Shown: positions 1-64,000 of the stretch, piece after piece
How positions within the stretch are numbered: position 1 is the first letter of the stretch
Layout: each line of letters begins with the position of its first letter
Assembly (NCBI RefSeq): GCF_030166655.1
Contig: NZ_CP126446.1
Coordinates: 3,844,001-3,908,000, forward strand
From: Pontibacillus chungwhensis
GTDB lineage: Bacteria; Bacillota; Bacilli; Bacillales; BH030062
Length of the DNA stretch: 64,000 nucleotides
Reading direction: 5' to 3'
The notes under the pieces: model-generated
Database searches by the model: none
Seen by the model: the letters and a program-made list of their open reading frames with translations, nothing else
What the model was told of the DNA's origin: nothing
Translations under genes and position numbers: made by a program

Positions 1-554
1 GTTTTACCGGCTTTTGGTGGTGCTACTACAAGACCACGCTGACCGAAACCAACCGGTGTCATGAGGTCGATAATTCTCGTTGAAAGCTTTTTCGTCTCAG
101 TTTCAAGTCCCATCATACGATCAGGATATAGTGGCGTTAGAGCCGGGAAGTGTACACGCTCTTTTGCGGAATCAGGGTCTTCGCCGTTAACAGCATCAAC
201 GTGAAGAAGGCCATAGTAGCGCTCATTTTCTTTTGGCGGACGTACTTTACCCGACACCTTATCCCCATTTCGAAGATCGAAACGACGGATTTGTGACGCT
301 GAAATATAAATATCTTCTGCACTTGGAGAGTAATTAATCGGACGTAAGAAACCAAAGCCTTCTGAAGGGATAATTTCTAGAATTCCGTCCATGAATAGGA
401 AGCCATCTTTTTCAGCTTGCGCCTTTAAGATCGCAAAGATTAATTCTCGTTTCGTTAATTTCGCATAGTAAGAGACTTTATATTCACGTGCTAAGGAATA
501 GAGTTCCTTTAAATTTAAGGTCTCAAGATGCGATATGGATAGTGAAACGGACAC
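1..554 (-). CDS. rho: Transcription termination factor Rho, N-terminal part (cut by window start)
   Basis: Hexameric RNA helicase that terminates transcription. About 184 residues are visible, reading inward from a GTG at 554 (VSVSLSISHLETLNLKELY...). Seen: the N-terminal helical Rho_N domain, then the cold-shock-like RNA-binding domain (GFLFMDGILEIIPSEGFGF, then the INYSPSAEDIYISASQIRRF type of sequence), ending in VGFGQRGLVVAPPKAG just before the Walker A lysine. The rest lies outside the window. Downstream of glpX on the same strand, as in Bacillus subtilis. The GTG start is chosen because the homologous N-terminus begins there; the ribosome-binding site is weak. Confidence 0.93.
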   Translation of the reverse strand, partial: MSVSLSISHLETLNLKELYSLAREYKVSYYAKLTKRELIFAILKAQAEKDGFLFMDGILEIIPSEGFGFLRPINYSPSAEDIYISASQIRRFDLRNGDKVSGKVRPPKENERYYGLLHVDAVNGEDPDSAKERVHFPALTPLYPDRMMGLETETKKLSTRIIDLMTPVGFGQRGLVVAPPKAGK

Positions 555-893
555 AATATCACCACACCTATGTTTATTTATTTTTATAATCTATGAAAGG
601 AAACAGTTCGAATATAGCTTCTGCAATGGATAAAAAATGGATCTTTTTTAATTGAAGGAAGTCTTTAGAAGCTAGAATAGAAGTTTGCCAACGGGGTTTA
701 AAAAACGAATTTTTATGGATGCTTTTTAAACAACTATCATTTTAACCCTAATCCATCTGTTTATTCAACTCCAGATTAAAAAAAATGAGCGCACCCTTTA
801 TGAGAGTGATTTTTAAGAGTAGAAGAAGAAGTTCTTTATGAATAGGTAAGCGACTACTCATACGTGATGAAGCAGTCGCTTAGTCTATCTTTT
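555..893. other. AT-rich spacer between rho and glpX
   Basis: About 340 bases without a convincing ORF. It must hold the rho promoter/leader and the 3' end of the glpX transcript. The only clear structure is the hairpin at 848-881. I see no riboswitch-like conservation. Confidence 0.5.
848..881 (-). terminator. Possible terminator of glpX
   Basis: Inverted repeat AAGCGACT / AGTCGCTT with an 18-nt loop, just after the glpX stop. The minus-strand U-tract is poor; on the plus strand a T-run follows. Polarity is therefore uncertain. Confidence 0.4.
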
Positions 894-1862
894 TTATGGT
901 TTAATTACTAGATTTGGTTTCTTTTTCAGAGAATGGTCGCCATCTATAAAGCGAACCGTTCCTGATTTCGCGCGCATGACAACCGTTTGGGTCGTCGCAT
1001 GCACACCTTTGAACTGTACACCTCTGAGCAATTCACCATCTGTAACGCCTGTTGCGGCGAAAATGGCGTCGTCGCCTCCACAAAAGTCATCCATATGTAA
1101 CACTTTGTGAATATCATCGATGCCCATCTTCATACAACGTTCTTCTTGTTCAGCGTTCTCCGGGAGTAATTTCCCTTGAATTTCTCCACCTAAACATTTC
1201 AGAGCGGCTGCTGCTAAAACGCCTTCTGGAGCTCCTCCGCTTCCGAACAAAATATCTACGCCTGTATGATCGAATGCTGTATTGATCGCCGCTGCTACAT
1301 CTCCATCAGAAATGAGCTTAATGCGTGCGCCCGCCTGTCTGATCTCTTCGATCAACCCTTCGTGACGCTTTCTGTTCAATACAATGGCCACAACATCCTC
1401 GACATCTTTGTTCTTGGCTTTTGCCACTGCCTTTAAATTCTCTTCAACGGAAGCATTAATGTCGACTAAGCCGACTGCCTCCGGTCCAACGGCTAGTTTC
1501 TCCATGTACATATCTGGTGCGTGAAGAAGTTTACTATGATCAGCTACAGCGAGAACAGAAAGTGCATTCCACGTCCCTTGTGCCACGATGTTGGTTCCTT
1601 CTAAAGGATCAACCGCTACATCGACACGGGGGCCGTATCCATTTCCGAGCTTCTCTCCTATATAAAGCATAGGAGCCTCGTCCATTTCCCCTTCTCCGAT
1701 CACCACTGTGCCTTTCATTGGAATTGTATCAAAGACGTCACGCATAGCGCTTGTGGCTGCGTCATCCGCTTCATCTTTCTTTCCTCGTCCCATCCAGCGC
1801 GCTGACGCAAGCGCCGCGGCCTCTGTGACGCGTACTAATTCCATCGTTAAACTTCTTTCCAT
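894..1862 (-). CDS. glpX: Class II fructose-1,6-bisphosphatase
   Basis: Dephosphorylates fructose-1,6-bisphosphate in gluconeogenesis (cytosolic, metal-dependent). 322 residues, the usual GlpX length. Visible motifs of the lithium-sensitive phosphatase fold: [15 protein letters not shown] (about 57-71) and DPLEGT (85-90); [10 protein letters not shown] lies in the C-terminal half. An upstream in-frame ATG at 1916 exists, but the start at 1862 is preferred: GGGGAGG sits 8 nt before it and [16 protein letters not shown] is the family N-terminus. Follows murA by 113 nt on the same strand and probably shares its transcript. Confidence 0.95.
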
Positions 1863-1975
1863 GGTAATTCCTCCCCTTGTTTGTAAGCGTGGCTTAAGAG
1901 AAGCTCCCTCCCACAAGAGCCTCTCCCCTCACGCTTTACGTTGGTTGATCACCCACATCTCCATGGAACACACGT

Positions 1976-3262
1976 TTAAGAATTTTGAAATTGTTCGATT
2001 TCGGCTTCAGTCATTTTCTCACGCCAGATCACAGCACCAAGGTCAGAGAGTTTCTCTACTAAGTTCTCATATCCCCGGTCGATGTGTTCAAGACCTGTGA
2101 TTTCTGTTACGCCGTTCGCCATTAAACCTGCTGCGACAAGAGCAGCACCTGCTCGTAAGTCGCTTGCTTTTACCTTAGCCCCTTGAAGGGTTATCGGCCC
2201 ATTTACAATGGCCGAACTTCCTTCCACTTTGATGTCTGCATTCATACGACGCAGTTCATCAATGTGTTTAAAGCGTGCTTGATAAATCGTATCCGTTACA
2301 ACGCCTGTCCCTCTTGCTTGTGTTAAAAGTGAGGTAAAAGGCTGCTGGAGATCCGTCGGGAACCCTGGATAGACGAGTGTCTTAATATCCACGCTTGTCA
2401 AAGGATTTGAACGTCTGACAAGGAGTTGATCATCTCCGGTTTCCACTACAATCCCCATCTCTCTTAATTTCGCAATCAAGGATTCTAAGTGTAGAGGGAT
2501 GACATTATCAATAATGACTTCCTCTCCCTTAGCCGCTGCCATGATTGTATACGTCCCTGCTTCAATACGGTCCGGAATGATCGTATGCTGGCAGCCACTT
2601 AAATGGTCAACGCCCTCAATACGAATCACATCTGTTCCTGCTCCTTTAATTTTAGCCCCCATGCTAGTTAAAAGAGTCGCAACATCAATAATCTCCGGTT
2701 CCTTAGCAGCATTTTCAATAATCGTTTTCCCTTTTGCCTTTACAGCTGCAAGCATAATGTTAATGGTTGCACCAACACTCACCACATCAAGGTAAATGCG
2801 TGCTCCACGTAATTCTTCTGCTCTAAGGTAAATTGCTCCTTGCTCATTGGTAACTTGAGCCCCAAGAGCTTCAAAACCTTTAATGTGCTGGTCAATTGGG
2901 CGAGGACCTAAATGGCATCCTCCAGGTAAGCCGATTACAGCTTTCTTAAAGCGACCTAACATCGCCCCCATAAAGTAGTAAGAAGCGCGAAGCTTCTTTA
3001 CCCGTCCGTTTGGCAGGGGCATCGAGATCATGTCTGAAGGATCAATATAAATATCTTGGCCACGTTTAGAAACGCGCCCTCCTATTTCCTGCAGTAAGTG
3101 GCTTAGAGTGTCAACATCAGAAATATTCGGTAACCCCTCAATTGTTACAGGTGATTCAGCTAGAATAGCAGCCGGTAGTAATGCGACCGCACTGTTCTTC
3201 GCTCCGCTGACGCGTACCTTCCCTTTGAGAGAGTGACCTCCTTCAACAAGCAATTTTTCCAT
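1976..3262 (-). CDS. murA: UDP-N-acetylglucosamine 1-carboxyvinyltransferase
   Basis: Transfers enolpyruvate from PEP to UDP-GlcNAc, the first committed step of peptidoglycan synthesis. 428 residues, full length. Substrate-site KNS is at 22-24 ([16 protein letters not shown]), and the catalytic, fosfomycin-reactive cysteine is C116 in [16 protein letters not shown]. Ribosome-binding site AAGGGAG precedes the ATG. By position next to rho and glpX it corresponds to the second MurA of B. subtilis (murAB/murZ), so another murA probably exists elsewhere in the genome (inference from synteny). Confidence 0.96.
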
Positions 3263-3285
3263 GACGGACTCCCTTCTTTCATGTA

Positions 3286-3307
3286 AAGCCTATTTTAGAT
3301 TAGGCTT
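3286..3307. repeat. Small hairpin between fsa and murA
   Basis: AAGCCTA / TAGGCTT inverted repeat with an 8-nt loop in the 78-nt gap. On the plus strand it is followed by ATTTTG. It may be a weak terminator or a structure in the murA leader; function unclear. Confidence 0.35.
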
Positions 3308-3340
3308 ATTTTGCACAATATTTCCAAGTTCATGCACGAT

Positions 3341-3979
3341 TTATTTATTCCAATCGTTCTTGAACTTTTCAATACCTTGATCAGTTAGTGGATGTTTTAC
3401 TAACTGAGTAATAACTTTCAATGGAATAGTCGCAATATGCGCACCATGTAAAGCGGCTTCTGTTACGTGCATTGGATGACGAACAGATGCAGCGATAATT
3501 TCTGAATCAATGCTGTGACGGTCGAAAATCTCTGCGATTTGCGCGATTAAGTCCATCCCGTTTTGACCGATGTCATCCAGGCGACCTAAGAATGGTGATA
3601 CGTATGTGGCACCAGCGCGCGCAGCTAAAAGCGCTTGGTTGGCATTAAAGATAAGCGTTACGTTTGTTTTAACGCCCTTTTCTGATAATTTCTTAACAGC
3701 TTTTAGTCCTTCAAGCGTCATTGGAACCTTAATTGTAATATTCGGTGCAATCTTTACTAATTCCTCTGCTTCGCGCAACATTCCTTCTGCATCTTCTGCC
3801 ATAACTTCTGCGCTTACAGATCCTTCTACTTCATCTGTGATTTCTTTTAAACGGTCATGAAACGAAACGTTTTTCTCTTTCGCAACTAGTGAAGGGTTTG
3901 TTGTAACTCCTGCTAGGATTCCTAATGCGTTTGCCTCGCGGATTTCGTCAATGTTCGCTGTGTCGATAAAAAATTTCAT
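3341..3979 (-). CDS. fsa: Transaldolase-like / fructose-6-phosphate aldolase
   Basis: Small single-domain transaldolase (TalC/FSA subfamily, tal/ywjH in B. subtilis); class I aldolase chemistry in sugar-phosphate metabolism. 212 residues, the normal size for the short subfamily. Starts [17 protein letters not shown], has [12 protein letters not shown] (about 24-35), and the Schiff-base lysine is K84 in NITIKVPMT. Good ribosome-binding site (GGGGAGG). Which reaction it catalyses, transaldolase or F6P aldolase, cannot be told from sequence alone. Follows fbaA but is separated from it by a terminator. Confidence 0.93.
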
Positions 3980-4020
3980 GTGAATTTCCTCCCCTAATGA
4001 TGTGCAATTATTTATGTGAG

Positions 4021-4047
4021 CTGTTCACTTCCCATTTAAGTGAACAG
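4021..4047. repeat. 10-bp perfect inverted repeat upstream of fsa
   Basis: CTGTTCACTT, 7-nt spacer, AAGTGAACAG, lying 42-68 nt upstream of the fsa start and downstream of the fbaA terminator. It has no U-tract, so an operator or leader structure is more likely than a terminator. The regulator is unknown. Confidence 0.5.
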
Positions 4048-4104
4048 AAACCACTCTTTAGATCTATATAACTAGTACTTTCGCCATTTAAAACGTTTTC
4101 ATTT

Positions 4105-4138
4105 TATATAAAAGGAAACCGCCGAACTAGCGGCGGTT
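4105..4138 (-). terminator. Rho-independent terminator of fbaA
   Basis: Stem AACCGCCG / CGGCGGTT with a 6-nt loop at 4117-4138, followed on the minus strand by TCCTTTTATA. It lies 14 nt after the fbaA stop. Confidence 0.85.
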
Positions 4139-4151
4139 ACTCTTTTGTTTA

Positions 4152-5015
4152 CTATGCCTTCTGAGAAGAACCGAATTCGCGCATTTTGCCGATTACAGTT
4201 GCTTTGATCGCGTCGCGACCAGGACCCATGTATTTACGAGGATCGTAAAGGTCAGGCTTTTCAGCAAGAACTTCGCGAATCGCTTTACCTTGGGATACTT
4301 GGTTCTCAGTGTTTACGTTAATTTTCGCAGTACCGAAGGAGATTGCTTTTTGAATGTCAGCAGTTGGGATTCCAGTACCACCATGAAGAACTAGAGGCTT
4401 GTCTACAAGACCCATGATTTCTTCCATACGGTCGAAGCCTAGGTTAGGTTCACCTTTGTAAGGTCCGTGAACAGAACCTAATGCTGGAGCGAATACGTCA
4501 ACGTTTGTTTCATCAACAAGTTGCTTACACTCAGATGGAATTGCGTATGCTGCTTCAGCATCGTCAACGATTAGATCGTCTTCCTGACCACCAACACGGC
4601 CAAGTTCTGCTTCAACAGATACACCGTGGATATGAGCTAATTCAACAACTTTCTTCGTAACAGCGATGTTTTCTTCTAAAGGATCATGAGAAGCATCGAT
4701 CATTACAGATGTGAAACCAGCGTGGATTGCTTCCGCACATTTTTCGAAGCTAGAACCGTGGTCTAAGTGAATCGCAACTGGAACTGTTGTACCGTAAGAT
4801 TCCATAAGTGCTTCTACCATTGATACAACAACTTTGAAGCCACCCATGTAACGTGCTGCGCCTTCAGATACACCTAAGATTACTGGAGATTTCTCTTCTT
4901 CAGCAGCCTGAAGAATCGCTTGAGCGTACTCCAAGTTGTTTAGGTTAAATTGGCCAACACCATAACGGTTTTCTTTAGCCGTTTCTAACATTTCTTTCAT
5001 TGATACTAGCGGCAT
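4152..5015 (-). CDS. fbaA: Class II fructose-1,6-bisphosphate aldolase
   Basis: Zinc-dependent glycolytic/gluconeogenic aldolase cleaving FBP to DHAP and glyceraldehyde-3-phosphate. 287 residues. Zinc and catalytic signatures: HLDHG at 83-87, [11 protein letters not shown] (100-110), EAELG (about 135), GSVHG and VLHGGTG in the C-terminal half. Strong ribosome-binding site AAGGAGG. Together with glpX and fsa it makes a small central-carbon cluster. A near-consensus cre site lies about 150 nt upstream. Confidence 0.97.
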
Positions 5016-5163
5016 GGACTAGTCCTCCTTTATATACTTTCACAGAATCACATCGTATAGTGTTTACACCATCATACGTTCCAATTCTCTGACATAGGAA
5101 TTTAACACCTTTTCCTTACATAGCATACCAAGTCCATACCACTGGTGCAACAGCCCAATTAAA

Positions 5164-5177
5164 CGTTAGCGCTTACA
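5164..5177 (-). promoter_or_regulatory. cre-like site upstream of fbaA
   Basis: Minus-strand TGTAAGCGCTAACG matches the CcpA consensus TGWAANCGNTNWCA except for the last base. It is between the spo0F stop and fbaA, so CcpA could affect fbaA or act as a roadblock for spo0F read-through. Confidence 0.5.
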
Positions 5178-5203
5178 TAAACATTTTTCCTGCAAACGCC
5201 GGT

Positions 5204-5563
5204 CTAATGCAAAATATTCAAAATAATCTCCCTAATTTCTTGTACGTTAAAAGGCTTCGAAATAACCGTTTTTACAAGGGAGTGTGAGTGAGCCCCCTGC
5301 AGATCATCTTCTGATAATCCACTCATAAGTACAGCAGGAATTTGATAGTTCTCTGCTTGTAATTCATCCAGTACTTCAAGACCATCTTTAACCGGTAACT
5401 TATAATCTAATAGTAAAAGGTCTGGATGTTGTTCTTTGACGAAATCGACTGCTTCTTGCCCTGTTTTTGCTTCGATTACGTTTAGTTCCATCGTTTTCAG
5501 TACTTCTCTTAATAGCATGCGTATTCCAGGTTGATCATCAACCACTAATACTGACTTCGTCAT
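5204..5563 (-). CDS. spo0F: Sporulation phosphorelay response regulator Spo0F
   Basis: Single receiver domain without an output domain (119 residues). It takes phosphate from sporulation kinases and passes it to Spo0B, towards Spo0A. Acidic pocket D10-D11 (VVDDQPG), phospho-acceptor D53 (LLLLDYKLP), serine of the T/S position in AVLMSGLSE, and the conserved lysine in VISKPFN. Position between fbaA and ywjG matches B. subtilis, which supports Spo0F over another lone CheY-like protein. It diverges from B. subtilis Spo0F in the helix after the active site. Confidence 0.88.
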   Translation of the reverse strand: MTKSVLVVDDQPGIRMLLREVLKTMELNVIEAKTGQEAVDFVKEQHPDLLLLDYKLPVKDGLEVLDELQAENYQIPAVLMSGLSEDDLQGAHSHSLVKTVISKPFNVQEIREIILNILH

Positions 5564-5622
5564 AGTTCCCCTCCGTCCAAGTGTTTAATCCTTTAATTTA
5601 TGTATGACCTTTACATTATGTC

Positions 5623-5646
5623 AATTCGCTTAAAGAATAGCGAATT
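5623..5646. repeat. 8-bp inverted repeat between spo0F and ywjG
   Basis: AATTCGCT, 8-nt spacer, AGCGAATT in the divergent intergenic region. Possible operator; no partner recognised. Confidence 0.35.
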
Positions 5647-5694
5647 CCTGCATGCTTTTTCCGAAAACCCTAATATTCCCTTTTGCTCTATTAT

Positions 5695-5723
5695 TTTACG
5701 GAAAGTTTAAAAGCCGATACAAT
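5695..5723 (+). promoter_or_regulatory. Putative sigma-A promoter of ywjG
   Basis: -35 TTTACG, 17-nt spacer, -10 TACAAT, about 34 nt before the TTG start. Confidence 0.5.
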
Positions 5724-5757
5724 ATGAACGAGTTCATGCTAAAAGGAGGAAAACCCG

Positions 5758-6279
5758 TTGCTTAAAATGCTAGCTACTCAAATTACCGGCCTTTTCAGAG
5801 GGATTCATGAGAAGGAAGAATTTCAAATAGAAGATGTTGCCCGTTCTTTATCACAAGCTGTTGTGGGGGATGGTCGGATTTATGTGAAAGGATTTGGTGA
5901 AATGGTTGCCATTGAATCTGAAGTGCAATCAGGTCCTGAACCTTTGCCGAAACAGCACGTTTATGACCCTTCTGTCTCCTTAAGTCATCTCGATCGCGTA
6001 ATTGTTGCTTCTCGCTTTGCAGACGATGAGAATGCTTTATCGTTCATCAAGGATGTGCAAGAGCAAGGTGCGGAAGCTATTCTTATTGCTGCTGAGACAA
6101 AAGAGGACAATCCAGCTAAAGAGCAAGCGGATTTCTTTATTAACACCAGAGCAAAAGGACCGCTTCTCCCATTTGAAATGGAGCGCGTCGGCTTCCCAAG
6201 CACCATAGCCATGCTATATGTCCACCACGCCCTCTTCGTCACCGTCAAAGAAATCACCGACGAATACGACATCGACTAA
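5758..6279 (+). CDS. ywjG: DUF2529 family protein YwjG
   Basis: Conserved Firmicutes protein of unknown function, 173 residues, located as in B. subtilis between spo0F and pyrG but transcribed divergently from spo0F. The sequence alternates hydrophobic strands and helices (GRIYVKGFGEM, DRVIVASRF, EAILIAAE) in a way that recalls a SIS/Rossmann-like sugar-phosphate fold; that comparison is inference. The TTG start is supported by AAAGGAGGA 7 nt upstream. The first ATG at 5767 would be too far from it. Confidence 0.85.
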   Translation: MLKMLATQITGLFRGIHEKEEFQIEDVARSLSQAVVGDGRIYVKGFGEMVAIESEVQSGPEPLPKQHVYDPSVSLSHLDRVIVASRFADDENALSFIKDVQEQGAEAILIAAETKEDNPAKEQADFFINTRAKGPLLPFEMERVGFPSTIAMLYVHHALFVTVKEITDEYDID

Positions 6280-6306
6280 CACTTCTATGCGGTGAAGGGA
6301 TGGTGC

Positions 6307-6393
6307 GTGTCAGACACCGTTTAGTGCTTTAATGAAGTGCAGGGTGTTTGACACGATTTAGCGCTTTACCAGTGTGCAGGGTGTCTGACACCC
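6307..6393. repeat. Family D repeats, three copies of GTGTCnGACAC
   Basis: Palindromic cores at 6307-6317, 6344-6354 and 6381-6391, embedded in a degenerate unit ending CCCTTTAGTGCTTT-like. The cluster lies just beyond the pyrG terminator. Same family as clusters near 9010, 28390, 33300 and 61620. Confidence 0.8.
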
Positions 6394-6426
6394 TGCTGTT
6401 CTTTACAGCGTTAAAGTGAATAGGGT

Positions 6427-6460
6427 AAAAAAAGCCTGCCGGGTGATCGGCAGGCTTTTT
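6427..6460. terminator. Bidirectional terminator between ywjG and pyrG
   Basis: Stem GCCTGCCG / CGGCAGGC flanked by A-run and T-run on both sides. It serves pyrG (minus) and could also stop ywjG read-through. Confidence 0.9.
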
Positions 6461-6467
6461 AGTGGTT

Positions 6468-8084
<1,617 letters not shown>

Positions 8085-8152
8085 TTATTTAATCCTCAGG
8101 AGGTCTTCGATACTTATATGCTATACATTTCATTATCTTTTTATAAAATAGA

Positions 8153-8186
8153 AAAGCGCTCCCGTTAAATCTAACGGGAGCGCTTT
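8153..8186 (-). promoter_or_regulatory. pyrG leader attenuator hairpin
   Basis: 15-bp perfect stem AAAGCGCTCCCGTTA with a 4-nt loop, followed on the minus strand by TCTATTTTAT. It lies between the pyrG transcription start (8212) and the pyrG ATG. The 5' arm contains GCTCCC, the C-rich tract that G-extended transcripts bind in the B. subtilis pyrG mechanism. It may also terminate rpoE read-through. Confidence 0.8.
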
Positions 8187-8208
8187 AGTTTCCGATCTCT
8201 TTTAGAGA

Positions 8209-8248
8209 GCCCAAATAAAATAATACTGACTTCAGGAAAGAAAGTCAA
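8209..8248 (-). promoter_or_regulatory. pyrG promoter and GGGC start site
   Basis: -35 TTGACT (8243-8248), 17-nt spacer, -10 TATTAT (8220-8225), 7 nt, then GGGCTC starting at 8212. A GGGC initial transcribed sequence is the hallmark of reiterative G addition when CTP is low, known from B. subtilis pyrG. The -35 lies only 6 nt after the rpoE stop. Confidence 0.8.
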
Positions 8249-8254
8249 GAACGC

Positions 8255-8833
8255 TTATAAATCTTCGTTTTTGTCTTCCTCTTCATCATCATCATCGTCG
8301 TCTTCTTCGTCATCATCGTAGAGATTCTTTTCCTCATCGTCGTCATAGCTTGGATCTGTGTCTTCATCTTCAGCTAGATCGTAGTCTCCATCTAAACCAC
8401 TGTTCTCTTCCCCGTCTTCGTCGAGGTCAAGTTCTTCGTCATCTAGATCAAGATCATCTTCGATCTCTTCTTCTTCGATGTCTTCCTCTTCTTCTTCAAC
8501 AGGAGCTGCAGCTTTTTTCTTCTTAGGAGCAGCTTTCTTTTTCTTCTTAACAGGAGCTTGAATTTCTTCTTCAGCTTGTTCAACAGGATACCAACGCTTC
8601 AGTCCCCACATGTTGGAACCAATCGTAAGGAAACGGCCATCTGTATTTAAATCCGTAAAGAATTGAGCAATACGATCCGTTTTCTCTTCTTTGGAAAGTC
8701 CTTTAATCTCGCTAATTTTATTGAATAGGTCTTGAAAATCCAGCGCTTGCTTTTCGTCAAGTAAGATCTCATGCGCGATTTCTAGCATAGACATTTCAGC
8801 AATCTCGTCGTGGCTATAGTTTTTAAAGCTCAC
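8255..8833 (-). CDS. rpoE: RNA polymerase delta subunit
   Basis: Gram-positive RNA polymerase accessory subunit that helps recycle polymerase. 192 residues. The N-terminal HARE-HTH fold is about 1-90 (SMLEIAHEILLDEKQALDF..., SNMWGLKRWYP). Then comes a lysine block (KKKKKAAPKKKKAAA, about 97-111), then a very acidic disordered Asp/Glu tail to the end. The GTG at 8833 is chosen over an in-frame GTG at 8842 because AAAGGGAG lies 8 nt upstream of 8833 and overlaps the other. Position next to pyrG is conserved in Bacillaceae. Confidence 0.95.
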   Translation of the reverse strand: MSFKNYSHDEIAEMSMLEIAHEILLDEKQALDFQDLFNKISEIKGLSKEEKTDRIAQFFTDLNTDGRFLTIGSNMWGLKRWYPVEQAEEEIQAPVKKKKKAAPKKKKAAAPVEEEEEDIEEEEIEDDLDLDDEELDLDEDGEENSGLDGDYDLAEDEDTDPSYDDDEEKNLYDDDEEDDDDDDEEEDKNEDL

Positions 8834-8879
8834 GTACAGCACTCCCTTTATATCAAATATTTACTCATCATAACATAAT

Positions 8880-8908
8880 AGTATAAATTCTACGTTGTTC
8901 GGTTTCAA
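8880..8908 (-). promoter_or_regulatory. Putative sigma-A promoter of rpoE
   Basis: -35 TTGAAA (8903-8908), 17-nt spacer, -10 TATACT (8880-8885), about 47 nt before the GTG start. Confidence 0.65.
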
Positions 8909-8922
8909 CCATATCATACATT

Positions 8923-8945
8923 ATAAACAATTCAATATTGTTTAT
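8923..8945. repeat. 9-bp inverted repeat upstream of the rpoE promoter
   Basis: ATAAACAAT, 5-nt spacer, ATTGTTTAT, beginning 15 nt upstream of the -35. It could be an operator or an AT-rich UP-like element. Confidence 0.45.
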
Positions 8946-9008
8946 GCTAGAGTTTCGCCGAGTTTTTTCATGTGAAGGACGCTTCCTTTAGCACACTACA
9001 GCACAGCA

Positions 9009-9060
9009 GGGTGTCTGACACCCTTTATTGCTCTACCCCACTACAGCGTGTCTGACACCC
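9009..9060. repeat. Family D repeats, two copies
   Basis: GTGTCTGACAC cores at 9011-9021 and 9048-9058, just beyond the icmF terminator. Confidence 0.8.
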
Positions 9061-9089
9061 TTCACTGCTCTGCTGCGTTAGAGCGTGAG

Positions 9090-9117
9090 AAAGGGGAACC
9101 TTTTTGGGTTCCCCTTT
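9090..9117 (-). terminator. Terminator of the icmF operon
   Basis: 11-bp stem AAAGGGGAACC / GGTTCCCCTTT, 7 nt after the icmF stop. The U-tract is short on the minus strand. Confidence 0.75.
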
Positions 9118-9123
9118 TGTGGT

Positions 9124-12100
9124 TTACATGTTGCGGCGGTATTGGCCGCCGACTTCGTATAGGGCGTTTGTGATCTGGCCAAGGCTTGCGACTCTTACGG
9201 TTTTCATTAATTCTTCGAAGATGTTGCCACCGCTCGCGGCGACTTGCTTTAATTGTGCTAAAGCGGCTTCCGTTTCATTCTCATGTTTCCCTTGGAATTC
9301 TCGTAAAGAAGTGATCTGATGCATCTTCTCTTCTTTTGCAGCTCGCGCAAGCTGCATGGAGTTAATGTCATCTTCAGACGATGGGTTTGGATTCAGATAC
9401 GTATTCACGCCAACGATCGGCAACTCTCCGCTATGTTTCTTCCCTTCATAATAGAGAGACTCTTCCTGAATCTTTCCACGCTGGTACTGTCGTTCCATCG
9501 CACCAAGGACACCCCCGCGATCATTCATGCGTTCAAACTCCTGCATAACCGCTTCTTCCACAAGGTCTGTCAGCTCTTCAACAACGAACGAGCCTTGTAA
9601 AGAGTTCTCATTCTTCGTTAATCCGAATTCTTTGTTGATGATCATTTGAATCGCCATCGCACGGCGAACGGATTCTTCCGTAGGCGTCGTGATCGCTTCG
9701 TCATAGGAATTCGTATGAAGAGAGTTACAGTTATCTTGTATAGCGATGAGTGCCTGCAGCGTCGTACGAATGTCGTTAAAGTCAATTTCTTGAGCGTGCA
9801 GGGATCGGCCTGACGTTTGGATATGATACTTTAACTTCTGACTTCGTTCATTTGCACCGTACTTATCGCGCATGACAATCGCCCAAATTCGGCGAGCTAC
9901 CCGACCAATAACGGTATACTCAGGGTCGAGACCATTCGAGAAGAAGAACGAAAGGTTCGGAGCAAATTTATTAATATCCATGCCCCGGCTTAAATAGTAC
10001 TCCACATAGGTAAATCCATTCGCAAGTGTAAAGGCGAGCTGCGTAATCGGGTTCGCCCCTGCTTCTGCAATATGGTAACCAGAAATCGATACAGAGTAAT
10101 AGTTGCGCACCTCATGGTCGATGAAGTACTGCTGAATATCTCCCATCATACGTAGGGCGAATTCAGTTGAGAAGATACATGTGTTCTGTCCTTGATCCTC
10201 TTTTAAAATATCCGCCTGCACCGTTCCCCTTACAATAGAAAGGGTTTCTTCTCGTATTCTTTCATATTCCTCAGCCGATGGCGTGCGACCTTCTTGTTCT
10301 TTAAACTTCTCAAGCTGCTGGTCAACGGCTGTGTTAAAGAACATCGCAAGTATGATCGGCGCCGGTCCGTTGATCGTCATTGATACGGATGTGGTTGGTT
10401 CGCATAAATCAAATCCGTCATACAGCTTCTTCATATCTTCTAGTGTACAAATCGAAACGCCACTTTCCCCGACTTTTCCGTAGATATCCGGACGTTCATC
10501 CGGGTCTTCACCGTAAAGCGTTACGGAATCGAAAGCAGTACTTAAGCGCTTCGCAGGTTCGCCTTCTGATAAATAGTGAAAACGACGGTTCGTTCGTTCA
10601 GGTGTGCCTTCACCGGCAAACTGACGGGTTGGGTCCTCCCCTTTCCGCTTAAACGGAAACACTCCGGCTGTGAACGGGAAAGCACCCGGTACGTTTTCTT
10701 TAAGCATCCACAGTAAACGATCGCCAAAGTCCTGGTAATGAGGGAGCGCGACCTTTGGAATCTTAAGCCCGGACAGCGTCTCTGTGTTAAGGTCCATTGT
10801 AATTTCCTTATCACGCACTTTGAAGGTCATCTTATCCTGAGCGTAGCGCTCTTTCGTATCGTCCCAGTTCTCAAGCATTTTCTTAAGGTCAGGCTGCAAT
10901 TTCAACTCATAAAACGAAGCCATTTCATCCACATGCTCGCGGATCTCTTCATTCTCGATCGCACTGACTGCCCCTTTTAACTGGTACCATTTGCGTGCCA
11001 CTTCGCTTTGGTTCTGGGCCATTTCATGATAGCCCCTGACCGATTGAACGATGTCCCGTAAATATTGACGGCGCTCCGGAGGGATAATCAAGTTCTGTTT
11101 CTCAACCTCTGTCACTCGTTCAAACGATGTTCCCTCTTCCCAGCTATATGTTTCATTCAACTTATCTACAAGAGCTGCAAACAGCGTGTTCGTTCCGGGA
11201 TCGTTAAACTGGCTTGCAATCGTTCCATAGACCGGAAACGATAAAGGGTCCTGATGAAACAGACCGTGACTGCGCTCATACTGCTTACGGACCTGCCTTA
11301 ACGCATCTTCAGAACCTTTTTGCTCAAATTTATTAATGACGATGAAATCAGCAAAGTCAATCATATCAATCTTCTCAAGTTGTGAAGGGGCACCAAATTC
11401 AGCTGTCATCACATACATCGAAAGGTCCGTTACATCCGTAATCGCAGCATCTCCCTGACCGATCCCGCTTGTTTCAACGATGATAAGGTCAAAGCCTGCC
11501 ACTTTTACAACATCAATGGCTTCTTGAATGGATTTCGATAGTTCGCTTCTTGAGTCACGAGTTGCGAGTGAGCGCATATACACACGGTCTGAGAAGATCG
11601 CGTTCATTCGAATACGGTCCCCTAAAAGCGCTCCGCCGGTCTTCTTCTTAGTCGGGTCTACGGATAGAATCGCTACTTTCTTATCTGGGATTTCATTTAA
11701 GAAGCGACGAATGAGTTCATCTGTCAGCGAGCTCTTCCCGGCTCCGCCTGTTCCGGTAATGCCAAGGACAGGCGCTTGTGAGGGCTCTGTTGCTAGTAGT
11801 TGTTCAACAGCAGAAGCGACTTCCTCATGAGCGTGGTCCGAGTTTTCTACATACGTAATAAAGCGGGCGATCGCTTGGGGATTGCCGCTTTTTAGACTTT
11901 CTGTCGCTGTATCTAAATCGAGTGGGGTTACGAAATCACACTCTTCTAGCATTCTATTAATCATGCCTTGAAGCCCGTACTCTCGCCCATCTTCCGGCGA
12001 GAAGATGCGTGATACGCCGTATTCGTGAAGCTCTGCGATCTCACGAGGTATAATAACTCCCCCTCCGCCTCCATATACACGTATATGCGTGGCACCTTTT

Positions 12101-12366
12101 TCTCGAAGTAAATCGATCATGTATTTGAAATATTCTACGTGACCACCCTGGTACGAAGAGATCGCAATCCCTTGCGCATCTTCATGAATCGCCGCGTTCA
12201 CGACTTCTTCCACCGAACGGTTGTGACCGAGATGAATCACTTCAGCCCCGCTTGACTGAAGGATGCGGCGCATAATGTTAATTGACGCATCGTGCCCATC
12301 AAACAAGCTTGAAGCCGTTACGAAACGAACGGCGTTCTTTGGCTGATAGATTTGTACTTGTTCCAT
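9124..12366 (-). CDS. icmF: Fused isobutyryl-CoA mutase IcmF (B12-dependent, with internal G-protein chaperone)
   Basis: Interconverts isobutyryl-CoA and n-butyryl-CoA (some IcmFs also act on pivalyl- or isovaleryl-CoA) with adenosylcobalamin. About 1080 residues. Domains: B12-binding 10-140 (DGHDASIN at 23-30, the DxHxxG-type lower-ligand region; YGGGGGVI about 98-105); MeaI-type GTPase 200-420 (GTGGAGKS at 205-212, VINKFE); mutase TIM barrel from about 540 ([23 protein letters not shown]). The second ATG (12366) is preferred: AGGAGG sits 8 nt before it but only about 2 nt before the first (12372). Last gene of the acyl-CoA operon, 16 nt after the TetR gene. Confidence 0.95.
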
Positions 12367-12382
12367 TTCCATTCCCTCCTAT

Positions 12383-13003
12383 TTATATAGGCTCTGAAAG
12401 TGATAATCCTTGAAACAAAAAATGCATCTGTCGCTCTGTATACGATTGGAGTGTAAATTCTTTCTGGAGGACCCAGCGTCTGAATCCCCACATCTGTCCC
12501 TGAACGAAGATGTTATTGGCTAATAGTTTTCGATCTTTCTCTTCAATGGGGTCTGACAAGCTATTCTCGATGACACATTCAATCATATGGAGCATATCGC
12601 GCTCTTTTTGCAACACGTAGTCCTGCGCATCTTTAGGAAGGGACTTCACTTCCTGATACATCACAACGACTTCATCCTGCATGTCATCCATTAGCTGAAA
12701 ATAAGAGCGAATCGCTCGCTCGAGACTGTCCATCCCCGTTTCATTCATATCAATAACGGCTTCCATACGTTCTTTAACGTGTTCATAGATGAAATCACAG
12801 ACGAGAAACAACACATCTTCTTTCGTACGAATATACTCGTACAGCGTTCCGATGCTGAATCCAGAGGCTTTCGCCAGTTCGCGCGTAGTTGTTTTGTGAA
12901 AGCCTTTTTCTTTAAATAAAGCCACTGCTCCCTTAATCATTTGGTCGCGTCGCTTTTTAATTAATCGTTCATCTTTAATCGACGTCGGCACCTTTTTCGT
13001 CAC
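12383..13003 (-). CDS. TetR-family regulator of the acyl-CoA operon
   Basis: 206 residues from the GTG at 13003. N-terminal TetR helix-turn-helix at about 17-65 (KGAVALFKEKGFHKTTTRELAKASGFSIGT and onward); C-terminal ligand-binding helices. The GTG overlaps the meaB stop as GTGA with GGGGAG just upstream, and VTKKVPTSIKDERLIKKRR is a sensible N-terminus. Longer in-frame forms from ATG 13033 or 13045 would lie inside meaB and have poor ribosome-binding sites. It is most likely the repressor acting on the TGAAyG-NN-CrTTCA palindromes upstream of fadF and thiolase, with an acyl-CoA as inducer (inference by analogy with FadR of Bacillus). Confidence 0.85.
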   Translation of the reverse strand: MTKKVPTSIKDERLIKKRRDQMIKGAVALFKEKGFHKTTTRELAKASGFSIGTLYEYIRTKEDVLFLVCDFIYEHVKERMEAVIDMNETGMDSLERAIRSYFQLMDDMQDEVVVMYQEVKSLPKDAQDYVLQKERDMLHMIECVIENSLSDPIEEKDRKLLANNIFVQGQMWGFRRWVLQKEFTLQSYTERQMHFLFQGLSLSEPI

Positions 13004-13947
13004 GAACTCCCCATCCTTCCCCGCTGCTTCCATTCTTTCAGCCATTCACCGGCCAGTTCATACGGATCGAGATTCTCTTCCCGGAGCTGTTTCTGCTTCT
13101 CCTCGTCCGCTTCGACGAATGTCTGTATATCCTTCCACAATTCTTCTCGGATCAGGTCATAGACCTCTAATTCAAGCTGGTCTTTCCGCTTTTCTATCCC
13201 TGCCTCTGTTTCCTTTAAGTATGCCAGGTGCTCTGTCATGGAACGCCAGAGCGTATCGATTCCTTTATTCTCTGTCGAAACGGTCTCAACAATAGGGTTC
13301 ATCCACTCCCCGTGGGAGATCATCAGCAGCTCCTCAAGCTGTACTTTTAACTTCCTGACTCCAGGGAGGTCTGCCTTGTTTACTACGAAGAGGTCTGCAA
13401 TTTCCATAATCCCGGCTTTAAACATTTGCAACACGTCTCCGCTGTTCGGAGTGAGTACAACCGCTGTCGTATCCACGACTTTCATAATATCAAGCTCGGA
13501 CTGGCCGACTCCCACCGTTTCGACTAACACAACATCAAACCCGAAAGCATCACAGACCCGAATCGAGTCTTTCGTAGCTCGTGATAAACCACCAAGACTG
13601 CCACGCGTGGCCATGCTACGAATAAAGATGCCAGGATCTGTGAAGTGTTGCTGCATCCGAATCCGGTCACCTAACAATGCGCCCCCGCTAAACGGGCTCG
13701 TAGGATCAACAGCAATGACCGCTACTGTTAATCCGAGCTCCCGCAAGTGGGTCAGAAGCCGATTGACGAGCGAGCTTTTCCCAGCACCAGGTGAGCCTGT
13801 AATGCCAATATAATGAGCGTTTTTCTTAATAGAAAATACATCACTGAGAAGCTCCAATTTATCAGGATGGTTATTCTCCACTAACGTAATTGCCTTTGCC
13901 ATTGCCCGGATATCCCCTGCCTGAATGCGTTCAGCTAGCTCGTGCAT
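13000..13947 (-). CDS. meaB: MeaB/ArgK-type GTPase, acyl-CoA mutase chaperone
   Basis: G-protein that protects and loads adenosylcobalamin on methylmalonyl-CoA mutase-type enzymes. 315 residues. Walker A GSPGAGKSS at 51-59, ETVGVGQSE (switch region), NKADLPG (base recognition), helical dimerisation arm at the C-terminus. It sits 13 nt after an acyl-CoA dehydrogenase gene and two genes before icmF. That is notable because IcmF already contains its own MeaB-like domain; a separate mutase elsewhere in the genome may be the real client. Confidence 0.93.
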   Translation of the reverse strand: MHELAERIQAGDIRAMAKAITLVENNHPDKLELLSDVFSIKKNAHYIGITGSPGAGKSSLVNRLLTHLRELGLTVAVIAVDPTSPFSGGALLGDRIRMQQHFTDPGIFIRSMATRGSLGGLSRATKDSIRVCDAFGFDVVLVETVGVGQSELDIMKVVDTTAVVLTPNSGDVLQMFKAGIMEIADLFVVNKADLPGVRKLKVQLEELLMISHGEWMNPIVETVSTENKGIDTLWRSMTEHLAYLKETEAGIEKRKDQLELEVYDLIREELWKDIQTFVEADEEKQKQLREENLDPYELAGEWLKEWKQRGRMGSS

Positions 13948-13960
13948 CGAACCTTCCTTT

Positions 13961-15103
13961 CTATTCTTTCGTCAGCATACGTCCAATAACAAGACGCTGG
14001 ATTTCATTTGTACCTTCATAGATTTGCGTAATCTTCGCATCACGCATGTAGCGCTCAACCGGGTAGTCTTTCGTATAGCCATAGCCTCCGAAGACTTGCA
14101 CCGCTTCGACCGTAATCCGCATCGCCGCGTCCCCTGCAAACAGTTTCGACATAGCAGAAGCTTTCCCGTATGCTTTGCCTTCTGACTCGAGCCAGGCAGC
14201 CTGATAGGTTAGGAGTCTCGCTGCTTCGATATCCGTTGCCATATCTGCCAGCTTGAACGAAACGCCCTGGTTCGCTGCAATCGGCTTACCGAATTGTTCG
14301 CGCTCTTTCGCATACCCAACTGACGCATCAAGGGCGCCTTGTGCGATACCAAGAGCTTGAGCTGCAATCCCGTTTCTTCCGCCATCGAGTGTGGTCATCG
14401 CAATCTTAAAGCCATCTCCTTCAGCCCCAAGCATATTTTTAGCCGGAACTTTACACTCTTCAAAAATCAACTCTGTTGTAGGAGAAGAACGAATACCGAG
14501 CTTCTTCTCTTTCTTCCCGAACGTAAATCCAGGAGTTCCTTTTTCAACGATAAAGGCACTAATGCCTTTATGCTTGGCATCGGCATCTGTTTTCGCAAAT
14601 ACGATATAGGTATCTGCCACTCCGCCGTTTGTAATCCACACCTTGCTTCCGTTTAACACGTAGTGATCGCCATCTTTTCTAGCTGATGTTCGCATCGACG
14701 CGACATCTGATCCGGCTCCTGGTTCTGATAAGGCATAAGCCCCAAGCTTCTCCCCACGAGCAAGTTCAGCTAAGTATGTTTTCTTCTGTTCTTCGTTTCC
14801 GTATTTAAATAGCGGCCAGCTTGCAAGTGAAATGTGAGCCGATAGCGTAACCCCAGTTGAGGCACATACGCGGGATAATTCTTCTACAGCAATCACATAG
14901 CTTACATAATCAGAACCGATCCCCCCGTATTCCTCAGGCCATGGAATTCCTGTCAGGCCAAGCTCAGCCATTTTGTCAAAAATCTCACGGTCAAAGCGTT
15001 CCTCTTCATCACGTTCTGCTGCTGTTGGTTCTACTTCATTCTTCGCAAAATCCCGTACCATTTTACGAAGCATTTCTTGCTCTTCGGTTAATTGAAAATT
15101 CAT
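13961..15103 (-). CDS. acdA: Acyl-CoA dehydrogenase (AcdA-like)
   Basis: FAD enzyme making the alpha-beta double bond of acyl-CoA. 380 residues, a short/medium-chain-size dehydrogenase. Signatures: [17 protein letters not shown] (about 125-141), WITNGG, and the catalytic-base glutamate region [15 protein letters not shown] near the C-terminus. Good ribosome-binding site. Tandem paralogue of the next upstream gene (same length, clearly related), so the pair probably differs in chain length or branching preference. Electrons would pass to ETF and the FadF quinone reductase. Confidence 0.93.
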
Positions 15104-15118
15104 CCTCGTTCCCCTCCG

Positions 15119-16261
15119 TTACTTCGCTAATAAATGTTTGCTAATGACCATACGCTGAATTTCATTTGTTCCTTCGTAAATCTCACATACTTTCGCATCC
15201 CGGAATAACCGTTCTACATCGTAATCTTCTGTATATCCATATCCTCCGTGGATCTGAACGGCTTCAATGCTTGCGTTCATAGCTGCTTCTGATGCATATC
15301 GCTTCGCCATTGACGCTTCTTTTCCACACGCAATACCTGAGGATCTAAGAGAGGCGGCATTATAGGTTAATAGTTTCGAAGCTTCAAGCGCTGTTGCCAT
15401 GTCCGCTAATTTGAACGAAACGCCTTGTTGCTGTGCGATTGGCTTCCCAAATTGCTCCCGCTCTTTCGCATAGGCTACCGACTGTTCAACCGCTGCTTCT
15501 AAAATGCCAAGCGATTGAGCCGCGATTCCAATTCGGCCAATATCAAGGTTCGCCATCGCAATCTTAAAGCCTTCTCCTTCTTCACCAAGGAGCTGACCGG
15601 ACCGAATGCGACACTGATCGAAATTGAGCTGTACAGTTCCCGACCCGTGCATGCCCATTTTCTTCTCTTTCTTCCCCACTTCAAATCCAGGAGTTTCCCG
15701 CTCGACGATGAAAGCCGAAATGCCTTTTGACCCTGCTTCAGGATCTGTCCTGGCAAAAACAATAAAGGTGTTGGCGTTCGTTCCATTCGTGATAAACACT
15801 TTGGATCCATTTAACACATAATGATCCCCGTCTTTAATAGCCCTCGTTCGAAGGCCTCCGGCATCAGATCCAGCTCCCGGTTCGGTCAGAGCAAAAGCTC
15901 CGACGTATTCCCCTGAAGCAAGCTTCGGGATATAGGTCTTCTTCTGCTCTTCTGTGCCGAAATAAAGGATTGGGTTCGTTCCAACAGATGTATGCACGGA
16001 TAAGATAACTCCAACAGATCCACTCACACGGGATAACTCATGGATCGCAGTAATGTAAGACGTGAAGTCCATTCCGGCACCGCCATATTGTTCAGGAATG
16101 GGAATGCCCATCAAACCAAGCTCTCCCATTTTCTTTATAAGTTCTTCTGGAAAACGGTCTTCTTTCTCCATCCTCTCTACAGCAGGAGCCACTTCACGTT
16201 CGGCAAAGTCACGGACCATTTTGCGCATCATTTGTTGTTCTTCTGTAAATTGTAGGTTCAT
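15119..16261 (-). CDS. Acyl-CoA dehydrogenase (MmgC-like)
   Basis: Second 380-residue acyl-CoA dehydrogenase, 15 nt upstream of acdA in the same operon. Signatures GAFALTEPGAGSDAGGL, VFITNG, and [14 protein letters not shown] with the catalytic Glu. The order thiolase, 3-hydroxyacyl-CoA dehydrogenase, acyl-CoA dehydrogenase resembles mmgABC of B. subtilis, which places it as the MmgC counterpart. The substrate (short straight-chain or branched acyl-CoA) cannot be told from sequence. Confidence 0.92.
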   Translation of the reverse strand: MNLQFTEEQQMMRKMVRDFAEREVAPAVERMEKEDRFPEELIKKMGELGLMGIPIPEQYGGAGMDFTSYITAIHELSRVSGSVGVILSVHTSVGTNPILYFGTEEQKKTYIPKLASGEYVGAFALTEPGAGSDAGGLRTRAIKDGDHYVLNGSKVFITNGTNANTFIVFARTDPEAGSKGISAFIVERETPGFEVGKKEKKMGMHGSGTVQLNFDQCRIRSGQLLGEEGEGFKIAMANLDIGRIGIAAQSLGILEAAVEQSVAYAKEREQFGKPIAQQQGVSFKLADMATALEASKLLTYNAASLRSSGIACGKEASMAKRYASEAAMNASIEAVQIHGGYGYTEDYDVERLFRDAKVCEIYEGTNEIQRMVISKHLLAK

Positions 16262-16272
16262 GCTTTAACCTC

Positions 16273-17124
16273 CTAGCTGTACTGGTAAAACCCCCGACCT
16301 GACTTCTTCCCAAGCCATCCTGCTTTCACGTACTGACGAAGGAGTGGACATGGGCGGTACTTGCTGTCTCCGAATCCTTCATGAAGAACCTCCATGATAT
16401 ATAAGCACGTATCAAGACCGATAAAATCAGCGAGCGTAAGCGGCCCCATCGGATGATTCATACCAAGCTTCATCACATCATCCACCGCCTCCGGTGTCGC
16501 CACTCCTTCGTAAACGGTGTAAATGGCTTCATTAATCATCGGCATCAAGACCCTGTTCGAGACAAAACCAGGAAAGTCATTAACCTCTACCGGCGTCTTA
16601 CTTAATTGCTTTGTAATGGTTTCAATGGCTTCGTAGGTCTCATCACTTGTTTGCAAGGCGCGAATAATCTCCACAAGCTTCATTACCGGAACTGGATTCA
16701 TAAAGTGCATTCCAATAACTTGAGAAGGACGCTCCGTGACAGCGGCAATTTCTGTGATCGGTAATGAGGACGTATTCGACGCCAGAATCGCGTGTGAAGG
16801 AGCGTGGGCGTCGAGCGTCTGGAATACTTTCGTCTTCACGTCCATGTTCTCCACCACCGCTTCGATGACAAGATCACAATCGAAGCTGTCTTCAAGCTTT
16901 GTTGTCGTCTGGAGTCGCTCAAGTGTCGCCGCCTTTTCTCCCTCTGTCATGCGTTCTTTCTCAACAGCGCGGGAAAGCCTCTTCTCAATTCCGCTTCGCC
17001 CCTTTTCAAGCGCGTCTTCTGAAAGATCGTTTAATTTCACCTGAAACCCGGCCTGTGCAAAGACCTGGGCGATGCCAGCTCCCATTTGACCGGCACCTAT
17101 CACCATCATGGTTTTCACATTCAT
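16273..17124 (-). CDS. 3-hydroxybutyryl-CoA dehydrogenase (MmgB-like)
   Basis: NAD(P)-dependent oxidation of 3-hydroxyacyl-CoA, third step of beta-oxidation. 283 residues, full length. N-terminal Rossmann motif [13 protein letters not shown] (about 8-20), [17 protein letters not shown] with the catalytic His, and [18 protein letters not shown]. It lies between thiolase (20 nt) and acyl-CoA dehydrogenase (11 nt). No enoyl-CoA hydratase is present in this operon, so the cycle needs one from elsewhere. Confidence 0.94.
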
Positions 17125-17144
17125 TTTATTAAAGCCTCCCCGTC

Positions 17145-18332
17145 TTACTGTTTCGGTACTTCAATCATAATCGCGTCGCCTTGGCCGCCACCGCTACAAA
17201 TGGCTGCAATACCTGTTCCGCCACCACGACGTTTTAATTCGTACATGAGCGTCAGGATAATTCTTGCTCCACTCGCTCCGATCGGGTGACCTAACGCAAC
17301 GGCGCCTCCGTTTACATTCACTTTCTCTTCATCAAGGCCCGCAATCTTACCACTTGCAAGGGACACAGCCGCAAAGGCTTCATTGACTTCAAACAGATCG
17401 ATCTCATCAATCGATTTGCCTGTCTTCTCTAAAATGGCATTGATAACTTTTCCTGGTGTTTCCGGGAAGTCCTGCGCTTCAACGGCAACTTCTGCATGCC
17501 CGATAACGGTCGCAAGAGGTGTATAGCCCTTTTCCTTGGCGTACTCATCTGACATGAGTAACATCGCTCCGGCCCCATCGTTTACCCCTGGCGCATTTCC
17601 TGCTGTAATGGTGCCATTTGGATCAAATACAGGACGCAATTTCGCTAATGCTTCCACCGATGTATCTTTACGAGGAGCCTCATCCTGATCCACAACGATT
17701 GGATCCCCTTTACGCTGAGGGACTTCTACTTTCGTAATTTCTTCTGCCATCTTTCCATCTTCCATCGCTTTAACGGCACGTTGATGAGAACGGTACGCCC
17801 ACTCATCTTGTGCTTCCCGGCTCACTTCATATTTGTTCGCCGTGTTGTTGCCGTAATTCCCCATATGCACGCCTTCGAAGGAACACGTCAATCCGTCATG
17901 AACCATCATATCTTTCACTTTCTGGTCTCCCATACGGAAGCCCCATCGTGCTTTCGGAAGGAAGTAAGGCGCGTTCGACATGCTTTCCATGCCTCCGGCT
18001 ACAATAACCTGTTCATCTCCTAAGCGAATTAACTGATCGCCAAGTGTTACTGAACGCATGCCAGAAGCACATACTTTGTTAATCGTTTCTGTTTTCACTT
18101 CCCAAGGAATGCCAGCGTGGCGGGCCGCTTGACGTGAAGGAATTTGTCCCTGTCCTCCCTGAAGAACCGTCCCCATAATGACTTCCCCAACATCTTCAGG
18201 TTTGAAGTTCGCTCGCTCCAACGTCGCCTTAATCGCTGTACCGCCAAGTTCTGATGCTGTTAACGAACTAATTGAACCTCCCAATTTACCAAAAGGTGTG
18301 CGTGCTCCCGCTACAATAACTGTCTTTGCCAT
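17145..18332 (-). CDS. Acetyl-CoA C-acetyltransferase (thiolase, MmgA-like)
   Basis: Cleaves or condenses acetoacetyl-CoA/acyl-CoA. 395 residues. Active-site Cys in [11 protein letters not shown] (about 88), [11 protein letters not shown] (His) and CSGGGQGDA (second Cys) near the C-terminus. First gene of the six-gene operon thiolase-hbd-acd-acdA-meaB-tetR plus icmF. Upstream lie a TTGAACG-CT-CGTTCAA operator and a perfect cre match. Confidence 0.95.
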
Positions 18333-18352
18333 TCATGATTCCTCCCCTTTTT

Positions 18353-18366
18353 TGATAACGCTTACA
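18353..18366 (-). promoter_or_regulatory. cre site of the thiolase operon
   Basis: Minus-strand TGTAAGCGTTATCA fits the CcpA consensus TGWAANCGNTNWCA at every defined position. It lies 20 nt upstream of the thiolase ATG, downstream of the operator, fitting repression by glucose as known for the mmg operon of B. subtilis. Confidence 0.75.
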
Positions 18367-18412
18367 AAACACCCAAAAAACTGTCCATGTCGACCCCTGT
18401 TTCGGAACTCGA

Positions 18413-18428
18413 TTGAACGCTCGTTCAA
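18413..18428. promoter_or_regulatory. TetR/FadR-type operator of the thiolase operon
   Basis: Perfect palindrome TTGAACG-CT-CGTTCAA, 81 nt upstream of the thiolase start. It shares TGAAyG-NN-CrTTCA with the site in the fadF promoter. Confidence 0.75.
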
Positions 18429-18488
18429 CGACTGCTCATAAAGAATCCCATCCCTCTTCAAGAGACCTGGTTTATAAAAGAATGAGGG

Positions 18489-18511
18489 GGCGCCCAAGAC
18501 ATTTGGACGCC
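18489..18511 (-). terminator. Terminator of fadF
   Basis: Seven-pair stem GGCGTCC / GGGCGCC (one G-U pair), 9-nt loop, followed on the minus strand by CCCTCATTCTTTTAT. It separates fadF from the thiolase operon. Confidence 0.7.
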
Positions 18512-18539
18512 ACACCTTGTTGTCACTCTATTTCGACAA

Positions 18540-20666
18540 TTAAGCCGTTTGTTCCTCTTTTTCTGAACCAAAAATCGAGCGAGCTAAGATTTCAGCCACA
18601 TCTTCTGTCGATACATCTTCTTCGACTTCTTTCGCTTTCGTTCCATCACTTAACATGGTCAGACAGAACGGACAGCCACTGGAGATCGTGGTTGGATCTA
18701 CTTTTAGCGCTTGTTCTGTACGTGCCACATTGACGCGGTTTCCTGTTTTCTCTTCAGACCACATTAAGCCGCCACCAGCACCACAACACATACCATTTTG
18801 GCGATTACGCTGCATTTCAACGACTTCAACACCAGGAATTTGTTTTAAGATATCACGAGGTGGTTCGTACACTTCGTTATATCGGCCCAGGTAACAAGAA
18901 TCGTGGTACGTAATCTTTTCTTTCACTTCATGCGTTGGCTTTAAGCGGCCATCTTTCACTAGTTCCGCTAACAGCTCTGTATGGTGATACACTTCAGCTT
19001 CAAATCCAAAGTCCGGATACTCATTTTTAAATACGTTATAAGCATGCGGATCAATTGTAACAATCTTCTTCACTTCAGCTTTCTCAAATTCTTTAATGTT
19101 TTTCTCTGCAAGGTCCTGGAATAGGAATTCGTTTCCAAGACGACGAGCTGTGTCCCCTGAGTTCCGTTCTTTGTTACCAAGGATGGCAAACTTCACGCCA
19201 GCTTCGTTTAACAAACGAGCGAAGGACATGGCGATCTTCTGTGAACGATTGTCGTAGGATCCCATTGAACTTACCCAGAAAAGGTATTCAAATTCTTCTC
19301 CATCTTTTTGCAGTTCTTTAACAGTTGGAATGCGAACCGCTTCGTCTTCTTTCTTCCAGTTCTCACGCTCTTTCTTAGAAAGACCCCAAGGGTTCCCCTG
19401 GCGCTCAATATTCATCATTGCACGCTGAGCATCCTGGTCCATCTTTCCTTCTGTTAGAACAAGATAACGACGAAGGTCGATGATTTTGTCGACATGTTCA
19501 TTCATGACCGGACACTGATCTTCACAGTTACGGCACGTTGTACATGCCCAGATCTCTTCTTCTGTGATGACGTCACCGATCAAACTTGTTGTTTCCACAT
19601 TCTCTAAGCTTGCTGCGGTTTCGTTCTGAGAAGCTTTCGCCATTTGAGCCAGTTGATTGCCATTTGTATTCTGAAAAGCATACGTTGGCACCCATGGTGA
19701 CTTCCCTGTGACCGATGCTCCCTTCTCCGTTAAATGATCACGAAGCTTAATAATTAAGTCCATCGGAGAAAGCATCTTCCCTGTACCCGTTGCCGGACAG
19801 GCATTGGTACAGCGTCCGCATTCTACACAGGCATATAAGTCAATCATTTGCAGATAAGAGAAGTCTTCAATCTTCCCTGCCCCGAAGGAAACTTCTTCTT
19901 CGTCTTCTCCTTCGATATCAAAGTCGATCTTCTGAAGCTTCCCTGCACGTTTGTCTCTCGCCATAAATACGTTAACAGGTCCTGCTAACAAGTGAGCGTG
20001 CTTCGATTGAGGCACGTACACAAGGAATGTAAGTAAAATGAGTAGGTGAACCCACCAGGAAATAAAGAAGATGGCAGCTGCTGCTGTTTCTCCAATCCAG
20101 CTAAGTAAAAAGGCGATTCCTGAGGCTACTGGCTCTGACCATGTAAGGTCTTCATTGTGCCAAATAATCTCCATTCCGTTTCCAAGTAACACAGAAACCA
20201 TTAATGTCCCAATAAAAATCAGGACGAGTCCTGCTTTCAGACCCCGCTTTAGGCGGACTAATTTCTCAACGTAACGACGGTAAAAGGCCCATACAACGGC
20301 TGTAATAATCGTTAACGTCACAAGCTCCTGGAAAAACGTAAATCCAGGATAGATCGGTCCAAGCGGCAGATGACTTTCTTTCCCAAGACCTTTAATAATA
20401 AAATCAATTGCCCCAAATTGGACTAAAATAAATCCATAAAACATCATGACGTGAATGGCGCCTGATTTTTTGTCTTTCAACAATTTCTTCTGACCAAACA
20501 CATAGACCATAATATCCCGCAGACGTTCTTTCAACTGCAGATCAAAATCCATTTTCTTACCAAGCTGAATGTAAGCAATGCGCGTTCTAACAACTCGTAC
20601 AAACAAATACAAACCGTAAGCGGTTACAATTAAGAACATAATCCAATTCAACAACAGTAAATCCAT
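18540..20666 (-). CDS. fadF: Membrane Fe-S oxidoreductase FadF (ETF:quinone-type)
   Basis: 708 residues. N-terminal nitrate-reductase-gamma-like membrane part (about 1-230, several hydrophobic segments), then two 4Fe-4S motifs (CVECGRCTNACP about 278, CTTCRNCEDQCP about 375), then two CCG-type domains (HDSCYLGRY..., CCGAGGGLMWSEE). In Bacillaceae this protein is thought to pass electrons from acyl-CoA dehydrogenases/ETF to menaquinone. Transcribed alone from a promoter carrying the TetR operator, upstream of the beta-oxidation operon. Confidence 0.92.
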   Translation of the reverse strand: MDLLLLNWIMFLIVTAYGLYLFVRVVRTRIAYIQLGKKMDFDLQLKERLRDIMVYVFGQKKLLKDKKSGAIHVMMFYGFILVQFGAIDFIIKGLGKESHLPLGPIYPGFTFFQELVTLTIITAVVWAFYRRYVEKLVRLKRGLKAGLVLIFIGTLMVSVLLGNGMEIIWHNEDLTWSEPVASGIAFLLSWIGETAAAAIFFISWWVHLLILLTFLVYVPQSKHAHLLAGPVNVFMARDKRAGKLQKIDFDIEGEDEEEVSFGAGKIEDFSYLQMIDLYACVECGRCTNACPATGTGKMLSPMDLIIKLRDHLTEKGASVTGKSPWVPTYAFQNTNGNQLAQMAKASQNETAASLENVETTSLIGDVITEEEIWACTTCRNCEDQCPVMNEHVDKIIDLRRYLVLTEGKMDQDAQRAMMNIERQGNPWGLSKKERENWKKEDEAVRIPTVKELQKDGEEFEYLFWVSSMGSYDNRSQKIAMSFARLLNEAGVKFAILGNKERNSGDTARRLGNEFLFQDLAEKNIKEFEKAEVKKIVTIDPHAYNVFKNEYPDFGFEAEVYHHTELLAELVKDGRLKPTHEVKEKITYHDSCYLGRYNEVYEPPRDILKQIPGVEVVEMQRNRQNGMCCGAGGGLMWSEEKTGNRVNVARTEQALKVDPTTISSGCPFCLTMLSDGTKAKEVEEDVSTEDVAEILARSIFGSEKEEQTA

Positions 20667-20765
20667 TCACTGCGCCCCCTTTGTTTATATGCGTGCCTTC
20701 CTTTTCTCCAGACCCCATTAGAGAATTATACGAAACCACAAAAATATTCTGACATCTATATCCTT

Positions 20766-20795
20766 ATATTACAGAATGAATGAACATTCAGTCAA
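20766..20795 (-). promoter_or_regulatory. fadF promoter with embedded operator
   Basis: -35 TTGACT (20790-20795), 18-nt spacer, -10 TAATAT (20766-20771). The palindrome TGAATG-AA-CATTCA at 20777-20790 fills the spacer, so a bound TetR protein would block polymerase. It is the same operator type as at 18413. Confidence 0.75.
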
Positions 20796-20885
20796 CATCT
20801 TTCCCTCTTATTTATGTTCATTTTTATATAATTCAGGGAAAGCTAAAACTATGCTTAATTATTTGAAAGGAGCTTATCTCCGTTT

Positions 20886-22076
20886 ATGGTCTTTATATAT
20901 GTACTAGCAGCGATCCTACTGTTAATCGGATTACTCTTATTAGATTATGCATTAGGAAAGAAACACCACTTAAAAAATGTTCGTTTTCTTAATTTCGAAA
21001 GCACGACAGGTGAATATCAAATTTACACAGCTGGTGATCCGTTGTTTCAGGATCTATTTCAGGATTTACGACATGCAAAAAAGACAATTGATATGATGTT
21101 CTTTATTGTTAAAACCGATGACATAAGCGAGGAACTACTCGAGATCTTGAAGCAAAAAGCTGAAGAAGGGCTTCAAGTGCGTTTGTTACTTGACCGTGTT
21201 GGAAGCTTCCGGATTAATTCAAAAATAATTAAAGACCTAAGGGAGTCGGGCGTTCAGTTTGCTTTTAGCGAAACACCCAAATTTCCTTTCTTCTTCTATC
21301 GTTTACAACGACGGAACCATCGTAAAATTACGGTCATCGATGGAGACATTGGCTACATAGGCGGCTTTAATGTGGGTAGAGAATATTTAGGGAAGGATGC
21401 GGAGCTTGGAAACTGGAGAGATTACCATCTACGTTTACTAGGTGACATCGTTCAGCATCTTCAATGCACTTTCTTTGATGACTGGTATTTAGCGACGGGA
21501 CACCATGACGAGGAACCCTTCCCAACGGAAACAGAGGGCGAAAAATGGATTGAGATCACTGCGACTGATGGCGTTCAGCTTGAAGACGTGTTTGAAAGCC
21601 TCATATGTCAGGCGAAAGATGAAATCTTTATCGGCACCCCTTATTTCATACCGAGTGAACGGTTGTTTAAATGCCTCACTGACGCGTTAGATCGCGGAGT
21701 CAATGTGAAGGTCATCGTTCCGATGAAAGCCGATCATCCCCTTGTCAAAGAAGCAGGACTGCCCTATATGATGCGATTGATTGAAGCTGGTGGTGAGGTG
21801 TATATGTTTGATCGAGGATTCTACCACGCTAAGGTTGTCATTATTGATCAGCAGCTCTGTGATATCGGAACAGCCAATTTCGACCGGCGAAGCCTGTTCT
21901 TAAATAAAGAAGTCAACACGATTATTCATAATTCCCGTTTCGTGATGGACTTGCGTCTTGCCTATTTAAAAGACGTACAAGACAGCCAGCCACTTAAAGA
22001 GCATATCTTCCAACTGAATACCATTCGTACAAAAATTAAAATTGGCATTGCCCGCTTGTTCCGGCCGCTGCTTTAG
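20886..22076 (+). CDS. cls: Cardiolipin synthase-like phospholipase D family protein
   Basis: 396 residues, counterpart of YwjE/ClsB. One N-terminal membrane segment (about 2-22, FIYVLAAILLLIGLLLL), then two PLD catalytic motifs: HRKITVIDGDIGYIGGFN and YHAKVVIIDQQLCDIGTANF. These join phosphatidylglycerol molecules into cardiolipin at the membrane. Shorter than the main 480-residue Cls type. Divergent from fadF; ribosome-binding site GAAAGGAG about 12 nt before the ATG. Exact lipid product not proven. Confidence 0.88.
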   Translation: MVFIYVLAAILLLIGLLLLDYALGKKHHLKNVRFLNFESTTGEYQIYTAGDPLFQDLFQDLRHAKKTIDMMFFIVKTDDISEELLEILKQKAEEGLQVRLLLDRVGSFRINSKIIKDLRESGVQFAFSETPKFPFFFYRLQRRNHRKITVIDGDIGYIGGFNVGREYLGKDAELGNWRDYHLRLLGDIVQHLQCTFFDDWYLATGHHDEEPFPTETEGEKWIEITATDGVQLEDVFESLICQAKDEIFIGTPYFIPSERLFKCLTDALDRGVNVKVIVPMKADHPLVKEAGLPYMMRLIEAGGEVYMFDRGFYHAKVVIIDQQLCDIGTANFDRRSLFLNKEVNTIIHNSRFVMDLRLAYLKDVQDSQPLKEHIFQLNTIRTKIKIGIARLFRPLL

Positions 22077-22090
22077 AAAGGATGACACGG

Positions 22091-23044
22091 ATGCGCATAC
22101 GGTTTGGGTTCGTTTCCCATACTTTATCGTTATGGGAAGCTGTCCCTGCAAAGACGCTAACGTTTAAACGCTATTCGGCTATGACCGAAGAAGAACGAAC
22201 GAATAAACTATTAGAAGTGACTGCTAAAAATTTATACCACACGAAACGAGCGCTTTGGTTTAATCGGGCTGCTGAGATCCCCCTTTACCGATTCTCATCT
22301 TCGATCGTCCCCCTCGCTACGCACCCGGAGGTAGCTTGGGATTTCATTACGCCTTTTAAGAAGGACTGGGAAGAGATTGGCGATATTGTAAGAGCCAGTG
22401 GGCAGCGGATTAGCTTCCACCCGAACCAATTTACTGTCTTCACAAGCGACAAGCCCCATATTACAGAAAACGCCGTAACGGACATGACTTACCACTACCG
22501 GATGCTTGAAGCGATGGGTCTTGAAAATGAAGGGTTTATCAATATCCACATTGGTGGTGCTTACGGAGATAAATCATCAGCACTAGACCGATTCCATCAA
22601 AATATTTACGAAATGCCTGATGAAGTACGTAGCCGAATGACGATTGAAAATGATGATAAAACGTATACCACAGCTGAAACCTTAGCAGCCGCAGAGCAAG
22701 CAGGGCTCCCGGTGATGTTTGACTACCATCATGAAATGGCAAACCCAGGCGAAGAAGACTACGCCTCCCTCCTCCCCCGTTTGTTCAAAACATGGGAGGG
22801 AACGGGCTATCCCCCTAAAGTTCATTTATCTTCTCCTAAATCAACAGAAAAGTACCGGGCCCATTCCGACTTTGTCGATCCGGAATTTGCCGTTCCGTTT
22901 TTGAAGGCTTGTAAAAAGGAGACGGATGTTCTAGATGTGATGATTGAGGCGAAGGAAAAAGATCGTGCTCTTCTTCAAATTGTGGAGGACTTAAGCGCGA
23001 TTCGCGGGGTGAAGCGTGTGCGTGGCGGCGAGATTGAGTTTTGA
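22091..23044 (+). CDS. uvsE: UV damage DNA endonuclease UvsE
   Basis: Nicks DNA 5' of UV photoproducts, an alternative repair route (also in spores). About 317 residues, TIM-barrel UVDE family. Starts MRIRFGFVSHTLSLW and carries metal-ligand His/Glu positions in SFHPNQFTVF, FINIHIGGAYGDKSSAL, TIENDDKTYT and MFDYHHE. The ATG at 22091 is preferred over 22082, because AGAAAGG ends right at 22081 and the family N-terminus begins here. 14 nt after cls, likely co-transcribed. Confidence 0.93.
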   Translation: MRIRFGFVSHTLSLWEAVPAKTLTFKRYSAMTEEERTNKLLEVTAKNLYHTKRALWFNRAAEIPLYRFSSSIVPLATHPEVAWDFITPFKKDWEEIGDIVRASGQRISFHPNQFTVFTSDKPHITENAVTDMTYHYRMLEAMGLENEGFINIHIGGAYGDKSSALDRFHQNIYEMPDEVRSRMTIENDDKTYTTAETLAAAEQAGLPVMFDYHHEMANPGEEDYASLLPRLFKTWEGTGYPPKVHLSSPKSTEKYRAHSDFVDPEFAVPFLKACKKETDVLDVMIEAKEKDRALLQIVEDLSAIRGVKRVRGGEIEF

Positions 23045-23079
23045 CTATTTGGAGCGAAGATGAGATAGCAAGGGGGAGA

Positions 23080-23253
23080 GGTCCGTTTCCAGAAAAGTGC
23101 TTGGGCTTACTGGGGGCCAACTCGCTTTCCTGCGGGGAGCTGGGAAGCCTCCTCGTTCGCTTCCGCTCTCTGTGGGGTCTCCCCTAGGCTCCTTACCCCG
23201 CGGGAGTCTCGCAGGCCCCCAGTAAGCCCGAGCGATAAATGTGTGAACGGACC
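23080..23253. repeat. Family A palindromic element, copy A1
   Basis: Ends GGTCCGTT / AACGGACC. Inner arms of 16 perfect base pairs at 23103-23118 and 23214-23229 (GGGCTTACTGGGGGCC and its complement). Core CTCGCTTTCC, GAAGCCTCCTCGTTCGC, GGGGTCTCCCCTAGGCTCC, GGGAGTCTCGC. Lies between the convergent ends of uvsE and the small xapX gene. Confidence 0.85.
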
Positions 23254-23293
23254 CGCACAGTCGCTATCCCCTCCATCAAAGAAACATCTCCTA

Positions 23294-23473
23294 TTATTTG
23301 AACAAATTTTCGATGAGGGGACTGAGTTGTTCGTAGGCTTTGAAGCCGAGGTAAATGCCGACGATGCCCATGACTCCGGCTAGTGCTGGTGGGGCTGGGA
23401 TGGGGAGTTTGAAAAGGGCAAATACAAAACCAACGAAAAATCCTGTTACGATGGAAAGAAGGATAATTTTCAT
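23294..23473 (-). CDS. XapX-domain small membrane protein
   Basis: 59 residues, start ATG 23473 with AAGGAG 9 nt upstream, stop 23294. Begins MKIILLSIVTGFFVGFVFALF (membrane helix), then KLPIPAPPALAGVMGIVGIY (second helix), the XapX pattern of a PAPP turn between two helices. Function unknown; the family is named after a xanthosine-permease-linked gene. It stands between an A element and a 406-bp mobile element, with no gene partner. Confidence 0.75.
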   Translation of the reverse strand: MKIILLSIVTGFFVGFVFALFKLPIPAPPALAGVMGIVGIYLGFKAYEQLSPLIENLFK

Positions 23474-23551
23474 AACTACGTCTCCTTTGTCTTGTAGGTT
23501 GGTTTTAGTATATTCCTTTTTCTATAGGGTTACCATTCTATTTTAAACGTA

Positions 23552-23957
23552 GGCTCTGTTATAGTTTAGTGTTGTTATTTTATAGGCTTGTTCAATACCC
23601 AAAGCTGAGACATTTAAGTGTAGATAGGACCGTCTTTATTGACTAGTGCTTGGGGTGGCTGGGGCGTCGCGTAGATTCAACTCTATTTTCTAATATGGTA
23701 TGTTTCCGTTCTTCTAAATATGGAAAAAGGTGGTTCGGGAAATTGCGAGACTCCTGCGGCACAAGGAGCCTAGGGGAGACCCCACAGAGAGCGCAAGCGA
23801 ACGAGGAGGCTCCCCAGCTCGCCGCGGAAAGCGAGTGATTTCCCGAACCACCTTACGCTCAGACTAGCGCTAACGGAAACATTCTCACTTTCCGGTGCTC
23901 CTTATTAGGGACTTTTATGTAACGTGTAAAAAATCAACAATCAACTTTAACAGAGCC
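23552..23957. mobile_element. 406-bp non-coding mobile element with 8-bp target duplication
   Basis: Imperfect terminal inverted repeats of about 35 bp starting GGCTCTGTTA and ending TAACAGAGCC. Both sides carry TAAACGTA (23544-23551 and 23958-23965), an 8-bp duplication. No ORF of transposase size inside, so a MITE-like element. It contains family A copy A2 and a short A-like fragment near 23645. The ends vaguely recall IS6-family ends, which also give 8-bp duplications; parentage is unproven. Confidence 0.8.
23700..23882. repeat. Family A palindromic element, copy A2 (inverted), inside the mobile element
   Basis: Ends ATGTTTCCGTT / AACGGAAACAT (11 bp). Inner arms GGTGGTTCGGGAAAT / ATTTCCCGAACCACC (15 bp perfect, 23729-23743 and 23838-23852). 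Same core as A1 in the opposite orientation, but unrelated arm sequence. Confidence 0.85.
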
Positions 23958-23966
23958 TAAACGTAA

Positions 23967-23999
23967 AAAGAGGGACCTCCTTTTGGGAGGTCCCTCTTT
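23967..23999 (-). terminator. Terminator of argS
   Basis: 14-bp stem AAAGAGGGACCTCC / GGAGGTCCCTCTTT right after the argS stop. The mobile element inserted just beyond it. Confidence 0.85.
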
Positions 24000-24007
24000 C
24001 TCATGAA

Positions 24008-25678
24008 TTACATTCTTGCTGGTGCGGATACGCCGATTAGTTTTAGGGCGTTTTCGATTGTTTGGCGTGTTGCTTCCATTAGGGCCATACGTGCTTGTGT
24101 ACGCTCCACTTGCTCTGTGTCTAACACTTTCTCAGCGTTGTAGAAGCTGTGTAAGTCAGAGGCTAAGTCAAATACGTACTGCGTCACGCGGTGAGGCATA
24201 CGCTTTTCAGCAGCGTCTGCTACTAGTTGCGGGAAGTCACCAAGGCGTTTGAGTAATGCTTCTTCTTTTTCTGAAGAAAGATGAGTGCCGTCGATTTCCT
24301 CTGTAAACTCGAAGCCTTTCTCTTTTGCAGAGCGAAGCATGCTGCAAATACGCGCGTGTGCGTATTGAACATAATACACCGGGTTATCGTTTGATTCAGA
24401 CTTCGCTAAGTCCATATCAAAGTCAAGGTGAGAGTCACTTGAACGCATGCTGAAGAAGTAACGCATTGCGTCAATTCCTACTTCGTCCATCAGTTCACGT
24501 AGCGTGACAGCTTTACCGGTACGTTTACTCATCTTCACTTTTTCACCGTTTTGGAACAAGTTCACCATTTGGATGATTTCCACTTCTAGTGTGCTCTCGT
24601 CATTTCCAAGCGCTTGGATCGCTGCTTTCATACGAGGAATGTACCCATGGTGGTCGGCTCCCCAGATGTTAATAAGCGTTTCGTAGCCACGCTCTAACTT
24701 GTTTTGGTGATAAGCGATGTCTGGAGTCAGGTACGTGTAACTTCCATCATTCTTAATAAGAACACGGTCTTTATCGTCACCAAAGTCCGTTGTACGGAAC
24801 CATGTTGCACCGTCTTGTTCGTAGACATAGCCTTTTTCTTTTAATGTTTCAACGGCTTGCTGAACTTTTCCAGAATCATAGAGAGATGTTTCAGAGAACC
24901 ACTCATCGAACGGAACGCGGTACATCGCTAGGTCATCTTCAATTTTCTTCAGTTCATATTTCAGTCCGTATTCACGGAAGAATTTCAGACGCTCTTCTTC
25001 TGATTTGTGCTTCCACTCGTCGCCATATTCTTGAACAAGGCTGTTTCCAAGTTCGATGATATCTTTCCCGTTGTACCCATCTTCAGGCATCGGGAAGTCT
25101 TCACCTAACGCTTGCATGTAGCGAGCTTCCATGGACGTTGCCAAGTTGTTGATCTGGTTACCGGCATCGTTAATGTAATATTCACGAGTTACATTGTAGC
25201 CAGCTTTGTCTAAAACGTTGCACAGCGCGTCCCCAACAGAGGCACCACGTGCGTGACCAAGGTGAAGATCGCCTGTTGGGTTGGCTGATACGAACTCTAC
25301 CTGAATCTTATGGCCATTTCCGACCTGACTTGAACCATAGCTCTCGCCAGCCTTAAGAATCGTTGGCACAAGGCCTGTCAGGTACTGGTTATCCATAAAG
25401 AAGTTAATGAAGCCAGGACCTGCAATTTCCATTTGTTTAATGGATGCTTTTGATTGGTCAAAGTTCGCTACTATATCTTCTGCAATCTGGCGTGGCGCTT
25501 TACGTGCTACACGAGCAAGTTGCATCGCCATATTCGTTGCGTAATCGCCGTGGCTCTTGTCCTTTGGCGTTTCTAAAACGACAGTAGGTAATTCACTTTC
25601 ACTTGCTAATTCAGCTTTTAGTACGGCCTGTATAATTTCATCTTTTAACTTTTGTTCCGTTTGTTCAACAATATTCAT
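24008..25678 (-). CDS. argS: Arginyl-tRNA synthetase
   Basis: Charges tRNA-Arg; class I synthetase of 556 residues. N-terminal Add-1 domain, HIGH-type motif [14 protein letters not shown] (about 135-148), [12 protein letters not shown] (KMSKS equivalent, about 388), and the C-terminal DALR anticodon-binding domain. The ATG overlaps the ywiB stop (ATGA), so the two are translationally coupled. Confidence 0.97.
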
Positions 25679-26118
25679 GATTGGCCCTCCTCTTTGAATC
25701 GTAAGGATAAACGATGACGTTGTTTCTGTTGTCCGTTCACTTCTAAGTCGTAATTTATTTTCAGCATGCCCTTCAAGACGTCATTAGATTCTTGAAAGGA
25801 TATCGTTTTTGTAGTGGTTTGCAAATGAAACTTTCCGTACTGATGGTGATACACACTTTCCGTACTTTGTTTCTCTCGGAATACCTGATTCATTCGTACA
25901 GGACCCGTCCGACGAATGATGACTTTGTCCGGATGAATGGTTACAAGGTTGTCCACTTTCGTCTCATCCTCTGTTTTCTCTGTGAAACGAATAATATGGG
26001 CATTCCCTTTCTGAACATAATCCCCGGGCTCGTCTACAACGATGTTTTGTTTCTGATCTTCGTCTTTAATCTCAGTCTCTAGTCGAACACGTATAGGAGT
26101 ACGATCCTCCGCCATCAT
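25675..26118 (-). CDS. ywiB: DUF1934 family protein YwiB
   Basis: 147 residues, beta-rich, calycin-like small protein of unknown function (B. subtilis YwiB). Alternating strands such as [28 protein letters not shown] and [14 protein letters not shown]. Conserved upstream neighbour of argS, which it overlaps by 4 nt. Start ATG 26118 with AGAGGTGA upstream. Confidence 0.88.
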
Positions 26119-26216
26119 GCGTCACCTCTTCCTTCTCACCAGTCGTCAATCACGATCTTTTCTTAACTTAACCATTATAAGAATTCCAGAAGAAAAACTC
26201 AATAGATGATTACTAG

Positions 26217-26807
26217 AAAAGTGCAGGGGGCTTGCTTAGAGGCGTACGGATAAGACAGCTTTTTGGAAAAGGCGTTAGCCTTTGGAAAAAAGATGACTTA
26301 TCTCGCTAGCCTCTAGCCCCCGGAACTGGATCAGGAAAAGTGCAGGCGGGGTGGTCAGGGGCGTACGGATAAGCAAGATGCCGGAAGTGGCGTTAGCCAC
26401 TGCAGTTAGATTGCTTATCTCGCTAGCCCCTCCCCGCCGGAACTGGATCAGGAAAAGGGCAGGCGGGGTGGTTAGGGGCGTACGGATAAGCAAAATAACG
26501 GAAGTGGCGTTAGCCACTGCAGTTAGATTGCTTATCTCGCTAGCCCCTCCCCGCCGGAACTGGATCAGGAAAAGGGCAGGCGGGGTGGTTAGGGGCGTAC
26601 GGATAAGCAAAATAACGGAAGTGGCGTTAGCCACTGCAGTTAGATTGCTTATCTCGCTAGCCCCTCCCCGCCGGAACTGGATCAGGAAAAGGGCAGGCGG
26701 GGTGGTTAGGGGCGTACGGATAAGCAAAATAACGGAAGTGGCGTTAGCCACTGCAGTTAGATTGCTTATCTCGCTAGCCCCTCCCCGCCGGAACTGGATC
26801 AGGAAAA
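26217..26807. repeat. Family B 117-bp tandem array (five units)
   Basis: Units start at 26221, 26340, 26457, 26574 and 26691 (periods 119, 117, 117, 117). The last three are identical as read. Each unit folds as a long hairpin: outer arms GGCGGGG...AGGGGCG with CGCTAGCCCCTCCCCGCC, middle arms GATAAG with CTTATC, central GTGGC-GTTA-GCCAC. The first unit has different arms (GGGGGCT...AGAGGC with GCCTCTAGCCCCC; AGGC-GTTA-GCCT) that still pair. Units are linked by GGAACTGGATCAGGAAAAG. Any ORF across the array is a repeat artefact. Confidence 0.9.
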
Positions 26808-26910
26808 GTGGAGACGGGGTCAGGTAAAGAGGAAGTTCGACTAAGTTCGCCACGTCCTGTGGCAACGTCGAACGACCCGACGTCGTGTGGGCGGAACTGG
26901 ATCCAGAAAA
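26808..26910. repeat. Family C hairpin element, copy C1
   Basis: Follows the B array. Inner hairpin GCCAC-GTCCT-GTGGC (26849-26863) inside an outer pair GTTCGAC / GTCGAAC (26835-26841, 26867-26873). Also contains GACGTCGTG. The second copy is at 37164. Its outer flanks (GAAAAGTG... GCGGAACTGGATC) are those of a B unit, so C1 seems to replace the middle of a B unit. Confidence 0.75.
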
Positions 26911-26997
26911 GTGCAGGCGACTTACTTCAATAGAGAAGGAGCGGGGCGTCCCGACGCTTCTGGAACGCATTCAGACTCTTTTGGGTACCAAACCTCC

Positions 26998-27140
26998 TCA
27001 TCCCGACACGTTTCCTTGTTGTTCTGACGTATTTTGGCTTTGTTCCGCCACATTTCACTTTTGTAGTGACACTTTCCCCAACCATCAGGACACCTTCACC
27101 ACTCGTCCTGATACTTTGTCAGCAGTTCCGACACTCTCGC
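26998..27140. repeat. Degenerate 21-bp phased array of GACAC-like motifs
   Basis: The motif C-GACAC-TTT (variants GACGT, GCCAC, GATAC) starts at 27005, 27026, 27047, 27068, 27089, 27110 and 27130: exact 21-nt steps except the last (20). Only the motif is conserved; linkers differ. Not convincingly coding on either strand. Confidence 0.65.
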
Positions 27141-27152
27141 CCATTCTCCCAA

Positions 27153-27182
27153 CAAAAAAAGACCCGCTAACAACCGAGTCTT
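27153..27182 (-). terminator. Terminator of the AimR-like gene
   Basis: Minus-strand stem AAGACTCG / CGGGTCTT (one G-U pair), followed by a run of T. It lies 35 nt after the stop, leaving no room for a downstream peptide gene in the same transcript. Confidence 0.85.
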
Positions 27183-27216
27183 CCATAAAAATTTCCTATT
27201 TCATTCTCTATTTTTT

Positions 27217-28239
27217 TTACAGCTTCTTCAGTTCACTCAATGGGATCTTCGCGAACATGTAATGCCCCTGCCTGATAAAGGCTTGGTGGGATTTTGTGAG
27301 AAGCTCTTTATCTTTCAACGCTTTTCCTAAGTAATAATCTTGGAAAGGGCTTCGGTCTTGAATAGGTGAGAGGATATCAATGGCGGTCTGGACATCTCCT
27401 CTGGCAACTGCTAAATGAGCCTGTTCCGATTTATCGCTTGTCGTAATCCCTTCGTAAACCCCATTCACTGCTGAAAGAAACGGAATATTATGGTTTTTGA
27501 CACTCTCTACATACCTATAGTCCCCTGCTTCTTCTGCTATTCGCATCGCTTCGTTCGCGTGATACATCGCATGTTGATAGCTTTCTAGAACGTAACTAAT
27601 GGCAAGGTAGTTGTGAACAAAGGATTTCTTGTCAGGGTTAAAGGTTTTATTTAATACTTTAAAGGCATATTTGCGCCCTAACAGAAGTTCATTCTTGGAT
27701 AGATGATAAACGAAAAAGACTTCATCCAATCGCTCCTCGTAACAGAGCAGGAGGAATGAATCACGTATGTGTAACATTTCCTCTGTAATAGCTTCCACAT
27801 CATTGCCCATCTTGCCATACTGATTCAGGTCTACATGGGCATATAATTTTAAGAACAGCATGATCACATTTATTTCTTTGTTCAGTGGTTTAATGCGGCT
27901 TAATTCCAGCAAAATTTCATTCGGATCATTATAATGGGTCTTCCGTTCTAACACGATTCGATAGACACGTCCCCACTGTTGGTTGATTGGATTCGAACTA
28001 GCTTCGTTAATCTTGATCAGTTTCTCACATGCTTCCCGAAACCCTATTATGTATAGAAATTCCAGCCCTTTACGCTGGTTATCTTCATTTCTCGATTCAA
28101 GACAAAAGTGTTTCATACACTCTAGTACTTGGGATCGCTCATACTGACGTGACAAAACTTTATATACAGCAAAAATCGGCGCCTCTTCCGGCTGCTGAAA
28201 AGGGCTAATAATGGCTTCAACATTTACGCTCTCATCCAT
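27217..28239 (-). CDS. AimR-family-like peptide receptor without DNA-binding domain
   Basis: 340 residues, all-helical TPR-like repeats. It resembles AimR, the arbitrium peptide receptor of SPbeta-type phages, along most of its length: ECMKHFCLESRNEDN...GLEFL near the start, WGRVYRI (about 107), and the C-terminal pattern SEQAH...A.DIL...YYLGKAL...FAKIPLSELKKL. AimR proteins have about 45 residues of helix-turn-helix before this region. Here only about 23 residues precede it, and an in-frame stop lies 14 codons upstream of the ATG, so the HTH is absent. Good ribosome-binding site AAAGGAAG. No phage genes and no candidate AimP nearby. A Rap/NprR-type TPR protein is the alternative. Confidence 0.65.
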   Translation of the reverse strand: MDESVNVEAIISPFQQPEEAPIFAVYKVLSRQYERSQVLECMKHFCLESRNEDNQRKGLEFLYIIGFREACEKLIKINEASSNPINQQWGRVYRIVLERKTHYNDPNEILLELSRIKPLNKEINVIMLFLKLYAHVDLNQYGKMGNDVEAITEEMLHIRDSFLLLCYEERLDEVFFVYHLSKNELLLGRKYAFKVLNKTFNPDKKSFVHNYLAISYVLESYQHAMYHANEAMRIAEEAGDYRYVESVKNHNIPFLSAVNGVYEGITTSDKSEQAHLAVARGDVQTAIDILSPIQDRSPFQDYYLGKALKDKELLTKSHQAFIRQGHYMFAKIPLSELKKL

Positions 28240-28387
28240 CTCTCCACTTCCTTTATCGCCGAATCCACAAGCTACACTTTACTTTCGTACCTTTACACAA
28301 AAACCATTTTTTCACAGATCAGCAAGACTATCAAGAAAAAAGACTAATAAATTATAAGCTTGCTTTACTGATGTGAAGCACCACAGC

Positions 28388-28437
28388 GTGTCTGACACCC
28401 TTTAATACAGCAGAGCGACGCAGGGTGTCTGGCACGC
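28388..28437. repeat. Family D repeats, two copies
   Basis: GTGTCTGACAC at 28388-28398 and GTGTCTGGCAC at 28425-28435, just beyond the speB terminator. Confidence 0.8.
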
Positions 28438-28457
28438 TTTATCCTACTAAAGGAAAA

Positions 28458-28479
28458 GCCCCTACTTATGGGTAGGGGC
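28458..28479 (-). terminator. Terminator of speE-speB
   Basis: Stem GCCCCTAC / GTAGGGGC with a 6-nt loop, followed on the minus strand by TTTTCCTTT, 7 nt after the speB stop. Confidence 0.85.
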
Positions 28480-28485
28480 GTTGGT

Positions 28486-29358
28486 TTATTTGGTCCAGCC
28501 TAGCAGGATTTCACGGATCATTTTGCTGGCTGTGATTTGGGTTTGTTCGGATGGGTCATAGGCGGGTGCTACTTCTACAAGGTCAGCACCGATGATGTTA
28601 AGATCTGAATCGGCAATCATACGGATGGATTCAAGCAACTCTTTAGAAGAGATGCCCCCTGCTTCTGCTGTTCCTGTTCCAGGTGCGTAAGCTGGGTCAA
28701 GGACATCGATATCGATCGTCACATAGACGTTACGTCCTGATAGCGTCGGCAATACTTTCTTCAAAGGCTCTGCGACCTCAAACTTAGACATGTGCATGCC
28801 GCTTTCTTTCGCATATTGAAACTCTTCGCGCATACCAGAACGAATGCCAAAGGAATATACATTCTCAGGTCCGATCAACTCACAAATCTTTCTTACTGGA
28901 GTAGAGTGAGACAATGCTTCGCCTTCGTATTCTTCTCTAAGATCTGCGTGGGCATCGATGTGAATGAAGGCCATATCGCTGTACTTCTCATGGAAGGCTT
29001 GGATAATCGGCCAAGTGACCAGATGCTCCCCACCCATTCCTAGAGGGAATTTCCCCTGATCTAGAATGGTGGTCACGTAATCCTGAATCATATCAATGCT
29101 TCGCTGCGGATTTCCAAATGGCAAAGGAATATCTCCTGCATCAAAGTAAGCGACTTCTTCAAGGTGTTTATCGGCATAAGGACTATACTCTTCAAGTCCA
29201 AGTGACGCTTCCCGAATTCGGTTCGGGCCAAAGCGTGAGCCTGGTCGGAAACTAACCGTCCAGTCCATCGGCATACCAAAGAGAATAACGTCTGACTCTT
29301 CGGCTGTCGGGCGACTCATAATAAATACTTTACCAGAATAGGCTTCGTCAAAGCGCAT
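28486..29358 (-). CDS. speB: Agmatinase
   Basis: Hydrolyses agmatine to putrescine and urea; binuclear Mn ureohydrolase of 290 residues. Metal-ligand motifs GMGGEHLVTWP, FIHIDAHADLR and VTIDIDVLDPAYAPGTGTAE. Follows speE by 12 nt, giving a putrescine-to-spermidine unit as in B. subtilis. The arginine decarboxylase SpeA that supplies agmatine is not in the window. Confidence 0.95.
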   Translation of the reverse strand: MRFDEAYSGKVFIMSRPTAEESDVILFGMPMDWTVSFRPGSRFGPNRIREASLGLEEYSPYADKHLEEVAYFDAGDIPLPFGNPQRSIDMIQDYVTTILDQGKFPLGMGGEHLVTWPIIQAFHEKYSDMAFIHIDAHADLREEYEGEALSHSTPVRKICELIGPENVYSFGIRSGMREEFQYAKESGMHMSKFEVAEPLKKVLPTLSGRNVYVTIDIDVLDPAYAPGTGTAEAGGISSKELLESIRMIADSDLNIIGADLVEVAPAYDPSEQTQITASKMIREILLGWTK

Positions 29359-29370
29359 GATCTCTCCCCC

Positions 29371-30198
29371 TTACTTCGTTAAGTCTTGTACGAACTTCGG
29401 AAGCACGAACGCTGCCTTATGAAGCTCTTTCGTATAGTATTTCGTATCGATTTCGTGGAAGCGCGCTTCACTCACTTCTAACGGATCATATGATTTACTT
29501 CCGATTGTGAACGTCCAGAGGCCGCTTGGGTACGTCGGGATGTTAGCTGTATATAAACGAGTGATCGGGAAGATTTCACGAACATCGCTCATCACCTGCT
29601 GAATTAAATCTGCTTTGAACCAAGGGTTGTCTGTTTGGGCAACGAAAATCCCGTCTTCTTTTAATGCATTGGAAATACCGGAGTAGAATCCTTTCGTGAA
29701 CAAGTTCACTGCCGGACCTACTGGTTCTGTTGAATCCACCATGATGACGTCATAAGCGCCTTCGCTCTTTGCGATGTGCATGAAACCATCATCAACCTTC
29801 ACTTCCACACGAGGATCATCAAGGGTACCCGCGATAGACGGAAGGTATTGCTTAGAGTATTCAATAACCTTCCCATCAATTTCTACAAGGGTAGCTTTCT
29901 CAACACTCGGGTGCTTAAGGACCTCGCGAATGACGCCGCCGTCGCCCCCTCCCACAACAAGAACGTCCTTAGGGTTAGGGTGAGTAAATAACGGAACGTG
30001 CGCAACCATTTCGTGATAGACAAATTCATCACGTTCTGTCGTCATAACCATATCATCAAGGGTTAACATGTTCCCCCACTCTTCTGTTTCAAGCATAGCT
30101 AGTTCTTGGAATTCAGTCTTCTCTGTATGATGTGTTTTATTAATCTTCGTCGTAATGCCGAAGTTTTCTGTTTGCTTCTCTGTATACCAAATGCTCAT
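29371..30198 (-). CDS. speE: Spermidine synthase
   Basis: Transfers aminopropyl from decarboxylated S-adenosylmethionine to putrescine. 275 residues. N-terminal beta domain ([17 protein letters not shown]), then the methyltransferase-like fold: [16 protein letters not shown] (about 80-95), [11 protein letters not shown], and [14 protein letters not shown] with the catalytic Asp. First gene of speE-speB; AAAGGAG precedes the ATG. Confidence 0.96.
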
Positions 30199-30475
30199 TT
30201 ATTCTTACTCCTTTCGTAAACCGTTATGATAAAAGGCATTTAAGCCGTTTCATAGAAAGTCCTTAACATTATACCATTCGATAACCCTCTCGGTTGTACC
30301 TGCTTTCTACTTTCTTTCACGGAAGAAAATCTTTCAAACAATCAAATTATAGAGAAGCTAGCGAAAAAATCAAGTCTTTTTCCCGTTCTCAGTGCCTGAA
30401 TGTTTAAAACCCTCTCCCCTTACCTATACTGATTTGTAAAAACAGGTTCGTCTATCTATGAGGGGAGATCGTTCC

Positions 30476-32548
30476 ATGAAACTACGAATACCTCAGATTT
30501 TTTATAAAAATAAACCCATAAAGTGGCTCAGTCTATCCGCCGCTTCTCTTATAACCCTTTTCATTACCAGTTTGATAGGGGTGTTTTTATATTGTTACGT
30601 GGCTGGTCCACCACCCCTAAAGAATGAACAAAACACGATCTTTTATGCACAGGATGAGAGTGTAATTGGTGTGGAGCACGGGGGTGAAAATCGCTACTGG
30701 ATCGAGCTCGATGAAATGAATCCAGCCTTTATTCAAGCTACTCTTCTAACAGAAGATAAACGTTTCTACGATCATTTCGGTTTTGACGTAAAACGAATTG
30801 CAGCGGCCGTGATCCAGGATATTAAAGCGATGGCGAAAGTCCAGGGAGCGAGTACCATTACACAGCAATATGCTCGGAACCTGTACTTATCCCACGAGAA
30901 GACATGGACGCGTAAAATTAAAGAGGCGCTCTATGCTGCAAGACTCGAGATGTTTTACGATAAGGATGAGATTTTAGAAGGCTATTTAAATACGATTTAC
31001 TATGGTCATGGTGCGTACGGAATCGAGGCAGCGAGTCGGTTTTATTTCGACAAACATGCTTCAGAGATTACGCTTTCTGAAGCAGCCCTTCTCACGTCCA
31101 TTCCGAAGGGACCTTCTTATTACTCTCCGTATACCCATCTTGAGAACGCAAAAGCACGTCAAAACCTGATCTTGCAACATATGAAAGAGAAGCAAGTGAT
31201 CTCAGAACAGGAGTATGCGAGTGCTAAGAATGCTTCAATCCGTCTCGCTCCTCGATCTGAGAAAGTGGTTGCCCAAGTGGCTCCGTATTTCCAAGACCGC
31301 GTGATGCAAGAGGCCTCTTCTATACTTGATCTTGATGCGGAGTCGATTCGTTCTGGGGGCTACCACATCTACACCAGTCTCAAAGTTTCGATGCAAGAAG
31401 AGCTCGAGAAGTCCGTGAGAGAGAAAATTGATGAGCGATCTGATATTCAAATTGGGGCTGTCAGTATGAATCCGGAAACGGGTGGGATTCTGGCGATGGT
31501 TGGGGGGCGATCTTATTCTGAGAGTCCTTATAACCGTGCTGTGCAAGCGAAGCGGATGCCAGGGTCAACGTTTAAGCCGTTCCTTTACTACGCAGCCCTT
31601 GAAAATGGCTATACACCTGCTACGACGCTTCTCAGTAAACCGACCTATTTTGAATTAGAAGATGGAACGGTCTACGAACCGAGTAACTACAATGGTTATT
31701 ATGCTTATGAGCCGATTACACTCGCTCAAGCTATTGCTTTATCAGACAATGTTTACGCTGTGAAAACGAATGTGTTCCTTGGAGAAGAAACACTTGTCGA
31801 GACCGCACACCGCATGGGGATCTCAAGCGATCTTCCGGCCGTCCCTTCCCTTGCCCTTGGAACCGCTTCTGTGTCTGTACAAGAGATGGTGGGCGCCTAC
31901 AGTTTGTTTGCAAACGGCGGGGTTGCAGTGAAGCCTCATACGATTGAGAAAATCACTGACGCATATGGGCACGTCGTTTATGAACGCAAGCAAGGAGATA
32001 AGAAACAAGTCATCGATCATGATAAGGCGTTTGTATTGGCGCATTTAATGACTGGAATGTTCGATGAATCTCTGAATGACTATATGAAGGTGACAGGGTC
32101 ATCCATTGCCGATCAGCTATCACGCACCTATGCGGGTAAGTCAGGAACCACGAAGACGGACAGTTGGATGATCGGTTTCAGTCCTCAGGTAGCAACTGGG
32201 ATTTGGACAGGCTATGACGATAATGAACCGATCGAGAAAGTGGAGGATCACCAGTATGCAAAAGACATCTGGGCGTCCTACATGGAGGCCGTTCATCAGG
32301 AACATCCTTACAAAACCTTTGCCCCATCTGATGGTGTAGTGGGCGTCTATATTGATCCGGACAGCGGGCAACTGGCTACTCCTTACTGCCCACATCAGCG
32401 CCTTGCCTACTTCGAAGAAGGCTCTGAGCCAACGACTTATTGTGAACACCACTTCCCAGGTGATGCACCTGAGGGGAGTTTACCGAAGCCACCGAATTCT
32501 GATCAAGAGAAAGAAAAGAAGAGCTGGCTCTATGATTTATTCTTTTAA
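30476..32548 (+). CDS. pbpG: Class A penicillin-binding protein (PbpG/YwhE-like)
   Basis: Bifunctional peptidoglycan glycosyltransferase and transpeptidase, 690 residues. One N-terminal membrane anchor (about 17-40). GT51 domain: catalytic Glu93 in LTEDKRFYDHFG, then GASTITQQYARNLYL and KIKEALYAARLE. Transpeptidase: S364-x-x-K367 (MPGSTFKPF), SDN 423-425, KSGT 555-558. ATG 30476 is favoured over 30458 because GGGGAG lies 8 nt upstream. Position next to speE-speB matches B. subtilis ywhE/pbpG, a sporulation PBP; a sporulation role here is inference. Confidence 0.92.
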   Translation: MKLRIPQIFYKNKPIKWLSLSAASLITLFITSLIGVFLYCYVAGPPPLKNEQNTIFYAQDESVIGVEHGGENRYWIELDEMNPAFIQATLLTEDKRFYDHFGFDVKRIAAAVIQDIKAMAKVQGASTITQQYARNLYLSHEKTWTRKIKEALYAARLEMFYDKDEILEGYLNTIYYGHGAYGIEAASRFYFDKHASEITLSEAALLTSIPKGPSYYSPYTHLENAKARQNLILQHMKEKQVISEQEYASAKNASIRLAPRSEKVVAQVAPYFQDRVMQEASSILDLDAESIRSGGYHIYTSLKVSMQEELEKSVREKIDERSDIQIGAVSMNPETGGILAMVGGRSYSESPYNRAVQAKRMPGSTFKPFLYYAALENGYTPATTLLSKPTYFELEDGTVYEPSNYNGYYAYEPITLAQAIALSDNVYAVKTNVFLGEETLVETAHRMGISSDLPAVPSLALGTASVSVQEMVGAYSLFANGGVAVKPHTIEKITDAYGHVVYERKQGDKKQVIDHDKAFVLAHLMTGMFDESLNDYMKVTGSSIADQLSRTYAGKSGTTKTDSWMIGFSPQVATGIWTGYDDNEPIEKVEDHQYAKDIWASYMEAVHQEHPYKTFAPSDGVVGVYIDPDSGQLATPYCPHQRLAYFEEGSEPTTYCEHHFPGDAPEGSLPKPPNSDQEKEKKSWLYDLFF

Positions 32549-32553
32549 TATAG

Positions 32554-32584
32554 AAAAAGGTCGGCTGTGTGAGCCGACCTTTTT
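32554..32584. terminator. Bidirectional terminator after the PBP gene
   Basis: 13-bp stem AAAAAGGTCGGCT / AGCCGACCTTTTT with a 5-nt loop. It serves the PBP gene and possibly ywhD on the opposite strand. Confidence 0.9.
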
Positions 32585-32689
32585 CTGTGTCCTAGTAAAC
32601 ATGTGTAATACCCATGTGATTCATATTTTACAAATTTATCTCAAAATACTCAAGATTTTCAAACATTATTCAAATTCTAGTCACAATTT

Positions 32690-33217
32690 CTACTGCTGAT
32701 CCGGAAGGGCTGCCTTCAATTCATCTGAGGAATTTGCCCACATTTGTTCGTTATGAGAACGCAAGAAGTCTCCAAGAAGTTTCTTCGATGGTTCATCCAT
32801 ATTCTCTACGATGATTTTACTTTTCAGAGATTTATCCATATTATTCACGTGCTCCGGAAGTGATTTATAACCACGTCTCGTTTCATGGTCAATGACCATT
32901 TCACAACCTGTTACGCCTGCATAATAAGGACCGTCCTCGTTATGAGCAACCGTCACCCACACAATCCAAAACGTTTTGCCATTTGGAGCAATTTCACGGT
33001 CTGGCTTAAATTTAATTCTTTTCTCAAGCTTACTGCGTGCGTGCATCGCACCCATATCAATGTAAGCTTCTCCTTCGGTTGGGTCAATCATAACAGGGGA
33101 CATGTTCTCTAAACTGATTGAACCTACACCATATCCACCATGACCATCCGTCGAGTCATCTTTTAAAATCGTGAACTGATTCTTCTTTTTATTTGTAGAC
33201 TGATCATTTGAACTCAT
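32690..33217 (-). CDS. ywhD: YwhD family protein
   Basis: 175 residues, conserved in Bacillaceae, function unknown. Contains GGYGVGSISLENMSPV, IDMGAMHARSKLEKRIKF and WIVWVTVAHNEDGPYYAGVTGCEM; soluble, no signal peptide. The ATG at 33217 is chosen because AAGGAGG lies 8 nt upstream; an ORF extension to 33250 has no such site. Order PBP-ywhD is as in B. subtilis but convergent. Confidence 0.88.
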   Translation of the reverse strand: MSSNDQSTNKKKNQFTILKDDSTDGHGGYGVGSISLENMSPVMIDPTEGEAYIDMGAMHARSKLEKRIKFKPDREIAPNGKTFWIVWVTVAHNEDGPYYAGVTGCEMVIDHETRRGYKSLPEHVNNMDKSLKSKIIVENMDEPSKKLLGDFLRSHNEQMWANSSDELKAALPDQQ

Positions 33218-33300
33218 CGCGTGATCCTCCTTCTTCCTACACGAAATCATTTATTCCCTTATTCTAACACATCCACCCACTCCCACTAAAGCAATGCAGG

Positions 33301-33385
33301 GTGCCAGACACGCATCAGTGCTCTAAAGCGCTGAATGGTGCCAGACACGCGTTACTGCCCTAAAGCACTAAACGGTGTCTGACAC
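33301..33385. repeat. Family D repeats, three copies
   Basis: GTGCCAGACAC at 33301 and 33338, GTGTCTGACAC at 33375: an exact 37-nt spacing. The cluster is just beyond the ywgA terminator. Confidence 0.8.
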
Positions 33386-33413
33386 CCTTTAGTGCTTCAA
33401 CGCATAAAAAAAG

Positions 33414-33433
33414 ACCCTTGCGATGGCAAGGGT
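33414..33433 (-). terminator. Terminator of ywfO-ywgA
   Basis: Stem ACCCTTGC / GCAAGGGT, 4-nt loop, minus-strand T-run follows; 5 nt after the ywgA stop. Confidence 0.88.
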
Positions 33434-33437
33434 TTGA

Positions 33438-33935
33438 TTAGTTTAGAAGTCGGTTGATGAAGCTCCAGGCTTGCTCGAGTTCTTCGTCTGTATAATTCAT
33501 CTTTTTCTTTACAGCTCTTACTTTTTCTTCGCATTCTTCGCGGGATAACTGGTCAAAGTAAAGCATGGTTGAAACGAGCTCTAGGAAACGGGAGCTTTCC
33601 TCATTCATATTGTGAATGTGCTCGGTCATATCCTCTAGAGGCATGTCCTTATAGTGAGTTAGAAACTCTTCTCCGCCCTCTGTTAAACTATAGCGATACT
33701 GGTGGTAGTTGCTCTTCTTCTCATGCGTTTCTGAAAGAAAACCAAGGTTACACAACTCCTCCACGCGTAGCGTAAGTTCCTCAGAGTAAGGCCCGTAGAA
33801 GTGAAACTCATAGCGCTCTTCAAACGGGTACCCTGCTTTCTTTAAAATATAAATCATTTTCTGTAGTCGTTTACGGCCGACAACTTCTTCACATTGTGAA
33901 AAAAACCGAACCAGCTTGGCGTGATTATTTAACAC
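33438..33935 (-). CDS. ywgA: YwgA family protein
   Basis: 165 residues, function unknown. Helical N-terminus (RLQKMIYILKKAGYPF), then FHFYGPYSEELTLRVEELCNLG, reminiscent of a winged helix (the pattern also occurs in SocA/Panacea antitoxin-like proteins), then an acidic helical C-terminus. GTG start at 33935 with AGGAG upstream. 13 nt after ywfO, so co-transcribed; the pair may act together. Confidence 0.85.
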   Translation of the reverse strand: MLNNHAKLVRFFSQCEEVVGRKRLQKMIYILKKAGYPFEERYEFHFYGPYSEELTLRVEELCNLGFLSETHEKKSNYHQYRYSLTEGGEEFLTHYKDMPLEDMTEHIHNMNEESSRFLELVSTMLYFDQLSREECEEKVRAVKKKMNYTDEELEQAWSFINRLLN

Positions 33936-33948
33936 AACGGCTCATCTC

Positions 33949-35244
33949 CTATCCGTACAAGATTTCCAAAATACGTTTCTTCGTTTTACTCCGGTTGGAT
34001 AACCCTTCAATAAAATCTTTAGGGAAATATAGCTTGTGATCTGTACGTTTCTTTCCTGAAATGGATTCTACGATGTCTGACTGTCTTGACAACTCTTTTA
34101 ATTCTCCGTTTGGTCTGAGTAAATGGATCGGTAAACGTTCTCCTTCTTCCCCAGGACGGTAAAAGTCATAAGGAAGGTCCGACGAGGAGTCTACTACGAG
34201 ATAGTAGTCAGGATCAATCCCTGCTTTCTGGAAAAGCTTATGCAATTCCATCCACTCACTCATTTGCTGATTTGGGTTAAATTCAACGTATTTGAATAAG
34301 TGACGATCCACAAAGCGCGCACACAGATCGCTTAAGATCGGATCTTTCTCATCTTTCCAAATTTGGAAGTAATACATAACAACATTTTCATCTAGCTTTA
34401 AATACTCCTGAAGGTCCACATCCCCTGCAAAAAAGGACGTAAAGTGATACGGTTCCAGGTAGAACGAGTACTCGTTTTCATACAATTCTTTCGCTCTATG
34501 TAAAATCTTCGTGAGGATAACCTCGGCACTTCTTGTTACAGGGTGGAAATACACTTGCCAATACATCTGATAACGGCTCATTATATAATCTTCGACAGCA
34601 TGCATCCCACTTTCCTTCACAACGACCTGATCTTCCATCGGTCGCATCACTCGAAGAATACGCTCCATATCAAAATGACCATAACTTACCCCGGTAAAAT
34701 AAGCATCACGCTGCAAGTAGTCCATCCGATCAGCATCAATTTGGCTTGAAATCAGACTAACGACAAGCTTATTTTCATACGTCTTATTAATGACATCTGC
34801 CACTTTATGGGGAAAATTGTCATCCACTCTTCTCAATATAGCGTTTACCCCTGTGTTTCCAAGGATAATCTTCCTTGTAAAATCTTCGTGATCCAACTTA
34901 AAGACTTTCTCAAAGCTATGGGAAAACGGGCCATGACCGAGATCGTGAAGAAGAGCTGCGACCAAGCATAATAAGCGCTCATCCTCATCCCAATTTGGGC
35001 GGTTCTCGAAATTGGTAATGATACGGCGAACAATTTCATAAACCCCTAGTGAATGATTAAAGCGACTATGCTCTGCCCCGTGGAAGGTTGTATAAGACGT
35101 TCCGAGCTGCTTAACTCGACGTAGGCGCTGGAATTCAGGAGTTCCTATCAGATCCCAAATGACGCGGTCTCGAACGTGTACATACCGATGAACAGGGTCT
35201 TTAAATACTTTTTCTTCGTGTAATTTTTCGTCTTTATACGCCAT
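33949..35244 (-). CDS. ywfO: HD-domain (deoxy)nucleotide phosphohydrolase YwfO
   Basis: 431 residues, dGTPase-like HD superfamily. Metal and phosphate ligands: FNHSLGVYEI (first His, about 61), LLHDLGHGPFSHSFE (HD pair, about 96-110) and SQIDADRMDYLQRD (third Asp, about 165-178). B. subtilis YwfO-like enzymes hydrolyse dNTPs; exact substrate uncertain. First gene of ywfO-ywgA, divergent from lipL across two repeat elements. Confidence 0.9.
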   Translation of the reverse strand: MAYKDEKLHEEKVFKDPVHRYVHVRDRVIWDLIGTPEFQRLRRVKQLGTSYTTFHGAEHSRFNHSLGVYEIVRRIITNFENRPNWDEDERLLCLVAALLHDLGHGPFSHSFEKVFKLDHEDFTRKIILGNTGVNAILRRVDDNFPHKVADVINKTYENKLVVSLISSQIDADRMDYLQRDAYFTGVSYGHFDMERILRVMRPMEDQVVVKESGMHAVEDYIMSRYQMYWQVYFHPVTRSAEVILTKILHRAKELYENEYSFYLEPYHFTSFFAGDVDLQEYLKLDENVVMYYFQIWKDEKDPILSDLCARFVDRHLFKYVEFNPNQQMSEWMELHKLFQKAGIDPDYYLVVDSSSDLPYDFYRPGEEGERLPIHLLRPNGELKELSRQSDIVESISGKKRTDHKLYFPKDFIEGLSNRSKTKKRILEILYG

Positions 35245-35400
35245 AACTTTCTGCCCTTCCTATTCCCGACAATATTTGTTCTATTATATACGAAAATTTC
35301 CAATTCATAAACCATTCTGGCGTTCTTTTATCCTTTCCCCATTTTAGAGGTTGATCCCCTAAGGAACAACCCCGTAATTTGTCGAATTAGTGAAGCTGGG

Positions 35401-35698
35401 GATGTCCGTTGCGATAAAAGGTGCTTGGGCTGGCTGGAGGACCACTCGCTTTCCTGCGGGGAGCTGGGAAGCCTCCTCATTCGCTTCGCTCACTCCGGGG
35501 TCTCCCCTAGTTTAAAAGTGCAGGCGTGGTGCCCAAGGTCGTACGGATAAGGTAGCTTTTTGGAAAAGGCGATGAGCCTTTGTAAAAAAGATGACTTATC
35601 ACGCTAGACCTTCCACGCCAGAGCTAGATAGGCTCCTTTTCCCGCGGGAGTCTCGCAGTCCTCCAGCCACCCCCTGCGATATTTAGGCGAACGAACCT
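35401..35698. repeat. Family A element, copy A3, interrupted by a B unit
   Basis: Inner arms GGCTGGAGGAC (35432-35442) and GTCCTCCAGCC (35658-35668). Core is as in A1 up to TCTCCCCTAG (35510) and continues at GGCTCCTTTTCCCGCGGGAG (35631). Between them lies a 118-bp B unit. Outer ends (GTCCGTT / AACGAAC) are degraded. Confidence 0.85.
35511..35628. mobile_element. Family B unit nested in A3
   Basis: 118 bp, matching the 117-bp tandem units at 26.2-26.8 kb. Conserved GTACGGATAAG ... CTTATC-CGCTAG; arms GGCGTGG...AAGGTC and GACCTTCCACGCC; AAAAGGC-GATG-AGCCTTT centre. TAG on both sides (35508-35510, 35629-35631) looks like a 3-bp target duplication, so the unit behaves as an inserted mobile element. 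Confidence 0.75.
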
Positions 35699-35740
35699 AC
35701 GTATTTGCTGATCGACTCAGATCTTTCCCTCGTATAACTT

Positions 35741-35917
35741 GTTTCCGTTCATTCTAATACTGAAGAGGTTGGGCGGGAAACCGCGAGACTCCTGCGGGAA
35801 GAAGAGATCGACGAGACCCCGGAATGAGCGTAGGCGAATGAGGAGGCTCGACAACTCGCCCGCGGAAAGGGAGTGGTTTCCCGCCCCACCTCACTCTCAA
35901 CTATAGCTAACGGAAAC
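35741..35917. repeat. Family A palindromic element, copy A4 (inverted)
   Basis: Ends GTTTCCGTT / AACGGAAAC. Arms GGGCGGGAAACC / GGTTTCCCGCCC (35771-35782, 35875-35886). Core GCGAGACTCCTGCGGG ... GAGGAGGCT ... CGCGGAAAGG in the reverse orientation to A3. Confidence 0.85.
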
Positions 35918-35942
35918 AGGATGATGCATCTGGGAGGATTTT

Positions 35943-35951
35943 TGGTATAAT
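35943..35951 (+). promoter_or_regulatory. Extended -10 promoter of lipL
   Basis: TGGTATAAT (TGn extended -10) 35 nt before the lipL ATG and right after element A4. No good -35 is visible. Confidence 0.6.
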
Positions 35952-35986
35952 AGTTCTGTTAGTTTAGCACGTAAAGGAGACCAATC

Positions 35987-36829
35987 ATGCAAGAGATTCA
36001 TGAACTACTACAAACCAACTCCTATCGATTTATAGATCAAAGTGAGCTCGGTCCGACTTTCTCTGCGCTTCAGTCGTTCGCAACGGATGATGCGTTAGCG
36101 ATGAGTGTGGGTCAGGGGCGATCTCCGGTTACGGCTCGGTTGTGGGTCCATCACCAAACGGTTGTGTTAGGCATTCCTGACGCTCGCCTTCCTTCTATTG
36201 ATGAAGGGTTGAGCTTCTTAAGTGAAAAAGGGTATCAAGCAATTGTGCGAAACTCTGGTGGGTTAGCGGTGGCGCTCGATGCTGGGGTTTTGAACCTTTC
36301 CTTTATCTTTCCTGATGCGAAACAGGTTGATATCCATGACGGGTATGAAGCGATGGTTTCATTTATTCAGAGGTTATTTGAAGAAGAGGGATATCCGATT
36401 GAGGCTTTTGAAATTAAAGGCTCATATTGCCCAGGTACGTATGATTTAAGTATCAATGGTAAGAAATTTGCAGGTATCTCTCAGCGTCGTGTGAAAAATG
36501 GTAGTGCTGTGCAAATTTATTTATGTGTAGAAGGAAGCGGTTCGGAGCGAGCGGAACTGATCCGTCAGTTTTATGAAATTGGCATAAATGATCAAGAGAC
36601 CACCTTCTCCTACCCTACCATTGAGCCCGATACGATGGCTTCTCTTTCTGAACTGTTTGGGAAGGAGATTACGGTGCAGGATGTACGAAACCGTATTCTT
36701 TACCTTCTTTATAACCTGAGTGGTCATGTGGACACAACGCCGTTAGATGATACTGAAATGGGCTGGTTTGATAAGCGTTTCGATCAAATGGTTGCCCGCA
36801 ACGAGAAAGCACTGCGTTCCCTTAAATAA
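35987..36829 (+). CDS. lipL: Octanoyl-[GcvH]:protein N-octanoyltransferase LipL
   Basis: Moves octanoyl/lipoyl groups from GcvH to E2 subunits in lipoate synthesis (B. subtilis ywfL). 280 residues, biotin/lipoate-ligase fold. RNSGGLAVALDAGVLN (about 88-103), catalytic Cys148 in GSYCPGTYDLS, and lysine in NGKKFAGISQRR. The active-site Cys separates it from ATP-using LplA ligases. ATG with AAAGGAGA upstream. Its terminator starts inside the coding sequence. Confidence 0.94.
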   Translation: MQEIHELLQTNSYRFIDQSELGPTFSALQSFATDDALAMSVGQGRSPVTARLWVHHQTVVLGIPDARLPSIDEGLSFLSEKGYQAIVRNSGGLAVALDAGVLNLSFIFPDAKQVDIHDGYEAMVSFIQRLFEEEGYPIEAFEIKGSYCPGTYDLSINGKKFAGISQRRVKNGSAVQIYLCVEGSGSERAELIRQFYEIGINDQETTFSYPTIEPDTMASLSELFGKEITVQDVRNRILYLLYNLSGHVDTTPLDDTEMGWFDKRFDQMVARNEKALRSLK

Positions 36830-36847
36830 GGCCCCGCAGTGCTTTCT
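36804..36847 (+). terminator. Terminator of lipL (overlaps the 3' coding end)
   Basis: 13-bp stem AGAAAGCACTGCG / CGCAGTGCTTTCT with an 18-nt loop containing the stop codon. Confidence 0.75.
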
Positions 36848-36886
36848 TATTATCCACATTAGTTCCTAATGCGGAGTGGTGTCTTG

Positions 36887-37067
36887 GGGTGTTTACGTTG
36901 CCAGGGGGAGTGAAAGGTGGTCCGAGAAATCACTCGCTTTCCGCGGCGAGCTGGGAAGCCTCCTCATTCGCTTCGCTCACTCCGGGGTCTCCCCTAGGCT
37001 CCTACTGCCGCAGGAGTCTCGCAATTTCTCGGACCACCTTGTCATATTGGGAGTAACGTAAACACCC
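36887..37067. repeat. Family A palindromic element, copy A5
   Basis: Perfect 13-bp ends GGGTGTTTACGTT / AACGTAAACACCC, compared with GTTTCCGTT in A2 and A4: a paired C-to-A/G-to-T change. Inner arms GGTGGTCCGAGAAAT / ATTTCTCGGACCACC (15 bp). Lies between the convergent lipL and pta genes. Confidence 0.87.
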
Positions 37068-37137
37068 AGCCAAACGTGTATCAGAAAAACTTAGCGTTCA
37101 CCTCTTTTTCCAACACACAACCCTGGGGCAAATTCAG

Positions 37138-37299
37138 CCAAGGGTGGCTAGGGAACGAGGAGGCTTTTAAGGGAGAGAGGAAGTTCGACTAAGACCGTCA
37201 CGTCCTGTGACAACGTCGAACGACCCCACGTCGTGCAGGGCCGCGGAAAGGGAGTAGTTTCTCGACCCACCTTACTCTCCCCAGAGGTAACGGAAACAG
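37138..37299. repeat. Family A remnant A7 with family C copy C2 inserted
   Basis: Left part GAACGAGGAGGCT and right part GCCGCGGAAAGGGAG...AACGGAAAC (to 37299) belong to A. The roughly 85 bp between (37167-37249) is family C: GTCAC-GTCCT-GTGAC (37197-37211) within GTTCGAC / GTCGAAC (37183-37189, 37215-37221). The C1 copy has GCCAC/GTGGC at the same stem, a compensatory pair change. Confidence 0.7.
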
Positions 37300-37308
37300 A
37301 TCCGCATA

Positions 37309-37342
37309 AAAAAGAGGAAGCCACGGACGGCTTCCTCTTTTT
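37309..37342 (-). terminator. Terminator of pta
   Basis: 14-bp stem AAAAAGAGGAAGCC / GGCTTCCTCTTTTT, 6-nt loop, with A/T runs on both sides. Confidence 0.9.
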
Positions 37343-37355
37343 GGTGCGTGATTGC

Positions 37356-38327
37356 TTATAGAGATTGGGCTGCTGTGATTAGGGATAGTTTGTATACGTC
37401 GTCTGCGCTACAGCCGCGGGATAGGTCGTTTACGGGTTGGTTAAGACCTTGAAGAACCGGGCCTACGGCGTCGAATCCGCCCATGCGTTGGGCGATTTTG
37501 TAGCCAATGTTTCCTGCTTCTAAGCTTGGGAATACGAATACGTTCGCGTCTCCACTAAGTTCAGAACCTGGTGCTTTCTTTTCAGCAACAGATGGAACAA
37601 ATGCTGCGTCGAATTGGAACTCACCGTCTAGTGTAAGCTCAGGATTTTGTTCCTTCGCAAGCTTAACTGCTTCTGTGACTTTTTCCGTTTCAGGAGACTG
37701 TGCAGAGCCTTTTGTAGAGAAGCTTAGCATCGCAACGCGTGGGTCGATGTCGAATAGCTTCGCTGTGTCTGCGCTTGCTAGAGCAATTTCTGCTAGGTCC
37801 TGGCTGTCAGGAGAGATATTAATAGCACAATCAGCAAATGCGTATTTCTCTTCGTCTTTCACCATGATGAAGATACCAGATGTTTTCTTGATGCCTGGTT
37901 TTGTTTTGATGATTTGAAGAGCTGGGCGTACAGTATCTGCTGTAGAGTGAGCTGCGCCACTTACAAGGCCGTCTGCTTCTCCCATGTAAACAAGCATTGT
38001 ACCGAAGTAGTTCTCGTCTTTAAGGATCTCACGGGCTTTTTCTTCTGTCGCTTTTCCTTTACGACGTTCAACAAAGCTCGCTACCATTGCGTCAAATTCA
38101 CTGTAGTTATTCGGATCTAAAATGTCAGCATTGCCAAGATCCAAGTTCAAATCTGATGCTTTCTGTTTCAATTCGTCAGGTTTACCGACTAGTACAGGTG
38201 TAATTGTACCTTCTTGAGCTAGCTTAGAAGCTGCTTCTAAAATACGCTCATCAGAACCCTCCGGAAGCACGATGCGCTTCGTTGTGTTTGATAATTTATC
38301 TCGTAAAGAGTCGAACAAGTTACTCAT
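37356..38327 (-). CDS. pta: Phosphate acetyltransferase
   Basis: Interconverts acetyl-CoA and acetyl phosphate in overflow acetate metabolism. 323 residues, the single-domain form. RIVLPEGSDERILEAA near the N-terminus, GLVSGAAHSTADTVRPALQ (about 120-138), SFSTKGSAQSPETEKV, and NVFVFPSLEAGNIGYKI near the C-terminus. Convergent with lipL, divergent from hemQ, as in B. subtilis. No convincing cre found upstream. Confidence 0.96.
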   Translation of the reverse strand: MSNLFDSLRDKLSNTTKRIVLPEGSDERILEAASKLAQEGTITPVLVGKPDELKQKASDLNLDLGNADILDPNNYSEFDAMVASFVERRKGKATEEKAREILKDENYFGTMLVYMGEADGLVSGAAHSTADTVRPALQIIKTKPGIKKTSGIFIMVKDEEKYAFADCAINISPDSQDLAEIALASADTAKLFDIDPRVAMLSFSTKGSAQSPETEKVTEAVKLAKEQNPELTLDGEFQFDAAFVPSVAEKKAPGSELSGDANVFVFPSLEAGNIGYKIAQRMGGFDAVGPVLQGLNQPVNDLSRGCSADDVYKLSLITAAQSL

Positions 38328-38558
38328 TATGTTATCCCTCCATGTTCATATCTGTACTATATGATAAATCTTTTTGTGTGTAATTGAAAGGAAAGAGGAA
38401 ATCTTATCAAAATTTCTTTATTTTCAGACGAATACTCCTCGCATCTTTCCTCTCACACAGCTGCTCTTCTCAGCGTTTCCATATTGTAAAGAAGTTATGT
38501 TATAGTAAAAAACGGAAGAAAAAATTCATTACTCATTGATATAAAGGAGAGAGTGTCC

Positions 38559-39302
38559 ATGCCAGAAGCAGTTGAAACCTTAGACGGTTGGTATTGTTTA
38601 CATGACCTTCGTTCTATTGATTGGACTTCTTGGAAGCACGCCTCAAGCGACGAGCGAGAGTCTGCGATCGAAGAATTCCACCAACTTCTAGAAAAGTGGA
38701 ACCAAACAGAACAGAATAAAGAAGGAAGCCACGCTCTTTATACAGTTGTTGGCCAAAAAGCCGATTTCATCTTAATGATTCTTCGCCCAACAATGGAAGA
38801 ATTAAATGCCATTGAAACAGAATTTAATAAAACCAAATTAGCTGAATACACGAAACCTTCCTATTCTTATGTTTCTGTAGTGGAGCTATCAACGTATATG
38901 GCAAGAGGAAAGGATCCAGAAACAGATCCTGAACTTCAAGCTCGCTTGAAGCCAATCCTTCCAAAATGGGAATACATTTGCTTCTATCCGATGGACAAGC
39001 GTCGTGAAGGCAATGACAACTGGTACATGCTTCCGATGGAAGACCGCGGAAAACTGATGTATTCACACGGTATGATTGGAAGAAAGTATGCCGGTAAAGT
39101 TCGCCAAATCATCACAGGTTCAGTAGGCTTTGACGATTGGGAATGGGGCGTTACCTTATTCGCTCATGATGTTCTTCAATTTAAGAAGCTTGTGTACGAA
39201 ATGCGCTTTGACGAAGTAAGCGCTCGTTACGGTGAGTTCGGTTCCTTCTATGTAGGAAACCTTCTGAAACAAGACCAGATCGCTTCATTTCTTTCTATAT
39301 AA
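38559..39302 (+). CDS. hemQ: Coproheme decarboxylase HemQ
   Basis: Last step of the Gram-positive coproporphyrin haem pathway, converting coproheme III to haem b with peroxide. 247 residues, chlorite-dismutase fold. Key residues align with the known enzyme at a -2 shift: Tyr143 (FYPMDKRR), Lys147 and the haem-ligand His170 ([10 protein letters not shown]). ATG 38559 has AAGGAG 9 nt upstream; a GTG at 38553 is too close to it. Confidence 0.96.
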
Positions 39303-39312
39303 TCAAGCCAAT

Positions 39313-39352
39313 AAAGCCACCCTCCAGGTACTCGCACCTGGAGGGTGGCTTT
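39313..39352 (+). terminator. Terminator of hemQ
   Basis: 17-bp stem AAAGCCACCCTCCAGGT / ACCTGGAGGGTGGCTTT, 6-nt loop, followed by TGTTAT. Confidence 0.9.
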
Positions 39353-39765
39353 TGTTATGACCTGATTTCAACCACACCTAAAAAGGCCTTTAGTTCTGCG
39401 CACCAGCAACTTCTAAAGCCTCCCATCATGAATCTCCCCTCCCCCGTCCCTCACTCACCCCTGTCTTTTTTTGTTCATATCTTCAATCCATTTTACATAA
39501 ACATGTTCCTAAGAGGATTGTGAGATTTGAAAGGTGATACCGCGCGAATCCTCACAACTGGTCATAACCCGGCCCTGTTATTTCAACTAGCGGTCTCTTA
39601 GAAGGTGGAAGCAAAGAGGGAAGAGTCACGGTTTCGGCAAGCGCTATAATTCTGGTTCTTACCCTTTATTGTTCAATGAACCGAACGCCCTAAAGCTTGT
39701 CATCTGAGCACCGCTATGTTTTCAGTATCAAAGTGTTTTCTAATCTGAAAGGAGTGCAGACTTAT
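39353..39765. other. Non-coding stretch upstream of gerQ
   Basis: About 410 bases without a convincing ORF. It contains an imperfect hairpin AGGCCTTTAG ... CTAAAGCCT (about 39384-39421). Near 39515-39556 is GAGGATT ... GGTGATACCGCG ... AATCCTC, which resembles a T-box antiterminator but lacks the UGGN bulge. gerQ promoter elements must be here; none is clear. Confidence 0.5.
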
Positions 39766-40242
39766 ATGGCTAATCAAAAGCAAGGCGGTTCTTATGGTTC
39801 AGGTCAAGGTAGTGGTCAAGGTTCATACGGGGGCTATCCGATGCAGGGGATGCAACAAGGCATGCAAGGGCAGCCCATGATGTACCCCTACTATCAAAAC
39901 CAAATGGGCATGGGGCAAATGCCTCCAGGCAGTCAAAGCGGCCAGCAACTTCCCCCATCTCAAAACGGCGGGAACCTACCTCTTGAGGAAGAATCCTATA
40001 TTGAAAACATATTACGCTTAAATAAAGGCAAGCAAGCTACCGTTTACATGACCTTTGAAAACAATGAAGACTGGAATGCCAAAATCTTCAAAGGCATTAT
40101 TGAAGCAGCAGGTCGTGATCATATCGTTTTAAGCGATCCCGAAACCGGGCTACGATACTTACTCCTGATGGTTTACCTGGATTACATTACATTCCCTGAA
40201 GAAATCAACTACGCCTACCCATACGGCGGTAACAGGCGGTAA
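39766..40242 (+). CDS. gerQ: Spore coat protein GerQ
   Basis: Coat protein required for germination, needed for CwlJ placement and cross-linked by transglutaminase in B. subtilis. 158 residues. N-terminal low-complexity Gly/Ser/Gln/Met region (about 1-75, several QGM-type repeats with lysines and glutamines suitable for cross-linking), then the conserved C-terminal domain (EESYIENILRLNKGKQATVYMTFE... LRYLLLMVYLDYITFPEEINY). ATG 39766 with AAAGGAG upstream; a longer ORF from 39697 lacks a ribosome-binding site. Confidence 0.92.
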   Translation: MANQKQGGSYGSGQGSGQGSYGGYPMQGMQQGMQGQPMMYPYYQNQMGMGQMPPGSQSGQQLPPSQNGGNLPLEEESYIENILRLNKGKQATVYMTFENNEDWNAKIFKGIIEAAGRDHIVLSDPETGLRYLLLMVYLDYITFPEEINYAYPYGGNRR

Positions 40243-40296
40243 CAGATCGAGTAAACGTAAACCCCACCACGTTTCAGGGTCGGACTAAATAAAAGA

Positions 40297-40321
40297 CGGC
40301 TGACCTAAAAAAGGTCAGCCG
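40297..40321 (+). terminator. Terminator of gerQ
   Basis: 10-bp stem CGGCTGACCT / AGGTCAGCCG, 5-nt loop, followed by CATTTTC. Confidence 0.8.
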
Positions 40322-40354
40322 CATTTTCTACTAAACGAAAAAGGAGCGTTTGCT

Positions 40355-40603
40355 ATGAAACATCCGTCTCAAAAGTTCGCTCAATTGCAGTACTTGATGC
40401 TTGCATTGGCGATCGTCATTGGCATTATTTCTCTTACGAAAGATGGATGGTCCATTTTGACGTTACTCATGTTTTACACGCTTGCGTTTAGTTTTGTTTT
40501 TGAAGGGATGGCTCATTACGCTCAACGAAATACTGCTATCTTTGTGGAGCAAGCTTTACGAGCCATCATTATTTTAGTGTTTTCGACTGTCCTCTACTTT
40601 TAA
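40355..40603 (+). CDS. Small membrane protein of unknown function
   Basis: 82 residues with three hydrophobic stretches (about 12-30, 33-50, 66-80). Not recognised. Strong ribosome-binding site AAAAAGGAG. It lies where ywdJ-type genes sit in B. subtilis but is far smaller than YwdJ. Its stop overlaps the ywdK stop region by 4 nt on the opposite strand. Confidence 0.75.
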   Translation: MKHPSQKFAQLQYLMLALAIVIGIISLTKDGWSILTLLMFYTLAFSFVFEGMAHYAQRNTAIFVEQALRAIIILVFSTVLYF

Positions 40604-40965
40604 AGGTAGCGGACAACGGCATAACCAAGCAGGACCCAACCTACTAGAAACGCTACGCCTCCAAATGGTGTAATCATTGCAAATAGTTTAACGGAAGACA
40701 AACTATAAATGTACAAACTACCTGAGAACAGAAGAATCCCTATAAAGAAAGCCCAACCAGCTGATGCGAGATTTCCGCTCACTTTGTTGAACAGAAGACC
40801 CACAACGAGTAAGGCCATCGTGTGGAACATTTGATAGTTCACCGCTTTTTCCCAGGTTTTAATCATTTTCTCCGAAATGCGTCCCTCAAGGCCGTGCGCT
40901 CCGAAGGCCCCCAATGCTACAGCAAGAAAGCCGTTAATAACACCTAACAGTAAAAAAACTTTCAT
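40600..40965 (-). CDS. ywdK: DUF423 membrane protein YwdK
   Basis: 121 residues, four predicted membrane helices. Typical DUF423 motifs: GAFGAHGLEGRISEKMIKTWEKAVNYQMFHTMALL at about 21-55 and ITPFGGVAFLVGWVLLGYA at the end. Function unknown. Good ribosome-binding site; located next to gerQ and ywdI as in B. subtilis. Confidence 0.92.
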   Translation of the reverse strand: MKVFLLLGVINGFLAVALGAFGAHGLEGRISEKMIKTWEKAVNYQMFHTMALLVVGLLFNKVSGNLASAGWAFFIGILLFSGSLYIYSLSSVKLFAMITPFGGVAFLVGWVLLGYAVVRYL

Positions 40966-40988
40966 GTTCCTCTCCCCCTATTTACCCT

Positions 40989-41273
40989 TTAAAAATCAAA
41001 TAACGAGTTCCCATTTGCCTCTTCATGGTCGATTTCTGGTTGTGGTTTCGGCGCAGGCTTTGGTGATTCCACCGTTTTCTGTGGTTGTATATATGGTTGT
41101 GGCGTTGGCTGTGAATAAGAAGATGCTGATCCTTGTTCATCTAAAATCAGATCGCTCAATAATTTAACAGCACGCACGTGTTCTTTCACTTTCTCTGGAT
41201 TGCTCTGTCCAAGGCTCGCTTCTTGAACTTCTTTCATCATTTTCTGCAAAATTTGATCGTATGAAACGGACAT
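40989..41273 (-). CDS. ywdI: YwdI family protein
   Basis: 94 residues, function unknown. Helical N-terminal half (SYDQILQKMMKEVQEA...VRAVKLLSDLIL), then a Pro/Gln-rich linker (QPTPQPYIQPQK, PKPAPKPQPE) and a short conserved tail NSLFDF. 23 nt upstream of ywdK on the same strand; AAGGAGG precedes the ATG. Confidence 0.85.
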   Translation of the reverse strand: MSVSYDQILQKMMKEVQEASLGQSNPEKVKEHVRAVKLLSDLILDEQGSASSYSQPTPQPYIQPQKTVESPKPAPKPQPEIDHEEANGNSLFDF

Positions 41274-41407
41274 TCCGTTGCCTCCTTGCTCGTTCTATTA
41301 CCCTTATAATCTGTACTTTCTCTAAAGAAGTATAACACGGATTGCTTGGATTCTCGCCACCTGTCACAAAATCTCCAACAGCTAAGCCGGTCTCCATAAA
41401 AAAAGAA

Positions 41408-41431
41408 ACCGCTCGGATTTTTTCGAACGGT
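41408..41431 (-). terminator. Terminator of the NSS transporter-GNAT operon
   Basis: Stem ACCGTTCG / CGAGCGGT (one mismatch), followed on the minus strand by TTCTTTTTTT; 10 nt after the GNAT stop. Confidence 0.8.
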
Positions 41432-41441
41432 CCCCATTGCC

Positions 41442-41888
41442 TTACGTTTTCATTAACCTTACTAACTCAATACCTTCGTCCGTCATCACGGAATCGCCTT
41501 CATAACTAAAACCATATTTCGTATATAATTCAATGGCAGGAGTGTTCCTTTTCCCGGTCATGACTTCTAAAGGGGGTGAAACTTCTTGCAGCAAATGTTC
41601 AAGCAGTTGGGAAGCGATTCCTTGCTGTAAATAATCTGGATCAACAGCTAGCCTCGCCAACACATTCACTTCTTGTAATTCTTCACAGCCAATCACTCCT
41701 AAGAGTCTATCTCCTTCACGAAAACCAAAGAACATTTCCTTTGTATTCTCGATTTGTTCGGCTGTGTCTGCCATCGGAGGCAGCTTCTTCACCCCAAGAA
41801 GTCTAGCTTCAATGGGGTAACTCCTTTTCTGCAGCTCAATTATTTCACTTGCTACATTCGGGAGTTGATTCTGCAAACGTTCGATCAC
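41442..41888 (-). CDS. GNAT family N-acetyltransferase
   Basis: 148 residues. Acetyl-CoA pyrophosphate-loop motif in LAVDPDYLQQGIASQLLEHLL (about 78-98), then the NTPAIELYTKYGFSYEGD C-terminal GNAT signature. Substrate unknown. GTG start at 41888 with GAGGTGA just upstream, 12 nt after the sodium-symporter gene, so probably co-transcribed with it. Confidence 0.85.
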   Translation of the reverse strand: MIERLQNQLPNVASEIIELQKRSYPIEARLLGVKKLPPMADTAEQIENTKEMFFGFREGDRLLGVIGCEELQEVNVLARLAVDPDYLQQGIASQLLEHLLQEVSPPLEVMTGKRNTPAIELYTKYGFSYEGDSVMTDEGIELVRLMKT

Positions 41889-41900
41889 TTCATCACCTCA

Positions 41901-43241
41901 TTACAGGATCCCGACTGACGATAAGAAGATAATCGCAATACAAACCGGCGCTACAAATTTTACTAGAAAACGCCAAATGTGTCGAATAGGCCCTAATGAT
42001 CCCATATCAGTGGCCTCAAAAGCCTCCTCTTTAGACCAGTGCCAACCAACGAACAAGGCGATAACCAGACCGCCAAGAGGTAGGAACACATCGGAAGCAA
42101 CGAACTCCATTGAGCCCATAATATCACGATCCCCGATAATCGTTACATCTGACCACCGGCCCATACCAAGGGATGCAGCAACGCCAAGGAGATACATAAA
42201 CAATCCGAGGACGGCACTCGATAATGTACGCCCCCATCCGAACCTACGCATAAAATAAGCAACTGGAACTTCTAATATAGAAATGGATGAAGACAGCGCA
42301 GCTAAACAAAGCAGGAAGAAGAACACGAGTCCGACAACCCCACCAAACGGCATTTGTTCAAACACTCCAGGAAGCGTAATGAAAACCAGGTTCGGGCCTG
42401 ATTCTGGCGAGATGTTAAAAGCAAATACGGCAGGGAAGATCACCACTCCCGCAATAACCGCAAAGAAAGTATCCATCAGCCCGATCCCCACTGTCGCAGA
42501 TGGCAGGGATTCATCTTTGGATAAATAACTTCCATATGTCAGCATTCCTCCCATACCGAGACTTAAGGAGAAGAACGCTTGTCCTAATGCGGCCAAGTAA
42601 ACAGATGGGTCTTCAAGAATCGACCAGTCTGGCTGGAACAAGAACGTTAATCCTTCACTTGCACCCTCTAGCGTGAGACTATAAACGGCCAGCAAGATCA
42701 ATAACACCGCTAATGTCGGCATGAAGATTTTACTCGCTCGTTCAATTCCATCTTTCACTCCTGTTAATACAACAAGGATTGTTATCACCATAAATAAACC
42801 ATGCCAGAACAACGGAGATACAGGGTTTGTTATAAATGTCCCAAAGACTGCTTCATAACCGCCATCAGGCATTGTAAAAAATGAAGTATTAAGATAATTC
42901 CAAAAATAATACAAAGACCAACCTGCTACTACGCTATAAAAACCTAGTATCAGAAAGGAGCAAATCAAGCCCATATACCCTTGAATAAACCACGGCTTCT
43001 TAGGGGCTAACTTTTGATAAGATCCGACTACGTCACTTTGAGCCTCTCTGCCTATACTAAACTCAGATAATAGAACTGGTATCCCAATCAGAAGGACAAA
43101 TGCTAAATATAATAGAAGAAAGGCTCCTCCTCCATTTTCTCCTGCCACATAGGAAAAGCGCCAAATGTTACCCAGTCCAACGGCTGATCCCATGGCAGCA
43201 AGCATAAATCCGAGTTTGGACTGCCATTTCTCTCTTGCCAT
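41901..43241 (-). CDS. Sodium-dependent transporter of the NSS/SNF family
   Basis: 446 residues, about 11-12 membrane helices. Opens REKWQSKLGFMLAAMGSAVGLGNIWRFSYVAGENGGGAF, the LeuT-type first helix with the unwound GSAVGLGN sodium/substrate site. Likely imports an amino acid with Na+. Start at 43241 is favoured because AAGGGAG lies 10 nt upstream and the conserved region begins directly; ORF extensions to 43265 or 43307 lack support. Confidence 0.9.
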   Translation of the reverse strand: MAREKWQSKLGFMLAAMGSAVGLGNIWRFSYVAGENGGGAFLLLYLAFVLLIGIPVLLSEFSIGREAQSDVVGSYQKLAPKKPWFIQGYMGLICSFLILGFYSVVAGWSLYYFWNYLNTSFFTMPDGGYEAVFGTFITNPVSPLFWHGLFMVITILVVLTGVKDGIERASKIFMPTLAVLLILLAVYSLTLEGASEGLTFLFQPDWSILEDPSVYLAALGQAFFSLSLGMGGMLTYGSYLSKDESLPSATVGIGLMDTFFAVIAGVVIFPAVFAFNISPESGPNLVFITLPGVFEQMPFGGVVGLVFFFLLCLAALSSSISILEVPVAYFMRRFGWGRTLSSAVLGLFMYLLGVAASLGMGRWSDVTIIGDRDIMGSMEFVASDVFLPLGGLVIALFVGWHWSKEEAFEATDMGSLGPIRHIWRFLVKFVAPVCIAIIFLSSVGIL

Positions 43242-43356
43242 AAACACAGAACTCCCTTCACTCATTTTTCTCTCTTTTTTTCTGAAATATGAAAAACTAT
43301 ACCACAAATCCGAACGATTCGCGATATAGTTTCAGACATTTCAAATCATTTACATA

Positions 43357-43575
43357 TCACAGACGAATATCAAAACGTGAACTTGATTTCTTTCGTGACG
43401 CAGGTTGTGATGCTTTCTTTTGAAAAGCTTCACATGGTGAGCCTGTTGTCTTCTCCACGAGTACAGAAGGAATTTCTTTCGTTTTAAAGCCGTACGCTTT
43501 ACATCCTCGAGGAAAAGCAGGATTCCATGTTGTATAGAAATACTTACATTGAAAGCAATTCGCTTTATTCCCCAT
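43357..43575 (-). CDS. Small four-cysteine protein, putative metal-binding
   Basis: 72 residues. CFQCKYF (C7, C10), GCKAYGFKTKE (C25) and SPCEAF (C48) could form a Cys4 zinc or iron site; the pattern TWNPAFPRGCKAYGFKTK recurs in short proteins of many bacteria. Basic Ser/Lys tail. Good ribosome-binding site AAGGGGA. Function not known to me. Confidence 0.75.
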   Translation of the reverse strand: MGNKANCFQCKYFYTTWNPAFPRGCKAYGFKTKEIPSVLVEKTTGSPCEAFQKKASQPASRKKSSSRFDIRL

Positions 43576-43663
43576 GTAGCTTCCCCTTTCTCCCTATCGT
43601 TATACTGCTCTCCCACCACTCCTTGTGATAAGATGGAAAAAACAATCAAAAAGGAGTATGTTT

Positions 43664-44404
43664 ATGGAACGATGGTTTGGCAACGACGTGCACCAACCAT
43701 TTCAACCGTTAATGACAGGTCACATCGTCATTTTAACCTTGTTCGCGGCAGGGATTCTCATTCTCTTATTCAGTTACCGAACCCTCAAACGTTCCTCGCT
43801 GTATAGAAATTGGATTAGGTGGACGTTGTTTTCTATATTGCTAATCTCAGAAGCGACCTATCAGCTTTTCGCTATTACGAATGATATATGGAGCACGAGA
43901 GAGTTTGTTCCCCTTCATTTATGTGGTGTTGCCTCTATTCTAGCCATGATTGCCCTTGTTACACAGAACAAAGCACTCATTCAGTTTAATTTCTTTATCG
44001 GAATTATTCCAGCGTTCCTGGCTTTACTAACACCAGAATTACCTAACGCCTTTCCACATTATCGATTTTTGAAGTTTTTCTCTCACCACATGGCCATCTC
44101 TTGGGCGAGTTTATTCTTAATTCTAACATCTCCTGTCACCATTACGTTTCGTTCCCTGCTTGGTACATTTGGAATCTTGAACTTGTATGCGGTGTTTGTT
44201 TTCTTTATTAACCGAGAGATCGGATCGAATTATTTATTTCTATCAAGAGCTCCAACCGCAGACACACCTCTTGATTTATTAGGGTCAGGGATCTGGTATT
44301 ATATTAATCTAGAACTGCTTGCCTTTTCCATTTTCCTTCTATTATACGGGGGATACCGGTTATCACAATCTCCAAAGAACCCTTTCAAAGATACGCCAGC
44401 GTAA
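43664..44404 (+). CDS. TIGR02206/YwaF family membrane protein
   Basis: 246 residues with about seven membrane helices. Motifs ERWFGN at the start, FVPLHLCGVASILAM (about 85-100), FHYRFLKFFSHHMAISWAS-like His pair, and GTFGILNLYAVFVFFIN. Function unknown (B. subtilis YwaF). ATG 43664 has AAAAGGAG 8 nt upstream; an earlier in-frame codon at 43625 has none. Confidence 0.85.
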   Translation: MERWFGNDVHQPFQPLMTGHIVILTLFAAGILILLFSYRTLKRSSLYRNWIRWTLFSILLISEATYQLFAITNDIWSTREFVPLHLCGVASILAMIALVTQNKALIQFNFFIGIIPAFLALLTPELPNAFPHYRFLKFFSHHMAISWASLFLILTSPVTITFRSLLGTFGILNLYAVFVFFINREIGSNYLFLSRAPTADTPLDLLGSGIWYYINLELLAFSIFLLLYGGYRLSQSPKNPFKDTPA

Positions 44405-44406
44405 GA

Positions 44407-44435
44407 AAGCAGCCTCCCGCATGGGTAGGCTGCTT
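44407..44435 (+). terminator. Terminator after the YwaF-like gene
   Basis: Stem AAGCAGCCT / AGGCTGCTT extended by CCC/GGG, followed by CTTTATAG. Confidence 0.8.
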
Positions 44436-44481
44436 CTTTATAGAGGGATTTTTTATGAGATGATATCAATTTTGACAAAAA

Positions 44482-44509
44482 AACGCCCAGGAGGAGGACC
44501 CCAGGCGTT
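44482..44509 (-). terminator. Terminator of amtB
   Basis: Stem AACGCC / GGCGTT with inner pairing, minus-strand T-run follows; 14 nt after the amtB stop. Confidence 0.85.
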
Positions 44510-44523
44510 CCGAGTTTCTTGAA

Positions 44524-45798
44524 TTAGCTTGTTTGCTGCTGTTTGTGCGGCGTTCTAGAGAAGACTTCTGGATAGCCATAGCTTCCGTGCTCACTCATAT
44601 CAAGCCCAAGAAGCTCTTCTTCTTTCGATACGCGCATACCGCCCATTGCTTTTTGGATGATTTTAAGGAAAACGAATGATACAACAAATGCATACAGACC
44701 GCTAGCTCCAACGCCAAGAGCCTGAACGCCTAGTTGTTCAAATCCTCCGCCGTATAGAAGACCAGCGCGACCACCGTTTGCTGCTGCAAGTTCTGGAGTA
44801 GCGAAGAAACCAGTTGATAGGGTGCCCCAAACTCCCGCAACACCGTGAACCGATAGAGCAAAGATTGGATCATCAATTTGTCGTTTCTCGAAGAAGGACA
44901 TGCTGTAATGAACAATTACACCTGCAATCAGTCCAATGACAACCGCTGCCCAAGGAGCTACGAACGCACAAGACGCTGTGATGGCAACGAGACCTGCCAG
45001 AGCACCGTTTAGCATCGTTGTAATCTGACATTTCTTCGTAAGAATCATCGTAATGAACATCGCAGCAACCGCCCCAGCCGCTGCAGCCAATTGTGTATTT
45101 AAAGCAACGTAACCAAAGAATGCACCGTCGACAGAAACCGTACTGCCTGCGTTGAAACCGAACCAACCTACCCATAAAAGGAGGACAGCGAGTGATGTAT
45201 AGACTTGGTTGTGACCTTCGATTTCATTTACACTTCCGTCTTTATTGTATTTGCCAATCCGCGGCTTCAAGATCATTGTAGCCGCAAGTGCTGCCATAGC
45301 TCCCGTTAAGTGAACGACTGTAGAACCAGCGAAGTCTTGCTTCCCATGTTCTGATAACCAGCCCCCACCCCAAATCCAATGAGCGACAACAGGATAGATA
45401 AAGACAGAGAATAATACCGCAAACCAGATATAAGATGAAAGCTTCGCGCGTTCAGCAAACCCTCCAAACGCAATCGTTAGAGCAATCCCTGCGAAAGCGA
45501 GTTGGAATACAAAGAATACCGTTTCAGCTAAATCTCCTCCAGCATCGATCGTTCCGCCGTAGAAGAAGTTCGACAACCCAACGAATGCATTCCCTTCACC
45601 AAAAATCAATCCATATCCAACTGCCCAAAAGACTAAAGATGAAATCCCAAATGTGAATATCGTTTTCCCAGCAATATGACCCGCATTCTTCATGCGTGTG
45701 GATCCCGCTTCTAAAAGGATAAACCCACCTATCATTAAAATAACCAAAATAGCAGATACCATCGTCCACAAACTGTTCATCATACCTATTTCACTCAC
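44524..45798 (-). CDS. amtB: Ammonium transporter
   Basis: Amt/MEP/Rh channel for ammonium uptake, 424 residues and 11 membrane helices expected. LLEAGSTRMKNAGH (about 28-41), HWIWGGGWLSEHGKQDFAGSTVVHLTGA (about 135-162; includes the first pore His), and SVHGVAGVWGTLSTG (second pore His). GTG start with AAGGAGGAG upstream. A GlnR/TnrA box lies in the leader. No GlnK/PII gene follows, unlike many amtB loci. Confidence 0.95.
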   Translation of the reverse strand: MSEIGMMNSLWTMVSAILVILMIGGFILLEAGSTRMKNAGHIAGKTIFTFGISSLVFWAVGYGLIFGEGNAFVGLSNFFYGGTIDAGGDLAETVFFVFQLAFAGIALTIAFGGFAERAKLSSYIWFAVLFSVFIYPVVAHWIWGGGWLSEHGKQDFAGSTVVHLTGAMAALAATMILKPRIGKYNKDGSVNEIEGHNQVYTSLAVLLLWVGWFGFNAGSTVSVDGAFFGYVALNTQLAAAAGAVAAMFITMILTKKCQITTMLNGALAGLVAITASCAFVAPWAAVVIGLIAGVIVHYSMSFFEKRQIDDPIFALSVHGVAGVWGTLSTGFFATPELAAANGGRAGLLYGGGFEQLGVQALGVGASGLYAFVVSFVFLKIIQKAMGGMRVSKEEELLGLDMSEHGSYGYPEVFSRTPHKQQQTS

Positions 45799-45821
45799 TG
45801 TAACTCCTCCTTAACGTTTTA

Positions 45822-45838
45822 TGTTAGGTTTTCTAACA
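45822..45838. promoter_or_regulatory. GlnR/TnrA box upstream of amtB
   Basis: TGTTAGGTTTTCTAACA fits TGTNA-N7-TNACA exactly. It is 24 nt upstream of the GTG start and downstream of the putative promoter, a repressor position. Confidence 0.75.
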
Positions 45839-45850
45839 TGAGATGTGTAT

Positions 45851-45881
45851 ATTATATTACAAGTTTTCTGATAATTGTCAA
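45851..45881 (-). promoter_or_regulatory. Putative amtB promoter
   Basis: -35 TTGACA (45876-45881). -10 is either TAATAT (45854-45859, 16-nt spacer) or TATAAT (45851-45856, 19-nt spacer). Confidence 0.6.
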
Positions 45882-45901
45882 CAATTTAAACACAAATTTA
45901 A

Positions 45902-45938
45902 AAAACGCTTAATCTGCCAGGCTTAGATTAAGCGTTTT
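45902..45938 (-). terminator. Terminator of the antiporter-oxidoreductase operon (overlaps the CDS end)
   Basis: 14-bp stem AAAACGCTTAATCT / AGATTAAGCGTTTT. The last codons and stop of the oxidoreductase gene are inside the stem. Confidence 0.85.
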
Positions 45939-47172
45939 CATCTTTGGTTTTATTGGATTTTTTAGGTGAGCGAAAAAATGAAAAAATAGGCGCGTCTGGA
46001 TGACTCCCTTTTACAATAAAGTCTCGAATTAACTCAGCTGCAATGGTACAATACATCGTTCCATTGCCTCCGTAGTTTAGCGCGAAGAAACTCCGAGGAA
46101 ATTCTGGTTGAGGGCCAATAATCGGAAACCCATCATGCGTACTTCCAAATACAGCCCCCCAGTAATAATCCGCTCGAATACCTTCTAAACCTGGAAACAG
46201 AGCCCTTAACGAGTCAAGAAGTTGATCCCTTTTGGATTGTAAAGATCGTTCTCTTTGACCTTTTCCTATAAACGTTTCATCCAATCCGCCTATTACAATA
46301 CGGTTATCTGCTGTCGTGCGTGCGTACAAATAGGGCCTCGCCGTCTCCCAAATTAAGCATCGATCCTTCCAACCCGGGAAGTGAGAAACGGGCTCTGTTG
46401 CAATCGCAAAAGACGTTTCTAATACCGCATTTTTGTTCCGCTTCATCTGCTGCGCTTCGTATCCTGTGGCATACACCACGAACTTAGAACGAATGGTGAA
46501 ATCCCCTTTTACAAGGAGTGTCACTTCCCCTTCATCCTCATGATGATCCACGACTTCTGTGTTCTCAAACACTCGAAGACCTTTCTTCTCATTGGCATCT
46601 ATGAGGCCAATCGTAAAGGTAAACGGATTGATCTCGGCATCCCCTTTCGCATAGATCGCACCAGGTTTTGAAAATGAGAAGGAGCGCTCTATGTCCTGCT
46701 GCTCTAAATAATCTACTCGGAATCCATACTTCTTTAGCGTTTTATACTCTGCTTGCAAAAAAGGAAGGTCCTGAACAGATGATGCAAAGCACAGGCTGTC
46801 ACGCTTTATAAAGTCAGGGTCTACCGTACATTCTTCTGCTAAAGCTTGAACTTTATTAATGCCTTCCAAACACATCTGATAATAACGAAGGCCTTCTTGC
46901 TCTCCGTAAGTTGCCATGCAAGAAGTAAGCGACTTATCATTCGAAAATTGCAGTAATCCAGTATTAGCAGAAGTGGATCCTTGACCAATCTCCCGTTTAT
47001 CAACGAGGATGGTATCTAAACCTGCTTCCACTAGTTCTCTTGAGATAATCGCACCAGAAATCCCTCCTCCGACCACCACCACATCACAAGTTAGGTTAGC
47101 AGTGACCCGAGAATACCTCTTTCCCCCTTTGAATGTTTCCACCCACAATAAAGATCCAGACTTTAAATCCAT
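45928..47172 (-). CDS. FAD-dependent amino-acid/glycine oxidase-like oxidoreductase
   Basis: 414 residues, DAO/DadA-like fold. N-terminal dinucleotide motif VVVVGGGISGAIISRELVEAG (about 32-52), DKREIGQGSTSANTGLLQ (flavin contacts), and C-terminal NYGGNGTMYCTIAAELI. Substrate unknown; amine or D-amino acid oxidation is the family role. ATG 47172 is preferred over 47178, since GGAGG lies 7 nt before the former and abuts the latter. 21 nt downstream of the NhaC-like gene, hence one operon. Confidence 0.85.
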   Translation of the reverse strand: MDLKSGSLLWVETFKGGKRYSRVTANLTCDVVVVGGGISGAIISRELVEAGLDTILVDKREIGQGSTSANTGLLQFSNDKSLTSCMATYGEQEGLRYYQMCLEGINKVQALAEECTVDPDFIKRDSLCFASSVQDLPFLQAEYKTLKKYGFRVDYLEQQDIERSFSFSKPGAIYAKGDAEINPFTFTIGLIDANEKKGLRVFENTEVVDHHEDEGEVTLLVKGDFTIRSKFVVYATGYEAQQMKRNKNAVLETSFAIATEPVSHFPGWKDRCLIWETARPYLYARTTADNRIVIGGLDETFIGKGQRERSLQSKRDQLLDSLRALFPGLEGIRADYYWGAVFGSTHDGFPIIGPQPEFPRSFFALNYGGNGTMYCTIAAELIRDFIVKGSHPDAPIFSFFRSPKKSNKTKDENA

Positions 47173-47193
47173 ACCCATACCTCCTAGCTATTT

Positions 47194-48618
47194 TTACAAA
47201 AAGAAGGGCAAGGCCAAATACAAAACGGATGCTACGCCCGCAGCAATCGCTGCGGGCTTAAACTTAAATTTGGCGTAACGCACAGCATTTAAGTTTAAAA
47301 TCCCTGCTGTTGTATTGGTATTATCACTAAGCGGAGAAGAGAATGCCCCGAATGTTCCACTGGCAAACACAGCTCCTATTACAATTGGCAAGGAACTTCC
47401 GCTTACTGCCGCAATGGATACACCTACTGGCATCAAGATTCCCCACGTCCCCCATGATGATCCGATAAAATACGACAGGGCACATCCAATTAAGAAGACA
47501 AGGACCGCGACAAACGACGCGGGGATCCATTGAAGGGATTCTGATATGGTTTGAGCGAAATTCAGGGCTTCAGATCCTTTGCTCAAACCCCAGACCATAG
47601 CTAACAAAAGGATGACGCTCATCATTTCGTTGCCACCTTCAATCAGTTCATTCATTTGTTTACGAAGTGGATAAGAACGTATCTTTAAATAAATGATGAA
47701 CCACGCAATCGAAAGGACAACGGCTAAGACCATCGCATCTAACACATTCGCATTGATTAAGGCTTCGAATCCTTGGGCCCCTTCTTTTTTCACGCCGAGC
47801 ATATACATAAAGAAAAACGTGAAGATAATAACACTAGCTAACGGAAGGATGAGATGCCAAAAGTTCGAAGGAAGGTCTTTCGAAACAGAAGGATGACAGT
47901 CTTCCCATTGATCGTCATCATCCTCCCCTTCCTTTTCCTCTTCAGCCTTACTGTTTTCCGCATCGGTAGCTTGTTTCTTACTCTTATGAAAGAAGCTAAG
48001 ATAGAATCCAATAAGAATCATAGAGATCGCAAAGAAGTTAAACGGAATGCTTCGTAGGAAGAACATGTACGGGTCCCCTTCAATCCCGTTTTGATCCATC
48101 GCCATTCCAATAACAGAAGACATATATCCAACAAACGCAGTGGCCACAGGGACAAGGACAACAAATGGGGATGCTGTCGTTTCAATCACAAACCCAAGCT
48201 CTTGCTTTGTCATAGGTAACTTCTTTACCATCGCTTTCATAACAGGAGCAATTGTTACGATACGAAAGCTAGGAGCGCTGAACGTACCGAGGGCTGATAA
48301 CCATGTCAGAGCAAACGCCCCTTTTCGCCCAGAAATCTTTTCGGTTGCCGTTTGAACGAATCCTTTAATCCCGCCCGAGATGCGTACTAATCCAATTAAT
48401 CCTGAAAAAGCGTATAGGAAAATAATGATTTTTAAATTATTAGGATCTGACAATCCTTTAATGACGAATTCGAGTGCTTGCGTCATTCCGCCCAGCCAGT
48501 CTGGGGTTACGAGATAGCCTGCTACGACGACTCCGAAGAAGAGGCTGGGGATGACTTGTTTGGTGGCAATGGCGGTGATGACGACGACGATAAAGGGGAT
48601 GATTGAAAACCAGTTCAT
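47194..48618 (-). CDS. NhaC-family Na+/H+ antiporter
   Basis: 474 residues, about 11-12 membrane segments, ion-transporter superfamily. A charged loop after helix 6 (about 220-255, EEEKEGEDDDDQWED) is cytosolic and unusually acidic. C-terminal SYFIGSSWGTWGILMPVGV and FASGTFGAFSSPLSDNTNTTAGIL carry the polar membrane motifs typical of NhaC/MleN-like antiporters. The substrate could be Na+/H+ or a Na+-coupled organic acid. ATG 48618 with GAGGAG upstream; the longer ORF to 48672 is not supported. Confidence 0.85.
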   Translation of the reverse strand: MNWFSIIPFIVVVITAIATKQVIPSLFFGVVVAGYLVTPDWLGGMTQALEFVIKGLSDPNNLKIIIFLYAFSGLIGLVRISGGIKGFVQTATEKISGRKGAFALTWLSALGTFSAPSFRIVTIAPVMKAMVKKLPMTKQELGFVIETTASPFVVLVPVATAFVGYMSSVIGMAMDQNGIEGDPYMFFLRSIPFNFFAISMILIGFYLSFFHKSKKQATDAENSKAEEEKEGEDDDDQWEDCHPSVSKDLPSNFWHLILPLASVIIFTFFFMYMLGVKKEGAQGFEALINANVLDAMVLAVVLSIAWFIIYLKIRSYPLRKQMNELIEGGNEMMSVILLLAMVWGLSKGSEALNFAQTISESLQWIPASFVAVLVFLIGCALSYFIGSSWGTWGILMPVGVSIAAVSGSSLPIVIGAVFASGTFGAFSSPLSDNTNTTAGILNLNAVRYAKFKFKPAAIAAGVASVLYLALPFFL

Positions 48619-48826
48619 ACTTTTCTCCTCATTTCTAGGCGTGCTCTTCCTAGCATGTGAGAAAGCTGTCATTTTATGCTTTATAATAATGAGGCCGTTA
48701 CGGTTGAGAGTGCTAGGGGGTGACCGGGGAACGACTCGCTTTCCGCGGGCGAGCTGTCGAGCTTCCTCGTTCGCTAATGAACTGCACCCCTATTTTTGGA
48801 CACTATCCAAAATGGGAGGTGCAGAT

Positions 48827-49345
48827 ATGAACCAAGTAACACCAGGTATGAAACATGACATCGCTAAACGATACTTAAATGAAACAACAAGCTATCGATA
48901 TTTATCTAATGAAATTGGTGTTGATGACTCCGTAATCCGTTACTGGGTGAAACTTTATCAATATCACGGTGATGAGGCTTTTATTCCACCCTATACAAAC
49001 TATCCTGCTGAATTTAAAATGAAGGTAATTCAATTGATCGAAAATAAGAATTACTCGATTCGAGAAGCCTCTGCCATCTTTCGTGTTCCTCACTTCTCTA
49101 TGGTGAGACGATGGAGGAAAAAGTGGAAAGAAGGAGGCGTTAAGGCCCTTGAATCGGCAGGAAAGGGACGGTCTGAAATGAGTAATCGTAAGAACCAGAA
49201 TCAATCGGAACAGCCTTCTCAAAACGATATGAAAAAGATGCAGGAAGAGCTAGAATACCTTCGTGCCGAAAATGCATACCTAAAAAAGTTGAGAGCCTTA
49301 GTTCAAGAAAAAGACCAACAGACAACCAAATCAAAGCGCAAGTAG
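48827..49345 (+). CDS. IS3-family transposase OrfA
   Basis: 172 residues. Two helix-turn-helix units (MKHDIAKRYLNETTSYRYLSNEIG, about 8-31, and EFKMKVIQLIENKNYSIREASAIF, about 62-85), then a basic linker and a leucine-zipper-like coiled coil (MQEELEYLRAENAYLKKL). ATG 48827 with GAGGT upstream. A AAA AAG at 49282-49288, in the OrfA frame, is the classic slippery heptamer giving a -1 shift into the OrfB frame. Confidence 0.9.
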   Translation: MNQVTPGMKHDIAKRYLNETTSYRYLSNEIGVDDSVIRYWVKLYQYHGDEAFIPPYTNYPAEFKMKVIQLIENKNYSIREASAIFRVPHFSMVRRWRKKWKEGGVKALESAGKGRSEMSNRKNQNQSEQPSQNDMKKMQEELEYLRAENAYLKKLRALVQEKDQQTTKSKRK

Positions 49346-50184
49346 TGTATGAACTAAGGAACGATTTCTCGGTGAAACTTCTCGTTCAAGTTGCCGGACT
49401 AAAGCGCAATACTTATTATTATCAAGCCCTAAAAATGAATCAACAGGACCCAGACGGCGATCTTAAAGAGTCCATCTCTTCTATCTACCATGAGCACGCT
49501 GGTCGTTATGGTTATCGCCGTATTCACATGGAGCTCTTAAATCGCGGTTACAAGCTCAACCATAAAAAAGTAGCCCGCATCTTGAAAGAACTAGGTTTAA
49601 AAAGCAGAGTGCGACGCCAGAAGTATGTGTCGTACAAAGGTCAAGTTGGCAAAATCGCAGATAACACCCTTAACCGAGACTTCACAGCTCAAGCGCCAAA
49701 CCAAAAATGGGTAACGGATATAACGGAATTCAAGCTATTTGGTAAAAAGTTATATCTATCTCCTGTACAGGATTTATTTAATGGTGAAATCATTGCGTAT
49801 AACCTTGATTTCAGACCAACATATAAACTAGTTGAAACCATGTTAGAGGACGCTTTTGATCGTCTGACTGACGATGATGAACTACTAATGCATTCGGATC
49901 AAGGTGTCCACTATCAAATGCCTCAATACCGTAAGACCCTAGCGGAAAAGGGGATCGTCCAAAGTATGTCACGAAAAGGAAACTGCCATGACAATGCGGT
50001 GATAGAAAATTTCTTTAGTATTTTTAAGACAGAGTTTTTATATAATCAAACATTTGAGAACCTAGAGGATTTCAAACAAAAAATGGACCAGTATATCCAT
50101 TACTTCAACCATAAACGAATCAAAATGAAGCTCAACGGGAAAAGTCCGGTAGCTTATAGAGAACTTCACCAAGCTGCGGCTTGA
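49345..50184 (+). CDS. IS3-family transposase OrfB (DDE integrase, made by -1 frameshift)
   Basis: 279 residues from the nominal GTG, but the frame is open back through the slippery site at 49282, so the real product is an OrfAB fusion. rve/DDE domain: Asp125 (WVTDITEF), Asp185 (MHSDQGVHY), Glu221 (HDNAVIENFF), with 35 residues between the last two as expected. N-terminal HTH_21 region HAGRYGYRRIHMELLNRG. No frameshift or stop damage seen. Confidence 0.9.
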   Translation: MYELRNDFSVKLLVQVAGLKRNTYYYQALKMNQQDPDGDLKESISSIYHEHAGRYGYRRIHMELLNRGYKLNHKKVARILKELGLKSRVRRQKYVSYKGQVGKIADNTLNRDFTAQAPNQKWVTDITEFKLFGKKLYLSPVQDLFNGEIIAYNLDFRPTYKLVETMLEDAFDRLTDDDELLMHSDQGVHYQMPQYRKTLAEKGIVQSMSRKGNCHDNAVIENFFSIFKTEFLYNQTFENLEDFKQKMDQYIHYFNHKRIKMKLNGKSPVAYRELHQAAA

Positions 50185-50446
50185 TGAATGTGTCCAAATT
50201 TAAGGGTTCAGTGCACTAACGCTCTCTGCGGGATCTCGATCTAGCTCTCTCTCCCGCAGGAGTCTCCCCGTTCCCCGGTCACCCCTTATCAAAAATGGAG
50301 AAACGGCCCCACAGCTAAAATGAAGAGGGGGAGGCAAACGAAAAAACAAACCCCATTGCGAGCTACAGAAAGCGAGTAGTCCCCGAGCAAGCCCTAGCAC
50401 TTTTATAGGTAAGTAAAGACTCCTTTAACTTGTACCTCCATACAAA

Positions 50447-50474
50447 AAACCTTCAAGCATATGCTTGAAGGTTT
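50447..50474 (-). terminator. Palindromic terminator of the cta/gltB-like operon
   Basis: AAACCTTCAAGCAT and its perfect complement, followed on the minus strand by TTTGTATGG; 110 nt after the stop at 50585. Confidence 0.75.
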
Positions 50475-50524
50475 CGTTGGTGGAGAATAGTTAAAATTCT
50501 AACTATTGTTTCACGTGTAACTTT

Positions 50525-50557
50525 TCGACAAATTCCTTGTTATATCAAGGTTTGTCG
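50525..50557. repeat. Hairpin with TTTGTCGA arms
   Basis: CGACAAA-TT-CCTTG / CAAGG-TTTGTCG. On the minus strand the arm reads TTTGTCGAA, the exact Spo0A-box consensus; the other arm reads TTTGTCGAC on plus. It may be structure rather than a binding site. Confidence 0.45.
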
Positions 50558-50584
50558 ACGGTATTTTTATGGTTTGGCACCAAA

Positions 50585-52162
50585 TTATACCTTGTGTAAC
50601 CATTCGTCCATTGTGTAGGTTTGGCTTTCTTTAGTTTTATAGACAAGGTGGGATTGGTTTAGGCCTCTTGGTGATTGGGCGCCTACGGCTTCGGCGATGT
50701 AATAGAGTCCTTCTCGCATGGAGACGAGGTAGTTGCAGACTCTGTATTTCTTTTCTTCGATGCTTAAGGCTTTTTGTAGGTCCGGGTCTGTAGTGGCTAC
50801 TCCTACAGGGCAGTTGTTGGTGTGACAGACCTGGGCCATAATGCATCCAACGCTTAGCATGAATCCTCTTGCGATATTAATCATATCGGCTCCAAGAGCG
50901 AGTGCGGTGGCTGCTTTCTCTGGGGTTAGCAGTTTACCAGAGGCAATGATGTAGGTTTCGTCTCGCAGGCCGTACTTCTTCAGGAGCCCATGGACTAGTG
51001 GGAGACCTGAGAAGATCGGGAGTCCAACTCCTTCGGCCAATTCATAATAGGACGCTCCTGTTCCACCTTCACTTCCATCAACCGTAATAAAATCGGGTAT
51101 AATGCCTGTATCTTTTATGGCTTTTACAAGTGTTTCGACCTCATCATGGCTTCCGGCTACAATCTTCATTCCTACAGGCTTGCCCCCTACGTCTCGTAAT
51201 TCTTGTAGAAAGGAGAGCAATTGTTGAGGGGTATCGATTCCTTTAAAACGATTCGGGCTGTCGATTGATTGGCCCTCTTCTACCATTCGAATGCGGGCAA
51301 TTTCCTCGGAGACTTTCTCTCCGTCCAGGTGACCTCCACGGGTCTTTGCGCCTTGAGCTAATTTAAGTTCAAAAGCCTTCACTTGTTCTGTGTTGCATTT
51401 ATCTTTAAACTCTTCCCATGAAAAATCGCCGTCTTTTGTTCGGACACCAAACATGGCTGGACCAATTTGCATGATGATATCAACGTTCCCTTTTAAATGA
51501 TAGGGAGATAGACCTCCTTCTCCCGTATTCATCCACGTTCCACCAGCCATCCCGAGTCCTTCTGAGAGAGCCGTAATGGCTTTCTCCCCTAAGGATCCAT
51601 AACTCATAGCGGATTGGCCAATTACTCCTTTAACGTGAAAGGGGTGCTTGGCTCGATTGTTACCAAGTACAATGGCATCGTCCTCTTGAAGGTAATACGG
51701 CTTTATTTGATCGTCTTCCCTGTGTTCTTTTCGAGAGAACAGTTTCTCATCATCAATCTGGTAAGTTTTCGTCCGAACTTTAGGCTCTTGCTCTACACGG
51801 ATCTCTTCATCGAGAGTCGGGAACATGTGATTCACTAGGAAGAAGCCGTCCTCCTGAAAGGGGCGTTCCGATCCAAATCCAATCATCCGGCTGTTGTATT
51901 TACCAGCCACAACCACTTGTTGGAATTCCTTTCTCGAGAAAGGTTTCCCTTCATTGTCTTCATTAAATAAATACTGGCGTAATTCTGGTCCCATCTTCTC
52001 TATAAAGTAGCGCGCCTTTCCGAGAACAGGATAGTTTCTTAAAATCGAATGCTCCTTCTGATGTTCGTCATGAAAATAGACACGGAAAACCAGCAACAGT
52101 GGTATGAGAATAATGAGTAAAACAAGGCCGACTAATATGCTTAATAGAATGGTATTGATCAT
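50585..52162 (-). CDS. Membrane-anchored FMN glutamate-synthase-like protein (YerD-like)
   Basis: 525 residues. One N-terminal membrane helix (about 4-28), then the glutamate synthase large-subunit FMN/Fe-S barrel: SAMSYGSLGEKAITALSEG (about 186-204), NTGEGGLSPYHL, QGAKTRGGHLDGEKV, DGSEGGTGASYYE, and 3Fe-4S cysteines in GCIMAQVCHTNNCPVGVATTD. It lacks the amidotransferase domain, so it is not a complete GltB; the true substrate is unknown. 12 nt after cytochrome oxidase subunit III, in the same operon. Confidence 0.9.
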   Translation of the reverse strand: MINTILLSILVGLVLLIILIPLLLVFRVYFHDEHQKEHSILRNYPVLGKARYFIEKMGPELRQYLFNEDNEGKPFSRKEFQQVVVAGKYNSRMIGFGSERPFQEDGFFLVNHMFPTLDEEIRVEQEPKVRTKTYQIDDEKLFSRKEHREDDQIKPYYLQEDDAIVLGNNRAKHPFHVKGVIGQSAMSYGSLGEKAITALSEGLGMAGGTWMNTGEGGLSPYHLKGNVDIIMQIGPAMFGVRTKDGDFSWEEFKDKCNTEQVKAFELKLAQGAKTRGGHLDGEKVSEEIARIRMVEEGQSIDSPNRFKGIDTPQQLLSFLQELRDVGGKPVGMKIVAGSHDEVETLVKAIKDTGIIPDFITVDGSEGGTGASYYELAEGVGLPIFSGLPLVHGLLKKYGLRDETYIIASGKLLTPEKAATALALGADMINIARGFMLSVGCIMAQVCHTNNCPVGVATTDPDLQKALSIEEKKYRVCNYLVSMREGLYYIAEAVGAQSPRGLNQSHLVYKTKESQTYTMDEWLHKV

Positions 52163-52174
52163 TTTCTTTCCCTC

Positions 52175-52744
52175 CTAAAACAAGTACGGTCCATAAACGA
52201 ACGTAATAATAAACACCCAGATGATATCGACGAAGTGCCAATAGTAGCTGAAAATCTTTTGTTTTTCCCCGTAGGCTGCTGCAGGGATACGCGGGTAGTG
52301 GTAGCACAGTAAGAGCATCCACCCTATCCCGAATAAAACGTGTGAGGCATGAAGACCTACAAGAATATAGAAAGAGGACAAGAATAAGTTTTCTGTTAAT
52401 GTATAACCTTCTGACACATACATATAGAATTCGTGAATTTCAAACCCCATGAAAGCTGTAGCTAGAAGGATTGTTGTGATTAGCCCAACCCAAACGCCTT
52501 TTTGCTTCCCTTTTTCAAACGCCTTTTCACCGTAGTGAATGGTAGCACTGCTACTCAACAAACAAATCGAGGTGATCACGACGGTTCGCAATTCAAATGT
52601 TTCACTAGGTGTTGGATTAATAGCTGAAGGAGTGAAAAGGAAGTACGTCGCAAATAACGTAGCAAACATAATGAGTTCACCTATTAAATACAAAGCAAAC
52701 CCGAGCTGCTTATCGCCAAATAGCGCACTTTTATGTGTGGTCAT
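52175..52744 (-). CDS. ctaE: Cytochrome c oxidase subunit III
   Basis: 189 residues, five membrane helices of the short (non-fused) subunit III type. LGFALYLIGELIMFATLFATYF at 14-35, SSFYILVGLHASHVLFGIGW, and YYWHFVDIIWVFIITFVYGPYL at the end. The ATG lies inside the ctaD 3' end (14-nt overlap) with AGGAGG upstream, so it is translationally coupled. Confidence 0.93.
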   Translation of the reverse strand: MTTHKSALFGDKQLGFALYLIGELIMFATLFATYFLFTPSAINPTPSETFELRTVVITSICLLSSSATIHYGEKAFEKGKQKGVWVGLITTILLATAFMGFEIHEFYMYVSEGYTLTENLFLSSFYILVGLHASHVLFGIGWMLLLCYHYPRIPAAAYGEKQKIFSYYWHFVDIIWVFIITFVYGPYLF

Positions 52745-54659
52745 GTCCTTCCTCCTCCTTTTTCATTCTTGTATGTTCATCCGTTAACGTACGTAGCGCG
52801 AAGAAAGCCAGTACCAGTATGCCAAAGAGAATCTGCAGCCATGTCACGTGATAAATAAAGGAGAGCGAAAGGGCCAGAATGAGTCCGAAGAAGCTTACAG
52901 GTTGCCACGACTCTACATCAACCGGCGCTGATCTGGATGTCTTAGCAATAGGTAGCTTTCCTCCTCTATTTCGTTTCGCTTCCCATAAAGGGTCTATCGT
53001 CGTAACCTGAGGCATCGGGTCGAAAGGATGTTCTGGCGAAGGAGAAGGTACACTCCATTCAAGAGTTCGTCCATCCCAAGGATCGTCCCCACACCTATCT
53101 GGATCCTTAAAGCTTCTATAAATATTCCAGACGAAAAATAAGGTTCCAATCCCCATCATAAAAGCCCCGATGGTACTGATAAAGTTAAAGGTAAATACAT
53201 TATCTTCAGCCGCATAGGTATATACCCTGCGAGGCATTCCGTTCAATCCTGCAAAATGCTGCGGGAAGAAAGTAATATGAAAGCCGATTAAGAAGAGCCA
53301 GAAGTGAGCCCTCCCCCACTTTTCCTTTAACTTAAATCCAAACATCTTCGGGAACCAGTAATAGATTCCAGCAAAAGCTCCTAGCACGGTTCCACCGACC
53401 ATTGTGTAATGGAAGTGGGCCACTACAAAGTACGTATCATGGAACTGAAAATCAGCCGCTGCCACAGCAAGCATCACCCCTGTTACTCCCCCGATTACGA
53501 AGGTAGGAATAAATCCAGCTGCGAACAACATAGGAGTATCTAAACGAATGACCCCTTTTCTCATCGTAAACAACCAGTTAAAGATCTTGATCCCGGTTGG
53601 AACGGCAATAAGCATCGTCGTAATCGCAAATACGGTATTGACGACAGGACCTAAGCCGACGGTAAACATATGGTGCACCCACACCATGAAGCCGAGGAGT
53701 CCTATAATGACGATCGCTACAACCATCGATGTATATCCAAACACCCGTTTCCTTGAAAATGTGGATATGACATCTGAGAAAATACCGAATGCTGGAATGA
53801 CGATGATATACACCTCTGGGTGACCGAATATCCAGAACAAATGCTGCCAGTAAATAGGTGACCCTGCTTCCCCTGAGAAGAATGACGTGCCAAATAAGCG
53901 ATCAAACATAAGAATATAAAGGGCAATTGTAAGGACAGGAAAGGCGATAAGAATCAGAAACGCTGTAATAAGGGTCGACCATGCGAATAGTGGCATACGC
54001 GTCATCTTCATACCGGGCGCACGGTGACGAACAATCGTTACAATCATATTAATGGCCGCTAAAATCGTCCCCATCCCGGATACTTGTAATCCAAATATGT
54101 AATAATCGTTCCCTGCTTCCGGTGTAAACTCAGCTGTCGATAAAGGGGCATAAGCTGTCCAACCTGCGTTCGGAGAGGCTGTCATAAAGAAGCTCATGTT
54201 CACAAGAATGGCCCCGGCAAGAAACAGCCAGAAACTAATGGCGTTCAGGTATGGAAAGGCCATATCCTGGGCGCCAATTTGAAGAGGAACTGCGACGTTC
54301 ATTAGACCAATCAAAAGAGGCATCGCTACAAAAAAGATCATGATTGTGCCATGGGTCGTAAAGGCTTCGTTAAATTTATCACCTTGAAAGACCCAAAAGT
54401 CATTCTCCGGGACAGCAAGCTGCACACGGATAATAAGTGCTTCAATGCCAGCTCGTAGAAAGAAGAGAGTCGCTGAGAGCAAATAAAGAACACCGATCTT
54501 TCGGTGATGCGTCGTCGTTACGTACTCTTTTATAACCGGCCATTTGTTCGACCGATGAACCAAATATACGACCCCAAGGCCTGTACCTATCAGGGCTACG
54601 TAGGCCAGTAAAACGTCAGATGCTATATAAAATGTTCGATCAAACAACTCAAATGTCAT
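52731..54659 (-). CDS. ctaD: Cytochrome c oxidase subunit I
   Basis: Haem-copper oxygen-reducing subunit, 642 residues. A1-type proton channels: GAQDMAFPYLN (D-channel Asp), FGHPEVYIIVIPAFG (Glu and the His-Tyr cross-link), VPTGIKIFNW (K-channel Lys). Haem and CuB histidines in VVAHFHYTMVGG, and MNGMPRRVYTY in the later helices. C-terminal extension beyond helix 12 (about 540-642) with extra hydrophobic segments. A periplasmic CuA subunit precedes it, so it accepts electrons from cytochrome c. Confidence 0.95.
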   Translation of the reverse strand: MTFELFDRTFYIASDVLLAYVALIGTGLGVVYLVHRSNKWPVIKEYVTTTHHRKIGVLYLLSATLFFLRAGIEALIIRVQLAVPENDFWVFQGDKFNEAFTTHGTIMIFFVAMPLLIGLMNVAVPLQIGAQDMAFPYLNAISFWLFLAGAILVNMSFFMTASPNAGWTAYAPLSTAEFTPEAGNDYYIFGLQVSGMGTILAAINMIVTIVRHRAPGMKMTRMPLFAWSTLITAFLILIAFPVLTIALYILMFDRLFGTSFFSGEAGSPIYWQHLFWIFGHPEVYIIVIPAFGIFSDVISTFSRKRVFGYTSMVVAIVIIGLLGFMVWVHHMFTVGLGPVVNTVFAITTMLIAVPTGIKIFNWLFTMRKGVIRLDTPMLFAAGFIPTFVIGGVTGVMLAVAAADFQFHDTYFVVAHFHYTMVGGTVLGAFAGIYYWFPKMFGFKLKEKWGRAHFWLFLIGFHITFFPQHFAGLNGMPRRVYTYAAEDNVFTFNFISTIGAFMMGIGTLFFVWNIYRSFKDPDRCGDDPWDGRTLEWSVPSPSPEHPFDPMPQVTTIDPLWEAKRNRGGKLPIAKTSRSAPVDVESWQPVSFFGLILALSLSFIYHVTWLQILFGILVLAFFALRTLTDEHTRMKKEEEGHDHT

Positions 54660-54671
54660 CTACTCCACCCT

Positions 54672-55376
54672 TTACTCAATTTTCTCCTTCATTTCTTCTA
54701 ACCACTGTTGGTACTCGCCTTGTTCCATAACGGTTGTCGTGAACCTCATCTGCGCATGTTCACGCCCGCAAAACTCCGCACATTTCCCTTGATAGGTTCC
54801 CGTTTCCTCTGGAGTCACAATCATTCTCCTTGTCTTCCCGGGAATAAGATCCTTCTTTCCCCCAAGCTTTGGGATCCAAAAAGAGTGAATCACATCTTCA
54901 GAACGAAGCGTGAACTCAACCGGACGATCAACCGGTAACCTCAGGTCGTTCACAGCTTCAACACCATTCTCGTACGAAAAAGTCCAACTGAATTGACGAC
55001 CGGTCACTTCAATTTGGACGGCATCTGTTGGTGTCGCTTCTATTTGTGCGGACTGTTCGAACGTAATGGATACCGTCGGAACAGCTAATATCGCTAATAA
55101 TATAAAAGGAAGCACCGTCCAAGTAATCTCAAGCCACGGACTCCCTTTATCGTCTGGAGGTATGTAATCTTTATTTTGCTCATTTTGCTTATACTTTGAT
55201 ATAAACCAGATAAATAGAATGATAACGATTGCAAATACAATCATCATAAGAGCGAAACTAAATTGGATTAAGAAAGACTGATCTCTAGCCGTCTCACTTT
55301 TTGGATCTAATACTCTCAAGTTACACCCTGTCAAAAACACGATGCATGAAATCACTAGTAATTTAAGCTTCTGCAT
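54672..55376 (-). CDS. ctaC: Cytochrome c oxidase subunit II (lipoprotein, CuA)
   Basis: 234 residues. Lipoprotein signal with lipobox LTGC (Cys18), two membrane helices (about 35-60, 85-105), then the cupredoxin domain. CuA ligands His164 (DVIHSFW), Cys199, Cys203, His207 and Met210 (CAEFCGREHAQM). Unlike B. subtilis CtaC it has no fused cytochrome c domain, so a separate cytochrome c must donate. First gene of the operon II-I-III plus gltB-like; no subunit IV gene is here. Confidence 0.94.
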   Translation of the reverse strand: MQKLKLLVISCIVFLTGCNLRVLDPKSETARDQSFLIQFSFALMMIVFAIVIILFIWFISKYKQNEQNKDYIPPDDKGSPWLEITWTVLPFILLAILAVPTVSITFEQSAQIEATPTDAVQIEVTGRQFSWTFSYENGVEAVNDLRLPVDRPVEFTLRSEDVIHSFWIPKLGGKKDLIPGKTRRMIVTPEETGTYQGKCAEFCGREHAQMRFTTTVMEQGEYQQWLEEMKEKIE

Positions 55377-55569
55377 TGATTCTCCTCACTTTCCCCGGCA
55401 GATGGTGATTTCTTACTCTATATCCCTCTCTTAACCGTATGAAACTAAAGATTACTAAATTGTGTAAAACTTCCTTCGCGTAATGGGGCATCATGAATTT
55501 ACTTCTTTTTTTAAAATGCTTATAATGATTTTTAGAAAATGGAATTTAAATGGAGGATTGAAGTAGACT

Positions 55570-56430
55570 ATGACACACTCACATTATTACTCTTTCTTTC
55601 AAGAACAATTACAAACCCACTCCTCTACGATTGCTTCTTCTATTCTAGAACTGCTAGAGAAGCATTATCCAAAGGAGTATAGTGGGCTAGCTGAAAACGA
55701 TCAGAAAGATATGCTTTCCTTTCTAGAGAAAGTTGTCACGATGATTGGAAACAATATTGTGGAGAAGGAAGATTCTACTCAGAAGGCTACGGATTTAGGG
55801 GAGAACATTGGTGAAGCTGTGGCGAAACGTCAGGGCATTCTATCAGATTATATCTCTAAACTGAGCCTATATAAGGAAGCGATTTGGACTTTCGTGGAAG
55901 GCCAAATGCAAGGGCGAAATGAGTCATTCAAAGAGCTAATGGACATTGTGAATCGCATTGATACGTTATTTAATTACATGGTTCATGGCTTTACACTGGC
56001 TTTCTCAAAAGTCGAGCAGCGCAAGTTACATGATTATGAAGAAAAGTACTTGAAATTATCCACGCCGATCGTCCCTATCATGGATCACGTAGCAATCTTA
56101 CCAATTATTGGCGAGATTGATGAAAAACGGGCTAATGTCATTATTGAAGAAACGCTAAGAGAAGCTAATGAACTCGATATCGATTGGCTCGTTATTGACT
56201 TATCCGGGGTCTACCATGTAGATGACTTGTTTATGAGTCACTTAGAGAAGTTGCTTACTTCCCTCGAGATTCTTGGTCTTAAGCCAGTCCTAACCGGCAT
56301 GCGCCCTGACTTAAGTATGCGCGCTGTGCAGATGGGTCTTGTCTCTAAAACAAAAGAAGATGTGATTACGAAAGCTACATTGAAACAAGCCGTGGCTATG
56401 CTTTATGACCAAACGGCACAACGTTCTTAA
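55570..56430 (+). CDS. RsbR-family stressosome protein with acidic residues at the phospho-sites
   Basis: 286 residues. N-terminal helical sensor-like domain (about 1-155, non-haem globin-type in the family), linker helix, C-terminal STAS domain (about 163-280). At the sites that are Thr171 and Thr205 in B. subtilis RsbRA, this protein has Glu185 (GEIDEKRA) and Asp219 (VYHVDDLF), the same 34-residue spacing. It cannot be phosphorylated there by RsbT and may be locked in a phospho-like state. Stand-alone gene; no rsbS/rsbT adjacent. Confidence 0.87.
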   Translation: MTHSHYYSFFQEQLQTHSSTIASSILELLEKHYPKEYSGLAENDQKDMLSFLEKVVTMIGNNIVEKEDSTQKATDLGENIGEAVAKRQGILSDYISKLSLYKEAIWTFVEGQMQGRNESFKELMDIVNRIDTLFNYMVHGFTLAFSKVEQRKLHDYEEKYLKLSTPIVPIMDHVAILPIIGEIDEKRANVIIEETLREANELDIDWLVIDLSGVYHVDDLFMSHLEKLLTSLEILGLKPVLTGMRPDLSMRAVQMGLVSKTKEDVITKATLKQAVAMLYDQTAQRS

Positions 56431-56440
56431 CTATATTCCA

Positions 56441-56473
56441 CCGCTCCCCCTGGATCAATCTCAGAGGGAGCGG
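56441..56473 (+). terminator. Terminator of the RsbR-like gene
   Basis: Stem CCGCTCCC / GGGAGCGG followed by TTTTCTT. Confidence 0.8.
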
Positions 56474-56514
56474 TTTTCTTATAACTGGTAGCAGGCGTTT
56501 CAGTACCCATACAA

Positions 56515-56542
56515 AAAGCTCACCCACTAAGGGATGAGCTTT
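56515..56542 (-). terminator. Terminator of the ubiB-phasin operon
   Basis: Stem AAAGCTCA / TGAGCTTT followed on the minus strand by TTGTATG; 8 nt after the phasin-like stop. Confidence 0.8.
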
Positions 56543-56550
56543 CAACCGTT

Positions 56551-56880
56551 TTATTGTTCCTGATCTTCTTCGTCAGTTGAAGATGAGGATTGATGGAGTT
56601 GCTCTAGTTTTTGAATGCGTTCTTCTAAAGCATGGTATTCTTCTTTCGTCACGAAGCCAAGGTCGCGGATTTGCTCGCGGAAATAGGCTTCTGTTTGAGC
56701 GTTCCATTTTTCATTTTGCGCTTCGCCTCTTTCACGAAATTCGCGCATCGCTTCCTTCGCCTCTGAAGGACTTATCTGACCCTTTTCCACCATTTCATTA
56801 TAGACTTTTTCAACTTTCTCTTTTCCATTCAGTGCAGCACCAATGCCGATTAAAAACCCTTTCTTTAGTAGATCACTCAC
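56551..56880 (-). CDS. Phasin-like small helical protein
   Basis: 109 residues, nearly all helical. MSDLLKKGFLIGIGAALNGKEKVEKVYNEM opens like polyhydroxyalkanoate granule-associated/phasin-type proteins; then an EAMREFRERGEAQNEK helix, a short coiled coil (EEYHALEERIQKLEQL) and an acidic Ser tail. GTG start overlapping the upstream gene by 8 nt, AGGAGG ahead. Role in granules is uncertain; its fixed coupling to a UbiB-like gene is the best clue. Confidence 0.75.
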   Translation of the reverse strand: MSDLLKKGFLIGIGAALNGKEKVEKVYNEMVEKGQISPSEAKEAMREFRERGEAQNEKWNAQTEAYFREQIRDLGFVTKEEYHALEERIQKLEQLHQSSSSTDEEDQEQ

Positions 56881-58534
56881 CCTTATTCCTCCTATCTTTT
56901 GTTGTAACCTTAATGGTTCTGAAATGCACCGAGGCTACGAGTACAAATGCAACAAAACCCGTTGCCCCTGTCGCCAGACCGATGTACAGATACAATGATT
57001 CCAGATTCCGGAAGCTATATAATGCAAATCCTCCTCCTCCAATGAAAAGGAAAAAGGATAAAAACGCATAAAAGAAGTAATAGTGATGAAACATTTGACG
57101 TTGTTGCTTTCTCTCTTCAAAGGCCCTTTGTCTCGGGGCATCTGTTAAGTATTCATTTAACGATTTAGGTAAGGAAAGAAGCGGTTTAGCTGTATCTTTA
57201 ATCACTTCTTTATAAAGACTGGCATCTGATTCACCGCCAGATACCCATTGCTTAATAACAGGTTTCCCCCACTTCATGAGGTCGATATCCGGATAGACGG
57301 TTGTAAGTACCCCGATCACGATTGATGCTGCTCTACCTAGGAATGCGTAGTCTGCAGGCATTTGGATCGGCTGTTCTTTCACAAATTCTTGCAGGTCTTT
57401 CATAATTTGATTGAGAGCTTCCTGGTCAAATTTCTCAAAGTCACCCTGCAAATACATGTCAGCCGTTTCTTTTAATAGACGTTTTACTTTTTGACGATTG
57501 GCGTATGGAAGAAGGAAATCCATATCTTCAAGTGCGCCGATTACTTTATCGTAATCGTCCATAATGAACCCCTGTATAATCATACGTATATAACTGGCAT
57601 CTTCCTTACTAATCTCGCCTACCATTCCGAAGTCGATCATGACAATGGTTCCATCAGACCGGACCATCAGATTCCCTGAATGGGGGTCGGCGTGAAACAT
57701 GCCATCAGATACTAGCTGTTCAACGAATAAATCGAATACTCGTTTCGCCAGATCCTCCCGTTTTAAGTTATTCTCGCTTATAAAGGACTCATCTGTAATC
57801 TTCACACCCTCTATCCATTCCATAACAAGCACACGTCTTGTGGATAGATCTTCATAGTAGTCTGGAACGTATACTCCTTTAAACCCGGAGAATCTTTGCT
57901 TAAAGTAAAGGGAATGCTTCAATTCATCTGTGAAATCAAGCTCTTTCCCCATTACGTAGACAAGTTCACGATACAAAGCGCCAAGGTCTGCTTTCTTTCC
58001 AATCGATGTTAAGCGACCCAGAAGCCAAAAGACGATCCGAAGGGCTTTGAAATCTGTGTGAAAAATTTTCTCCACTCGGTATCGCTGAATTTTAACGGCT
58101 ACTTCCTTGCCATTATGGAGCTTTCCTTTATATACCTCTCCAATGGATGCAGATGCGACAGGCTCATCTCCAATTTCCTTAAGGTGCTTGGAAACGTCGC
58201 CTCCCCATTCTTCCTCTAAAATCGCTTTTGATTTCTCAAATGGAACAGGTTCGACCCTGTCCACTAATCCTTCTAACTCCTTTAGAAACACAGGGGGCAG
58301 GAGGTCAGCGCGGGTGCTTAAGAACTGCCCAAATTTAATGAGCAAACCCTCAAGCATTAGTGCTTTCTGGCGATATTCTTTCGCTTGCTTCACCAGAAGG
58401 CGTTGCCATTTATCCCTCGTTCGTTCATCCCAAATGCGATGGACGCGTTGAAACCAGAATAATTGCCAGAAGAATTTCAAAGCCATTCCTACGATGATTG
58501 TAATTCGATAAAGTGCATGATACCTCAAGTGCAT
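56873..58534 (-). CDS. AarF/UbiB-type atypical kinase (ABC1 family)
   Basis: 553 residues. KxGQ motif of the family (IKFGQFLSTRAD, 66-77), ATP-site Lys148 (EVAVKIQR), ExD-like region in GKELDFTDE, catalytic HADPHSGN (281-288) and metal-binding IDFG (300-303). Two hydrophobic helices at the C-terminus anchor it in the membrane. UbiB proteins support quinone biosynthesis and lipid handling; in a menaquinone-using Bacillus the exact role is unknown. Good ribosome-binding site GAGGGGGA. Confidence 0.9.
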   Translation of the reverse strand: MHLRYHALYRITIIVGMALKFFWQLFWFQRVHRIWDERTRDKWQRLLVKQAKEYRQKALMLEGLLIKFGQFLSTRADLLPPVFLKELEGLVDRVEPVPFEKSKAILEEEWGGDVSKHLKEIGDEPVASASIGEVYKGKLHNGKEVAVKIQRYRVEKIFHTDFKALRIVFWLLGRLTSIGKKADLGALYRELVYVMGKELDFTDELKHSLYFKQRFSGFKGVYVPDYYEDLSTRRVLVMEWIEGVKITDESFISENNLKREDLAKRVFDLFVEQLVSDGMFHADPHSGNLMVRSDGTIVMIDFGMVGEISKEDASYIRMIIQGFIMDDYDKVIGALEDMDFLLPYANRQKVKRLLKETADMYLQGDFEKFDQEALNQIMKDLQEFVKEQPIQMPADYAFLGRAASIVIGVLTTVYPDIDLMKWGKPVIKQWVSGGESDASLYKEVIKDTAKPLLSLPKSLNEYLTDAPRQRAFEERKQQRQMFHHYYFFYAFLSFFLFIGGGGFALYSFRNLESLYLYIGLATGATGFVAFVLVASVHFRTIKVTTKDRRNKGE

Positions 58535-58699
58535 CCATTCCCCCTCTCGTCTCTCTATGGTATTTGTACCCTTTTTTTACACACACAATCCTCTCGTTTT
58601 GGGAGAATGTATGTAATTTGGTATGGTTGAGTAAGACCATGGGAATGATGTTCCCCATACCAAAAGGACACAAAACGTAAAGAAAAGGTTGAGATCATA

Positions 58700-59566
58700 A
58701 TGGATATTCAAGTATTAAAAGAAGACCACCTTGCTTTTGTTAGCCACTGGTTAGCCCAGTTAAATGATAAGGACGACCATTATATCGCCTGGCTGGAATC
58801 GGAGCCAGAAGCGATCAAGGCTCAATTATATCCTTTGATCCATTCCGAGAATCCTCACGCCTTTGTAGCCTTTGAACAAAGTGAAATGGTAGGGTTTATT
58901 GGGCTCGAGCCGTTTGAAGAGGAAACGGTAGGACGCTTGCTTGGACCATTTGCCTATGGTGAACATGCACCTCACACGATTGAAGAACTCTGGAATACAG
59001 CCCTCTCTTACTGGAAGGGGATCTATTCTCAGGTTAAGGTCGCCTTTTTCGAACAAAACCGCCCTCTTGTCCAATTTTGTGAGGGGGAAGGATTCCAATT
59101 ATACAATCGGGAGAAGAATTTAATCTTGCCCAGACAGAATTATAAACAAGCCCCTCTCAGTCCATCCGTGGTTCCTTACGAGGGATCATTTGAGAAACTC
59201 GAGGAACTGCACCCTAGTGCAGCCTTCTTTAACGCAGCAGAGATGACCCACCTGATTCAGGATCCCCACTTTTCATTATGGTGCTATAAAGAAAAGGACC
59301 AGATGAAAGGGTATCTCTTCTTTGAACAAATCGAAGGGATGGATGAAGGTGAAATTTGCTTCTTACAAGTGGAAGACACAGAGCAAGGGCAAGGGATCGG
59401 ATCGGCTTTAATTCAATACGCTTGTCATCATGCCTTCCAAGAGGCTGAGCTATCCATTGTGACCGTCCCTGTCCGCGCTAGCAATCCTCATGCAGAGCGA
59501 TTGTATAAAGACTTTGGTTTCACAGAACACACGACAATCGTTGCCTATTCTAAAGAGGTAACGTAA
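58700..59566 (+). CDS. Tandem GNAT acetyltransferase
   Basis: 288 residues with two GNAT-like halves. The first half (about 1-140) is degenerate, with AFVAFEQSEMVGFIGLEPF and EGEGFQLYNREKNL. The second has the canonical acetyl-CoA loop VEDTEQGQGIGSALIQYA (about 230-247) followed by RASNPHAERLYKDFGFTEH. Substrate unknown. ATG at 58700 with AAAGGTTGAG upstream. Stands alone, with a terminator 14 nt after its stop. Confidence 0.82.
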   Translation: MDIQVLKEDHLAFVSHWLAQLNDKDDHYIAWLESEPEAIKAQLYPLIHSENPHAFVAFEQSEMVGFIGLEPFEEETVGRLLGPFAYGEHAPHTIEELWNTALSYWKGIYSQVKVAFFEQNRPLVQFCEGEGFQLYNREKNLILPRQNYKQAPLSPSVVPYEGSFEKLEELHPSAAFFNAAEMTHLIQDPHFSLWCYKEKDQMKGYLFFEQIEGMDEGEICFLQVEDTEQGQGIGSALIQYACHHAFQEAELSIVTVPVRASNPHAERLYKDFGFTEHTTIVAYSKEVT

Positions 59567-59580
59567 ACCAACTAGGAAGG

Positions 59581-59619
59581 AGCCGCTTGGAAGCTAATCC
59601 TTAAGCACTCTAAGCGGCT
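59581..59619 (+). terminator. Terminator of the tandem GNAT gene
   Basis: Stem AGCCGCTT / AAGCGGCT, 23-nt loop with internal pairing, followed by TCTTCC. Confidence 0.65.
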
Positions 59620-59706
59620 TCTTCCAGAATCTTTCGAGCCTTTATTCCCTGAATAAAAAGATTAAATTTTCCAATTTTACAAAAAATATTCGAAAACGCC
59701 TTGATT

Positions 59707-59736
59707 TTGTTGCGAAATCGCTTACAATTATATTAA
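59707..59736 (+). promoter_or_regulatory. Putative AraC-gene promoter overlapping a cre-like site
   Basis: -35 TTGTTG, 18-nt spacer, -10 TATTAA. The spacer holds a cre-like sequence at 59713-59726, minus-strand TGTAAGCGATTTCG, one mismatch from TGWAANCGNTNWCA. Confidence 0.5.
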
Positions 59737-59769
59737 AATCGTTAAAAAACTAGATTTGTAGGTGACATA

Positions 59770-60531
59770 ATGAGTACGTCTATTAAACAGGCAACAATTG
59801 AACAGTTTATGAAAGTTCGCTTACAGAATCGCAACCATGATTACTTACATCCATCTTATTTGATGGAACGCCAACTACTTGTCGCTGTCTCACAAGGGGA
59901 CCAGGAAAAAGCCCATCAACTCTTACATTCTATAAATGAAGAACGAGCGATCATTTCACCAAACCCGACATTGCGTTCCGTTAAGAATGTTCTCGTAAGT
60001 TCTTGTACCCTCTTTACCCGTACAATTATTCATAGCGGGGTACAGCCGGAAGACGCTTTCGAATTAAGTGATCACTACGTCGAGCTCATTGAAAGAACCG
60101 ATGACGTGGAGCAACTTTTTCAGCTTGAACGAGAGATGCTCAAGCAGTTTATTGAGCGTCTAAACAAAGAAGAAACGCTCCCCTACAGTAAAGTCGTTAA
60201 TCAGGCGATCGCCTTTATTCACGATCGCATTTTAGAAGATCTTACGCTCGACTCGATTGCACAGAATAGTTTGGTCAGTCCAAGTTATTTATCACACCTA
60301 TTTAAGAAAGAAGTAGGCGTCTCGGTCGTCCAGTATATTAATCAGAAGCGGATTGAGGAATCCAAATACTTTCTTCTTCACACCACTACTCCTATATCCG
60401 ATATTGCCACCCTCTTTCAATTTTGCAACCAAAGCTACTACACCTCACTATTCAAAAAGTACACAAGCGTTACTCCGAAAGAATTCAGAGAGTCTCATTC
60501 TAAAGTGGGACAGGAAACTGCGCTGTCTTAA
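59770..60531 (+). CDS. AraC-family transcriptional regulator
   Basis: 253 residues. N-terminal helical domain (about 25-130, HPSYLMERQLLVAVSQGDQ..., LRSVKNVLVSSCTLFTR) of the kind found in Bacillus AraC/two-component hybrids. C-terminal double helix-turn-helix (about 150-245): LTLDSIAQNSLVSPSYLSHLFKKEVG and PISDIATLFQFCNQSYYTSLFKKY. No sugar-binding cupin or membrane part. Target unknown; a cre-like site in its promoter suggests a carbon-related role. Start ATG with TAGGTGA upstream. Confidence 0.87.
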   Translation: MSTSIKQATIEQFMKVRLQNRNHDYLHPSYLMERQLLVAVSQGDQEKAHQLLHSINEERAIISPNPTLRSVKNVLVSSCTLFTRTIIHSGVQPEDAFELSDHYVELIERTDDVEQLFQLEREMLKQFIERLNKEETLPYSKVVNQAIAFIHDRILEDLTLDSIAQNSLVSPSYLSHLFKKEVGVSVVQYINQKRIEESKYFLLHTTTPISDIATLFQFCNQSYYTSLFKKYTSVTPKEFRESHSKVGQETALS

Positions 60532-60556
60532 TTGATGTATAGACAGTTTACGAAAG

Positions 60557-60586
60557 GACCCTTGGCCCACACGTGCCTTAAGGGTC
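60557..60586 (+). terminator. Terminator of the AraC gene
   Basis: Stem GACCCTT / AAGGGTC with an inner GGC/GCC pair, followed by TTTTTTTG. Confidence 0.88.
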
Positions 60587-60722
60587 TTTTTTTGTGTGGT
60601 TCTTTATTGTTGATCTAAGTATCGAGCTCTTGAAAAACCTATTGTTATCGAAGATTATGGTTAGAAAAATTCGATTCCAGGATATACGATAATAGATAAC
60701 AACCTTTCTAGGAGTGAATAGG

Positions 60723-61592
60723 ATGAATAAAGCCATTCAAAACGCATTAGAATCAATGGGGGATTCTTCCTCCATCCAAAAATCTAAGTCGATTTCGGGC
60801 GGAGATATTAACGACGCTCTTTATATTCAAACGAAGGAAGAAGAATATTTCGTAAAGGTCAACCAACAGGTTCCGGAACACTTCTTCCGTGTTGAAGCGA
60901 AGGGGCTTTCTTTAATACGGGATACAAAAGCCATCCGTGTACCAGAAGTCTACTATTATGATGAACCCCGCGAGAACGAACAGGCCGTTCTGATTATGGA
61001 GTGGATCAAAGGACAAAAGGAAAAAGACACAGAAGAACAGCTAGGGCGGGGAGTTGCTAAGATGCATCAGGCCTATGGTGAGCAATTCGGATTCGAAGAG
61101 GATACCTTTATCGGTTCACTTCCCCAACCCAATCAATTTGTAAGTGATTGGACCACCTACTATCATGACTACCGCCTCGTTCCGCAATTCAATATGGCAG
61201 CTGAACGAGGAGAATTGCCTCTTGAGCGGAAGACTCGCTTAAAGAAAGTGATGGAGCGTTTGCCACAGTGGCTGAACCATGATGTAAAGCCCTCCTTGCT
61301 CCACGGAGATTTATGGGGCGGGAATTGGATGAGCGGACCAAATGGAGAACCTGTTTTAATCGATCCATCTGTTTTCTACGGGGACCATGCATTTGAACTG
61401 GCCTTCACAGAAGTGTTTGGAGGCTATTCAGAAGCCTTTTACCGTGCTTACGAGGAAGAACTCTCTTTACCGGAGAATTACGAAGACATCAAGCCACTCT
61501 ACCAATTATACTATTTACTCGCTCATCTTAACCTATTCGGAGAAGCCTACGCCGGAAGCGTCGACCGCATCCTCAAACGTTACGTAGGCTAA
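60723..61592 (+). CDS. Fructosamine-3-kinase family protein
   Basis: 289 residues, aminoglycoside-phosphotransferase-like kinase fold. SISGGDINDALYIQTKEEEYFVKVN (about 24-48; the Lys binds ATP), MEWIKG hinge, catalytic LLHGDLWGGNWM (about 195-206) and metal-binding LIDPSVFYGDHAFELAF. Family members phosphorylate glycated amines as a repair route. ATG 60723 is preferred over GTG 60714 because CTAGGAG lies 8 nt before it. Confidence 0.88.
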   Translation: MNKAIQNALESMGDSSSIQKSKSISGGDINDALYIQTKEEEYFVKVNQQVPEHFFRVEAKGLSLIRDTKAIRVPEVYYYDEPRENEQAVLIMEWIKGQKEKDTEEQLGRGVAKMHQAYGEQFGFEEDTFIGSLPQPNQFVSDWTTYYHDYRLVPQFNMAAERGELPLERKTRLKKVMERLPQWLNHDVKPSLLHGDLWGGNWMSGPNGEPVLIDPSVFYGDHAFELAFTEVFGGYSEAFYRAYEEELSLPENYEDIKPLYQLYYLLAHLNLFGEAYAGSVDRILKRYVG

Positions 61593-61620
61593 TCACTTTA
61601 TTGCTTTAAAGGGAGGACGG

Positions 61621-61668
61621 GTGTCTGACACGCTTCATCCCTTCACAGCAGTGAATGGTGTCTGGCAC
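61621..61668. repeat. Family D repeats, two copies
   Basis: GTGTCTGACAC at 61621-61631 and GTGTCTGGCAC at 61658-61668, 37 nt apart, just beyond the pxp operon terminator. Confidence 0.8.
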
Positions 61669-61693
61669 GCGCTGTTGCTTTAGAGCACTAAAA

Positions 61694-61720
61694 AGACGCA
61701 GGCTGATTAGGCCTGCGTCT
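61694..61720. terminator. Terminator of the pxp operon (probably bidirectional)
   Basis: 10-bp stem AGACGCAGGC / GCCTGCGTCT with A/T runs on both sides; 3 nt after the pxpC stop. Confidence 0.88.
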
Positions 61721-61723
61721 TCT

Positions 61724-62671
61724 TTATTTAGATGGGATGTAGTGAGCTTCTTTCTGTAAAGATGATAGAAAAGCTTGTAGGTCGACCGAGAGTTTTCTGG
61801 CTTCTTCATAGGAGACTCTATGAAAACGGATTGTTCCACCAGGGGGGAGCTGAGCTACTTTCCATAAATCAGCTCGGACAATGTTTCCGATCGTCACATA
61901 TCCTCCTGTCGTTTGACTGTCAGCCATTAAGACAACAGGTAAGCCACTTGAAGGCACCTGAATCGTGCCAAAGGTAACCGCTTCAGAGATAATGTCGCCT
62001 GTGTTATGGAACTTCAAGGCTTCTCCGTCTAACTGTATCCCCATGCGATCTCCCGTTGAAACGTTATATGGATTGTGAAAGAACGCTTCTACACTACTTT
62101 CCTCCAAGTAAGATTCATGATGACTTACGACGACCCTGACATCTACCTCTTTATCGTAGGAAGGGCGCTTATCATGACTTAACCCGATCCTTTTACGAAC
62201 GACCGTATTTGAACGACTATACAACGTATCTCCCGAGTGGATAGTACGTCCCATTTGACCCCGTTCATAAACCGATTGACTGCCTAGAATCATTTCTGAG
62301 TCCAGGCCTCCTTGCACTGCTATGTAAGCTCTCACCCCTTCCACTGGGCCTTTAAACGTAAGGGGAGCTCCCTTTTTCCATAAGAACGTGGACCATAGAG
62401 GGGCTTTTCTTCCATTTAGCTTAGCATCTAAATTCGCCCCCGTTATAGCTACTACATGATCGCGGGAAGCTCGGAATGTCGCCCCTCCCATCGTCACTTC
62501 AATACACGCAGCATCGAGTGGATTTCCTACTAAACCATTTCCAATTTGAAGCGCTATTTTATCCATGGCACCAGAGATAGGTACACCGTATTGCTGATAC
62601 CCAAACCTTCCCATGTCCTGGATGCTCGTTACGATTCCTGCTTTCTCTACTGTACATAATGGATAGGACAC
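61724..62671 (-). CDS. pxpC: 5-oxoprolinase subunit PxpC
   Basis: Part of the prokaryotic ATP-dependent 5-oxoprolinase PxpABC, which opens the toxic by-product 5-oxoproline to glutamate (KipA-type; the family is also called biotin-dependent carboxyltransferase-like). 315 residues. SIQDMGRFGYQQYGVPISGAMD (about 16-37), GATFRASRDHVVAITGAN, MLADSQTTGGYVTIGNIV-like ending. GTG start at 62671, 2 nt after the pxpA stop. Last gene of pxpB-pxpA-pxpC here. Confidence 0.92.
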   Translation of the reverse strand: MSYPLCTVEKAGIVTSIQDMGRFGYQQYGVPISGAMDKIALQIGNGLVGNPLDAACIEVTMGGATFRASRDHVVAITGANLDAKLNGRKAPLWSTFLWKKGAPLTFKGPVEGVRAYIAVQGGLDSEMILGSQSVYERGQMGRTIHSGDTLYSRSNTVVRKRIGLSHDKRPSYDKEVDVRVVVSHHESYLEESSVEAFFHNPYNVSTGDRMGIQLDGEALKFHNTGDIISEAVTFGTIQVPSSGLPVVLMADSQTTGGYVTIGNIVRADLWKVAQLPPGGTIRFHRVSYEEARKLSVDLQAFLSSLQKEAHYIPSK

Positions 62672-62673
62672 GT

Positions 62674-63438
62674 CTATGATCCACCCACTTTACAGACATC
62701 AATATCTTTCTTCTTTAATAAATCTTTTATATGCTTGGCATGCTTGTAGGCTGAATCTCCGTCTCCATGAAAACAAATCGTATCTGCTTCAAGGGATATT
62801 GTCCTCCCATCAAGAGAAGAGGTTGTTCCATCTTGAATAATAGAAAGAACCTGTTTCTCAATCTCCTCTAGGCTTGTCAGGACAGAGCCTTTCTCCGATC
62901 GCGGGGAAAGATACCCTTCTGAGGTGTAAGCACGGTCTGCAAATGCTTCTCTGGCAACAGTTAACCCCATCTTCTCCCCTGCATGAACAAGCTCACTATT
63001 GCTTAATCCAAACAAAATTAATTTTGATTCAAAATCATACACCGCTCTAGCAATGCTTTCTGCCATGTCCTTATCCTTTGATGCCATATTATAAAGCGCA
63101 CCATGGGGCTTTACATGCTGCAGCTGAACTCCTTTAACCCGGCATACCCCAGCAATAGCACCAAGCTGGTAAGTCATTAAGTTATAAACCTCGGACGGAC
63201 TCACTTTAAACTCTCGACGTCCGAAACCAAATAAATCTTGAAAACCAGGATGAGCTCCAACAGCTACCCCTTCTAATCGGGCTTGTTCAATCGTCTCTGC
63301 TAGTACATTGTAATCCCCTGCATGGAATCCACAAGCTACATTGGCTGAGGTAATGACTTTCATTAGCTGTTGATCTTCTCCAACTTGGAAGGCGCCGTAA
63401 CTTTCTCCAAGATCTGCATTTATATCAATGTGCGTCAT
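62674..63438 (-). CDS. pxpA: 5-oxoprolinase subunit PxpA (LamB/YcsF family)
   Basis: 254 residues. Conserved DINADLGESYG at the N-terminus, ITSANVACGFHAGDYNVLAETI (about 30-51), GVAVGAHPGFQDLFGFGRRE, VKPHGALYN, and ICFHGDGDSAYKHA near the C-terminus, the expected LamB/YcsF set with metal-type His/Asp residues. Ribosome-binding site AAGGAGG; 2 nt after pxpB. Confidence 0.94.
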   Translation of the reverse strand: MTHIDINADLGESYGAFQVGEDQQLMKVITSANVACGFHAGDYNVLAETIEQARLEGVAVGAHPGFQDLFGFGRREFKVSPSEVYNLMTYQLGAIAGVCRVKGVQLQHVKPHGALYNMASKDKDMAESIARAVYDFESKLILFGLSNSELVHAGEKMGLTVAREAFADRAYTSEGYLSPRSEKGSVLTSLEEIEKQVLSIIQDGTTSSLDGRTISLEADTICFHGDGDSAYKHAKHIKDLLKKKDIDVCKVGGS

Positions 63439-63440
63439 GT

Positions 63441-64000
63441 CTACGCCTCCTTGTTTATGATTTCAATGGTATAGGACCCGTTATGAATCCGTTTTAGTAT
63501 ATCTTCGTACTCTTCTTTTGGAACCGGTCGGAAACGGATGTAATCTCCCATTGCGATTAAGAAAGGTTCTTCCCGTGTAAAATCAACGATGGGAACGGGC
63601 GTTTGCCCAATAATATTCCAACCTCCTGGTGAAGCAACTGGGTACACCCCTGTCTGACTCCCCGCAATTCCGACTGATCCAGCCTCAACACGGGCGCGAG
63701 GCTTCTCTAAACGAGGCGTCGCTATCCGCTCGTCCATTCCGCCAAGGTAAGGGAACCCTGGTAAAAAGCCAATCATATAGGTCAGGTAGTCTCTTGAAGA
63801 GTGAAGATCAATGACGTCTTCTACTGAAAGGTTGTTCTCCTTTGCAACTTGTTGCAAATCTTCCCCTTCTTGCCCCCCGTAATAGGTTGGTAGAGTTACT
63901 ACCTTAGAAGAACTGCTGTGATCTTCTTCATTAGCCGCTTCCCATATGTATTCTAGCTTCTGTCTCATTTGTTGGAACGAAACAAGCTTTTCATTAAAGT
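63441..64000 (-). CDS. pxpB: 5-oxoprolinase subunit PxpB (KipI-like), 5' end outside the window
   Basis: At least 186 residues are visible. An ATG at 63968 exists, but the frame stays open to the window edge (FNEKLVSFQQ precedes it) and the family is about 230-240 residues, so the true start lies beyond 64000. Signature YLTYMIGFLPGFPYLGGMDERIATPRLEKPR and GSVGIAGSQTGVYPVASPGGWNIIGQTP, cyclophilin-like fold. Neighbours pxpA and pxpC support oxoprolinase; the B. subtilis homologue KipI also inhibits KinA. Confidence 0.92.
   Translation of the reverse strand, partial: FNEKLVSFQQMRQKLEYIWEAANEEDHSSSSKVVTLPTYYGGQEGEDLQQVAKENNLSVEDVIDLHSSRDYLTYMIGFLPGFPYLGGMDERIATPRLEKPRARVEAGSVGIAGSQTGVYPVASPGGWNIIGQTPVPIVDFTREEPFLIAMGDYIRFRPVPKEEYEDILKRIHNGSYTIEIINKEA

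Follow-up and report, generated by a model that had tools for sequence, protein, structure and literature searches.

We identified a gene in Pontibacillus chungwhensis whose product is the TPR part of the arbitrium receptor AimR. It is a member of a chromosomal clade without HTH that occurs in halophilic, spore-forming Bacillaceae and occupies three main loci. The gene is real and lies in a stretch of 64,000 nucleotides, hereafter called the window (Table 1). With moderate confidence, we read its product as a cytosolic AimR-type peptide-pheromone receptor without a DNA-binding domain, an orphan that would act in Rap-like fashion through protein contacts and respond to bacterial peptides in trans. 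The field of this receptor is probably sporulation-stage or post-exponential control.

The window protein was compared with profile, structure and fold collections. It matched the Pfam family AimR (PF22871) over residues 40-339 with an E-value of 4.5e-71 and 240 bits (cut-off 26.7), the NCBIfam model NF038310 (lysogeny_AimR) with 1.6e-56 and 191.9 bits (cut-off 70), and PHROG 1728 with 9.2e-57. The NCBIfam profile was entered at position 37 and the PHROG profile at position 36 of 380. All 10 PDB sequence matches at E up to 1 were arbitrium receptors. The AlphaFold model, built with 47 sequences, was all-helical with a mean pLDDT of 94.5, and in a Foldseek search of the PDB the top 16 folds were all AimR (E 1e-10 to 9e-9), with RapF next at 3.7e-3. 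Pfam, NCBIfam and Foldseek thus agree on the presence of the AimR TPR regulatory domain. An earlier note on this DNA, made from the sequence alone, had aligned the protein with the TPR part of arbitrium receptors over most of its length; the AimR profiles it suggested bear this out, as does the fold comparison with AimR and Rap, where RapF was far weaker than AimR and no unrelated TPR family came first. The Pfam search returned no RNA-binding domain and no other family above its cut-off. The three-helix bundle RapH_N (PF18801) gave no match at E up to 1, and the AimR-like part is preceded by merely 24 residues.

Table 1 Features of the receptor gene and its neighbors, in window positions.
Feature	Position	Strand	Basis
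HTH-less AimR-type TPR receptor gene (locus A copy, orphan)	27217..28239	-	340 aa, ATG start; profile, fold and model matches
Helix and TPR superhelix, residues 25-340	27220..28167	-	phmmer alignment, model, fold match; ends at the position of SPbeta AimR residue 374
N-terminal 24 residues, one short helix (7-14)	28168..28239	-	phmmer alignment and model; the AimR counterpart has 50 residues including most of the HTH
In-frame stop TAA, rules out an N-terminal extension	28279..28281	-	Read from the sequence; 13 open codons between stop and ATG
Intrinsic-terminator-like stem and T-run, 33 nt past the stop codon	27157..27184	-	Consensus scan (5 sites found, 1.9 expected in the region)
Weak sigma-A-like promoter candidate, 9 of 12, TG before -10	28306..28334	-	Consensus match alone (6 found, 2.8 expected)
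speB-like (arginase family) gene, upstream neighbor, marks locus A	28486..29358	-	Gene neighbors
DUF1934 gene, downstream neighbor, marks locus A	25675..26118	-	Gene neighbors
argS, next after the DUF1934 gene	24008-25678		Gene neighbors

The HTH domain of SPbeta AimR comprises residues 1-59 (PMC6458997). In most of the 10 PDB matches, phmmer aligned residue 25 of the window protein with AimR residue 51, and the helices of the model leave no space for an HTH. We trained an HTH HMM on the N-terminal sequences of 13 relatives with an HTH, whose class had been assigned by eye; with scores that are partly circular for this reason, the 13 training rows reached at least 37.7 bits, the 75 other rows at most 9.0 bits and the window protein 1.1 bits. 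Leave-one-out scores ranged from 1.4 to 29.7 bits, indicating that a divergent HTH can be missed, so the length of the N-terminus was used as separate support. The window protein has 59 residues before the anchor Glu, compared with 83-90 in the 13 HTH forms and 47-74 in 69 of the 72 HTH-less rows; the remaining three have 79-102, probably through start choice. Start codons were taken from the ribosome-site score or the longest frame, and the N-termini of L099, L104a and L008 are probably too long. L107, L108 and L110, which fall outside the 72-row clade, also had low HTH HMM scores. In the DNA preceding the window gene and two of its orthologues, no frame scored above 3.5 bits with the HTH HMM; a frameshifted HTH, which the earlier note had said would count against its reading, was thus not found. 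Its other statements on the N-terminus agree with the entry of the profiles at 36-37, the low HMM score and the short N-terminus (HTH absent), with the 13 open codons and the stop that precedes them (a stop 14 codons upstream), and the HTH-bearing forms that it proposed to look for among relatives are represented by the 13 rows that stand apart from the HTH-less clade.

At the other end, L380, L383, L384 and L386 nucleate the constant dimer interface of AimR (PMC6458997). The window protein stops at the position of AimR residue 374, and the residues L380-L386 of the C-terminal dimer helix are absent. With neither an HTH nor these dimer-helix residues, DNA binding in the style of AimR is unlikely. 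Since loss of the HTH leaves the target open, the receptor could instead be a peptide-controlled RNA-binding or anti-termination factor. We regard RNA as a very improbable target, given that Pfam shows no RNA-binding domain above its cut-off and that the Raps, its known relatives without an HTH, have proteins as targets.

The window gene is flanked by argS and the DUF1934 gene on one side and by speB and speE on the other. This is a housekeeping locus conserved between genera, not one carried by a phage or other mobile element, and it matches the earlier description of polyamine-gene neighbors without phage surroundings. No signal-bearing DP ORF was found within 350 nt downstream of the gene. 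A peptide gene in the receptor's own transcript was considered and rejected, and the stem that begins 33 nt past the stop codon corresponds to the terminator that the earlier note had placed 35 nt downstream to exclude an aimP there. Similar terminator-like stems were seen by eye past the stop in two orthologues. The claim that the receptor has no peptide gene therefore holds locally but fails genome-wide, as a DP-type propeptide lies beside a paralogue at C1:517129.

We then analyzed the distribution of HTH-less receptors. A non-exhaustive scan of a collection of species genomes with one short pattern gave at least 53 related loci in Pontibacillus, Oceanobacillus, Virgibacillus, Gracilibacillus, Aquibacillus, Sediminibacillus and others. 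By their gene neighbors, with families confirmed on one member each, 20 belong to locus A, 28 to locus B, 2 to locus C and 3 to other places; L079, whose frame is not settled, was dropped ahead of the counts of 52 receptors given below. As far as contigs reach, locus A has the order ywhD, penicillin-binding protein, speE, speB, receptor, DUF1934 and argS, and locus B the order spoIID, M23 gene, receptor, spoIIID, mbl and flagellar rod genes, the M23 gene being taken for spoIIQ. The genome of the window (G000) carries three HTH-less receptors and no further AimR match at E up to 10: the window gene at locus A, a paralogue at locus B (C1:3803507) and a paralogue at locus C (C1:516126). Four Pontibacillus genomes have three or four receptors in tandem at locus A.

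A tree of 88 receptors, made by a quick method, containing several long branches and drawn with phage AimR as the root, had a branch with support 99 that set off the 72 HTH-less rows. One change each sufficed for the 13 HTH-bearing rows and for loci A (29 rows), B (33) and C (4), with support of 99, 67, 90 and 98, respectively, a count that leaves out 9 ungrouped rows and in which locus A is poorly supported. The wider family indicates that the HTH was lost rather than gained. A bacterial family at the same places in several genera does not fit the earlier idea of a domesticated receptor, in the sense of a lone phage gene. Two other arrangements were observed in this survey. One, in L105 of G013 (1979-10483), is an array of seven chromosomal AimR-like genes of 384-387 aa, of which the five checked carry an HTH and belong to the training set; past its last gene lies a signal-bearing ORF in which PLG-GG motifs recur. 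In the other, in L104 of G096 (4121-8136), a 561-aa gene that begins like a signal sequence has two HTH-less receptors immediately downstream, the last of them trailed by a propeptide containing two DPG repeats.

We searched phage and plasmid records for relatives of the window protein. Five phage and four plasmid records matched with 21.8-24.0% identity; the phage matches are AimRs of about 23% identity, and the HTH was checked in two of them. A scan of viral contigs with motifs of the HTH-less clade yielded 24 stretches that fit a pattern, none of which encodes a relative. The BFVD fold search showed no AimR among the 50 matches listed, a blank that says nothing on viral relatives. We rejected a phage or plasmid origin of the window gene on account of the low identity of the record matches and the viral contigs without a relative, and PMC12700828 argues the opposite of phage-to-host transfer for AimR as a whole. 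An alternative is that the HTH-less protein serves as an anti-phage decoy, pairing with incoming phage AimR or soaking up AimP and thereby disturbing the lysis-lysogeny decision. Its fold is the same as that of phage AimR, and chromosomal AimRs have been suggested to eavesdrop on phages (PMC9765709). We nevertheless consider this role improbable, as the protein ends at AimR residue 374, before the dimer-nucleating leucines, the phage AimRs found are distant, the viral-contig scan gave no relative, the likely peptides are bacterial and one sister locus lies between sporulation genes. Likewise, the bacterial DP-type peptides and the empty viral-contig scan speak against the earlier suggestion that the receptor answers a peptide of a resident phage; among the modes proposed then, Rap-like action or a response in trans is still the likeliest reading, while a phage peptide as the signal is not.

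The 350 nt downstream of each receptor were searched for short ORFs that begin like a signal sequence and carry DP close to the end. Such ORFs followed 19 of 52 receptors, compared with 1 of 411 neighboring genes. They were distributed as 0/19 at locus A, 16/28 at locus B, 2/2 at locus C and 1/3 elsewhere, the value for locus B being a lower bound because a signal-like start was required. Typical peptide ends are DPGLGDMD, DPELGGLD, DPDYGEIG, DPDTGGMG and DPHVVGIG. DP-type peptides were also present downstream of some HTH-bearing relatives, for example one on a plasmid (L097) and two chromosomal (L109 and L111), which agrees with the DPG motif reported for AimR (PMC12700828). In nine genomes, including that of the window, the pattern DPxxxGxG-stop had seven matches, six of them beside receptors, and the reversed control had one. 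The genome of the window has one propeptide candidate, which ends in SDPDIKGMG and adjoins the locus-C paralogue. It scored an E-value of 1e-9 with a propeptide HMM whose training included it, and the next match was at 0.011. An unlinked pattern match in the same genome, DPPSFGVG, was discarded because by look it is no propeptide. The peptide HMM is noisy, with real-looking propeptides as weak as 0.0027 (G005) and 0.019 (Saliterribacillus persicus) among chance matches. In G001, no DP ORF was found after the locus-C-like receptor. At locus B of Pontibacillus marinus (L053, downstream of 7032), two successive propeptide ORFs were observed, the first with four DPVEPPIK copies and the second ending in DPDTGGMG.

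We next considered genomes in which locus A could depend on a peptide made elsewhere. Sixteen genomes were picked for having a locus-A receptor, among them G100, which was scored from its second receptor with that receptor's neighbors left unread. A peptide ORF with a DP end was present in 14 of the 16: five were found by HMM (E 1.2e-6 or better), one is that of S. persicus, seven came from reading locus B and one (G066) from a contig end. Neither the HMM nor the reading of locus B gave a DP peptide in A. rhizosphaerae (G120) or A. koreensis (G128). In most of the 14, the peptide adjoins the genome's own locus-B receptor, and those genomes alone therefore do not show action in trans.

Three genomes depart from this arrangement. 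Locus B of S. persicus is without a receptor (the best tblastn match, E 0.029, falls within the M23 gene) but has retained a TGTCGAACGATT box as well as an intact propeptide with the end HMDPDYGDIG. The locus-B receptor of Aquibacillus salsiterrae is split over two frames, while the ORF ending in KDPAYEDVG and the locus-A receptor are both intact. Gracilibacillus timonensis has no receptor at locus B and a 15-codon ORF ending in DPDYGDIG. In all three, the sole intact AimR match is the locus-A gene. This uncoupling is what would be expected if a locus-A receptor, the type of the window, used a locus-B peptide, and young losses would look alike.

The Gracilibacillus locus-B peptide ORFs have no signal sequence: MTQIRRHDPDYGDIG (G122), MNVLKKCDPDYGDIG (G124), MKLVKKFDPDYGDIG (G100) and MSIKFVKKCDPDYGDIG (G284). 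Two further locus-B frames of the genus are one with an unclear start (G121) and one with MREGLLLEKKIKNIDPDFGDIG (G066). By eye, purine-rich ribosome sites precede the ORFs of G122, G124, G100 and G284, and a stem with a T-run follows those of the same four genomes and G121. These ORFs were found solely by reading frames and were missed by the peptide HMM. Leaderless ORFs in place of a signal-bearing propeptide were observed in L137, L138, L131, L123, L124, L125 and L103; where the start is clear they have 15-22 residues, and they end in DPDYGDIG or DPDFGDIG. Among the DPDYGDIG codons of six genomes (five Gracilibacillus and S. persicus), 7 of 24 bases vary, all at third positions and all synonymous, which shows selection on the octapeptide. 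Across the 397 genomes of the order, DP[DEG]YG[DE]xG-stop was found in three, all of the genus Gracilibacillus and all at locus B, with no control match; this pattern is too narrow for the Pontibacillus type, and G142 in that search is the same genome as G122.

We examined whether the pocket known from AimR is retained. In SPbeta AimR, N202, R228 and T236 anchor AimP (PMC6458997). In a register that is uncertain at about 20% identity, these three residues are changed in the window protein, D360 is replaced by His326 and E272 matches E300. As the anchors are not conserved and D360 is replaced by His, peptide binding is not given by homology. The equivalents of E300 and F276 are each kept in 65 of 66 rows of loci A, B and C, and each in 29 of 29 at locus A. 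At 36 positions at least 85% of the clade agrees; the window protein follows it at 34 of these, the exceptions being residues 328 and 332. It is conceivable that the window copy is a constitutive TPR scaffold that has kept the fold and lost peptide control. The altered anchors and His in place of D360, the lack of a signal-bearing peptide gene at all 19 locus-A receptors and the two locus-A genomes in which no DP peptide was found would agree with this. We judge it unlikely, because the E300 and F276 equivalents persist throughout locus A, the clade-conserved positions are nearly all kept in the window protein, and intact peptide ORFs occur in the three genomes whose sole intact AimR match is at locus A.

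The window gene can be aligned end to end with two orthologues at 81-84%, and identity to them is 0.85-0.86 at first, 0.92 at second and 0.52-0.55 at third codon positions. These values, together with 340 open codons and a clade of 72 HTH-less rows at conserved loci, are difficult to reconcile with a decaying AimR remnant. This explanation, to which the missing HTH and peptide and the visibly broken locus-B relative L129 might point, is disfavored and has a very slim chance of being correct.

We also searched for regulatory sites that link the receptors to sporulation. The core of the Spo0A box is TGTCGAA (PMC3485338). It occurred in the 200 bp preceding 22 of 28 locus-B receptors, with 0.74 expected from shuffles; controls were 29/403 for other genes, 0/29 for spoIIID, 0/28 for spoIID and 11/28 for the locus-B M23 gene. 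Locus A was weakly enriched (4/19 vs. 29/403, p 0.05), and the window gene has no Spo0A-box core upstream. Sigma-H-like sites upstream of receptors gave no signal (1/52 vs. 6/403 in controls). Spo0A_C was detected in 119 of 120 relatives, so co-occurrence offers no contrast for a link to sporulation. The location of the sister locus between the M23 (spoIIQ-like) and spoIIID genes, with its Spo0A boxes, makes sporulation control the likeliest field. RapH_N matches were present in five Pontibacillus genomes, in frames of 427-471 aa that we take to be NprR, and three genomes of the genus had no match; Rap-sized RapH_N frames exist in other genomes than these. A second, short Spo0A_C protein (open frame of 176 aa) was noted at G000:C1:1497151-1497462, and also in G005 and G006.

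These observations suggest a possible mechanism for the orphan receptor. A paralogous locus would make a small propeptide whose C-terminal octapeptide is the signal, DPDIKGMG in the genome of the window. The peptide would be exported, re-imported and bound in the groove of the TPR superhelix. Binding would then change the shape of the superhelix, which would close, and the HTH-less receptor may thereby capture or release a protein partner, as Raps do. The window copy, as an orphan member, would answer in trans. In this scheme we infer export and import, the length of the mature peptide, its binding, the protein partner and the biological role. More tentatively, and with slightly less than even confidence, we propose that halophilic Bacillaceae harbor a second, independently evolved Rap-like world: an HTH-less AimR lineage at conserved chromosomal loci, wired to Spo0A at one of them, in which receptor and peptide are uncoupled, so that signaling falls to one locus (or, in Gracilibacillus, private signaling by short leaderless peptides) and listening to another, with the window gene as a pure listener.

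The window receptor shares with SPbeta-group AimR the superhelix (residues 25-340), the best PDB matches and the E300/F276 pocket positions, and DP-type peptides occur beside some HTH-bearing relatives too. It differs in lacking an HTH, a neighboring peptide gene, the dimer residues of the C-terminus and the N202/R228/T236 anchors, and in its housekeeping chromosomal locus. With Raps, including the orphans RapB, RapD and RapJ, it has in common an HTH-less TPR receptor, orphan members and a sister locus in a sporulation context. Orphan Raps can answer the peptide of a sister, as RapB is fed by PhrC (PMC9765709). In contrast to Raps, the window protein has no RapH_N match, its fold is closer to AimR (E 1e-10) than to Rap (3.7e-3) and its sequence belongs to AimR. 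The chromosomal AimR "eavesdroppers" of PMC9765709 are likewise AimR-type receptors without a propeptide; there, a propeptide candidate is reported for 11% of AimR genes outside mobile elements, and almost 90% have none. Those receptors were proposed to respond to phages, however, and HTH-less AimRs are not mentioned in the accessible portion of that study, where Rap is given as the only HTH-less group of RRNPPA members. A second HTH-less RRNPPA subfamily, subfamily 17 of Anoxybacter, is described in PMC12700828. Its Clan C offers a parallel in the DPG motif common to the peptides of AimR and of the Paenibacillaceae subfamily 08, but in the portion available HTH loss founds Rap and subfamily 17 rather than an AimR branch. 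The very short signal-less ORFs of Gracilibacillus locus B resemble the leaderless peptides of RopB-LCP (PMC10518010), which pair with RopB, whereas those here adjoin HTH-less AimR-type receptors.

No description of an HTH-less AimR clade was found in the titles or abstracts of the open-access literature searched. Leaderless peptides and orphan Raps are of a kind already known; what looks new is an AimR branch without HTH, together with its loci and the uncoupling. If correct, our reading would add HTH loss in a further RRNPPA branch beyond Rap (PMC9765709), and would make the puzzle of chromosomal AimRs without a peptide open to test, as these may respond to sister loci instead of phages. The window protein clears the cut-off of the NCBI model for lysis-lysogeny receptors by a wide margin, yet we found no pointer to phage control. 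The conserved DP octapeptides are ready ligands for a direct test of the window receptor.

Several other elements were observed in the window. Downstream of it, a 117-bp tandem repeat with 4.5 copies and 97% matches occupies window positions 26297-26820. Bacillaceae-1 RNA matches above the gathering score lie at 26825-26891, adjoining the tandem repeat, and at 37173-37239. The palindrome GTGYCWGRCACNC had 18 matches in the window against 0.03 expected, in clusters at 6305-6393, 9009-9060, 28386-28437, 33299-33387 and 61619-61670, the third of which lies in the upstream region of the receptor gene.
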